A DNA stretch of 43,760 bases, from positions 38,446 through 82,205 of the forward strand of contig PMBT01000139.1 of assembly GCA_003153035.1 (NCBI GenBank), given 5' to 3'. The position numbers were made by a program, and so were the translations under genes. This document shows positions 1 to 43,760 of the stretch, in pieces. Source of the DNA: Opitutia bacterium. GTDB lineage: Bacteria > Verrucomicrobiota > Verrucomicrobiia > Opitutales > Opitutaceae. The stretch's first letter is position 1. Every line of letters starts with the position of its first letter. The notes beneath the pieces are model-generated. The model saw only the letters and a program-made list of their open reading frames with translations, did not search any database and was not told the DNA's origin.

Positions 1-1127
1 CCCGAAAAATCAGCCGGCGGAACCTCGATATGCACTGGCGGCAATCCGCACGCCTTCCGATAGGAGGCCGTCACCTCGGCATAGGCCGGATCGTCCAGTC
101 CGAGCATGCGCCCGGTTCCCATGATCACGGCGTACTGTTTCCTGGTGGTGTTGCGCACCATGCCTGACCAGGTTGAGTAGTAGGTCCACAGCGGCTGCCT
201 CTCCATGATCTCCGGGACCGGAGGATTGCCGACCTCGGCCAGGGCGAGCGGTTTGCCCTGCGAGAGCTTCACCAGGCTGTCGTAGTACGATTGGGCAAAA
301 TCGCTTCCGTAGACATCGAGCCCGAGCACATCCACATATTCGATCCCGGGGAAATATTTCGCGTGTTCGCGTTCCGGTTTGTCGCTGACGCGGTCCATGC
401 TCCACAGCCAGAGCAGATTCTTTAGGCGGTGGTGGTTGACCAACCGGTCGAAGATCTGGCGATAAAGCGCCGCGGTCGTGTACGGACCTTCCGTGCGCCC
501 GCCCCACCAGAACCAGTCGCCATTCATCTCGTGGTACGGCCTCCAGAGAATCGGCACGCGGGCGTCCTGCAGCTGCTTGAGGTATCCCGCGATGACATCG
601 ACCTGCGCGGCCCAGTGATTGTAGAGGGCGGTGCCCGGCGTGAGGACGTCCTTGAACTGCTCGTCGAGGAGCTGGCCTTGCACGCTCTTGAGCATCTTGG
701 AATCGCTACCGGGCAGCGCGCGAAAGGTGACCGGCTCGTCGGCGGTGGGAGGCACCGCGTGCCAGCACAGGCTGATGATCGAGCCCATCTTGTGCTGGCG
801 GATGGCTTCCTCCACGATGGCAGGCCGGTTCAGGGTGGAATCCATGTCGCCCGCTTTTGCGAAGCCGAAGTCGGAGGTCCAGACCGCGGGATATTTGCCA
901 ATGTAGGAGGCGGCAAAGCGTGAATTCCGGTCACCGCCGCTGGGGGGATTGTGCTGGCCGGTCAGGGTGTAGCGGCCGGAGATCTCCTGGAGCGTCGCCA
1001 GCAGCGCAGCGGCCTCGGGCAGTGCATCCGGAGTGACCGGTTTGATGACCGGGTTGGCGCCGAATAGCGCGGTACCCAAGAACAGCGGTAGCGAGGCCAA
1101 ACCTAACGTTGTGCGGAGTGAGTTCAT
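1..1127 (-). CDS. GH26 beta-mannanase, secreted (C-terminus cut by window edge)
   Basis: Endo-acting glycoside hydrolase of family 26 (mainly beta-1,4-mannanases), expected to cut mannan or galactomannan outside the cytoplasm. The 375 visible residues start at an ATG whose product opens MNSLRTTLGLASLPLFLG, a typical Sec signal peptide. The family hallmark TLTGQHN follows early in the mature protein. The acid/base Glu is E200 in RPYHEMNGDWFWWG, and the probable nucleophile is E298 in LALAEVGN. The reading frame is open to base 1, so the last part is missing. It lies 39 bases after the GH3 stop and is the last visible gene of a minus-strand glycosidase run, probably one operon. No clear Shine-Dalgarno precedes the start. 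The GH26 assignment is firm. Mannan specificity is the usual one for the family but is not proven here. Confidence 0.93.
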   Translation of the reverse strand, partial: MNSLRTTLGLASLPLFLGTALFGANPVIKPVTPDALPEAAALLATLQEISGRYTLTGQHNPPSGGDRNSRFAASYIGKYPAVWTSDFGFAKAGDMDSTLNRPAIVEEAIRQHKMGSIISLCWHAVPPTADEPVTFRALPGSDSKMLKSVQGQLLDEQFKDVLTPGTALYNHWAAQVDVIAGYLKQLQDARVPILWRPYHEMNGDWFWWGGRTEGPYTTAALYRQIFDRLVNHHRLKNLLWLWSMDRVSDKPEREHAKYFPGIEYVDVLGLDVYGSDFAQSYYDSLVKLSQGKPLALAEVGNPPVPEIMERQPLWTYYSTWSGMVRNTTRKQYAVIMGTGRMLGLDDPAYAEVTASYRKACGLPPVHIEVPPADFS

Positions 1128-1166
1128 GGTGATTGGCTGAGGAGAGAACCAGAGCAGCAGGGTAAA

Positions 1167-3350
1167 TCAGGGTTGGACGATGACCGTTTTCCGGAGGTTC
1201 AGGTCGGAGTCGCGCGAGGAGGTGCCGACAAGCAGTTCGACGGGACCCGACTCGACGGTCCAGGCATGGGAGGCAACGTCCCAGTAAGCGAGGTCGGCAG
1301 CGTGAACCGTGATCCGGGCGGTGCGCGTCTGGCCTGGTTCCACCGTGATGCGCTGAAAGCCCCGGAGCTGCTTGGGCGGGCGCTCGATTTTCGATTGCGG
1401 GTAGCGCACGTACAGCTGGACAACTTCGTCGCCCTTCCGGCTGCCGGTGTTGGCGACATCCATGCTGACCACAACTGATCCGTCGCGTGGCAGCGTGCCT
1501 GCAGATTGCAGATTGGAGAGCTTGAAGCTCGTGTAACTCAAGCCGTAGCCGAACGGGTATTGCGGCTCCTTGTCCGAGTACATGTAGGTGCGACCATGAC
1601 GAATGTCGAAGTCGTCCATCGGCGGAAGCTGGTCGAGGGACTTGGGCCAGGTCTGGACAGTCTTGCCGCCTGGATTGTAGTCGCCGAAGAGCACATCGGC
1701 AAGGGCGTTGCCTTGCTCCTGGCTGGCGTGCGTGATCTGCAGGATCGCCGGAGCGTTCGCGGCGGCCCAGGGCATCGCGTAAGGGAAATTCGCGACCAGG
1801 ACGACGACGGTTCGGGGATTCGCCGCGCAGACTTTGCGGATAAACGACTCCTGGTCGGGCTGCAGGACGATGTCCTTGCGGTCCACGGCCTCCTTGCCTT
1901 CGCTGGGCGAGGTGACGATCTCCCAGCCGGCGTTGCTTTCCGGATGGTTGCCGATGCAAACAACCGCGATGTCGCGCTTCCTTGCCTCCTCGATGGCCAC
2001 ATCGCTCATGTCGGCGGCCCAATTAGTGTCAAACTTGGCCGGGCCGAAGATGAAGGGTTGCGCATAATCCTCGATCCCTTCGCGGGGAGATACGCGATAC
2101 GGTGGCGTGCCCGAGTAGTAGTCGAGCAGGACGGTATTGGCCATCGGCCCGACGACGGCCACGGACTTGATTTTCGCGGGATCGATGGGGAGCAGTCCCT
2201 GGTCGTTCCTGAGCAGGACAATCGATCTGCGGGTGACCTCGCGGACGAAGGCGCGAGTGGCCGAATCGTTCCACGGCTCCGGCCCGGCTTCGCGCCCAAT
2301 CTTCGCGTAGGGCACTCTCTCAGGAGGATCGAGCAGTCCCAGATTGATGAAGAGCCGGAATTTCCCGCGCAGGGCCTGGTCGAGGTCGCGCTCGCTGAGC
2401 AGGCCGCGATGGAGGGCTTCGGTGACCGGCTCCTTGCTGCGATCGAGAAAGAGGTTGATTCCCGCCTTGATGCAGGCGGCCGCGGCTTCCGGCAGGCCGG
2501 GGAAGGCCTTGTGCTCGTTGACGAGGTTGCTCATTCCGCCGCCGTCGGTGCAGATGATGCCGTCGAGTCCCCACTCCTTCATCACGATCTCCCGCAGCAT
2601 CGGGTGCACATGGGCGGGAATGCCGTTGATGGCGTTGTAAGCCGCCATCATGGCGTTGGCCTTGCCCTCGCGAATGGCCATCTCGAACGGCTTGGCGTAA
2701 TATTCGCGCCAGAGGCGTTCATCGAAGTCCGCCGAAAAGTGGACTCGCCCGTCCTCGTGGCTGTTGGCGAGGAAATGTTTCAGCAGGCTGGCGGTCTTGA
2801 GGTACTTCGGATCGTCGCCCTGCAGGCCTTTGGAAAAGGCGATCGCGAGCGAGCCGACCAGAAACGGGTCCTCGCCATACACCTCCTCCGTGCGACCCCA
2901 GCGGGGATCGCGGGCCAGGTCGGCGTTCGGGGCCATGATGATCAATCCGGAGCGCTTGTATTTCTCGCTTTGAAACAGGTAGCGGGCCTCCAGGGCTTCC
3001 TGCGCGGCAACCCGCTGAATCAGTTCGGGATCCCAGGTCGAGGCGAGGCCATAGGCCTGCGGAAATTGGGTGGTGGCGGTGGGGTTCATCTTGCCCCAGT
3101 TGCTTGGTCCGCCCTGGGCCACGCCATGATAGCCTTCGGCGGTGAAGGTGCCGGCCACTCCCAGGCGGGATACCGATGGCATGAAACCGAGGCAGTCGAT
3201 CTTCTCCCCGAGGGTCATGCGCCCGATGAGATCGTCGATGCGCTGCTCCTTCGGCAGATCGGGGTTGCGGAAGGGGTAGTCGTAGGTCGGGGCGGCGCCG
3301 GCCGTGCCGGCCCCGAGCAGCACCGCGAGAATGACGGGGTGGATTCTCAT
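1167..3350 (-). CDS. GH3 beta-glycosidase (beta-glucosidase / beta-xylosidase type), secreted
   Basis: Exo-acting family 3 glycoside hydrolase of 727 residues that removes sugars from the non-reducing ends of oligosaccharides. The start used here gives MRIHPVILAVLLGAGTAGAA, a clean signal peptide. An in-frame ATG 57 bases upstream would only add a non-hydrophobic tail. Order of parts: GH3 N-terminal barrel (about 20-340) with the nucleophile Asp at D269 in WGLDGIICTDGGG; the C-terminal alpha/beta sandwich (about 365-590); and a fibronectin-III-like cap (about 640-720, around LRGFQRITVEPGQTRT). The EGYHGV and DPRWGR motifs place it with the bacterial xylosidase/glucosidase-like GH3 enzymes. 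It sits 70 bases downstream of the GH5 gene and 39 upstream of GH26, so it probably finishes the oligosaccharides those endo-enzymes release. The exact sugar cannot be read from sequence. Confidence 0.95.
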   Translation of the reverse strand: MRIHPVILAVLLGAGTAGAAPTYDYPFRNPDLPKEQRIDDLIGRMTLGEKIDCLGFMPSVSRLGVAGTFTAEGYHGVAQGGPSNWGKMNPTATTQFPQAYGLASTWDPELIQRVAAQEALEARYLFQSEKYKRSGLIIMAPNADLARDPRWGRTEEVYGEDPFLVGSLAIAFSKGLQGDDPKYLKTASLLKHFLANSHEDGRVHFSADFDERLWREYYAKPFEMAIREGKANAMMAAYNAINGIPAHVHPMLREIVMKEWGLDGIICTDGGGMSNLVNEHKAFPGLPEAAAACIKAGINLFLDRSKEPVTEALHRGLLSERDLDQALRGKFRLFINLGLLDPPERVPYAKIGREAGPEPWNDSATRAFVREVTRRSIVLLRNDQGLLPIDPAKIKSVAVVGPMANTVLLDYYSGTPPYRVSPREGIEDYAQPFIFGPAKFDTNWAADMSDVAIEEARKRDIAVVCIGNHPESNAGWEIVTSPSEGKEAVDRKDIVLQPDQESFIRKVCAANPRTVVVLVANFPYAMPWAAANAPAILQITHASQEQGNALADVLFGDYNPGGKTVQTWPKSLDQLPPMDDFDIRHGRTYMYSDKEPQYPFGYGLSYTSFKLSNLQSAGTLPRDGSVVVSMDVANTGSRKGDEVVQLYVRYPQSKIERPPKQLRGFQRITVEPGQTRTARITVHAADLAYWDVASHAWTVESGPVELLVGTSSRDSDLNLRKTVIVQP

Positions 3351-3420
3351 GATGGGAGTGCCTGCGCAATGGTCGGACAGAAGGCGGATCCGCGATTGGT
3401 TCATCATGGATGGTACCGGG

Positions 3421-4842
3421 CTACTGGATCTTGCCGTTCATCGCCGCCTTGGCGAATTCTCCCGATGCATTGAGCTCGTAGTTCCAATTCTTGATCAGCG
3501 TCGGTCCCCACGTCGGATCGAAGCACCACACCGTCCAACTAATGCCTTTCCCCTCCAGATACTTGATGATCTCCGGACCATAGGTGGCGTTGCGCGCGCC
3601 CGGACCGGTCGGCGACGACGCGGGTGTTTCACTGTTCGGCGGCGGTGGCTTCGGGAACCCGCCGAATTCAGTGGCGATGACGGGGTACTTGTCTGCAACA
3701 AAGCCGAAATCCAGCTCCCACTTTGGCTCCCAGGGTTGCGGCCGCTTGTTGGCATAGGGGTGGACGGAGTACGCGATGCGCTCCGCGGCGATCGGATCGA
3801 GGCGGACGGGCGTCAGATCGTACGCCCAGTCGAATCCGGCCACCACCGGGATTGCCTGGGGATCGGCCGCGCGGATCATCGTGATTTCGCTTTCCACGAG
3901 CTTCTTCCAGTCGCCCCAGGTAACCGGTCCCAACTGATCGCGATAGGTGGTGGGTTCATTGAAGAGCTCAAAGAAAACGACTGTGTTGTGGCCAGCGAAA
4001 TGCCGGGCCATGATCCGCCAGAAATTGAAGGTTTCCTTCCGGGTCGTGTCATACATCGGGTCCTGAAAGACCTCCGTCTCGAGGTTCCCGATGCTGTGCC
4101 AGTCCAGCATGACATACATTTCGAGCTCCGTGCACCAGCCGACGGCCTGATCGAGCAGCTTGAGGTATTCAGCCGGCGTGCGTTCGCGCCAGGCGACGGG
4201 ATGGATGGGGATGCGGACCAGTTTTGTGCCCATCTCCTTGACCTTGATGAAATGCTCCTTGCTCCAATGCCCCTGCATTTCGAGCTTGTCTGGGTCCGAG
4301 ATCGCCAATCCGCGGAAGAGGACCGTGTTGCCGTTCGGGTCCACGAACTTGTTTCCTTTGACCGAGATCAAAGGCAGTTTCTTGCTGTCGACCGTGTAGG
4401 GTCGCTGACCCGGAACCCGGTCCCGCCACCACGCATGGGTCCGGGGTGCGCTCGGCGGACTCGAGTCCACCGCCTTGGCCGGCTCGTCCTTCGCCCGGGT
4501 CAGGTTCATCTTCATCCCGTCGCCGAAGCCCACGACCTCCATCGAGATTTCGTCGTCCGAGACGAGCTGGCATTTGTACTCGATGGCATTGCCGTCAAAC
4601 TCGATCGCGAAGCCGAACGCCGAGCCGTTCACCTTGCCGCGCTTGATCTCATTGGCGCCCATCGGGGAGTCGACCGTGCCGGTCAACTGGTCGCCCTTGA
4701 CGGCAAAGGTGAAGAACAGATCGGGACCGGTGCCGCCGTCCGGCGAGGGCAGCGAGGTCTTCCATCTCCCATTGATATTTCCGGCGAACGCCCCCGCGGT
4801 CGAGCCGGCGAGCAGCAGCAAGGCAAGCACCCAGTTTTTCAT
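3421..4842 (-). CDS. GH5 endo-glycanase with N-terminal beta-barrel-like domain, secreted
   Basis: Family 5 glycoside hydrolase of 473 residues, a secreted endo-beta-glucanase or endo-mannanase. The chosen ATG gives MKNWVLALLLLAGSTAGAFA, an obvious signal peptide; the 84 codons open upstream look non-coding. After the signal comes an about 100-residue beta-rich domain (GNINGRWKTS to MKMNLTRAK) that resembles small lipid- or sugar-binding sandwich modules seen fused to Verrucomicrobial hydrolases; I cannot name its family. The GH5 barrel then shows FRGLAI, RIPIHPVAW and MLDWHS, the acid/base E296 in FFELFNEP and the nucleophile E393 in VIATEFGG. It lies between the GH42-like gene (167 bases upstream) and GH3 (70 bases downstream). 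With GH26 beside it, a role in beta-mannan cleavage is plausible, but cellulase activity is also possible. Confidence 0.93.
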   Translation of the reverse strand: MKNWVLALLLLAGSTAGAFAGNINGRWKTSLPSPDGGTGPDLFFTFAVKGDQLTGTVDSPMGANEIKRGKVNGSAFGFAIEFDGNAIEYKCQLVSDDEISMEVVGFGDGMKMNLTRAKDEPAKAVDSSPPSAPRTHAWWRDRVPGQRPYTVDSKKLPLISVKGNKFVDPNGNTVLFRGLAISDPDKLEMQGHWSKEHFIKVKEMGTKLVRIPIHPVAWRERTPAEYLKLLDQAVGWCTELEMYVMLDWHSIGNLETEVFQDPMYDTTRKETFNFWRIMARHFAGHNTVVFFELFNEPTTYRDQLGPVTWGDWKKLVESEITMIRAADPQAIPVVAGFDWAYDLTPVRLDPIAAERIAYSVHPYANKRPQPWEPKWELDFGFVADKYPVIATEFGGFPKPPPPNSETPASSPTGPGARNATYGPEIIKYLEGKGISWTVWCFDPTWGPTLIKNWNYELNASGEFAKAAMNGKIQ

Positions 4843-5009
4843 CGGTGATGTGATTGGAAAAGTGTTTCTGGGCCAGCCGCTGCCCGGGTTCATGGTTGCA
4901 ATCATCGCCCGCGCGCCGGGAGTGTTTCTCACGACTCGCGGCGAGCATACTCCGCCCAACCCTTGAAAACCATGAAGAATGCGACCGTCCCGATCCATCT
5001 TCTCAAAGA

Positions 5010-6887
5010 TCACTTCAGACGAAAGGCGCGGAACGAGTGCGGCGGCACGGTCAGTGACATCGCATTTTTTTCGGGTTTTGGCGGCTGGCCCCACCGGACC
5101 ATGCTATTGCGCGTCTCGCCCTGGATGGTCTCGCCGGTGATCACATCCTGAATCTGCGGGTGGTCGAGACCGACGGTGACGGCCACCTTGACCGGCTCGT
5201 CGAGAAAGGACTCCACGACGAAGGTGCCGTTGTCGTAGACGAAGAGGCTGACCTTACCGGGTGCTTCGAGTTGCACCGGGAGGTGGGCGGTGATCGTGGC
5301 CCGGATACGGTTGAGCACGGGGGCGGGAAGGTTGTAGAAGTCCGAAAAATTGTCGGGAATGGTCAGCACATAGAGATGGCCGGTGGCGTAAGCGGCGTCG
5401 TGGAGCAGGGGCCAGCCGCTGTCGCCGTCGATCCCCGAGACGAGTTCCCAGGAGTCGTTGGTGAGGTATTCGATCTGGGGAATCAGGACGGAGCGCTGGC
5501 CCTCGATGAAGTTCCAGCCCACCGTGTAGCTCTTCACGTTGGCGACGCGCCCCGAGTCCCTGATTTCGGCAATGCGCGAGAGGCTCCGGTCCTGGAGCGC
5601 CTTCAGCAGGCCGGAAGTGATCACCACCTTCTTCCCGGCGACCAGTTGCTGCTCGATCCGGTCCACGATCGTGGGATCCGTCGCGGCCTGGGCGGTGAGG
5701 AGAATGATGGAGTCCCCGGCCGGGAATTCCGGCACGATGTTCATCGGGATGCCGGCGGTGCCGAGGTAGTTCTGGAGGAACGCCTCGTTCGTGGAGTGGA
5801 ACGGCTTGTAGGACTTCAAGCCGATGGGGTTGCCCAGCGCACCGAGCACCTTGTCCACCGCCTCGAAGCTCACGCCGGCAGCGCGGGCGAACGTGGTTGG
5901 GGTGACGATGCTGCCGTCGGGCTGCGGCACGGGCTTGAGCATCTCATCGAAGCTGAAGCTGGTGCCCTGATTCTGCCAGGGGCCGCGGAGCTGCGGACCG
6001 AAGGGCGTGAGCGCCCCCCGGAAATCGAAGAGGGTGATCTCGCGGGCCTTGGCGAACAGGGTCAGCCACAGCTGTTCCGCATAACGATCCATGGTGCGCG
6101 AGCCGTAGGTATCCACCCAGCCGCCGCCGTTGCGCCCCGGGGCAAGGTTCTCGAGGTAGCGGATGATGTTGTAGCTGAGGTAGGGTTGGAGGTGCTGCGC
6201 CGAGGTGACGGCGTCGCGCGTCTCCGTGCCGGTGTAGATGCCGTCGAACCGGCTGGGGCCATCCGCGAGGTTGAAGCCCAGGCCGGAGAAGTGGTCGTAC
6301 CAATTGGGGTATTTGATCACCACTTTGACCTTGGGGTTGACGGCCCGGGCGGCGCCAATGACCAGGTCGCGGGCGGCTCCAACCATCACCTCAAGGCGGT
6401 ACTCGGTCCAGGAACGGTTGCTGCGGGCCGCGATGTCCTGGGCGGACTTCGTCGAGGTGAAGAAAAAGTCGTCGAGAATGAACTCGTCGAAGTTCCGGGC
6501 GGCGTGCTCGGCGATGCTCTTCACCTTCGCCCGGTGCTCGGGGTTGGCATACGAGAAGGTCTCGAAGCGGTTGGCCTCGTCGACCGTGTAGGTGATGCCG
6601 CCGGCGACGGCGACGTGGTGCGCCGCAAAGAACGCCTTGGCCAGCTGCAGCGTGGCGTCGGGGACGATGAGACCATCGCGGTGCACCTCGAGATACACCT
6701 TGTCCACGTGAACCTGGGAGGAGATGGTCTTCCAGCGCGCCTCCAGCCAGGCCGGATCGCCCATGTGCGTAACTTCCTGGGCGCGGCAGTAGACCGCCAC
6801 CTTGAAATTGTCGTACGCGGGGAGCGAGGGGATAAACCCCAGTGCCACCGCTAGAACGAGCAGCGGGCGTTGATTGGGGAGTTTCAT
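5010..6887 (-). CDS. Secreted TIM-barrel protein with GH42-like layout, function unassigned
   Basis: A 625-residue secreted protein that I cannot place in a named family. The chosen ATG gives MKLPNQRPLLVLAVALGF, a signal peptide. Residues about 28-330 look like a beta/alpha barrel of the glycosidase superfamily: alternating strands such as VDKVYLEVHRDG, FDEFILDDFFFTST (D139, D140), VKVVIKYPNWYDHF and FDGIYTGTETRD (E222). Residues about 355-435 read as a Rossmann or glutamine-amidotransferase-like unit (AGDSIILLTAQAAT, GKKVVITSGLL), followed by a C-terminal beta-sandwich (about 538-625). That order is the one seen in GH42 beta-galactosidases, yet the usual GH42 catalytic signatures are not seen. 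D139/D140 and E222 are candidate catalytic residues by position only. As the first gene of the run leading to GH5, GH3 and GH26, it probably acts on the same polysaccharide. Confidence 0.8.
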   Translation of the reverse strand: MKLPNQRPLLVLAVALGFIPSLPAYDNFKVAVYCRAQEVTHMGDPAWLEARWKTISSQVHVDKVYLEVHRDGLIVPDATLQLAKAFFAAHHVAVAGGITYTVDEANRFETFSYANPEHRAKVKSIAEHAARNFDEFILDDFFFTSTKSAQDIAARSNRSWTEYRLEVMVGAARDLVIGAARAVNPKVKVVIKYPNWYDHFSGLGFNLADGPSRFDGIYTGTETRDAVTSAQHLQPYLSYNIIRYLENLAPGRNGGGWVDTYGSRTMDRYAEQLWLTLFAKAREITLFDFRGALTPFGPQLRGPWQNQGTSFSFDEMLKPVPQPDGSIVTPTTFARAAGVSFEAVDKVLGALGNPIGLKSYKPFHSTNEAFLQNYLGTAGIPMNIVPEFPAGDSIILLTAQAATDPTIVDRIEQQLVAGKKVVITSGLLKALQDRSLSRIAEIRDSGRVANVKSYTVGWNFIEGQRSVLIPQIEYLTNDSWELVSGIDGDSGWPLLHDAAYATGHLYVLTIPDNFSDFYNLPAPVLNRIRATITAHLPVQLEAPGKVSLFVYDNGTFVVESFLDEPVKVAVTVGLDHPQIQDVITGETIQGETRNSMVRWGQPPKPEKNAMSLTVPPHSFRAFRLK

Positions 6888-7220
6888 GAAAGGTTGGGTG
6901 AGCAAAGGCGGTTCTTGCGACTGTGGGGCGCGGACTCTAGTTCAATCTGCTGTGGGGAAACTCAATTTAACCTGAAGGGTTGGCTCTGATGCAGCAAAAT
7001 TTCCCTGGTCCCCGCAGGCGTCAATATCGCCGAACGCGGCTTAACGATTTCTAAAGGTCCTCGGCGCAATGGTGGGACATCGCACGCGCCTCCAACGATG
7101 AAGTCACTTCAAATCAAGCATGACCCGGCTCCTTGGCAACGCCTGGCCGCGACCGCGCCGGAGGCGAACGGCGCTGCAGAGGATGTCAACGCCGGCCACC
7201 AGGGAGCTTAACCCATCCCC
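6888..7220. other. Divergent intergenic region between two glycosidase transcription units
   Basis: About 330 bases separate the minus-strand glycosidase run from the plus-strand GH2/MFS pair, so both promoters should lie here. It is locally AT-richer at about 6945-6975 and 7040-7060. The only neat symmetric element I see is GAAGT-C-ACTTC at 7100-7110, a short perfect inverted repeat that could be half of an operator. No convincing -35/-10 pair and no gene was found. Confidence 0.5.
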
Positions 7221-10200
7221 ATGACGACGATTGCAATGATTACAGATCCATCCGTTGCCGGACGCACCGCTGCCGGTCGGCAGGTCACCCGGATTCTGGT
7301 GGCGGCGCTCCTGTGCGCCGCCTCGGCATTCGCGGCCGGTGATTTCACCAGGGGAGTGGGCGTCTATCCGGGCGATCCGGCGGCATTCCACGGGCCGACA
7401 CTGGTCCCGGAGATCGCGACGTATCGCAATCTCGCACTGCATCGTCCGGCGACGGCCTCGAACAATTATGATTTCAGCCTGACCGCCCAGTTGATCACCG
7501 ACGGGATCATCGATCACCGTCTGCCCCGCTGGCTCGTCTGCTCGACCAGTTCCGGGGGAATCCTACCGAGGTCCGAACGCGAAAACCTCGTCGACCAGTA
7601 CCCGTCCACCGGGGTCGACATCACTGGCACCAGGGGATGGGTGCAGGTCGAACAGGAGGGGCGTTATGAACCCCGAACGGTCGACCACATTGAAGTAACC
7701 GCCAGCGCCCAAACCGACGACCAACAGCCCCAGCGCTGGACGTGCGTCGTTGACAGCTCCGACGATGGGAAGAACTGGACGGAACTCGGCCGGTCCAGCG
7801 GCGAGGAAAGCCTGGCCAGGGTCGCCTTCTGGCAACCCAAGCTGATCAAAGCTGCTTTTGACCTCGCGACTCCCGCGCCCGCCCGTTTCTACCGCGTCCA
7901 GATGGACGCCCCCTCGGTGACCGCCTGGCGTGTCGGCGGCCTCGATACGTTTGCCCAGGGACGGCCGGTCTACCTCGGCGGCCCCCATGATTTCACCAGT
8001 GCTTGGAAGAGCACCGGCAATGCCGCGGAATGGGTCCAGGTCGACCTGGGCGCCGTCTGCACCTTCGATCGGGTGGTTTTGCACTGGATCCAGCGCGCCG
8101 CCGAGGGCGCGATCCAGGTCTCCGACGACGGGGCGAACTGGCGGACCCTCCGGCCGCTCACGGCCACTGTCGACGAATATCCGCTGATCCCGTCGGCGAG
8201 CGGCCGCTACGTGCGGGTGCAGTTGGCGCGTCCCGCCGCACCCGACGGTTACATCCTGAGCGAACTGCAGGTCTTCGGGCGCGGCGGCCCCCTGCCCCGG
8301 GCCCAACCCGCCCCCACCCCGCGCCCCGGCGCACGGCAGGACCTCGTGCGCGGATCGTGGCGCATCCAGCGCGATTCGCTGGTGACGCTCGAGGGCGAGG
8401 CCCTCTCGCATCCCGGCGTGGCCTGCCAGGACTGGCTGCCAGCCACGGTGCCCGGCTCGGTGCTGGTGAGCTACTGGAACGCCGGCGCGTTGCCGGATCC
8501 CAACTACGGCGACAACCAGCTGCAGATCTCCGATTCATTCTTCAACGCGGATTTCTGGTATCGCGACGAGTTCACCATTCCTGCCCCGGGTCCCAGCCGG
8601 AAGGTCTGGCTTAATTTCGACGGAATCAACTGGAAGGCCGACGTGTATTTCAACGGCGCGCGCCTGGGCCGCATCGACGGCACCTTCTTGCGGGCGCGCT
8701 TCGACGTCACGACCCTCGCCCGCCTGGACGGGATCAACGCCCTCGCGGTTCGCATCCACAAGCCGGCCACACCCGGCACCGTTCGCGAAAAGACCGCCGA
8801 CGAACCGTGGAGCAATGGTGGCGCGCTCGGCGTGGACAATCCGAGCTTCCACGCCACCGCGGGCTGGGACTGGATTCCCAGCATCCGCGGACGCAATATC
8901 GGCATCTGGTCCGATGTCTATTTGACCACGACGGGGCCGGTGGTCCTGGAGCACCCGCTGGTCTCCACCAAGCTCCCGCTGCCCGAAACGAGCAGCGCTG
9001 ATCTGACGGTCGAGGTCACCCTGCGGAACACGGAATCCACGCCCGTGGCCGGGGTGCTGCGCGGTCAGTTCGGAGACGTGCATTTCGAGCAGGCCGTCGA
9101 GGTGCCCGCGACGGCATCCACGGTGGTCAGGCTCGATCCATCCTCGGTCGCCGCCTTGCACCTGCGCAACCCCCGGCTTTGGTGGCCCGTTGGCTACGGC
9201 GAACCGGATCTTTACGATGTGCGCCTCGCGTTCGATACCGCCGCGGGCGTGCCTTCCGATTCCACGATGTTCCGCGCCGGGGTGAAGCAGTTCACCTGCG
9301 CCGATGAAAACGGCGCGCTGAAGCTGTTCATCAACGGCCGCCGGTTCATCGGCCGCGGTGGCAATTGGGGCTTCTCGGAGTCCAATCTGCTTTACCGCGC
9401 CCGCGAATACGAGGCCGCCGTTCGCTATCACCGCGACTTGGGCTTCACGATGATCCGCAACTGGGTCGGCCAGGTCGGCGACGACGCCTTCTTCGAGGCC
9501 TGCGATCGCAACGGCGTCGTGGTCTGGCAGGATTTCTGGCTTGCCAACCCGCTGGACGGCCCGGACCCGGCCGACAACGCGATGTTTCTGCAGAACGCCG
9601 CCGACTTCATCTACCGGATTCGCAACCATCCCTCGGTGGGCCTCTATTGCGGGCGCAACGAGGGCAATCCGCCACCGACGCTCAATGACGGGCTCGCCCG
9701 GCTCGTCGCCACCCGTCACCCCGAGATTCGCTATATTCCGAGCTCGTCCTTCGGGGTCGTCAGCGGGGGCGGCCCCTACCACCTGATGCCGGTCAATTTC
9801 TACTTCGACCAGCGTGCCACGACCAAGCTGCACAGCGAACTCGGCATGGCGAACATTGTCACCCTAGACAGCCTCCGGCAAATGATGCCGGCGGCGGACC
9901 AGTGGCCCCAGGGCCGGGTCTGGGGCCTGCACGACTTCACAACGCGTGGGGCCGTGCGCGGAGGTTCCCTGCGGGAGACGATCGAGAAATCCTATGGGGA
10001 CGCGGCGAACGCGGCGGAGTGGGTCGAGCTCGCGCAGTTCACGAATTACGACGGGCATCGCGCGATGTTCGAGGCCCAGGGCAAACACCGCATGGGCATC
10101 CTCATGTGGATGAGCCATCCGTGCTGGCCCTCGTTTGTGTGGCAGACCTACGACTATTACCTTGAGCCCACCGCCGGCTACTTCGGGGCGAAGAAGGGCT

Positions 10201-10865
10201 GCGAACCCCTGCACGTTCAGTGGAACCCGCTGGACGGCACCGTCGAAGTCGTAAATTACAGCGCCGGCCACCGCCCCGGACTCAACGTCAAGGCCGCCAT
10301 CCTCAATGCGGACGGCACGGTGAAGGGGGAACAGACGGCGACGATCGACAGTGCCGAGGACAGCGTCCTCTCACCGATCAAGCTGGCCTTCCCGGCGAAC
10401 GGGCTGTCGCCCCTGCATTTTCTGCGGCTGACGCTCACCGAGGATGGTCGAACGATTTCGGAGAATACCTATCTGCGCAGTCTCTCGACCTACGAGATTC
10501 CCGGGTTTTCCTTCGGTCCGTTCCACCTCCCGGCCTACCCGGCATTTGATTTTCGCGTGATCCGCACGCTGCCGAAGGCGACCCTGCGCCGCGCCACCAC
10601 GGCCGAGCGTCAGGGCGACCGATGGATCTTGTCGACGGAACTCGAGAACACCTCGCAGACCCCGGCGCTGCTGGTCCGCCTGAAGGCGGTGCGGGAGCAG
10701 AGTGGCGACCGCATCCTTCCGGCCCTCCACGAGGACAATTTCATCACGCTGATGCCTGGTGAGAAACGCCTCCTCCGCACCGAACTGGAGCAGGCCGACA
10801 CCCGGGGCGAACGTCCCCGGATCGTGGTCGAAGGCTTCAACCTCGAGAATGCCAGCAGGCGATAG
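7221..10865 (+). CDS. GH2 beta-mannosidase-type enzyme with two discoidin-like modules, secreted
   Basis: A 1214-residue secreted exo-glycosidase of family 2, closest in layout to beta-mannosidases and exo-glucosaminidases. A signal segment with a long n-region (about 22-39, RILVAALLCAASAFAAG) is followed by two F5/8-type-C (discoidin) jelly-roll-like modules at about 68-240 (NLALHRPATAS opening) and 250-355 (WVQVDLGAVCTFDRVVLHW, GRYVRVQL). A proline-rich linker leads to the GH2 sugar-binding, Ig-like and barrel domains. In the barrel, GRNEG carries the probable acid/base E814 and KLHSELGM the nucleophile E873. The discoidin modules probably bind the polysaccharide or cell surface. It is divergent from the GH5/GH3/GH26 run and upstream of an MFS transporter, which fits release of monosaccharide for uptake. 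Mannosidase specificity is inferred from family resemblance and neighbours. Confidence 0.92.
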   Translation: MTTIAMITDPSVAGRTAAGRQVTRILVAALLCAASAFAAGDFTRGVGVYPGDPAAFHGPTLVPEIATYRNLALHRPATASNNYDFSLTAQLITDGIIDHRLPRWLVCSTSSGGILPRSERENLVDQYPSTGVDITGTRGWVQVEQEGRYEPRTVDHIEVTASAQTDDQQPQRWTCVVDSSDDGKNWTELGRSSGEESLARVAFWQPKLIKAAFDLATPAPARFYRVQMDAPSVTAWRVGGLDTFAQGRPVYLGGPHDFTSAWKSTGNAAEWVQVDLGAVCTFDRVVLHWIQRAAEGAIQVSDDGANWRTLRPLTATVDEYPLIPSASGRYVRVQLARPAAPDGYILSELQVFGRGGPLPRAQPAPTPRPGARQDLVRGSWRIQRDSLVTLEGEALSHPGVACQDWLPATVPGSVLVSYWNAGALPDPNYGDNQLQISDSFFNADFWYRDEFTIPAPGPSRKVWLNFDGINWKADVYFNGARLGRIDGTFLRARFDVTTLARLDGINALAVRIHKPATPGTVREKTADEPWSNGGALGVDNPSFHATAGWDWIPSIRGRNIGIWSDVYLTTTGPVVLEHPLVSTKLPLPETSSADLTVEVTLRNTESTPVAGVLRGQFGDVHFEQAVEVPATASTVVRLDPSSVAALHLRNPRLWWPVGYGEPDLYDVRLAFDTAAGVPSDSTMFRAGVKQFTCADENGALKLFINGRRFIGRGGNWGFSESNLLYRAREYEAAVRYHRDLGFTMIRNWVGQVGDDAFFEACDRNGVVVWQDFWLANPLDGPDPADNAMFLQNAADFIYRIRNHPSVGLYCGRNEGNPPPTLNDGLARLVATRHPEIRYIPSSSFGVVSGGGPYHLMPVNFYFDQRATTKLHSELGMANIVTLDSLRQMMPAADQWPQGRVWGLHDFTTRGAVRGGSLRETIEKSYGDAANAAEWVELAQFTNYDGHRAMFEAQGKHRMGILMWMSHPCWPSFVWQTYDYYLEPTAGYFGAKKGCEPLHVQWNPLDGTVEVVNYSAGHRPGLNVKAAILNADGTVKGEQTATIDSAEDSVLSPIKLAFPANGLSPLHFLRLTLTEDGRTISENTYLRSLSTYEIPGFSFGPFHLPAYPAFDFRVIRTLPKATLRRATTAERQGDRWILSTELENTSQTPALLVRLKAVREQSGDRILPALHEDNFITLMPGEKRLLRTELEQADTRGERPRIVVEGFNLENASRR

Positions 10866-11046
10866 CGCGCCCGGGCGGGGGCGGTTGTCGTGGTGATGCT
10901 TCCGTCGGCTGCCAGTGGTCCGGCGCCATGTTCTGACGCTTGACCCTGAGCCGCGAGATGACGGCGGCGCCGGCGGCCGCGCACCAAGAGGCTTGCCACG
11001 GAACGGCGGTGCCGCTCCTCTCTGCGGACCCTTTTCCCGACCCCAC

Positions 11047-12744
11047 ATGACCCTGCCAAAGCGCTCCTTCCTTCACCACGCCGTTTTTTGGGTGCCCACG
11101 CTCTACCTCGCGATGGGCATTCCGTTCAACGTGATCAACATCACGGCCTCGTCGATGTACAAGTCGCTCGGAGTCAGTGACGCGAAGAACACGGTGGCCC
11201 TCGGTAGCGTGATCATTGCCTGGTCGCTCAAGCCCCTTTGGGCCGCGTTCCTCGACATGTATCGCACGAAGAAATTCTTCGTGATCGCGATGGAGGTGCT
11301 GATTCCGCTGCTCTTCGCGGGGGTCGCGATGTCCCTGCCGCTGCCGGGTTATTTTCAGATCAGCATCGCCCTGCTCTGGGTCGCCTCTTTCGCCTCGTCG
11401 ACCCAGGACATCTGCGGCGACGGCATCTACCTCACCTCGCTCGACAAGAAAACGCAGGCCAGCCTCGCCGGTGTGCAGGGCATGTTCTGGAATCTCGGCA
11501 AGATACTGGCCACGGGCATGCTGGTCAGCGGCATGGAGCGGGTCGCGAACGCCCACGGCTGGTCCCTGCAGAAGATGTGGAGCGGGGTGTGGATCGTGAG
11601 CGCGCTCACGATGGCCGCTTTCGCCGTCTATCACATTTTCCTCCTGCCCACGGGGAGCATCGCCCACCGCCCGCACAGCACCAAGCAGGTGCTGGAGGAT
11701 TTCGTCGGCTCGGCGAAAACGTTTTTCCACAAGCGGGCCTTCTGGGGCATGATCGCCTTTGTGTTCCTCTACCGTCTCGGCGAGGGCCTGATCATGGTTG
11801 AGGGCAGACTCTTTATCCAGTCGACCACCGCCAGCGGGGGCCTTGGCCTGACCGCCGGCCAGGTGGCCAACATCGACGCGGTCTACGGCACCGTCGCGGC
11901 CATCACCGGTGGCATCCTCGGCGGACTCTTCCTGGGCAAGATCGGCCTCAAGAAGGCCCTGCCCTTCCTCGGTCTCTGCCTGAACATCCCGCACTTCACC
12001 TTCGTCTACCTCAGCCATTACGGGGCCGCAAATCACGGACTCGCCTACAGCGTCATCGTCACGATGGTGACGATTGAGAAGTTTGGCTACGGCTTCGGCT
12101 TCATCGGAAACATGGTTTACATGATGCAGCAGTTCGCCCCGGGGCGCTGCACCATGACCCACTACGCCTTCGCCACCGCCCTGATGAACTTCGTGCTCGC
12201 CCCCACGACCATGATCTCCGGCCCGCTGGCCGAATGGCTGGGCTTCTCGACTTTCTTCGTTGTGGTGATGTTCGCCTCGGTGCCCAGCGTCTGGGCCGCC
12301 TACAAGGCCCCCTTCCCGCTCGATGGCGACGATCACAAGGGCTCGTCCGACGACGAAGCCATTGGAGTCGTCATCACGCCCGACGATCCCACCCGGCTGA
12401 GCGCGGCCGAGCAACAGGTGCAGCGCACCGCCGGGCGCGCCTCCGTGTACGCCATGATCAACATTCTCGCGATCCTGATTCTCGATGCGAAAACCCTCGG
12501 TTCTTTGCAGGGCAAGGCGGCCGGCAACGGCCGGATCGAGTTTGGTCTGCTCGTCGCCTGCGCCGCCCTGAAGCTCTTTCTCTCGCTGCGCACCTACCAA
12601 TTCGCCAATCAAGCTGTCGCCGAGAGCGCCGCCTGTCCCGGCAACGCCTACCTCGCCAACGCGCGCGGGGCCAAGATCGCCACCTGGATTTGCGCGGTCG
12701 TGACGGTTGTCATCCTCCTCACCGGTTACCGGCTGGGAATGTGA
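11047..12744 (+). CDS. MFS transporter, AmpG-like, probable oligosaccharide/sugar importer
   Basis: Integral inner-membrane carrier of 565 residues in the major facilitator superfamily. The ATG used gives MTLPKRSFLHHAVFWVPTLYLA, running straight into the first membrane helix; codons open upstream of it look non-coding. About twelve or more hydrophobic segments can be followed, for example AVFWVPTLYLAMGI, FVIAMEVLIPLLFAGVAMS, MIAFVFLYRLGEGLI and the final ICAVVTVVILLTGYRL. The style resembles AmpG and related Verrucomicrobial and Bacteroidetes carriers (ASSMYKSLGVSDAKN, DICGDGIYLTSLD). It follows the GH2 gene by 181 bases on the same strand, so it probably brings in a product of the mannan-type hydrolases. 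No SusC/SusD pair is present, which makes this the only transporter candidate for the island. The substrate is inferred from context. Confidence 0.9.
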   Translation: MTLPKRSFLHHAVFWVPTLYLAMGIPFNVINITASSMYKSLGVSDAKNTVALGSVIIAWSLKPLWAAFLDMYRTKKFFVIAMEVLIPLLFAGVAMSLPLPGYFQISIALLWVASFASSTQDICGDGIYLTSLDKKTQASLAGVQGMFWNLGKILATGMLVSGMERVANAHGWSLQKMWSGVWIVSALTMAAFAVYHIFLLPTGSIAHRPHSTKQVLEDFVGSAKTFFHKRAFWGMIAFVFLYRLGEGLIMVEGRLFIQSTTASGGLGLTAGQVANIDAVYGTVAAITGGILGGLFLGKIGLKKALPFLGLCLNIPHFTFVYLSHYGAANHGLAYSVIVTMVTIEKFGYGFGFIGNMVYMMQQFAPGRCTMTHYAFATALMNFVLAPTTMISGPLAEWLGFSTFFVVVMFASVPSVWAAYKAPFPLDGDDHKGSSDDEAIGVVITPDDPTRLSAAEQQVQRTAGRASVYAMINILAILILDAKTLGSLQGKAAGNGRIEFGLLVACAALKLFLSLRTYQFANQAVAESAACPGNAYLANARGAKIATWICAVVTVVILLTGYRLGM

Positions 12745-12852
12745 ACCGACCGCGGCCTTGCCCTCGACCGGCGAAAGCCGCCTTGAACCCGGAGCGGTCG
12801 GCTGCAACGAAGGCCGCACCCCGCCGGCCGGCCGCGTCGCGCGCCACTCAGC

Positions 12853-14289
12853 TCAGTAAACAAACGTGATGATCGAGTGGGCCGGGCTGCTGGTCGCCGC
12901 GGCCTGGCCGTCGATCCAGAGTTTGAAGTCAATCGCCTCGTCCCGGAGGTTCAGCACCACGACTGCGGCGCGGCCGTCAGGATTGAGGAATGCGCTCGCG
13001 AGCAGGCGGTCGTCGTTGAGCGTCGTGGCGACCCGGCGGGCGCCGGGCCGGATGAACTTCGAGAAGTGCCCGATGTAATAGAAGGAGTTCAGGAACGTCA
13101 GGGTGCCGCTCCGGGTGTCGGCATGCACGGGTGCGAAGCAGTAGTTGCCGACATGGTTCGGGCCGCCGCGCTCGTCGAGCAGCACGTTCCAGTCCGTCCA
13201 GCCCACCGCCCAGTTGTTGAGGTCGTGAATCAAGGAATTGCCGTAGGCCTCGCCGAGGCTCCAGTCCTCAAAGCGGCCCGGGTCGAAAGGACCGAGACAG
13301 GCCTCGGTCATCAACAGGTTCTTGTCGGGCCACGCCTCGTGGACGAGCCGCACATTGTCAAAATGGTCGCCGACGTACCAGTGGAAGGCGGTGCCCCAGA
13401 CGTATTTTGCGGCCTCGGGGTCGTCGTAGACCGCCTGCGCGCGCTGATACAGGATTCCGCGGTTGTGGTCCCAGATCATGAGCTTCACGCCCGCCAGGCC
13501 GGCGCGGGCGAGCGCGGGGCCGAGGTGTTCGCGCACGAACGCGCGTTCCTCATCACCGGTGAACAGGCAGGATTCCCACGTTTGGGTGGCCATCGGTTCG
13601 TTTTGCACGGTCAGGCCCCAAATCTTGATCCCTTCCTTCTCATAGGCGCGGATGAAGCGGCCATAGTAGTTGGCCCAAGTCTCGGCATATTCGGGCCGGA
13701 GTTTGCCGCCCTGCAACATGATGCCATTGCTCTTCATCCATTCGGGTGGACTCCAGGGGGAGGCGAACAGCTTGAATGGCTGGGGCGCCGCCGCCCGCGC
13801 CGCCAGGATGAAGGGAATGCGAAACCGCTTGTCGTGATCGATTGAAAAGTGGACGAGGTCCTTGTCCCCGGGCGGAGCGTACGCGTAGCTGTCGCTGGAG
13901 AAATCACAGCTGTTAATGTTCGTGCGGCAGAGCGAATAGCCGATGCCTTGTTCCACGCCGAAATAGGCCGTGAGAAGCTTCTGCTGCTGTCCGGCGGGGA
14001 GCCGGGCGTAGACCTCGGCGGATGCGTCCGTGAGGGCGCCGCCAATGCCAACGATGGTCTGGAAGGCCTTGCTGGTGTCCACCATGACAGTCGGAAACGA
14101 CTCGTCCGGCTGGGTCAGCGGGGTTAGTTTCAGTGCCGGGCGCGGGCTGAGCCGTTCGTCCGTCCCCTTGGCGGTGATGAACTCGGCCACCTCACGCATC
14201 GCCTGGGCCGCGTAAGCCGGGAGGGCCAGGGCGCAAAACAGCAGTGGCATCGATAAGGACAGGAGTTGTGTTTTCACAGGATGTTTCAC
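12853..14289 (-). CDS. GH30 glycosidase (glucosylceramidase / beta-1,6-glucanase type), secreted
   Basis: Family 30 glycoside hydrolase of 478 residues. I start it at a GTG because AAGGTGA lies 7 bases upstream and the product then begins MKHPVKTQLLSLSMPLLF, a signal peptide; the long open frame before it looks non-coding. Motifs: IVGIGGALTDASAEVY near the start of the barrel, SPWSPPEWMKSN, acid/base E231 in LTVQNEP and nucleophile E329 in LLMTEACLG, then a C-terminal beta-sandwich ending AHSIITFVY. These match the GH30 group containing glucosylceramidases, beta-1,6-glucanases and related exo-enzymes. It is convergent with the MFS gene, 108 bases apart, and separate from the mannan run. Its substrate (beta-glucan, glucolipid or other) cannot be fixed from sequence alone. 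Confidence 0.93.
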   Translation of the reverse strand: MKHPVKTQLLSLSMPLLFCALALPAYAAQAMREVAEFITAKGTDERLSPRPALKLTPLTQPDESFPTVMVDTSKAFQTIVGIGGALTDASAEVYARLPAGQQQKLLTAYFGVEQGIGYSLCRTNINSCDFSSDSYAYAPPGDKDLVHFSIDHDKRFRIPFILAARAAAPQPFKLFASPWSPPEWMKSNGIMLQGGKLRPEYAETWANYYGRFIRAYEKEGIKIWGLTVQNEPMATQTWESCLFTGDEERAFVREHLGPALARAGLAGVKLMIWDHNRGILYQRAQAVYDDPEAAKYVWGTAFHWYVGDHFDNVRLVHEAWPDKNLLMTEACLGPFDPGRFEDWSLGEAYGNSLIHDLNNWAVGWTDWNVLLDERGGPNHVGNYCFAPVHADTRSGTLTFLNSFYYIGHFSKFIRPGARRVATTLNDDRLLASAFLNPDGRAAVVVLNLRDEAIDFKLWIDGQAAATSSPAHSIITFVY

Positions 14290-14296
14290 TTCTGCG

Positions 14297-14303
14297 TCAC
14301 CTT
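14297..14303 (-). promoter_or_regulatory. Ribosome binding site deciding the GTG start of GH30
   Basis: On the minus strand AAGGTGA is followed by 7 bases and then GTG. It is the best Shine-Dalgarno match in the upstream open frame, and it places the signal peptide at the very N-terminus. Confidence 0.7.
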
Positions 14304-14506
14304 TGTCTTCAAACGTCGGCCGCCGGGCGGTCGCGTGCCGGCGGCTCCTGCCGGGCGCCCAAACCCCGGGCTGGCATTGCCGGATCGTATGTGCTGACAG
14401 CGCGTTCATCGAGCGTGAACTTGAGCGTTCCCGACTGGCCAGTCTTCCGGCTGGCGTGACCGAACTCCTGAGGTCGGGCCCGCGCAATGTCCTCGCGATT
14501 GACCGA

Positions 14507-15328
14507 TCAATGCGCTGACTCAGTGGGCATCGCGGGGACGGCGGTCGCGGGCGCTCCGCCGACGGTGGGCGGCGGCTTTGCCGCAACGTCGCGGCCCCGC
14601 TCTCGGATCTGATCGTGCGCCGCCGGGATCGCCGCTTTCAGGTTTGCCAGGAACAACAGGGCCACCTTCTCCTTGATCGCCGCCATCGCCTTTTCGAACC
14701 GCTTTCCCGACGGCGACTGCCGGAACGCGATGACCTGCTCCCGATCCGTGATCGAAAGGCTCTCGTAAAACGCCGACGACGATGAGGGTGCTTCACTCGG
14801 GTCGAGCTCGCCCCGCCGCACCATTTGCTCGAGGTTTCTCAGCATCTCCAATTCTCGCCGCCCGACTCCCTCCGCGAAATACCGGTTGGTCGCGATCAGG
14901 TCCTCACGCGTCAAATACATCCCCGCTACCGCCGCGAGCTGCCCGAGGCAATCGGCCTCGTCCAGGACCTCCGACACGCTCCGCCGGTGCGCCTCCTGGA
15001 CCGATCGGACCTTGGCCAGCTGCGTCAGAAACTCCTTCTGTATCTCCCGGTACCGGTCGATGAAACCAAATGTTTCCACGAATCTCTTGGCTTCCACCGT
15101 CTTCTCATACTGATCGACATCGACCTCCACGGCGCGGCTCGGGCCGCCGACTGCGAGCAGAAGGACGATGATCGGAATTTCCCATGCACGGCCGGGCGAG
15201 GCGCGGCGCGCCCAGTTGGCACCAGCCGCGGTCGTTTCCCCAGTACCGCTCGGCTGATGGCGGCCACGGGCGCCAGGCCTCGCTGACGCCGCTTCTGCCG
15301 GTTTTTCCGCCTTGTTGGTGCGGAGCAT
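14507..15328 (-). CDS. Membrane-anchored or secreted protein with DUF2059-like helical region
   Basis: A predicted protein of up to 273 residues. A basic, low-complexity N-terminal stretch of about 48 residues comes before a hydrophobic segment (IPIIVLLLAVGG) and SRAVEV, which could be a signal or anchor. The rest is strongly helical and charged. The part around LSITDREQVIAFRQSPSGKRF followed by AMAAIKEK resembles the DUF2059 family (helical proteins of unknown role, with the pattern of a short helix, S-x-x-G and another helix). The only upstream ATG is used, but the true start may lie closer to the hydrophobic segment. It lies 217 bases upstream of GH30 and is divergent from the O-antigen-ligase-like gene. 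Function unknown; reality of the gene is moderately supported by its signal, helical pattern and length. Confidence 0.55.
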   Translation of the reverse strand: MLRTNKAEKPAEAASARPGARGRHQPSGTGETTAAGANWARRASPGRAWEIPIIVLLLAVGGPSRAVEVDVDQYEKTVEAKRFVETFGFIDRYREIQKEFLTQLAKVRSVQEAHRRSVSEVLDEADCLGQLAAVAGMYLTREDLIATNRYFAEGVGRRELEMLRNLEQMVRRGELDPSEAPSSSSAFYESLSITDREQVIAFRQSPSGKRFEKAMAAIKEKVALLFLANLKAAIPAAHDQIRERGRDVAAKPPPTVGGAPATAVPAMPTESAH

Positions 15329-15563
15329 GGTTCAATGCGTGTTTCGGGAGAATCGTAGTCCTCGAAACAGCCGACGCGAATCAATTTCGGGTCATCGCCG
15401 CCTGCCGTGAGGAGCATTCCCGCGAGCCTGTCCCCGCTCGACTTCGCGGAACAGATTTGACATACCAGCATGCGTTGCCGGCACCGCCGGCCGGGGTGCC
15501 GCGTCGATTGCGCGGCAAGCCGGCCCACGCCATCGGCCCAACAACCTTCGGCACCGCCCCACG

Positions 15564-17135
15564 ATGGTCTTCGAGGAGGAATTCTTCTACGGTGGACAGC
15601 TGCGCTGGGCATTGGGATGGGCGACTCCGAACTACGCCGGGGCGTTCCTGGCTGCACTGATTCCCTGGTTCTGGCTCGTGAATCGCCGCAGCGATGGCGC
15701 CGCGCCGCGCCGCGAACCGACGGGGGACGCGCCGGGTTCCACCGTCGCTGGCGGGACAGGAAGGCGCTTCCGGAGGGTGTCCGGCGCCGCGCTTGGTTGG
15801 GCGCTCGAACTCGCGCTCTGGTTTTGCCTCGCGAAGACGTATTCGCGAGGGGCGCTGGTGGCGGCGCTCGCGGCGGCGGTGGGTTGGCACTGGCTGCAGC
15901 GCCGCCGGAAGGATCCCGGCCGCGCGGGAACTGCGGATCCGCCGCCCGGAGTCCGTGTTGCCGCGGGAATCAATGGAGGAGACCTTATGTTTCGGCTGGC
16001 GATCGTCGGTGGTTGCCTCGTGCTTACAGGATTCGCCGGCCGGCTCGCGCCGTGGGCGCTCTCGGCTGATCGGGCGGTCGGAAATCGCTGGGAGCTGTGG
16101 AAAGGCGGAGCCGAGATGCTCGCGGCGGCTCCACTGTCCGGGTGGGGCGCAGGTGAATCCGGCCAGGCGTATATGGATTGGTTTCAAGACCTCGACCGAA
16201 GCGAGGGCTATGCGACGATGGTCAACAGTTTCCTGCACCTCGCGGTGGACCATGGCTTGCCGGCGTTGGGTGGGGTGCTGTTGCTCGGATTCGCGCTGCT
16301 CGCGACCGGAATGGAACTCGCGCGCCTGAACCGGCAGCCTGGGGAGGGCGGGCGACGGGCCGGCGCGGCTGCCGCGGTGGCGTCACTCCTGGCTTGGGCC
16401 GTCGCCAACATTTTCACAACCCTGTGGATCGAACCGAGACTATGGTTGGTGCCGGCCGTCGCGCTCGCTTTCCTCGCGATTCTGTCGTGGCGCGATCGGA
16501 GCTCACTTCGATGGCGACGGATCGCGCCAGCGAGTGTATTGGGCGCGACGTTGTTGGTATCCGCACTGTTCTCCGCGGGATGCTGGCTGCGATCGCAGCG
16601 TTCCTGGCGTGCAGCGCCCGGCCCCGGCAATACGGTCGTCGTGAAGTTTCGCGACGCCCGGCCGGGCTCGTCCGCTCAGTTTTGGCAGGTATGGCCGGAT
16701 CCCGCGGTCCTGGGACCCACCCCCGGCAAGGAGCTGCGCCGCTGGGTCGAAACGCTGCCGACGTCTGCCGTCGTCGTCGTTCACCGGCCGGAGCCGCCGC
16801 GAGTGGGGCCGGGCCTGGCGAGCGGGGACGGCGCGATGCTCATCGGACGGCAAGCCGAGCGTCTCGGCCGGGGATTGGCTCCCGGCTTTCGTCAGCTCTG
16901 GTTGGTGCATCCCTACGGATTGCCGCCGTCGGCAGATGCGTTTCCGTTAACCCCCGATTGCCCCGCGATCACCGTTGTCGTGCCGTCAATCAATGAATCT
17001 GGCGAGGCTTCCTTCTGGCTGAGCTGGGCTGGCCGGCTCGGGGCCCGCGTGCGGGTTTCCCCCGGCGTCGGACAGGACATCCGCGCCGCGTGGCCGATGG
17101 TGATGGGTTCCACGGGCGGCGTCACGGCAAGATGA
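15564..17135 (+). CDS. O-antigen-ligase-like (Wzy_C) polytopic membrane protein with soluble C-terminal domain
   Basis: A 523-residue inner-membrane protein. About eight hydrophobic helices are visible (AGAFLAALIPWFWLV, LGWALELALWFCLA, LAIVGGCLVLTGFAG, LGGVLLLGFALLATG, VASLLAWAVANIFTT, LVPAVALAFLAIL, VLGATLLVSALF). The ligase/polymerase hallmark KTYSRGALVAALAAA and the following GWGAGESGQAY and NSFLHLAVDHGL fit the Wzy_C/WaaL family, which joins lipid-linked glycans to each other or to acceptors at the periplasmic face. Family members often have 10-12 helices, so this one is short at its N-terminus; the frame is open upstream to 15411, but no start codon lies there. Residues about 350-523 form an extra soluble domain I do not recognise. 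Its stop overlaps the ATG of the next gene (ATGA), so the two are translationally coupled. Confidence 0.75.
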   Translation: MVFEEEFFYGGQLRWALGWATPNYAGAFLAALIPWFWLVNRRSDGAAPRREPTGDAPGSTVAGGTGRRFRRVSGAALGWALELALWFCLAKTYSRGALVAALAAAVGWHWLQRRRKDPGRAGTADPPPGVRVAAGINGGDLMFRLAIVGGCLVLTGFAGRLAPWALSADRAVGNRWELWKGGAEMLAAAPLSGWGAGESGQAYMDWFQDLDRSEGYATMVNSFLHLAVDHGLPALGGVLLLGFALLATGMELARLNRQPGEGGRRAGAAAAVASLLAWAVANIFTTLWIEPRLWLVPAVALAFLAILSWRDRSSLRWRRIAPASVLGATLLVSALFSAGCWLRSQRSWRAAPGPGNTVVVKFRDARPGSSAQFWQVWPDPAVLGPTPGKELRRWVETLPTSAVVVVHRPEPPRVGPGLASGDGAMLIGRQAERLGRGLAPGFRQLWLVHPYGLPPSADAFPLTPDCPAITVVVPSINESGEASFWLSWAGRLGARVRVSPGVGQDIRAAWPMVMGSTGGVTAR

Positions 17136-18343
17136 AAACCCCTGATATCCGCTGGATGCTCATCGCGGTAGGTCTTGCCCTGCCGGTTCTCGGCGCAACC
17201 GGAGAAGACCGGACGGAGGGACCGTCGCCGGCCTGGCAACGGGTGTTGGCGGGGCTGGGATCGATCGGGCTCGATGGGACGCTCCGCCTGAGGTATTCGC
17301 TCGGCGAAACGCGGGAACTGAATCTGCTCGGGATCCATTGCGTGCTCGAGCATCGGATCGAAGAGGATGCATTTGGGAATGCGCGCAGCGTCTGGCGGGT
17401 GCGCGCATTGCAGAGCTCACTGGCGCCCGGAGCCCGGGATGAACTTCTCTGGCGTCGCCCCGGTGGTACGGCGGTAAGGTTCAGCCGGCGCCGTCTCGGA
17501 CGGTTTCTTGTCGAGACGGAAGGGGGACGCTCCGTGGTCCGCCAGGATGGGCCGGAGGTAGCGGAAGTCTGGTCGCCGGACGGAGTCGTCTGGCGGTACC
17601 TGAATGGAATCCTCGTTGGGGCCGAGCTTCCGGCAAGGGGAACTCTCCGCGTAGAGTCCCGCGGAGGCGTAATCGCGAGGATCGATTCCGACGATAGCCG
17701 CCCGGGCGAACCCGAGCTTTTGCACGCCGAGTTCGATGCGCTCTCCCGCCTGACCGATCTGAAGATCGGCGCACTGCCGGCGCATTCCTTTCGCTGGAAT
17801 GAATCAGGTCAATTGGTCGGATGGCGGCGTGGAGACGGATCGGAGTTCCGGTTCGAATACCGTGACGGGTTGCTGGTCGGGATCGGGGGTCCCGGCCGAT
17901 CTGCGCGACGGTTTTCCTGGAAGCCCAACGCCGGAGCCGCTCGGGGCGACTCGCTCTGGCCCGCGCCCGTCCACCTTGCCACCGACGACGCCAACACCTT
18001 TTCTTACGGCCTTTCCGCCCGCGGCTTCATCATCGACGTTCACCAAGCCGCGCCGGGCGGGGACCGGCGCGTCGTGTTCAACCCGGTCCGCCGGCGGCTT
18101 GAGTACCGCGGGAGCCGGGAAAAACTTGTCGTCACGTTCTTGCCGGGCACAGCGGGGCGAAGTCCGGTCGGACAGGTTGAGGACGGGTGCGGAGGGCTGC
18201 TGGAGAGTTACCGATACGGCGCCGACGGACGAGTGCTGGCGGTGACGCGGCGCAGCGAGCCGGGATTCAATGCGTCTGCAGGGGGTCCAGGCGTCGAGGC
18301 AAGGCTCGAGGACGCCGGGCCGCCGGAAACTCCGCTGCCGTGA
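17132..18343 (+). CDS. Secreted RHS/YD-repeat-like protein coupled to the ligase-like gene
   Basis: A 403-residue protein beginning MKTPDIRWMLIAVGLALPVL, a signal peptide. It contains degenerate YD/RHS-like strand repeats: FDALSRLTDLKIG, FRWNESGQLVGWRRGDG, FRFEYRDGLLVGIGGPG, ESYRYGADGRVLAVTRRS. Such repeats form beta-spiral shells or scaffolds in RHS and teneurin-like proteins. There is no RHS core motif (PxxxxDPxG) and no toxin tip, so this is not a polymorphic toxin. The ATG overlaps the TGA of the upstream Wzy_C-like gene in the form ATGA, strong evidence for one operon and a shared job at the envelope. A role as a surface or periplasmic partner of glycan ligation is inference only. It ends 19 bases from the convergent gene. 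Confidence 0.75.
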   Translation: MKTPDIRWMLIAVGLALPVLGATGEDRTEGPSPAWQRVLAGLGSIGLDGTLRLRYSLGETRELNLLGIHCVLEHRIEEDAFGNARSVWRVRALQSSLAPGARDELLWRRPGGTAVRFSRRRLGRFLVETEGGRSVVRQDGPEVAEVWSPDGVVWRYLNGILVGAELPARGTLRVESRGGVIARIDSDDSRPGEPELLHAEFDALSRLTDLKIGALPAHSFRWNESGQLVGWRRGDGSEFRFEYRDGLLVGIGGPGRSARRFSWKPNAGAARGDSLWPAPVHLATDDANTFSYGLSARGFIIDVHQAAPGGDRRVVFNPVRRRLEYRGSREKLVVTFLPGTAGRSPVGQVEDGCGGLLESYRYGADGRVLAVTRRSEPGFNASAGGPGVEARLEDAGPPETPLP

Positions 18344-18362
18344 ATCCCGCCGGAGGCGCTCC

Positions 18363-18851
18363 CTATTCCTTCCGGGGCGGCTTCCCCCGGGGCTTATAGT
18401 CGTGCAGGCTATTATCGGAAGTCTTGCGGCCCTTGGAATCGTAGGTCGAAACGTTCTCCCAGGTCTCGGAGTTGCCGTTCTTGTCGGTCGTCGTGATCAC
18501 ATCGTGTTCGACGCGCGAGCCGTCGCGGTCGGTGATAGTATCGTGGGTATGGGTCCAGCTTCCGCCGTCGTTATGCCAGCCGCTGGAATCGACGCTGCCG
18601 TTCCCGGTGGTACTCTGACTATCCACGGTGCTGCCATCGGCGCGCTGGTCGAAAGTGTCGCGGTAATCCACCGTCTGCCCTTGGTTGGAGACCTGGTTGC
18701 TCTCATCAATGACATGCTGGGTTCCGTCGGTGCTGTGTCGATCGGTCAACTGGGCGTGGACCCACCAATCGTCTGCGCTCACGAGCGGCGCCGACGCGAG
18801 GAAGAGCAGGACCGGGAAGAACAGCCGGGAGGGGCGAAGCGGGGTGTTCAT
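18363..18851 (-). CDS. Small secreted protein rich in Asp, Ser, Thr and His, unknown
   Basis: A 162-residue protein beginning MNTPLRPSRLFFPVLLFLASA, a clear signal peptide. The mature part is very hydrophilic, without hydrophobic core segments, and shows a loose repeat of the form strand-turn-strand with DxDGS/DKNGN turns (TDRDGSRVEHDVITTTDKNG, ENVSTYDSKGRKTSDNS). It also has His/Trp pairs (SSGWHNDGGSWTHTHDTI). The turns resemble metal-stabilised or RHS-like hairpins but match no family I know. Its ATG overlaps the stop of the upstream gene (ATGA), so both are made from one message. Convergent with the RHS-like gene. Confidence 0.65.
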   Translation of the reverse strand: MNTPLRPSRLFFPVLLFLASAPLVSADDWWVHAQLTDRHSTDGTQHVIDESNQVSNQGQTVDYRDTFDQRADGSTVDSQSTTGNGSVDSSGWHNDGGSWTHTHDTITDRDGSRVEHDVITTTDKNGNSETWENVSTYDSKGRKTSDNSLHDYKPRGKPPRKE

Positions 18852-19318
18852 GGCAGGGGCTTCAGGGTTGAACCGACCTGTCTCAACTCGTTCTCTGCGG
18901 TTCGGCTGAGATAATCGAGATGGGTGAGCGCATGATAAGCGGGAGTTGGGGCCAGCCGGTAGACCGAGTAGATCCAGCCCCCGCTTTCGCGGCAGAAGCG
19001 CATTTCCTCGCCGGTCCCTCTCTTCTGGGGATCGGTGGCGACAATTCCGCGGATCTCGTCGACGCCCTTCGGGGGCAATGTCAGGACGCCCCCGTTGGGA
19101 AACGTGATTTGGGCCACCGGGGTCCGTTCGACCCAGAAATCCCTGCCTTCCTGCCACTTCTCTGGCACGGCGAGCTGGCATTGGCCCGCGGTGCTGGTCA
19201 CAAGCTTCCATCCCTTGGGCACGGAGGCCGGAAGGGAGAGGGAGTCGGCTACTCCGGATGCCGCCGGGATGAGGGAGAGGAGGAGGAACGCGCAGCGCGC
19301 ACGCAATCGACTGGTCAT
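18848..19318 (-). CDS. Small secreted protein of unknown function, first of an overlapping pair
   Basis: A 156-residue protein. The ATG chosen has AAGGAA 5 bases upstream and gives MTSRLRARCAFLLLSLIPAA, a signal peptide; the longer open frame upstream is not convincing. The mature part (about 130 residues) has alternating strands (PKGWKLVTSTAGQCQLAVPE, PVAQITFPNGGVLTLPP) and a closing segment with two long helices (ALTHLDYLSRTAENELRQVG). The pattern of a W-K-rich opening followed by PEKW resembles PsbP/DUF1795-like secreted folds, but the match is weak. Two Cys residues in the mature part could pair. Its stop overlaps the next start by four bases. Confidence 0.65.
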   Translation of the reverse strand: MTSRLRARCAFLLLSLIPAASGVADSLSLPASVPKGWKLVTSTAGQCQLAVPEKWQEGRDFWVERTPVAQITFPNGGVLTLPPKGVDEIRGIVATDPQKRGTGEEMRFCRESGGWIYSVYRLAPTPAYHALTHLDYLSRTAENELRQVGSTLKPLP

Positions 19319-19466
19319 GATGATTCCTTCGCGGATTGGGTTGTGGTCTCTCGGCCGGCCGGCCGGTCGAGCCCGAGAGCCCGATCGTGCTGGCAGGGGC
19401 GGCCGCAAGTCAGCCTTAGCAATTCCCGGGCAGATCTGCAAGTGCGCAACCCCGGGGTCGGCGGCG

Positions 19467-19967
19467 TCAGTCGTGCCTGGGGACAGGCGGCTGGGCGGCG
19501 CCGGGCACCTGCTTTACATCCGCTGCCGCCGCCGGCACGGGCCCGAGGTATTTTTTCAGGACGAGGTATTTCAGCTCGGTGTCGCCAACGTTGCGAATGC
19601 CATGCTCGTGCCAGGACGGGCAGTAGAAAAGCGTCATCGGGCCGGCGACCCTCCGCTCGCCGTCGAGATAGAACTCGGCGGTGCCCTCAACGACAAAGAA
19701 GAATTCGTCCTCGGCATGACGGTGCGGCGCGTGCGTGGCAAGACGCGGGCCAACCACGCTCAGCTTGACCGTGCTGCCGCCGGCGAAAGCGCTGTCGGCG
19801 AACCAGAATTGGTAGCCGACAGAGGTCTTGGCGACATTTGCGGGATCGAACGGCCGCACGCAGTTCGCGAGCGAATAGCCCGGCGCTGGCGTGCCCGCAT
19901 CCGCCGCATAGATCGCGGCGGAAAAAACAAGGAGCGAAACGAGTGCAAGGGAAGCAGTGAGTTTCAT
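19467..19967 (-). CDS. Secreted cupin-domain protein
   Basis: A 166-residue protein with a signal peptide (MKLTASLALVSLLVFSAAIYA) and a single cupin domain. Cupin motif 1 is seen as THAPHRHAEDEFFFVVEG (metal ligands H82, H84 and E88) and motif 2 as PSWHEHGIRNVG (H122). Such small cupins bind a divalent metal and serve as isomerases, dioxygenases or sugar/ligand-binding proteins; many are of unknown role. It is monocistronic by position, with 148 bases before the next minus-strand gene and a long divergent region upstream. All four expected metal ligands are present, so it is likely active or ligand-binding. The substrate cannot be told. Confidence 0.85.
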   Translation of the reverse strand: MKLTASLALVSLLVFSAAIYAADAGTPAPGYSLANCVRPFDPANVAKTSVGYQFWFADSAFAGGSTVKLSVVGPRLATHAPHRHAEDEFFFVVEGTAEFYLDGERRVAGPMTLFYCPSWHEHGIRNVGDTELKYLVLKKYLGPVPAAAADVKQVPGAAQPPVPRHD

Positions 19968-20373
19968 GAGCGATGCAGGTGGCGGGGATGGCTCCGGTTT
20001 GGAATGCTATGACAAGGTCCCAAGCGAACACAAAACCGCCTCCGCAGCGAAGCCAAACTTCACCGCCATTCGCGCGGGAATCGACGTTTCATGGGATCAG
20101 CAGTTGTCGCTCGCCCGCGGCCACGGGCGAATCGATGGGGCATGCTGGCAGCCGGGGTTGAGTTGGCGAGCGAGCGAACCCGCGCGCTGGGACCACCTGG
20201 GATGACTGGATGACGGCCGTGAGATTATGGCCAACCGAGCCGGGTAATATCCCATTCCTGACATCAACTTTATCGTTGGTCTGCGGTTCGAACGGTCAGG
20301 CGGTTCGCACGCGCCGCCTTGCCTTCATTCTCGCGCCGCGTTGACTGGTAACCGGCAGGCTTCGAATCAATGA
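19968..20373. other. Intergenic region upstream of the methyltransferase remnant
   Basis: About 400 bases without a convincing gene. It should hold the cupin promoter (minus strand). At 20111-20130 there is a perfect 7-bp inverted repeat (TCGCCCG, 6-base loop, CGGGCGA) without a T-run. Short frames here look random. Confidence 0.4.
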
Positions 20374-20574
20374 TTGCCGACTGCGCACGCTGCTTCAGTA
20401 CGCTGGCCACCGACACCCGGTGGCGGAAATCTGCCGTGGACGATCGCCGCCAGGTTGCTGCTTGCGCCGGAGTCGTTCGACCATGTGGTATGTTTCAATG
20501 TCTTTCCCCATCTCGTGACGCCGTCCGCCCTTTCGCTTGAACTCGCTCCTTTGCATCCTCATGGCCATGCCTGA
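20374..20574 (+). pseudogene. Remnant of a class I SAM-dependent methyltransferase
   Basis: This 66-codon frame ends with a stretch that reads like the middle of a class I methyltransferase: PESFDHVVCFNVFPHLV corresponds to the strand-4 motif (FD-x-V-x-C-x-x-x-FPH), followed by [15 protein letters not shown], a worn form of the usual ALxELaRVLkPGG. The SAM-binding glycine loop (motif I) that should lie about 60 residues earlier is not found in any frame upstream, and the C-terminal half is gone. I read it as a decayed gene. It overlaps the start of the small membrane protein downstream; methyltransferases of this type are sometimes paired with ECF-type membrane components, which would explain the position. 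Confidence 0.45.
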
Positions 20575-21142
20575 ACCATCCTCGGCCGGCGTCAGCCGGC
20601 CCGCCCGCTTCCTGACTCTTTCCCTCGGGCATGAACTTGGGATTCTGCTGTCTCTGTCGGTGATGTTTCCGTTCATGATTCATGTCATCCCGGTGCCCGA
20701 GAATGCGCAATTGGGTCCGCGGCTGCTGCCGATGTTCTATGCTCCGCTGCTGGCGACCCTCTGGGGACGCCCCCGGTCGGCACTGGTGGTCGCGCTGTTG
20801 GCGCCGTGGCTCAACTGGGCCTTGATCTCGCATCCGTCACCGCCCGGCGCGATCGTGATGATGGTTCAACTGCTGGGTTTTGTGTACGTGCTGCGGGCCT
20901 TGTTGACCGGCATGGGCGTACACTGGTTTCTCGCCGTCCCGGCCTATTTCTCCGGCTTGGCCGCCTCGGTGCTGGCGACAGGCATCTTTCCCGCCTTGAT
21001 TGGTGGCCGGGAGGCGCTGGCGTGGGCGGCCCGAAGCGTGGCGATCGGCCTGCCCGGCATCGTCATTCTCCTCCTGCTCAACTGGCTCGTGCTCCGATAT
21101 TACCCACCGGGCACCGGCGGTGGCGGTCCGATCGCCGCCTGA
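20561..21142 (+). CDS. Small polytopic membrane protein, possibly ECF-transporter S-component-like
   Basis: A 193-residue protein with five or six hydrophobic segments: [87 protein letters not shown] and [20 protein letters not shown]. Size and helix number are like the substrate-binding (S) subunits of energy-coupling-factor transporters or related small carriers, but no vitamin-specific motif is visible. The start could be the ATG used here, the ATG six bases later or a TTG upstream. It follows a methyltransferase remnant and precedes the SOD gene by 154 bases on the same strand. Confidence 0.7.
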
Positions 21143-21296
21143 TCTTGGGGGAGATTCGGGCCGGGGTGGCCTGCCTGGTCGTTTGGGGCGCAGTTTCGCC
21201 CGGATGCCGCGAATGGGTGTTGCCTCGAGCCTTCGCTGCGTGATCCGACCAAGGGACGGCCGCTTGCGTCTTTGCGGGAGGCCGTTAGTTTATCGG

Positions 21297-22079
21297 ATGA
21301 ATCCTCGTTTTCGCCCGGCATTTTCGCGCCGCGATGCCATCAAGACCCTCGGAGGCGGCGCTGCCCTGCTCGGTTTGGGGGCTTTTTCCCTGCGATCCGC
21401 CGCCGCCGCGCCGGAGAGTCCGGCCGCTAGCTCCGGGATGGAGGCCATGACGTCGCCGCCGCTGACGCAGCCCTTCGCGCTGCCCAAGCTCGCCTACGCC
21501 TACGAAGCGCTCGAACCGCACATCGACGCGCGCACGATGGAGATTCACTACACAAAGCACCATCAGGCTTATATCACCAATGCCAACAAGGCGCTCGCCG
21601 ATTATCCCGACCTGCAAAAGCTTTCCGCCGGCGAGATCCTGAAGAACCTCGGCACCGTGCCCGAAGAGATCCGGACGACGCTGCGCAACAATGTCGGCGG
21701 CCACGCGAATCATTCGTTCTTCTGGCAGGTGATCGGTCCGAATGCCGGCGGCGTGCCAGCCGGCGAACTGGGCGAGGCCATCACCAAGGCGTTCGGCTCG
21801 TTCGATGGACTCAAGACAGAGTTCGCTGATGCCGCCCTGAAGCGTTTCGGCAGCGGCTGGGCGTGGCTCAACGTGAAAGGTGGCGCCCTGAAGATTCATT
21901 CAACCGCCAACCAGGACTCGCCGATCAGCGATGGGGCAACGCCCGTTCTCGGGCTCGATGTCTGGGAGCACGCCTACTATCTGCGCTATCAGAACCGCCG
22001 GGCGGACTATGTCGCGGCGTTCTGGAATGTGGTCAATTGGGCCCAGGCGGACGCCAACTTCCGCGTGGCGCGTCTCTAG
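21297..22079 (+). CDS. sodA: Superoxide dismutase, Mn/Fe type, with Tat signal
   Basis: Dismutes superoxide to oxygen and hydrogen peroxide. The 260-residue protein starts with a twin-arginine signal ([20 protein letters not shown]), so it should be folded with its metal in the cytoplasm and then exported by Tat. The SOD domain (about 60-260) has all four metal ligands: H84 in [10 protein letters not shown]139 in [11 protein letters not shown]221 and H225 in [10 protein letters not shown]. The Gly-rich GGHANH and the Gln in NQDSP are typical of the Mn-type, though cambialistic use cannot be excluded. Export distinguishes it from the usual cytoplasmic enzyme and suggests protection of the envelope. 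It ends 26 bases from the convergent aldo/keto reductase gene. Confidence 0.95.
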
Positions 22080-22105
22080 GGACGGCGCGCTCCGCGTTTG
22101 GCCGT

Positions 22106-23119
22106 TCACCGGTTGACCGCCGCCATCGCCTGCGCGTTGTAGCGGTCCCCGGCGGCTGAGCCGGGCGGCAGCACCACGTCGATCTCACGCAGCTCCGCCG
22201 GGGTGAGAACGACACCTGCCGCCGCGAGATTCTCGTCCACGTATCTCAGCTGTTTCGTTCCGGGAATCGGCACGATGTCCGGACCCTGCGCCAGCACCCA
22301 GGCGAGCGCGAGCTGGCTCGGCCTGCATCCCTTGCGTTGCGCCAGCTCCACGATCTTCGCCACGAGGTCCAGGTTCTTCCGGAAGTTATCCCCCTGGAAA
22401 CGCGGATGATTCCGCCGGTAGTCGTCGGACGGAAGATCTTCGAATGTGTTGAATCGCCCGGTGAGAAAACCGCGGCCGAGCGGGCTGTAAGCGACGAACC
22501 CGATGCCGAGCTTGCGCACCGTCGACCGCACCTCGCGCTCCGGATCGCGACTCCACAGCGAATACTCTGTTTGCAGCGCCGCGATCGGGTGCACTTTGGC
22601 GGCGCGGCGAATCGTCGCCGGCGCGGCCTCCGACAGCCCGAGGTGCCGCACCTTGCCCGCTGCTACGAGTCCGGCCATCGCACCCACCGTGTCCTCGATC
22701 GGCACCTGCGGATCGACGCGGTGCTGGTAGTAGAGATCGATGGTCTCGACGTTGAGCCGCTTGAGACTGGCGTCGCAGCACTGGCGCACATAGGCCGGAT
22801 CGCCCCGCACGCCGAGGAATTCGCCCTTCGGTCCGCGGACATTGCCGAATTTCGTCGCAAGCACGACCGCGTTGCGCCGGCCGGCGATCGCGCGGCCCAC
22901 CAGTTCCTCGTTGCGCCCCGAGCCATACATGTCGGCGGTGTCCAGAAAGTTGCCGCCCGCGTCGAGGTAGCGATGGATGACCCGGATCGATTCTCGATCG
23001 TCCATCTGGCTGGGCGCGTAGAATTCGCTCATGCCCATGCAACCCAGTCCGATTGCTGTCACCTCCGGCCCTTGAGCCCCGAGGCGGCGGTGTGATGCTC
23101 TGCTGATCGGCGAAATCAT
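22106..23119 (-). CDS. Aldo/keto reductase
   Basis: NADPH-dependent reductase of small carbonyl compounds, 337 residues, cytoplasmic (no signal peptide). The beta/alpha barrel shows the full catalytic tetrad: D60 and Y65 in [10 protein letters not shown]90 in VLATKFG and H133 in LYYQHRVD. The cofactor end is seen in [11 protein letters not shown] and in [20 protein letters not shown]. Length and motifs fit the YhdN/IolS-like group (AKR11/13-type). The ATG used is the first in frame; a TTG lies three codons before it. It is convergent with SOD. Substrate unknown, as usual for the family. Confidence 0.95.
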
Positions 23120-23202
23120 GCCGCACAATAAGGCGGTTCGGCGCGCAACTTCAAATCCAGTTTCGTTTTCCCTCGTTCAGCCACCGCGGGGGGATGGCGG
23201 CC

Positions 23203-24339
23203 TTACTCCCGCATCGGCGTTCGCGTCAGGTTCCACGTGATGATACCGCCGAAATCATCCTTATCGCTGCCCTGAAGCTCGCCATCCTTGCCCAGGGAAC
23301 AGTGAACGGTCTTGATCGATTTCCGGATCTTCCAGGGCTGCTCCATCGGCTCAGGGTTGCTGTCCGTGGCTTTCGCACACCCGCCATCGAAATGCTTGTG
23401 CTCTGTGATCTTCATCGTGCCCTCGATCTCCGGCACGTCCAAGGCGATATCGTACCTGCCATTGGCGAGCGATATCGAGACATTGGCCTCGCAGCTTGAA
23501 CTCGCATGATTCTCCCAAAGCAACGTGTGCCTCCAGCCTGCGCTCTTCCAAACGGGCGTGTGCACGATGGAATTGCGCCCGCAGTCGATTCGGATAGTCG
23601 CCACTTCTTCCGAATTGTACGAGTTGTTTGCAACGATCGTGGCCTGCGGCCGACTGGTCCATCCAATATGGATCGTGACGTCGTAGTTATTGGAAGTAAT
23701 CGAAGTCGTGGTAGCCGTCCCCGTATCGAGTCCGACCACCGTGCCCTTGGTTGTTTCGTTCTTTTCTTCAGCCAGGTGATACGTAATGGTGCCCGTCCAA
23801 CGGTTGGTCGGATTGCATTTCTCCTTCGAAAACTGAGAAAGACTGCTCAGACTGTCTACAAACTGCGTTGCCATCGCCTTGATGGCATCGTATGCAGCCT
23901 CGCCGCCGCTCGTGATGTTGGTGCGATTCGCCTGGGTCTGGAGGGGGGTCGTGGTCGTGTCAACCATCGACGCTTTCAAGCTTAGCTGGCCCGAGCCGAG
24001 CTCCGAGACCGTGAGGGAAATAAAGTATTTTGCGCCGACCGAACCGGCGATATCCTTCAGTTCTGCATCTCCTATATCCCCACCCATCAACTCTCTCTGT
24101 CGGTCCCAATCCAACACCGCGCCGACATCTGCCGCACTCGTCGTCTGGGCGCACGGATATTTGTCCCGGAGCTGCTGGCTAACCTGGGCCTCGAAGGAGT
24201 CGGCGAACAATTTCGTTTCTCCTCCTGCTGACGCCGGCTTCGTGGCCGTATTGATGAAAACCGTCACAGGTTTGCTCTGAGACAGGGCCATCATCGGGGC
24301 GAGAAGAACGCTGCAAAACAGAATATATCGGGTCTTCAT
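23203..24339 (-). CDS. Secreted protein with CsgG/LpoB-like N-terminal part, AT-rich
   Basis: A 378-residue secreted protein. AGGA lies 6 bases before the ATG, and the product opens MKTRYILFCSVLLAPMMALS, a signal peptide. Residues about 24-170 have the look of the CsgG/LpoB/TolB-N fold: a first strand PVTVFINTATKP, then DSFEAQVSQQLRDK, then VGAKYFISLTVSELG and LSLKASMVDTTTTPLQT. The remaining 200 residues are beta-rich with several Cys, and the segments WTGTITYHL and GGIITWNLTR at the two ends look like related edge strands of one sandwich. By eye the gene is clearly more AT-rich than its neighbours, which suggests recent acquisition. Function unknown. Confidence 0.75.
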   Translation of the reverse strand: MKTRYILFCSVLLAPMMALSQSKPVTVFINTATKPASAGGETKLFADSFEAQVSQQLRDKYPCAQTTSAADVGAVLDWDRQRELMGGDIGDAELKDIAGSVGAKYFISLTVSELGSGQLSLKASMVDTTTTPLQTQANRTNITSGGEAAYDAIKAMATQFVDSLSSLSQFSKEKCNPTNRWTGTITYHLAEEKNETTKGTVVGLDTGTATTTSITSNNYDVTIHIGWTSRPQATIVANNSYNSEEVATIRIDCGRNSIVHTPVWKSAGWRHTLLWENHASSSCEANVSISLANGRYDIALDVPEIEGTMKITEHKHFDGGCAKATDSNPEPMEQPWKIRKSIKTVHCSLGKDGELQGSDKDDFGGIITWNLTRTPMRE

Positions 24340-24950
24340 GTCTATTCCTGGGTGGAGCCCACGGCCGGTGTTTACTGATGGGAATTAAATCCGGAGGGGC
24401 GGAAAGGCGTCTATCCCATTAATGAGCCGCCTAGTCAAATCCAACGCGCGAGGACCCGGCATGGCGGTGATTCTTTTCGCAGGGTAAGCCCGATATCTGG
24501 ACGACGTTCCGACGCCAGGTCGCGATTGAATCAGTACCTCAACAGTTCGATCCGAGACCCTCCGCCACCGGGCTGCGCCGGCCCCATCCGCTCTCGTCCA
24601 TCCGCGGGCAGTCCCGTTTCCGCACCACACCACAGCTCTGGAAATTGACACACCCGACCGGCCTCGCCAGCCTCCATCCTCGTAACGCCCAGCCTGGAAC
24701 CGCCTTCTCCCCCCGGTTCCCTCCTGGTTGTCCTCCGCCGTGAGTCCCTCTCCTCCCGCCCTCCATCCCCTCCGAACCAGCCGGCCCGCTGCGGCGCGAA
24801 TCCAGTTTCCCATTACTTGACGCATCCGGGAAAATGAACGGAACATTGCCAGGGGAAAACTCGATTCAGAATTCCACCATTCCTTCCTTACCCTCGCGGC
24901 ATCCATAACGGGGCTGCGCGAGAAAACGGAATCTCACCAAGGAAAACGTC
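24340..24950. other. Divergent intergenic region with a pyrimidine-rich stretch
   Basis: About 610 bases between the divergent CsgG-like gene and the GH2 gene. No convincing gene: the one long minus-strand frame (24385-24906) has a random, Arg/Gly-rich product with no start signal. From about 24665 to 24780 the plus strand is strongly pyrimidine-rich. AAGGA lies 8 bases before the GH2 ATG. I see no clear promoter boxes. Confidence 0.5.
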
Positions 24951-27320
24951 ATGCGAAATCACACGATCGGCGCTTTTGGGATACTCGCAGTGTTGCTGTT
25001 TTTTGTGGCCGGCAATGTCCAGGCGACTCCCACCGAGCGGCTGGAGGGAAGGTATCTCAAAAGCCGCCTCAAGCTGCGGATCGATGAAGACTGGAAGGTC
25101 CGGAGGGGAAATATCTCCGGCGCGGAGGCCCCGGCTTTCGATGATTCCGGCTGGGCCACGACGAGTGTTCCGCACGACATGAGCATCACCCTGGTCAGCA
25201 CGACCGATAGTGATCCTGGCGCTATGGGTTGGTACCGGAAACATTTCACGCTTCCTCCTGGGTTTGCCGGGAAAAAAGTCATCGTCCAGTTCGACGGCGT
25301 CTATCATGACTCCAAGATCTACCTGAACGGCACCCAGGTCGGCAGCCAGCGGTTCGGGTATGTCAGCTTCTCTTGCGATCTGACGCCGTGCCTTCACGCC
25401 ACGGGCGACAATGTGCTGGCGGTATTTGTGGACAACCAGACGAGCCGCCGTTCGCACTTCTATTCCGGGACCGGCATTTATCGCCATGTATGGCTCATCG
25501 CGACCGACATGGTCCAAATCAAGAACTGGGGAACCGCCGTGACCACCCCCAAGGTGGCGGTGGCACAATCGCAGATCCGAGTCCAAACGGAGGTGGTGAA
25601 CGATCTGGCGGCCCCGCAGACGCGCAATCTGGAAACGACGATCTACGATGAAGACGGCCGCGCCCTGCAGACGGTCTCCACCCCCATTACGGTCGAGGCG
25701 AGAAGCTCGACGACCTGCGCGCAAACACTGTCCCTTGCCGCCTGTAAACTCTGGTCGCCCTCGACCCCGGTGCGCTACTATGCCTATTCGAGGATTTTGA
25801 ACAACACGACGCCGACCGATGACTACATCAGCCCGTTCGGCATCCGGGAGTTGACGTATTCGGCGACCGGGGGCTTGGCCATCAACGGCGTGCCGACCAA
25901 GCTGAAGGGCGTCTGCATCCATCATACGTTGGTTCCGGCCGGGGCCGCCGTGCCCGATGCCATGTGGGAGCGGACCATCAAGGAGCTGCTGGCTTCCGGA
26001 TGCACTTCCATTCGGACGTCGCATAATCCGCAGAGCCCGGAATTCTATGACTATTGCGACCAATTGGGCATGATGGTCATGGATGAATGGTGCGACAAAT
26101 GGTCCAAGACCAACGCCGGTTCGTTCTATGCGGATTTTGACCAGGTCTGGCCAAAGGACCTCACCTCGTTCATCGAACGGGACCGAAACCATCCCAGCAT
26201 CGTGATCTGGAGCCTGGGCAATGAGGTCGCCGCCGAGCCGAAGATACCTGATTACATCCCCAACACGCTCAAGTTGCTGGTGCCCTTTGCCAGGAAACTC
26301 GACAACTCCCGCCCCTACACGCATGCCTGCGTGGCGGGATGGAACGATGCCCCCGGTTTCGCCGCCCTCGCCGAGGTCGAGGATCTCGTTGGCGTCAATT
26401 ACCAGGATTTCCTCTACGACGCGATCCATGTGAAGAACCCCAACGCCGTGATCGTCGGCACCGAACAGGACCCGTATTCAGTCCCCCGCACCAATGTTCC
26501 CACCTGGTATGCGGTGCGCAACACGCCCTACGTCATCGGTCACCATCTGTGGACGGGGGTGGATTACCTCGGCGAGAGCAAGCGGAGCCTGGGTGGTGAG
26601 AGCGGTTTCCTCGACAACTGCATCTTCCGCAAATCGTGGTTCTACTACCAGCAAAGCCAGTGGAGCGAGTCGCCCATGGTCCATATCACCATCGGCAACG
26701 GCACGGGCAACGGGCGCGCCATGCCAGTTCTGGCCGAGAATTGGAACCAGACCGGACCGGTCGACGTCGTCACCTATACCAATTGCGAGAGCGTCGATCT
26801 CTACGTCAATGCCACCAGGATGGGGACCCAGAAATCGAGCGATTTCGCCAAGACCGGCGTGATGCAATGGACGAACGTCCCCTGGCAGGCCGGCATGATC
26901 CGGGCGATCGGCAGGAATGGCAGCAACGAGGTGGCCACGGACAGCATCAAAACCGTGGGCGCGCCTGCGACACTCATGCTCAAACCCGATCGGACCGCCC
27001 TCGAGGCCGATGGGAACGATGTCTCCTGCATCGAAGTCGATGTCTGCGATGCGGACAACAACTCGATCATCACCGCCGACAATCCGGTCCAGTTCACTAT
27101 GACCGGCCCGGGACGGAGCGTTGGCATCGCCAGCAGCGACTGGACGAGCAATGAGCCGTTCAAGGGCACCAGGCGGAAAGCGTATAAGGGGAAAGTGCTC
27201 ATCGTCATCCAATCGACTCTGGTTCCCGGAACGATCGGCCTGACCGTGACCTCACCGGGTCTGCCCCCGGCCACTTTGACCTTAAGCACCAATCGCTTGT
27301 TAGCCATGTCCCAAAAATGA
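24951..27320 (+). CDS. GH2 beta-galactosidase-type enzyme with DUF4982-like and Ig-like tail, secreted
   Basis: A 789-residue secreted exo-glycosidase of family 2. AAGGA lies 8 bases upstream of the ATG, and MRNHTIGAFGILAVLLFFVAG is the signal peptide. Parts in order: sugar-binding jelly roll (about 45-190, GWYRKHFTLP, YSGTGIYRHVWL), Ig-like domain (about 195-295), TIM barrel (about 300-580) with acid/base E425 in WSLGNEV and probable nucleophile E505 in IVGTEQDPYS, then a DUF4982-like unit (VVTYTNCESVDLYVNATRMG) and a C-terminal Ig-like domain. The sequence around the nucleophile is less usual than the common GSE motif, so its identity is somewhat less sure than that of E425. It is followed by a GH35-like gene, together suggesting attack on galactose-bearing side chains. 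Confidence 0.93.
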   Translation: MRNHTIGAFGILAVLLFFVAGNVQATPTERLEGRYLKSRLKLRIDEDWKVRRGNISGAEAPAFDDSGWATTSVPHDMSITLVSTTDSDPGAMGWYRKHFTLPPGFAGKKVIVQFDGVYHDSKIYLNGTQVGSQRFGYVSFSCDLTPCLHATGDNVLAVFVDNQTSRRSHFYSGTGIYRHVWLIATDMVQIKNWGTAVTTPKVAVAQSQIRVQTEVVNDLAAPQTRNLETTIYDEDGRALQTVSTPITVEARSSTTCAQTLSLAACKLWSPSTPVRYYAYSRILNNTTPTDDYISPFGIRELTYSATGGLAINGVPTKLKGVCIHHTLVPAGAAVPDAMWERTIKELLASGCTSIRTSHNPQSPEFYDYCDQLGMMVMDEWCDKWSKTNAGSFYADFDQVWPKDLTSFIERDRNHPSIVIWSLGNEVAAEPKIPDYIPNTLKLLVPFARKLDNSRPYTHACVAGWNDAPGFAALAEVEDLVGVNYQDFLYDAIHVKNPNAVIVGTEQDPYSVPRTNVPTWYAVRNTPYVIGHHLWTGVDYLGESKRSLGGESGFLDNCIFRKSWFYYQQSQWSESPMVHITIGNGTGNGRAMPVLAENWNQTGPVDVVTYTNCESVDLYVNATRMGTQKSSDFAKTGVMQWTNVPWQAGMIRAIGRNGSNEVATDSIKTVGAPATLMLKPDRTALEADGNDVSCIEVDVCDADNNSIITADNPVQFTMTGPGRSVGIASSDWTSNEPFKGTRRKAYKGKVLIVIQSTLVPGTIGLTVTSPGLPPATLTLSTNRLLAMSQK

Positions 27321-27503
27321 TCGCGCGAACGAATCGGCCGCCCCCCTTCCCTCACCCAATCCCCTTCTGCGACTCGGAAAGTCTTATCCGCGTTGACCAC
27401 CTGCGCGTTGAGCGGTAACCTCAATTTCTAACCCTACCCCCAACCTAGGCGCGGCTGCCGATCCGCGGCCGCGACCTTCACTCACAAAGCAGGAATGCCG
27501 AAG

Positions 27504-29210
27504 ATGAAAATGACTTCCGTTGTTCGACCCGCTGTTCTGGCCGCTGTTCTGGCCGCGAACGTCGTCGTTACGCTCCAAGCCCAGATCAAGGAGTGTCCGC
27601 TGCCCCGCCTGGTGCAAAAGGACGGACGCTTTGCCCTGCTCGTGGACGATGCTCCATTTCTGATTCTGGCCGTCGAGGATCAGGACATCGGTTTGGAGAG
27701 CGCCTGGCCCGGGCGTGCCAAGGAGTGGAGCGCCATGGATTACCTGAACGCCAACACGGTCGAGGTGCCGATCTACTGGGATGAGTTCGAACCCCTGCTC
27801 GGACAGTTCAACTACGCGTCGATCGACCGGCTTCTGGCCGAGGCGCGCCAGCACGGCGTCCGCCTGATCCCGCTCTGGTTCGCCACGTACAAGAACGGCA
27901 GCCAGCACTACATGCCCGAATGGATGCTGCAGGCCCCCGACCGCTATTTCCATGCGGTCAACCGGAACGGGGAGGCGGTGGACTCGCCTTCGCCTCTCGC
28001 CGCCGCCTCGCTCGAGGCGGACAAGCGGGCCTTCACCGCCTTCATGCGACACCTCAAGGAGGTCGATCCGCAGCGCACCGCGATCATGGTCCAGGTGGAG
28101 AATGAACCCGGCAGCTGGGAGACCGTCCGCGATTTCTCCCCGGCCGCGCAGAAGGTCTTCGAGGCGCCCGTGCCGCCCGAGGTGCTCGGCGCCATGCACG
28201 TGAAGACCGCGGCTCCCGCCCCGAATTGGCTGGAGGCCTTTGGTCCCGATGCGGACGAGTACTTCCACGCCTGGGCGGTGGCGCGATACGTGGGACAGGT
28301 CGCGGCCGCGGGCAAGGCCGTTTATCCCCTGCCGATGGACGCCAACGTGGCGGTGCGCGACCCGTTCAATCCGGGCCCGGCCGGCCAGCCGGGCGCTCCC
28401 GGCAACTACGAGAGCGGCGGCGCCACCGACAATGTGATCCCCATCTGGAAAGTCGCGGCGCCCGCGATCGATATCCTGGGGCCCGACGATTACCGCGCCG
28501 ACCCCGCCGCCTATTTGAAGGTGCTCGAGCTTTATCATCGCAACGACAATCCCCTGTTCCTGCCGGAGAGCGGTCTTCCCGGGGGTGATCCGGCCGGCGC
28601 AGAGGCCAATGGCCGCTTCTTCTTCACGGCCCTCGGTCTCCAGACCATCGGAGTGTCGGAGTCCGACAATGCCCCGGAGCCTTGGCTGGCGATGAATTAC
28701 CGGTTGCTCGGCCCGATGCAGCGGGACGTCGCCCGCCTCAATTTCGAAGGGAAGCTCCAAGCCGTGGCCGAGCCGCAGCACTTCCCTAACGGCGACCAGG
28801 GCAAGCTCAACCATACGCTGCCGTTCGGATCCTGGAACGCCGTGGTGTCGTACGGGTCGTTCCGCTGGGGTTCCGCCGCGGCGAATCCGCTGCCGAAGGG
28901 ACGCGCTCTAGTGGCCCAGCTGGCGGACAACCAGTTTCTGGTGGCCGGATACTTTTGCCGCGTCGACTTCTGTCCGGCCGGCACCGAGCAGCAACGGAAG
29001 ACCCAGCACATCGTGCTGGGAACCGGACAGACGCCCTCGGCCCTGATTGACGGCAAATGGCAGCACCGGCAGTTCCTGCGGGTCGAACAGGGGATCTACG
29101 AGAACGGCGTCTTCAAGTTCCTGCGCACCCAGAATGGAGATGCGACGGACTTCGGCCTCGTCTTTGGCGAGGAGCCAGCCGTGCTGCGCGTCTCGCTTGC
29201 CACCTACTAG
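27504..29210 (+). CDS. GH35-like beta-galactosidase of the DUF5597 type, secreted
   Basis: A 568-residue secreted enzyme. I prefer the ATG at this position (AGGA 9 bases upstream) over one nine bases earlier. The product opens MKMTSVVRPAVLAAVLAANV, a signal peptide whose coding region contains a small tandem duplication. The barrel shows NANTVEVPIYWDEFEP, RLIPLWFATYKNG, the acid/base Glu in MVQVENEPGSW and the probable nucleophile Glu in LFLPESG, in the positions expected for GH35/GH42 clan-A enzymes. The C-terminal part (about 400-568) is beta-rich and matches the pattern of the DUF5597 domain found after such barrels. It lies 183 bases after the GH2 galactosidase-type gene on the same strand. 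Beta-galactosidase activity is the likely one, but other exo-activities occur in this group. Confidence 0.9.
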   Translation: MKMTSVVRPAVLAAVLAANVVVTLQAQIKECPLPRLVQKDGRFALLVDDAPFLILAVEDQDIGLESAWPGRAKEWSAMDYLNANTVEVPIYWDEFEPLLGQFNYASIDRLLAEARQHGVRLIPLWFATYKNGSQHYMPEWMLQAPDRYFHAVNRNGEAVDSPSPLAAASLEADKRAFTAFMRHLKEVDPQRTAIMVQVENEPGSWETVRDFSPAAQKVFEAPVPPEVLGAMHVKTAAPAPNWLEAFGPDADEYFHAWAVARYVGQVAAAGKAVYPLPMDANVAVRDPFNPGPAGQPGAPGNYESGGATDNVIPIWKVAAPAIDILGPDDYRADPAAYLKVLELYHRNDNPLFLPESGLPGGDPAGAEANGRFFFTALGLQTIGVSESDNAPEPWLAMNYRLLGPMQRDVARLNFEGKLQAVAEPQHFPNGDQGKLNHTLPFGSWNAVVSYGSFRWGSAAANPLPKGRALVAQLADNQFLVAGYFCRVDFCPAGTEQQRKTQHIVLGTGQTPSALIDGKWQHRQFLRVEQGIYENGVFKFLRTQNGDATDFGLVFGEEPAVLRVSLATY

Positions 29211-29259
29211 CGGTCGCGGCAACCAACGTTCGCCCTATTTGTCAGGTTCTTCGCGACCG
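29211..29259 (+). repeat. Hairpin immediately after the GH35-like stop codon
   Basis: CGGTCGCG at 29211-29218 and CGCGACCG at 29252-29259 are perfect 8-bp complements with a 33-base loop, starting at the first base after the stop codon. There is no T-run, so it is not a classical intrinsic terminator; it may act as an mRNA 3' structure. Confidence 0.35.
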
Positions 29260-29454
29260 ACAGCCGTTCACGGGGCGCATCAGCAATTGTCGGCGAAGCA
29301 GACTAGAAAGCCTGCGCTGCGTTCGACGGGCCACCGATAATCGGGAGGTATGGCGCGGTTCTTAGGGTCTTGAAGTTAGAACTGGCCGCGGGCGGCTGAA
29401 TGACGCGACGGTAACGACTTGCCAGCGGGGGCGCGGAGACTTTGCTCCTCGGAG

Positions 29455-31539
29455 ATGCGATTGCGATCGGGGTTTCCGTGGGCGGTTCCGCTGGTGCTCG
29501 TAGTCGTTCTGGCCTGGGCGGGATACACCGGACACATCTGGGAGGACTACTATATCACCTACCGGGCGGCCAAGAACCTGGCCACCGGCATTGGGTTGAC
29601 TTTCACGGCCGGCGAACGGGTGCATTCGTTTACGTCCCCGTTGGGGGTGCTGTTGCCGGCAGCAGCCAGCCTGCTCACCGGGAACACATCGGACACGGCC
29701 GCACTCTGGATTTTCCGGCTGATGGGGGCAGCGGCGCTGGCGGAGACCGTGCTGTTGGTTCGGCAGGCCTTCCGGCGCCTGGCGGCGGGGACCGTGGCGG
29801 CCGGCCTGGTGACGGCCTTGGTGCTCAGCGATGTGAAGATCGTGGACTACACCATCAATGGCATGGAGACCCCGTTCCTGCTGCTGTTTCTGACTTGGAC
29901 GTGGTGGGCGCTGGTGACGGTTCCCCCGCGGCAGTGGCTGCATCTCGGGCTGGCCTGGGCGGGACTGATGTGGACCCGACCGGACGCCTTTGTGTATATC
30001 GGCAGTCTGACGCTGGGCACACTGGTGTTTCGTCCGACCGAGTCGTCGTGGCGGGAGCGGCTGGGCTGGCTGCGCGGGTATGCCGCCGCGGGACTGGCGA
30101 CTATCGTGCTCTATCTACCGTGGCTGCTCTGGGCCTGGAGCTACTATGGGACGCCCATTCCGCATACGATCACCGCCAAGGGTTTGTTTCGGCCCGAGGT
30201 CACGGCCGGGCAGCTTTGGGAATGGGTGAAGGCGTTCCCGGGGCGGGTTGTCGCCGACCATTCGATCATGGCGGGCACGTTTCTGCCCGCCTACGGTTTC
30301 AACACCGGATGGCCGGCCTGGTCGATCCACGCGGCCTTCGGGCTGGCGCTGCTTGCGATCGTGCTTTGGGTCATTCCCCGGGTAAGGTGGGAGGCGCGGG
30401 TTGCCTCGTTGGCGGCCGCGGTCGGGCAGTTCTACCTGTATTCTTTTGTTGGATTCGCTACTCCGTGGTACCTCCCGCCGGTGGCCCTTCTGGCCCTCGT
30501 GGCGCTGGTTCTCGCCTGGGGACAATTGTGGACGGGCGCCGGCTCGGGTCCGGATTCTGCCTTCGGGGTGAAATGGCAGCGCGCGGGTCTTGGGGCGGTG
30601 GCCGCGCTGTGCGTCCTCGGCGCCACGACCGTCGCGCTGGGGGCGGCATACCAATTGCGCTGGCAGCAAGCGATCATCGAAGAAGGCCAGCGGCGCCAGA
30701 TCGGGCTGTGGTTGCGCGAACACGCCCGCTCGAACGGCGACACCGTCTTCCTCGAACCGCTGGGCTACATCGGCTTCTATTCGAACCTCAAGATGCTTGA
30801 TTACCCGGGTCTGTCTTCGCCCGAAGTTGTGGCAGCGCGCCAGCGTGCCGATTCCCACAGCTACCCCTTCTGCTGGTCCGAATTGATCATGGACCTCCAG
30901 CCCGACTGGCTGGTGTTGCGACCGTACGAGGCAAAAGCTATCCGCGAGCGAGCCCCTGAGGTGTTCGGGAATTTCTACCCGTTGGCACGAGTCTTCGACG
31001 TGCAGACGCAAATCGACGCGATCGGATGGATCCCCGGACGCGTTTTTCTGCAGAACGATGGGACCTTTGAAGTCTACCGCCGCCGGGACGGTTTGCCTCG
31101 CGGGGTTGGCCTGCGCCCGATTAATGCAGCGGCACTCACCCGCCGCGACAGCTGGGGACAGCCCGCCTACGACAGCGGACCCAATCTGGTGGCGCACGCG
31201 CCTTCATCCTTGGAGTTTGCGAAACCGCCAAGGGCTCGATGGCTGTCGGGCGGTTTTGGGATTTTCGAGGGAGCCTATGCCGACGCCAAGAACGCCACGG
31301 ATGGTGCGGTATTCTCGATCCAGTTCATCGACGCCGAGGGAAAGACGAAGGTTTTGCTGGAGCGAGCCCTCCATCCTCTGGATGCCCTGGCCGACCGCGG
31401 GCTCCAGTCGTTTCGCGTCGGGTTGCCGGCAAACCGCGCCGGTCGGATCAAGCTCGAAGTCTCGCCGGGGCCGGCCGGCAATAATGCGTTTGATTGGTCG
31501 TATTGGAGCAGCCTCCTGCTGGAATTCCCGCATTCCTGA
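29455..31539 (+). CDS. GT-C glycosyltransferase (GT39/AftB-like) with C-terminal beta-sandwich
   Basis: A 694-residue inner-membrane glycosyltransferase that would use a polyprenyl-phosphate sugar at the outer face of the membrane. The first helix (PWAVPLVLVVVLAWAGY) is followed by the GT-C acidic loop WEDYYITYRAAKNLATGIGL (E30, D31) and HSFTSPL, a pattern shared with GT39/ArnT and mycobacterial AftB-like enzymes. About ten further helices follow up to residue 415, for example FLLLFLTWTWWALV and YLPPVALLALVALVLAWG. The last 280 residues are extracytoplasmic, ending in a sandwich-like module (GGFGIFEGAYADAKNAT to SSLLLEF) that resembles NPCBM-type sugar-binding domains. The start is uncertain: this ATG, or one 36 bases upstream. 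No operon partner is evident. Confidence 0.85.
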   Translation: MRLRSGFPWAVPLVLVVVLAWAGYTGHIWEDYYITYRAAKNLATGIGLTFTAGERVHSFTSPLGVLLPAAASLLTGNTSDTAALWIFRLMGAAALAETVLLVRQAFRRLAAGTVAAGLVTALVLSDVKIVDYTINGMETPFLLLFLTWTWWALVTVPPRQWLHLGLAWAGLMWTRPDAFVYIGSLTLGTLVFRPTESSWRERLGWLRGYAAAGLATIVLYLPWLLWAWSYYGTPIPHTITAKGLFRPEVTAGQLWEWVKAFPGRVVADHSIMAGTFLPAYGFNTGWPAWSIHAAFGLALLAIVLWVIPRVRWEARVASLAAAVGQFYLYSFVGFATPWYLPPVALLALVALVLAWGQLWTGAGSGPDSAFGVKWQRAGLGAVAALCVLGATTVALGAAYQLRWQQAIIEEGQRRQIGLWLREHARSNGDTVFLEPLGYIGFYSNLKMLDYPGLSSPEVVAARQRADSHSYPFCWSELIMDLQPDWLVLRPYEAKAIRERAPEVFGNFYPLARVFDVQTQIDAIGWIPGRVFLQNDGTFEVYRRRDGLPRGVGLRPINAAALTRRDSWGQPAYDSGPNLVAHAPSSLEFAKPPRARWLSGGFGIFEGAYADAKNATDGAVFSIQFIDAEGKTKVLLERALHPLDALADRGLQSFRVGLPANRAGRIKLEVSPGPAGNNAFDWSYWSSLLLEFPHS

Positions 31540-32300
31540 GGTGAGCAGGCGGACGACCTGGCCGTGGTAGGCCCCATCGCGGGGGTCGGGTTTCAGCATT
31601 TCCCTCAGTTTCGTCTTCAGACGCTCTGAAGACATGCGGGCGCCGGAGTGGACCGTGTCCGGGATTTGTGCCGGGAAATGATTAGGGATTGCGGCCCCAC
31701 CCTCCTAATGGCCGCCAGCGCGCGCGCAATCCCGTCCGCCCGGATCGCTTCCAAATCGGCGATGCCGTACCTCTCAGCCGTCTCGGACCAGCGCCGGGCC
31801 CGCTGGCGCTGCTCACATTGAAGCTCCCGCCGATGGATTTCAGGATGTGTACGCACGTAGAATAATCAGCGTTCGTCGTCATTCATGGTCACGCGGCGTT
31901 GGGGGAGCGCGGTTGTGGCGGGGTGAGCGCGGTTTCGCTTCAACCTCCATCAAGGCTCAAGATCCCGTATCTCGAATGGTTGGCGGACGCCACCGACGCT
32001 CTTCTCGATCCACTGAAATGGACTGACCTGGTTCGATCAAATCAGGGCGGCCAGTTCGAGTCTGCTGAGCGGCCGTGCTCCGCGCTCTTCTCAAAATAGA
32101 CGAAAACCGGTAGGTTGGAGCCGTTTGTTCGCAGTACGTGCATTGCCGAGTCACTTCCTCTGCGGTGATTCTCCGTGCCTCTTTCAGCCTGCTTTCAAGT
32201 TCCGGTGGCAACTGTGAGTGAAAAAGCTCAATTGTCCTGAGCAGACGCCTTTTCCGACGTTTTTCCTCGCACAATTCAAACATGTCTTGGTCAGTCATTA
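31540..32300. other. Gene-poor stretch with coding remnants
   Basis: About 760 bases without an intact gene. On the minus strand several short blocks look like leftovers of real proteins in different frames: SSERLKTKLREMLKPDPRDG near 31630, AERYGIADLEAIRADGIARA near 31740, SPFQWIEKSVGGVRQPFE near 32010, and an open frame of 113 codons from 32298 down to 31957 that opens MTDQDMFELCEEKRRKRRLL. None has a convincing start signal or known family. I read the region as decayed sequence, perhaps the scar of a lost mobile segment, between the GT-C gene and the TPR gene. Confidence 0.5.
31613..31633. repeat. Perfect 9-bp inverted repeat
   Basis: GTCTTCAGA and TCTGAAGAC are exact complements separated by CGC. 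It lies 73 bases after the stop of the GT-C gene and within the gene-poor stretch. There is no T-run. It could be a transcription stop for the upstream gene, a protein-binding site, or the end of a lost element. Confidence 0.6.
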
Positions 32301-33344
32301 CTACGAGGTGCCAGAACATTCTGGTTCAGGGCTGGTTCTGGCTGAGCAGCTGTTCGAAATGGGCAACTGACTGGGCGTCGCCGGCGCCACGGCCAAGCCC
32401 GCCTCCAGCGTCGCGCGCGCGTCATCCAGTCGTTTGAGCTGCAGGTACACATTGCCGAGGGCATCGCAGGCCAGGCTGTCGCGTGGCGCCAGCCGCGCGG
32501 CCTTCTCATAGAACGGCAGCGCTGCCTCCAGCTGCCTGACTTGCAGGCGGCTCCCGCCCTGCGCATCCAGGCGGTAGGAATCGAAATTCCAGGCATACAG
32601 CCGGTAAAGAAACGGATCATTCGCCTCGATGAACCGGCCGGCGGCGCTGCCGAGCCGGCGCTCCTCGGCGGCCCGCGCCTCGTTGCCGCCCTGCGCATAG
32701 AGTTCGGCCAGCATGCTGTGGGCGGAGGGAAAGTTTGGAGACGTGCGCACGATGATTTCAAAAAGGCGCAGCGCCTCGGCTCGGTTGCCGCGCTGCTCCG
32801 CAATGCGGGCGAGGCCGAGCTGGGCATAGGGATCGTTGGGCACGAGGGTCAGACGCCATTCGTAGTGGTGGATGGCCTCGTCAGTCAGGCCCTGTTTCAA
32901 GCAGAGGTCGGCCAGCTTGAGCCGGGTGACAGGATAGTGCGGGGCCAGGCGCAAGGTCTCCTCGAGAAAAGTCCTGGTGCCTTCCATGTCGCCGAGGTTC
33001 TGGCAGGTGTCGGCGAGATAGTACGCCCACTGCGCGTTTTTCGGCTCGAGGGCGTGCAAGCCACGTTCCGCCTGCTGCGCTTCACGGTAGAGGGCGTTGG
33101 CGTGGTAAAGACAGGCGAGTTCACTCAGCGCCTCCAGTGGCTGCTCGATCCGGTTTGCCGCCGCGGTTGCCCCGCGCACCCGGGCCGCGTACTCAGGGGG
33201 CCACATCGCCAGGTCCGGGAGGGGCGACACCGCTGCACGCACGACGGCGCTTATCTGAAGCAGCTTGCGCTGATGCCAGGCAAAAGCGGCCACCGCCAGC
33301 CCGGACAAGACCAAGACGAGGGCGATGAGTCGGGACCTAGGCAT
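32301..33344 (-). CDS. TPR-repeat protein with N-terminal membrane anchor
   Basis: A 347-residue protein. MPRSRLIALVLVLSGLAVAAFAWH is a signal-anchor, so the rest should face the periplasm. From about residue 70 to 325 there are seven or so TPR-type helical pairs, with the characteristic A/G-Y-P spacing (ALYREAQQAERGLHALEPKN, AIHHYEWRLTLVPNDPYAQL, ALRLFEIIVRTSPNFPSAHS, ALPFYEKAARLAPRDSLACD, DDARATLEAGLAVAPATP). TPRs bind other proteins. It is the last gene of a set in which a large FG-GAP/ASPIC protein and a VCBS-repeat protein come first; this triple is common in Verrucomicrobia and Acidobacteria, and its job is not known. It lies 117 bases after the VCBS gene's stop. Confidence 0.9.
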   Translation of the reverse strand: MPRSRLIALVLVLSGLAVAAFAWHQRKLLQISAVVRAAVSPLPDLAMWPPEYAARVRGATAAANRIEQPLEALSELACLYHANALYREAQQAERGLHALEPKNAQWAYYLADTCQNLGDMEGTRTFLEETLRLAPHYPVTRLKLADLCLKQGLTDEAIHHYEWRLTLVPNDPYAQLGLARIAEQRGNRAEALRLFEIIVRTSPNFPSAHSMLAELYAQGGNEARAAEERRLGSAAGRFIEANDPFLYRLYAWNFDSYRLDAQGGSRLQVRQLEAALPFYEKAARLAPRDSLACDALGNVYLQLKRLDDARATLEAGLAVAPATPSQLPISNSCSARTSPEPECSGTS

Positions 33345-33461
33345 GGACAGCGGTGCCGCCTGCGGCTCCGGGCGGAGACCGAAGCCACGATTGGGGCTGC
33401 AGGGATTTCCGTCTGGGAAAACCCCAGGGAGAGGACCGTGCGGACCCTGTCGGAGAGCGGT

Positions 33462-34750
33462 TCATTTTCGTTTCCACAACAGCACCCGGCTCATCCGGTC
33501 ATACGGCGGATAGGCGTGGAAACCGCCCGTGATGATCTCCGGCACGCCATCGCCGTCCATGTCGGCAACGGCCGTGGTGAGGAGGTGGGTCGGCGTGCTC
33601 GCCAGCGGTACCGGCGTAAAGTGCTCATGACCATCGTTGATCCAGGCCATCATCGAGACGGATTTGGGATTGGACCAATCGTTAAAGGTGCTCACCGCCA
33701 GCAGGTCGACGAAACCATCGCCATTGAGATCTGCCGCGCTCGGTCCGTAGGCACCGGGAAAATCGCCGACGCGGTGAAAGGCCCATCGGTGGCTTCCCAG
33801 GTTCTCGATCCATTGGATGCCGTGCCATGGCCGCGGGCCGGGGCGGGCGTAGTCGAAGGCATCGCCGTTGGTGTAGACGAAATCGAGGCGGCCGTCGCGG
33901 TTGATGTCGGCTTCGACGAGCCCGCTGCTGCCGTAGTCTTCGTTGGTGGAACCCCAGATGATGGTGTCCTTGAATTTCCCGCCGCCGAGATTGTCGAAGA
34001 GGTGGATTTCCTCCCACTCTTGCGAAATGAGCGAGGCGAATCCAAGCCGGCCATCGCCGTAAAAATCGGCGACCGGCGTGTGAATCGGGCCTGATTGGGT
34101 GTTCACGACATGAGGCTCAAACTTCCAGTCGCCGTGGTTTTCCATCCAGAGCGTTTCTCCCTGGTCGTAGCCAAAACAGCCAACGACGAGCTGCGTGACG
34201 CCGTTGCCAAGTAGGTCGGCGCCGCGCACGTCGGCCACGCGTGCCATGTGTTCCCCGACGACATGCCGGCGGAACTGCCCGTTGCCAAGGTTTTCAAAGA
34301 TGATGACGGAGCCGATGCGGTCGTTGTTGGGAAAGATCTGGCCCATCGAGGCCACGAGCAGGTCGAGCCGTCCGTGGCGGTAAACATCATAGGCCTGCAC
34401 GTGCCCCGGCGCCATGACATCGCCGATCGTGGATTCTGGATAAACGCCCCGGGGATACTGGCGGATCCAGCGAAGCTGATTGGTCTGCGCATCGCAGACG
34501 AGGACGTCAGGCAGACCGTCGCCATCGAGATCGACGACCGCCATGTGCGCGACCCAGGGATGGCCCGTCACTGGATCACCGATGGGCTGGGAATCGTAGA
34601 CTAGGCGGGGGCCGCAGCTGGGGCAGTGGCGCCCAGGCAGGGAGCGGGTGGTGGCTCCGGGCCCGGGCGGGTGGCAAAATAGCCGACCGTGCCAACTGCC
34701 AGCACCGCCAATCCACCGAGAACGAATACGAAGGGCTTGGGGGCGGACAT
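33462..34750 (-). pseudogene. VCBS/FG-GAP repeat protein, split by a one-base frameshift
   Basis: A beta-propeller protein of about 429 residues if repaired. The ATG at 34750 begins MSAPKPFVFVLGGLAVLAVG, a membrane anchor, then a Pro/Ala linker, and hits a TAG at 34603-34601. The body continues in another frame from LVYDSQPIGDP. Adding one C to the C5 tract at 34607-34611 joins the two exactly. The body carries the VCBS/FG-GAP motifs DLDGDGLPD, DINRDGRLD, DLNGDGFVD and DMDGDGVPE at regular spacing, typical of a seven-bladed integrin-like propeller that binds Ca2+. It lies 276 bases downstream of the ASPIC gene and 117 upstream of the TPR gene. The shift may be a sequencing error, a real mutation or phase variation by slippage. 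An internal start in the body frame is possible but would lose the anchor. Confidence 0.75.
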
Positions 34751-35026
34751 GGGATGATGTTATTGATCGGGGCTCCTCGCCCGGGAGGAAACGAAAAACG
34801 GATGACCTCCCAACAATTCGCTGGGGCTCCGACACCCCTACCGAGGTCTTTCAACCGAGGCACGGTTAGGGTTCCGTGTTCCGCTGAGATACCCGCGTCA
34901 AAGCGTCGCCGGCAGCATTCTAATTATCATCAGACTTCCTCGACCCAAGGGCCAGAAGCGCACAGAGATCGAAAGGCAGCTGGGGAATCAAGGCGCGGCC
35001 AACCTGCACGACTGCCGCCATCCCCG

Positions 35027-38000
35027 TCAAAGCACCGGTGCGGATAACGTCATCGTTCCCGTGGCAGACTCGGCGGCATGCTCGGTGATGGCGCCCGAGG
35101 GCCAGCGTACGCGCACTTTCCGTAGCGGAATCGCTTCAGTATATCCGAAGAAACAGTCGGCGGAAGACTGGCTATAGTAGCCGGAGCCGGCGCAGACTTC
35201 GCTCATCTGCGTCGACCCGTCGGCCAGTTCCACCGTAACGCGCGCACCCACCGCGGTCGGATTGCCGGGCGGGCCGCGCAGCAGGACGCGCAGCGCATGC
35301 CGGCCAGGGAGGCCGTGATTCCGAAAGACCAGCGTGCTGCTGTTGTTCCGGGTGATGAGAAAGTCCGGCCAGCCATCCTGATCAAGATCAAGCACCGCCA
35401 GCGCCTTGGCATCGCCCGGCACGACCAGGCCGCTTTCGGCCGGCGGCACGGGCGAGAAATTTCCCTGTCCATCGCCCCGCAACAGGACGCTCAGACCGCC
35501 ATCGAAGCGACCCACGGAGGGGATGGGTGAGTACGAGTTCTGCACGGCATAGATGTCGGCGTGTCCGTCGCCGTCGAAATCGCCCGCCACCACGCCCTGC
35601 AGCGGCGAGATCTGGGCCAGCCGGGGCAGCGGTTCGAACCGATAGGTGCCATCGGGCTGGCTGAGCAAGACCCCACTGCGAAATTCCGTGGCGGCCAGGC
35701 GCCGGGCTGCCGCCAGCTTCTCCTCGCCGAGAATCTCCTCCAGCGTGGCCCGCGCATAAAAGTCGTTCCGAGGAAAGCGCTTGAGAATCGACGGAATGAC
35801 CGCCCCGAGATCGCGGCGCGTGCGCCACGGATAGAGCCGGTCGCCCTCGTAATATCCCTCGATCAGCTGCGAAGTTCCGTCACCTTTGAAGTCGCCGGAG
35901 AAAAGCAGTGCCGGGCGGTCCGGGCTGGCGCGGTATTGGCTGTTCAAGCCGAGGTTGCCCACCACGAAATCGGGCCGGCCGTCGCCATTGAAATCGGCAC
36001 TCGCAATGGAATTCCACCAACCGGTGCCGGCGGCGGCAAAGCCCGCCTTCTCGGTCCAATCCTCGAAGCCCTTGCCCTGGCGGTTGTGGAAGTACTTCAC
36101 GTTCCCCCATTCCAGCGTGAGCAACAGATCCGGCCAGCCGTCGCCATCGACGTCGCTCCACAACGCGGCCGTTACCATGCCGACTTCGCGCAACCCCGGT
36201 GCCAGCACGTCCGTGACATCTTCAAACCGGCCGCCGCGATTGGCCAGCAACGCGCTTTTTGGCGCCAGGGGATACAGGCCGGGCACCACCCGCCCTCCGA
36301 TGAACAAGTCGAGCCGCCCGTCCCGGTCAAAATCCGCCGCGGCCACGGCGCCGACGCTGATGGGCAGCGCCGGCAACGCACCGTCCGGAGCCGGACGAAA
36401 GTCCCCGTAACCGTCGTTAAGATAAAGTCTCGGCTGGTACTCTGGTGAGCCGGCCGGCCGGCTGACGCCGCCTCTCGTCACCAAGAGATCGTTCCTTCCG
36501 TCGCCCGTCGCATCGAACAAAAGCACCGGTCCGTCATTGAGTGGCCCGTCGGGTGCGAACGCCGAGGAATCCATACCCTTAAATTGAGTCGCCGCTTTCC
36601 CCAGGAGCAGTCGGGTTGGATCGGTGGGGGTGCCGCCAACGATGACGTCGTCGATTCCGTCGCCGTTGACATCGCCCACCGCCAAAGCCGGCCCGCGTCG
36701 ATTCTGCCGCATCGGCAAGAGCGGCTGTTGGGCCGTTTCATCCACCGCCACTTCCCGCGATTCCAGCGACAGATTCACCATCCGGCCCACTTCGGAGAAC
36801 TGGCCGACGGGCAGCGGCTTCTCCATGACCGACAGTGTCACCGGCGAAGACGGCTCGGTGACGGTGTACTTCCGGTCGGCCGGAAGATCGGCAAAGGACT
36901 GCGTCTGGCCGCATGGCCAGTCGATCGTGACCCGCTTGATCCGCGTGGCGTTCCCCAGGCCAAAATGCAGGATCGGCTCCGAGCTCGAGAGCACGCCGCG
37001 GGCGAGCACCAACTGGCGGACCTGAATCCCCGAATCCGTTTCGATGTGCACCGTGGCGCCAACCCCAAACCGGTTCGACTGGGTGCCCCGCAGCGCAAAG
37101 ACTACGCGATGACCGGTGTCCGAGTCATTGCGCAACAGCGTCGCGCCCTTCTGGTAATTGGTGTAGACGAGGTCGAGATCGCCGTCCCCATCAAGGTCGC
37201 CGAAGGCCGCGCCGAAGCTGACGCCCTTCTCGTCGAGCCCCCAGGCCGCACTGACGTCTTCAAAGCGCAGATCACCCAGATTGCGGAACGCGAGGTTTCG
37301 CTCAACCAGCACGGGACTGGCGCGCTCGATCTGGACTTTATCCGCCGCGGTGTCGGCCATCATCATCCGCGTCATCAGATCGGAGTTGTGCGACTCCCGG
37401 TGCATCCCATTGGGGACAAAGAGGTCGAGCCGGCCGTCGTTATCCAAATCCTCGAAGCGCGGCGACCACGTCCAGTCCGTCGCGTCGATTCCGGCCAGAA
37501 AGGCGGCCTCCAGACAGCGTCCTGTGCCCGTGTTCAGATACAGCGCGTTGCGCAGGTATTGCGGGGCCGTCTGGGCGCCATTGGGCGGATCGTTGGTGAG
37601 GCCGCGCATGTTGGCCATGGTGCGCTGGTCCTTCTGGTGGGTCGTCGCCGCCATGTCGGCGACCAGGAAGTCGATGAGCCCGTCATTGTTCACGTCGCCC
37701 AGGTCGGAGCCCATCGAGGAAAACGTCGTATGCGGCACCACCTGGTCAATGACATTGGTGAACGTGCCGTCGCGGTTGTTGTGGTAGAGCTTGTCGGGAG
37801 GCGAGAAATCGCTACCTACATAGATGTCGGGCCAGCCGTCATTATCATAGTCCCACCAGGTGGCGGAATGCCCCTGCCCTTCGCCGGAGATTCCCGCGCG
37901 TTTCGTCACGTTCGTGAAGGTGCCGTCGCGATTGTTGTGGAACAGATAATTCCGCTGGCCAGCCGGATGATCGACGGCATCCAACATGTTGGTAAGAATG

Positions 38001-38659
38001 AAGACATCGAGCCAGCCGTCGCGGTCGTAATCGCAGAAGGCGGTCATGACGGAGGAGTCCTTCACATCCAGTCCATAGGCATGGCCCATTTCCTTGAAGG
38101 TTCCGTCGCCCTGGTTGATATAGAGCAGATTGGGGGCGTCGAACCGGCAGACATAGATGTCGAGCCGTCCGTCATTGTTCACGTCGACAAAGGTTGCGCC
38201 CTGTTTCCAGATCATGGCCGCGTCACCCTTGTCGCTCACCCCGGCTTTGTCCGTCACATCCTCAAATTTCCATCCGCCGAGGTTGCGAAACAGCCGGCAG
38301 CTCTCGGTCTTGCTCACGACAAAGATATCCGGCCGGCCGTCGTTATCATAATCGCCGATGGCCACGCCGGTGCCGACAGCGCCCACCTCGAACTCGTGAT
38401 AACGTTCTCCCCACATCTTGGGGTCGGCATACCGGTTCTCCGTGATCAACCCGGTCTCCTGAGGCGACAGCACCTTGAACATCGTCGCCCCGCGCGGACC
38501 CGACCGCGGCGCCAGGGGTCGCCCGGACAGACCGTCCGCGGTTTCGCCCGCCCGGATTCCCCCGACGGCAAACAGTACGGCGGCCAGCGAAACGCAGCGC
38601 GCCGCCTGCCCGGCGGCACCCCGCGCCACCGGAGAATCCGGGTTCTCGGCAGCAGACAT
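35027..38659 (-). CDS. Large secreted FG-GAP/VCBS protein with two ASPIC/UnbV modules
   Basis: A 1210-residue secreted protein. The ATG used is followed by a long n-region and a hydrophobic segment at about 23-34 (VSLAAVLFAVGG). The first propeller carries calcium-type loops DYDNDGRPD (103), DVNNDGRLD (159), DYDRDGWLD (210), DYDNDGWPD (270), DVNNDGLID (322), DLDNDGRLD (404) and DLDGDGDLD (488). It is closed by an ASPIC/UnbV module (about 516-600, FGVGATVHIETDSG to IDWPCGQTQ). A second propeller follows (DVNGDGIDD, DFDRDGRLD, DVDGDGWPD, DFNGDGRPD, DFDGDGHAD, DLDQDGWPD), ending in another ASPIC/UnbV module (PTAVGARVTVELADGS to VRWPSG). It looks like an internal duplication of a propeller-plus-ASPIC unit. 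It is first in a minus-strand set with a VCBS protein and a TPR protein, probably a surface assembly. The molecular role is not known. Confidence 0.93.
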   Translation of the reverse strand: MSAAENPDSPVARGAAGQAARCVSLAAVLFAVGGIRAGETADGLSGRPLAPRSGPRGATMFKVLSPQETGLITENRYADPKMWGERYHEFEVGAVGTGVAIGDYDNDGRPDIFVVSKTESCRLFRNLGGWKFEDVTDKAGVSDKGDAAMIWKQGATFVDVNNDGRLDIYVCRFDAPNLLYINQGDGTFKEMGHAYGLDVKDSSVMTAFCDYDRDGWLDVFILTNMLDAVDHPAGQRNYLFHNNRDGTFTNVTKRAGISGEGQGHSATWWDYDNDGWPDIYVGSDFSPPDKLYHNNRDGTFTNVIDQVVPHTTFSSMGSDLGDVNNDGLIDFLVADMAATTHQKDQRTMANMRGLTNDPPNGAQTAPQYLRNALYLNTGTGRCLEAAFLAGIDATDWTWSPRFEDLDNDGRLDLFVPNGMHRESHNSDLMTRMMMADTAADKVQIERASPVLVERNLAFRNLGDLRFEDVSAAWGLDEKGVSFGAAFGDLDGDGDLDLVYTNYQKGATLLRNDSDTGHRVVFALRGTQSNRFGVGATVHIETDSGIQVRQLVLARGVLSSSEPILHFGLGNATRIKRVTIDWPCGQTQSFADLPADRKYTVTEPSSPVTLSVMEKPLPVGQFSEVGRMVNLSLESREVAVDETAQQPLLPMRQNRRGPALAVGDVNGDGIDDVIVGGTPTDPTRLLLGKAATQFKGMDSSAFAPDGPLNDGPVLLFDATGDGRNDLLVTRGGVSRPAGSPEYQPRLYLNDGYGDFRPAPDGALPALPISVGAVAAADFDRDGRLDLFIGGRVVPGLYPLAPKSALLANRGGRFEDVTDVLAPGLREVGMVTAALWSDVDGDGWPDLLLTLEWGNVKYFHNRQGKGFEDWTEKAGFAAAGTGWWNSIASADFNGDGRPDFVVGNLGLNSQYRASPDRPALLFSGDFKGDGTSQLIEGYYEGDRLYPWRTRRDLGAVIPSILKRFPRNDFYARATLEEILGEEKLAAARRLAATEFRSGVLLSQPDGTYRFEPLPRLAQISPLQGVVAGDFDGDGHADIYAVQNSYSPIPSVGRFDGGLSVLLRGDGQGNFSPVPPAESGLVVPGDAKALAVLDLDQDGWPDFLITRNNSSTLVFRNHGLPGRHALRVLLRGPPGNPTAVGARVTVELADGSTQMSEVCAGSGYYSQSSADCFFGYTEAIPLRKVRVRWPSGAITEHAAESATGTMTLSAPVL

Positions 38660-38841
38660 TGAATGGTTAGATAGGACGAACCACCATCCGGAAGAGTCAA
38701 GGAGAGTCCGCTCGCAGAACCTCCTCCGGGGATCGACAGGACCGGCCCTCCAGTTTAGCGTGCAAGCAAGAGTTTCACGGCCCCCCGGTGGCTCTCCCCT
38801 GCATCCAGTCACCGCCGCCAGTGGGAGCCTCACAGACTTCT

Positions 38842-38863
38842 GAACAGCTCTGTTCCGAGCTGT
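38842..38863. repeat. Two overlapping perfect inverted repeats
   Basis: GAACAG-CT-CTGTTC (38842-38855) and ACAGCTC-TGTTCC-GAGCTGT (38844-38863) share bases, so the site can fold in two mutually exclusive ways. It could be a dimeric-repressor operator (the GAAC...GTTC ends recall LexA-type boxes, but the spacing is 6 instead of 4). Confidence 0.5.
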
Positions 38864-38925
38864 CCGAGATCGTCTCAGCGTGGCCAAAACTTTCGCCCGA
38901 AAGCCGAAACGCCGCAATCGCGCTT

Positions 38926-38944
38926 CTTTGCGCGACGCGCAAAG
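38926..38944. repeat. Perfect 19-bp palindrome
   Basis: CTTTGCGCG-A-CGCGCAAAG: 9-bp arms around one central base. Near-zero spacing and odd symmetry are typical of operators bound by LacI- or TetR-type dimers and less so of terminators. It lies 267 bases upstream of the FG-GAP/ASPIC start codon and 113 bases after the small secreted gene's stop. Confidence 0.6.
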
Positions 38945-39056
38945 GCAAGTGACGACTCTACTGGCATGGCGCGCGCGCCTGGTGTTTGGCTGTTGGATAT
39001 CTGATAGCCGCAGTCCGACCCCGTCAGATCGGCCCCTGGAGAGGACTCGCCCCGGA

Positions 39057-39632
39057 TCAGGACCGCGCCCTCAGCGCGATGAACAGCACCTGCGCCGGCT
39101 TCTTGGTGTTCCAATCCCCCTGCAGGTGCCATTGGGCGACCTTCGTCCAGTCCATCTTCCCGTCCGCGCCTGCTTCCTGGCCAGAGGAGATGGTGAAATC
39201 GGCGACCTTGAGCCGGAGCCAGACCGGTTGCCCCGGCATGAACTGCGCGACGCGCACCCGCGCCCAGCACTTGGTGCGGTCGGCGTCGCCGAAAACGATC
39301 GTGTACTCAGGCACCTCATTGCCCTCCTGCACCGCGAGTGCGATCTCGATGCAGGCACACTTGCTGAGGTCGCGGACCGGATCGAGGTTCTGGCAGAATC
39401 CGCCGTCGCCCTGCGCGCCCTTGGCGCCCAGCACGCGAAAGCCCGCCTTGGGTGCAACCGCGAAATTGTTCTGCCAGGAGGTGTAGCCGTAGACTGCGGG
39501 CACCGCTTCGGTAAAGTTGACGATCATGATGGGCTCGGCGGCCGGCGCGGCGTGAGCATCGGCGGCGAATCCGGGCGCACGGAGGGCGATGACCGCGGCG
39601 AAGGAGAGAACAAGACGGGAAAGCGAGTTCAT
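39057..39632 (-). CDS. Small secreted beta-rich protein, CBM-like
   Basis: A 191-residue protein opening MNSLSRLVLSFAAVIALRAPG, a signal peptide. The mature part (about 165 residues) reads as a jelly-roll: IMIVNFTEAVPAVYGYTSWQ, GFRVLGAKGAQGDGGFCQNL, CACIEIALAVQEGNE, PVWLRLKVADFTISSG, and VLFIALRARS at the end. Phrases like these occur in non-catalytic carbohydrate-binding domains attached to Verrucomicrobial glycosidases (often after laminarinase-type enzymes), so a sugar-binding role is plausible. There is no catalytic signature. Three Cys lie in the middle. It is upstream of the FG-GAP set but separated by 397 bases, and 182 bases after the sensor-like gene. Confidence 0.75.
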   Translation of the reverse strand: MNSLSRLVLSFAAVIALRAPGFAADAHAAPAAEPIMIVNFTEAVPAVYGYTSWQNNFAVAPKAGFRVLGAKGAQGDGGFCQNLDPVRDLSKCACIEIALAVQEGNEVPEYTIVFGDADRTKCWARVRVAQFMPGQPVWLRLKVADFTISSGQEAGADGKMDWTKVAQWHLQGDWNTKKPAQVLFIALRARS

Positions 39633-39814
39633 ATCTTTATTCTGGAAGAAGAGCGGGCGAAAAACAACCACGGGGGTTACTCGAAGGCCAGCCGGCAAAA
39701 CCTCAAGAGGCTGGTACGCAGTCGGAAGTCGACTCTGACGCTGCTCCGCGCGGCGAACCAAAGCGGGCACTGAAAAACAGCGTCTGCTGTCTCCAAGAAA
39801 GCGCGCAGGATGGC

Positions 39815-40753
39815 CTAACGAGGACTTGCCGGTTTGCGGTTGGAAAAACCCGCAATCGGTTCTGCTTGGATGGCCTGTTCGAGGGCGGACAAGGCGTCCT
39901 CGCAAATCAGCATGACCTTGCGCTTTTGGTTTAAGGAGATGGTCAGGGAGCGCACGTTGGTGTTCTCCCGAGAGAGTTTGAGGATCTGCGCTTTGAGCAC
40001 GGAGAATCGCGCATAGCGCGCCGCGGCGGTCGAGAGCTCGGAGTTGCCGCTGAGGGTTGGGATCACCGCCAAGCCAGCCAGGTCCTGGCGGACTGCTTGG
40101 TCTTCCTTCGCCATCGCCGCTTCCATTTCGTCCATCCTCTGGTCGCTTTCCTCGGCAATGTGCGGTGGGAGCAGGGTGAGGAGGCGTAGCGCCGCGATCC
40201 TGGCACCGTCGGCCAGTTGCATAACATTCAGATCGTCCCCGGAAGGGGAGCCAGCGCCCGCTGCGACGACCCCAGCCAATGCCGCATCCATTTCCTTGAG
40301 GGCCGCGGAAGCCGGGCCAAACGTCAGACTGTACGCCTTGAGATTGGTGTTCCTTACCGCCAACTCCAGTAGATCTTTGTCTATGCGCTGAATCTCGGCA
40401 AAGGCTTTGGAAAACTGGGCCAACAGATCTTTCTCGTTCTTCAAGCCGCCGGGCTCCAGCAGTTGTGCCAACTCCCGACCTCCCTGGTCCACTGTGGCCG
40501 TGGCGGTCCGGGCTTGGTCGGCGTAGCTCTGGGAGTCCTCGTCGGTGATGGCCATGACGGCGCTCTTTTCTGCCTCGGAGGCCAACGCCACTGACAGCCG
40601 CATCCGTTCAACCAATTCCACGCGCTTTGCTTTTAGGGCCAGTTGTGCAGCGGGATCCTGCGGCTCCCGGAAATGCAGCACGAGCACGATGGCCGCGAGC
40701 AACATCATCGCTCCGACCGCCATCCAAAGGAAATCTCTGAGAGCTGGTTTCAT
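39815..40753 (-). CDS. Membrane-anchored four-helix-bundle sensor-like protein (4HB_MCP-like), no output domain
   Basis: A 312-residue protein with one N-terminal membrane helix (FLWMAVGAMMLLAAIVLVLHF). The rest is almost entirely long amphipathic helices rich in Ala, Leu, Glu and Lys: KAKRVELVERMRLSVALASE, LLAQFSKAFAEIQRIDKDLL, EEMDRM-like and VLKAQILKLSRENTNVRSL. Two related segments (DLLELAVRNTNLKAYSLTFG and KAQILKLSRENTNVRSLTIS) suggest an internal repeat of a helical bundle. The pattern resembles the four-helix ligand-binding domain of chemoreceptors, but there is no HAMP, signalling or kinase domain. AAGGA lies 10 bases before the ATG; a GTG two codons earlier is also possible. It is divergent from kdpA across 226 bases, so a role linked to potassium or osmotic stress is possible but unproven. 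Confidence 0.75.
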   Translation of the reverse strand: MKPALRDFLWMAVGAMMLLAAIVLVLHFREPQDPAAQLALKAKRVELVERMRLSVALASEAEKSAVMAITDEDSQSYADQARTATATVDQGGRELAQLLEPGGLKNEKDLLAQFSKAFAEIQRIDKDLLELAVRNTNLKAYSLTFGPASAALKEMDAALAGVVAAGAGSPSGDDLNVMQLADGARIAALRLLTLLPPHIAEESDQRMDEMEAAMAKEDQAVRQDLAGLAVIPTLSGNSELSTAAARYARFSVLKAQILKLSRENTNVRSLTISLNQKRKVMLICEDALSALEQAIQAEPIAGFSNRKPASPR

Positions 40754-40890
40754 CGTCACACCGTCCTTCTGGAGGTTGAGCGCACGTCGGAATGGGACGT
40801 TCCCGGTCCGTGACCGCGCTGTTTCCGTGCGGGAAAAGGTAGTTTCTGTCGGCGCGAGGACAATCGATAAGTGGTCGGCTTAATGTCCTT

Positions 40891-40919
40891 TTAATGCGAA
40901 TCGCCCCATCATTTATGAT
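40891..40919 (+). promoter_or_regulatory. Candidate promoter of the kdp genes
   Basis: TATGAT at 40914-40919 is a good -10 box; TTAATG lies 17 bases upstream as a weak -35. It is about 60 bases before the kdpA start, in the AT-richest part of the divergent region. Kdp operons are usually switched on by low K+ through KdpDE; no KdpE site is recognised. Confidence 0.3.
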
Positions 40920-40979
40920 TTCTAACGATCCAAAGGCATCGCAAATGCTGATTCATGATGCAGTGCCCAAAACTGCACC

Positions 40980-42821
40980 ATGAAATCCACCGACCTGCTC
41001 CAGATCCTGCTCTTCTTCGGCTTGGGGATCGCCCTCACGCCTGTGCTCGGCCGCTTTCTGGCCCGAGTCTTCAAAGGGGAGAAGACATTTCTTTCCCCGC
41101 TCCTCTTCCCGGTCGAAAAGCTCGTCTATCGGCTGACCGGCGTCGATCCAGAGGAGGAGATGTCGTGGCTGAAATATATGTGGGCTGTCGTGATCATGGG
41201 CACCCTCGGCTACGTCTATCTCACGGTGGTCTTCATGACCCAAAAATGGCTGCCCCTGAATACGCAGGGCCTGGGCAACCTTTCCTGGCACCTGGCGTTC
41301 AACACCGCCTGGAGCATCGCCTGCAACGCCGATTGGCAGTCCTACACCGGGGAAACGACGTTGAGCTATTGGTCGCAGACTCTCGGGATCTCGGTCCATC
41401 AATTCATCAGCGGCGCTACGGGGCTCGCGGTTCTCGTCGCGGTAGGACGCGCCCTGGCGCGCCACACGGTTAAGACCATCGGTAACTTCTGGGTCGATCT
41501 TACGCGCTGCACGCTTTACGTCGTGGTTCCGCTATCGATCCTCTGGGCCATTCCGCTCGCATGGCAGGGAGTGCCGCAGACCTGGAAGCCTTACCTGACG
41601 GCATACCTCGTCGAACCCTATACCGGGCAGGTCCAAAAAACCGACGACAAGGGCCAGCCCGTGACGGCCCCCGCGCCGAAACTGGACGACCAGGGCAAGC
41701 CGGTCATCGGTTCCGACGGAAAGTCGGTGATGACGGACCAACCCGTGATGGTCGATCAAAGGGTCGAGACCCAGCCCCTTCCGATCGGACCTGTCGCATC
41801 GTTCGAGTCCTGCAAGCAACTTTTTACAAACGGTGGCGGTTGGTATGGCGTGAATAGCGCGCATCCGTACGAAAATCCAACGCCGCTCGCCAATTTCCTG
41901 GAGATGCTCGCCATCATCGTGGTGCCGATGGCGCAGGTCTACATGTTTGGCCTATTGATCGGCAACAAACGCCACGCTTGGTGCCTGTTTTCGGTGATGC
42001 TCGCCCTTTATCTGCTGTCGTTCGGAGTCGCCTGGTACGCGGAAACGCGGCCAAACCCGGCCCTCGACAACATCATGCCGCACATGGAGGGCAAGGAACA
42101 GCGCTTCGGGGTGATGAACAGCGTGCTTTGGGGGGTTTCATGCACGGCAATCGACAATGGTTCGGTGAATTCGATGCACGATAGCTGGATGCCGATCGCG
42201 GGCCTAATGCCGATGTGGAACATCCTGATCGGCGAAATTATGTTCGGCGGAATCGGATGCGGCGTGTATTGCATGCTCTTTCACGTCCTCATCACCGTTT
42301 TCATCGCCGGGCTGATGATCGGACGGACCCCGGAGTATCTCGGCAAAAAGCTTGGAGCATGGGAGGCGACCTGGGCAGTGATCGGGGTCCTGCTGCCCAA
42401 CGCCGCCGCCCTGATTCCAACGGCGATCTCCGTGATGCTGCCGGCCGGCATTGCAAGCATGAACAATGCGGGTCCGCACGGATTGAGCGAGGTCCTATAC
42501 GCCTTTGGGGAAGCGGCAAACAACAACGGCAGTGCGTTTGCCGGCCTTAACGCCAACGTGCCCTGGTACGATGTGACGCTGGGCATAGCGATCATCATTG
42601 GCCGATTCGCGCCGATCGTCGCCGCGCTCGCCATCGTCGGTCGGATGGCCTCCAAGAAAACCGTCGAACCCTCCGCTGGCACGCTGCCGGTACACGGCTG
42701 GACCTTTGGTCTTACGCTGACTGGTGTCATCGTCGTCGTCGCGGCATTGACCTTTTTCCCGGCGCTGTGCCTCGGGCCGCTGCTCGAGCACGGGCTGATG
42801 GCAGCCGGTCGCGTGTTTTAA
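40980..42821 (+). CDS. kdpA: KdpA, K+-translocating subunit of the KdpFABC ATPase
   Basis: Potassium-channel-like subunit of the high-affinity K+ pump, 613 residues, inner membrane. The N-terminus ([23 protein letters not shown]) and all four selectivity-filter regions are seen: [11 protein letters not shown] (about 115), [19 protein letters not shown] (about 282), [16 protein letters not shown] and [13 protein letters not shown]. The family norm is about 560 residues. The extra length is a hydrophilic insertion at about 203-262, with two tandem-looking units ([29 protein letters not shown]), lying in the loop before the second filter, which faces the periplasm. KdpB follows after 22 bases. 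No kdpF frame is visible upstream. Likely induced by K+ limitation. Confidence 0.96.
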
Positions 42822-42843
42822 GACTGAAAAAGGGATTCAAACC

Positions 42844-43760
42844 ATGAGCACACCCTTCCAAATCAACTATTCGTCGCTCGTTCGCCAAGCGGTGATCGGC
42901 GCATTCCAAAAGCTGAACCCACGCGACGAGATCAAGAATCTGGTCATGTTCGTCGTGTGGGTCGGCTCGATCTTGACCACCATCTGGCTCCTCGTCGATT
43001 TTTCGAGCTTCAACCTGCAGATCTGCCTCTGGCTGTGGTTCACCTGCCTCTTCGCCAATTTTGCCGAGGCGATGGCAGAGGGCCGCGGCAAAGCGCATGC
43101 GGACGAGCTGCGCAAAATGCGGACCAAGACGATGGCCCGAAAGCTGGTGAACGGCGACGAGCTGGCGGTTTCGAGCAGCGAGCTGAAGATTGGCGATCAC
43201 ATCGTCTGCGCAGCCGGCGAGCTGATTGCGGCCGACGGCGAAGTGATCGAGGGCATCGCGACCGTCGACGAGTCTGCCATCACCGGCGAGTCTGCGCCCG
43301 TCGTTCGCGAGAGCGGGGGCGATCGCAGTGCCGTCACCGGCGGTACGCGCGTCACGAGTGACCGGATCGTCATCCGCGTCACCGCGGAGGAGGGCCATTC
43401 GTTCCTCGATCGAATGATTTCGATGATCGAGGGCGCGCGACGCCAGCTCACGCCAAACGAGATTGCGCTCAACATCGTCCTAGTCAGCCTAACCGCCCTT
43501 TTCATCGTGGTCGTCCTCGTGCTGCCGCCCTTGGCTATTTATGACGAGAAAGCGGCGGGCCAATACGGCGTTGTCCTCACCTCTCTGCCGGTGCTGCTCT
43601 CGCTGATCGTCTGTTTGATTCCAACGACGATTAGCGGGCTATTAAGCGCAATTGGCATCGCCGGGATCGACCGCCTGATGCGACGGAATGTGCTTGCGAC
43701 CTCCGGGCGGGCCGTCGAAGCCGCCGGCGATGTCGACGTGCTCCTGCTCGACAAGACCGG
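42844..43760 (+). CDS. kdpB: KdpB, ATPase subunit of the Kdp pump (cut by window edge)
   Basis: P-type ATPase subunit that powers K+ uptake through KdpA. The 305 visible residues open [20 protein letters not shown] and include the first membrane helices ([36 protein letters not shown]), the actuator domain with TGES (AITGESAPV, whose Ser is the inhibitory phosphorylation site in E. coli KdpB), two further helices ([40 protein letters not shown]), and the catalytic DKTG motif with D303 at the very last bases. The nucleotide-binding domain is beyond the window. AAAGGG lies 8 bases before the ATG. KdpC and KdpDE are expected just beyond, but that cannot be seen here. Confidence 0.97.

Follow-up and report, generated by a model that had tools for sequence, protein, structure and literature searches.

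GH42 beta-galactosidases are built from a TIM barrel, a trimerisation domain and a beta-sandwich, with an Asn-Glu acid/base on beta4 and a Glu nucleophile on beta7. The same three domains make up the GH164 beta-mannosidase Bs164 (PDB 6t5o, 6t7g), whose catalytic pair was reported to be Glu160 on beta4 and Glu297 on beta7 (PMC7105311). Op5Man5 (GH5, 7bob), from Opitutaceae TAV5, is a trimer of GH42-type architecture and uses the GH5 catalytic residues Glu156 and Glu281. The GH151 enzyme ALfuk2 (6tvk) is an alpha-L-fucosidase of the same three-domain order, with an active-site His supplied by the adjacent monomer. In GH151, D154 on beta4 acts as nucleophile and E235 on beta6 as acid/base (PMC10154630). 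The solved barrels of Cwp19 (GHL10) and PgaB (GH153) lack a middle domain and a sandwich. The beta4 motif of Cwp19 has its first Asp buried, and its second, D196, takes the GH42 acid/base position (PMC5765458). GH26A of Muricauda was described from a locus for galactoglucomannan, in which a GH5_26 glucanase is encoded as well (PMC9860051).

Gene X is located at 5010..6887 on the minus strand of the window, the whole analysed stretch of 43,760 nucleotides from an Opitutia bacterium of the Opitutaceae. The reading frame starts with ATG at 6887, ends with a stop at 5010, and comprises 625 codons. The product, a secreted protein of 625 aa, has a TIM barrel, a Rossmann-like domain and a beta-sandwich and is a putative glycoside hydrolase whose family has no public model. 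The preliminary description had placed the gene correctly at 5010-6887, and the coding strand is the minus strand. Plus-strand frames over this interval are antisense frames only and were rejected as a gene. Likewise, the cluster of about 266 aa that is conserved opposite many homologues is the antisense of the gene X family itself and represents no second gene. The N-terminus, MKLPNQRPLLVLAVALGFIPSLPA, reads by eye as a Sec-type signal peptide (residues 1-24; 6816..6887, minus strand) with no lipobox, in agreement with the signal peptide claimed earlier. Residues 1-17 have low pLDDT in the AlphaFold2 model. A lipobox-like motif occurs in only 5 of 80 homologues.

The AlphaFold2 model of the protein has a mean pLDDT of 91.8 and a pTM of 0.90. 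The putative catalytic domain is an eight-stranded TIM barrel according to predicted secondary structure (residues 28-345; 5853..6806, minus strand), and reached pLDDT 90.9 when modelled alone. It is followed by a Rossmann/amidotransferase-like middle domain (residues 349-541; 5265..5843, minus strand), with boundaries from predicted secondary structure, and by a C-terminal beta-sandwich (residues 542-625; 5013..5264, minus strand), delimited by the AlphaFold2 model and structural alignment. The equivalent of residues 349-541 in GH42 and GH164 is the trimerisation domain. Foldseek with the full-length model gave GH164 Bs164 (E 1.9e-21) and GH42 enzymes as best matches. VIA-align of the full-length model yielded Z of about 20 for GH42 (490-518 residues) and for GH164 (about 510 residues), and Z 18.7 for GH151 ALfuk2 (6tvk; rmsd 4.5, 515 residues, 13% identity). 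Identity to all full-length structural matches (GH164, GH42, GH151) is just 9-13%. For the isolated barrel the ranking was Cwp19 (Z 21.6), GH42 (20.9), GH164 (20.5), PgaB (19.3) and GH151 (18.1); families not listed by the fold search, such as GH29 and GH139, are unlisted rather than excluded. The GH42 order of barrel, Rossmann/amidotransferase-like domain and sandwich, proposed beforehand, is borne out by the model, about 500 residues of which align to GH42 and GH164 crystal structures. Structure prediction and structural search, for which GH42 or a clan-A barrel had been expected, returned a TIM barrel in a GH42-like order of domains, with GH42 among the matches. The shared fold alone is no proof of catalysis in gene X.

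Relatives of gene X are encoded in 309 stretches found by a pattern scan of GTDB representatives. The best 80 of the 309 are 50-66% identical, nearly full-length and of near-constant length, and the gene X finding is therefore no chance product. Most occur in Bacteroidota (Bacteroidales, Prolixibacteraceae, Prevotella), others in Opitutaceae, Acidobacteria, Phycisphaerae, KSB1 and marine Bacteroidota. In even samples the family is rare, being present in 11 of 288 Verrucomicrobiota genomes and 5 of 296 Bacteroidota genomes. The source genome holds several paralogues. One of them (L120, G000:C140:23552-25275; about 42-48% identity) is split over two reading frames and looks broken or mis-assembled. 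Distant relatives of about 390-410 aa from Verrucomicrobiota (L188, L189, L190) retain the barrel together with every key residue, while the Rossmann-like domain is seemingly absent. In a tree of 65 family proteins, gene X clusters with three others, at least two of them from the same order. This group lies near Bacteroidota homologues and apart from the other Opitutaceae paralogues (47-52% identity), a position that may reflect transfer between phyla.

No Pfam family matches the gene X protein at E 10, and searches of NCBIfam and PDB sequences gave nothing meaningful. Fifty-eight family members searched singly against Pfam (listed to E 1) and NCBIfam 20.0 (June 2026) also gave nothing convincing; weak single-member matches (PreAtp-grasp, SupH-like_C, YajC, DaglGlyslTfaseDgs) were scattered and were rejected. 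The profile of the 58-member alignment detected no glycosidase among all PDB sequences at E up to 10, and literature searches returned no description of the family. The GH42 model PF02449 matched neither gene X (E 10) nor appeared among the families listed for the 58 members (E 1); in the source genome it found eight other places, gene X not among them. Gene X belongs to a family without a Pfam or NCBIfam model and without a solved structure. Of the earlier suggestion of a possible new family, the lack of a confident match by sequence to a glycosidase family stands, and the novelty holds with respect to Pfam, NCBIfam and PDB only.

Gene X opens an operon with the order X, GH5 (26-like), GH3, GH26, GH9 and DUF2961, all on one strand. 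The GH26, GH9 and DUF2961 genes are outside the window. The operon with GH5, GH3 and GH26 that had been noted before is real, and it continues with GH9 and DUF2961 beyond the window. The GH5 gene is next after X (3421..4842, minus strand; PF00150, E 2.2e-35; start taken at MKNWVLALLLL). Its product is closest to PDB 8bn7, 4hty and 5a8m (phmmer E 4e-104 to 2e-90), which we take to be GH5_26-type beta-1,4-glucanases. Ahead of the GH5 barrel lies an N-terminal domain (NINGRWKTSLPSP...; about 100 residues) that no Pfam family matches. The third gene encodes a GH3 beta-glycosidase (1167..3407, minus strand; PF00933, PF01915, PF14310). The GH26 is closest to 6q75 GH26A, presumably the Muricauda enzyme. 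The GH9 beside X (L119:3342-6206, contig C102, left of the window; also L067:5388-7910) carries, ahead of CelD_N, an N-terminal extension of roughly 300 residues for which Pfam has no match. Extended GH9 is conserved from Opitutaceae to Bacteroides and is common to the source genome, Acidobacteria and Bacteroidota. The operon is closed by the DUF2961 gene (L119:2109-3308), presumably a GH172 and as such unusual in a mannan or glucan locus. Within the window, 7221-10865 encodes a divergently oriented GH2 protein that has F5/8C domains and an Ig domain of the exo-beta-glucosaminidase type and may be a beta-mannosidase of the same locus. At 10915-12744 an AmpG-like MFS transporter adjoins glycosidase genes. 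A role for X as stand-in for a missing alpha-galactosidase was considered and is weakened by the GH27 genes present elsewhere in the source genome.

GH9 is the commonest same-strand partner of X homologues (19 of the 85 neighbour proteins scanned); in about 20 of 94 loci the two genes are adjacent and share their orientation. Its recurrence beside X across phyla points to glucomannan or beta-1,4-glucan. Other recurring neighbours are cellobiose 2-epimerase-like proteins, GH3, GH31, GH2 and SusC/SusD. The glucomannan link is not universal, because many Prevotella homologues sit among unrelated genes.

Of 35 profiles compared with the family by hhalign, GH151 ranked first, with a probability of 44% and an E of 2.4e-4; its alignment covers 461 collinear columns between residues 76 and 595. 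The GH151 profile was built on related genomes, from their GHL6 (PF14871) proteins, and this GHL6 set was identified as GH151 because a member matches 6tvk at E 3.6e-119. The other probabilities were 16% for a second GHL6 set, 13% for GH9 (the best unrelated control), 4% for GH42, and 0.4% and 1.2% for GHL10, with the remaining profiles below 4%. When the family consensus FDExILDDFFFTSCKCxxC is set against GH151 DGIFLDIVGERTCYCTTC, the spacing from D139 or D154 to the CxCxxC cluster is equal within one residue. The cluster is present in many homologues and is lost from the gene X protein. PF14871 itself gave no match to gene X or to the 58 members, and 6tvk was not found by the family profile among PDB sequences. 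The GH42-like domain order previously proposed holds, with the refinement that the nearest family by sequence, as ranked by hhalign, is GH151 and not GH42.

All 65 aligned family sequences, among them relatives with as little as about 25% identity, have D139, D140, K192, E222, R224, W257, D259 and Q272 without exception. D139-D140 (6468..6473, minus strand) are at the end of beta4. Within a profile match that is below normal confidence, hhalign aligns D139 with D154, the nucleophile of GH151; by the Asp-Asp-aromatic motif, D140 corresponds to D196 of Cwp19, at the GH42 acid/base position. K192 ends beta5. E222 (6222..6224, minus strand) and R224 come after beta6 (216-221); E222, at the strand end, has the position of GH151 E235, a pairing by strand only, as the profile alignment does not place E222 on E235. 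W257 and D259 (6111..6113, minus strand) end beta7 (253-259), D259 standing where clan GH-A enzymes have their nucleophile on this strand. The preliminary description named D139, D140 and E222 as the best catalytic candidates and predicted that they would be conserved at the barrel mouth. Their invariance and their location at the ends of beta4 and beta6 agree with this, although a fourth invariant carboxylate, D259, was overlooked. It was also right that the GH42 acid/base and nucleophile contexts are absent, as there is no GH42 signature and Asp is found at the beta4 and beta7 ends in all 65 sequences.

That the secreted protein cleaves sugars of the plant cell wall is very likely. The reading preferred here, with chances about evenly balanced, is that the product of gene X is an exo-acting glycoside hydrolase, secreted or periplasmic, and a remote relative of GH151 with D139 and E222 as catalytic pair. 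A retaining mechanism would be most likely, D139 serving as nucleophile and E222 as acid/base, and D140, K192, R224, W257 and D259 would shape the -1 subsite. The enzyme would probably be trimeric like the GH42 and GH164 enzymes. It would trim oligosaccharides freed from glucomannan or beta-1,4-glucan by the GH26, GH5 and GH9 enzymes.

A clan GH-A- or GHL10-like chemistry, with D140 as general acid (or acid/base), D259 as nucleophile or base and a beta-linked sugar such as beta-mannose, is possible but rather unlikely. The similarity of the isolated barrel to Cwp19, GH42 and GH164 is in its favor, as is the resemblance of LDDF in gene X to IDDYFY of GHL10, and the D140/D259 pair is retained because the second Asp of the GHL10-like motif has the GH42 acid/base position (D196 of Cwp19; PMC5765458). 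D259 is also invariant and ends beta7, the strand that bears the GH164 nucleophile (PMC7105311). GH164 and Op5Man5, which share the architecture of X, are exo-beta-mannosidases, and the operon includes a GH26. However, clan GH-A uses two glutamates and X has Asp at both positions, the GHL10 and GH42 profiles reach at most 4% against the family, far under GH151, and a D140/D259 pair would leave the invariant E222 without a catalytic role. As a relative by sequence, GHL10 was also rejected: despite a suggestive beta4 motif its profile score is at background level, and PF02638 matched neither gene X nor the 58 members and found nothing in the source genome.

The absence of the GH42 and GH164 catalytic glutamates, and the fact that activity of family members is a prediction, would also suit an inactive, glycosidase-derived barrel that binds plant glycans at the surface or in the periplasm. 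This is highly improbable, since four carboxylates together with Lys and Arg at the strand ends are fixed in sequences as distant as about 25% identity, as is typical of a catalytic site. Surface glycan-binding proteins of Bacteroidota are lipoproteins, and the homologues are mostly without a lipobox. A matter of naming only, compatible with either mechanism, is whether X is a divergent member of a numbered CAZy family or subfamily that is unrepresented in Pfam, NCBIfam and PDB. New families enter CAZy at a faster pace than Pfam, and the comparison covered Pfam, NCBIfam and PDB rather than CAZy/dbCAN models; the empty results of NCBIfam 20.0 for the 58 members, of the PDB profile search at E up to 10 and of the literature speak against such membership, which is possible but rather unlikely. 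If active, the protein would contribute a so far unassigned step to the degradation of glucomannan or beta-glucan, and its family would be a candidate for CAZy. Family members come from Verrucomicrobiota and from Bacteroidota of the gut, the rumen and the environment, repeatedly next to cellulase genes, and escape Pfam/NCBIfam annotation.

By sequence, the gene X protein is no member of GH151, GH42 or GH164, and its relation to GH151 is read as remote homology, not family membership. It shares with the GH42 beta-galactosidases and Bs164 all three domains, but the GH42 Asn-Glu and Glu and the GH164 Glu160 and Glu297 are replaced by Asp139-Asp140 and Asp259 in all members; identity to Bs164 is 9-10%, and the family profile, run on all PDB sequences, did not hit the Bs164 chains at E 10. 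Op5Man5 is likewise an Opitutaceae enzyme of GH42-type architecture, but differs in its GH5 glutamates and is 10% identical. The beta4 Asp-Asp-aromatic motif in a TIM barrel, which includes D140, is shared with Cwp19/GHL10, whereas Cwp19 has Gly on beta7 where gene X has Asp259, and the solved Cwp19 and PgaB barrels differ in lacking the two further domains. PgaB has a similar barrel, but its chains were not found by the family profile against PDB at E 10. ALfuk2 resembles gene X in domain order, in the beta4 Asp and CxCxxC at near-equal spacing, and, by strand position, in the Glu ending beta6. It differs in having a single Asp on beta4 instead of Asp-Asp, and the GH151 stretches H-x-E-x-E-S-L-P-T and W-G-E-F-G-G are absent from the gene X family. 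This mixture of active-site positions would permit a direct test of how a GH42-type scaffold switched catalytic residues. Tentatively, and with less than an even chance, gene X may be the founding example of a glycoside hydrolase family still absent from CAZy that combines a GH42-type trimeric scaffold with a GH151-type beta4 Asp/beta6 Glu pair and an extra beta4/beta7 Asp pair, forming a sequence and structural bridge from the clan GH-A scaffold to the GH29/GH151-type active site. Its linkage specificity in the breakdown of glucomannan or beta-glucan would then be a new one.
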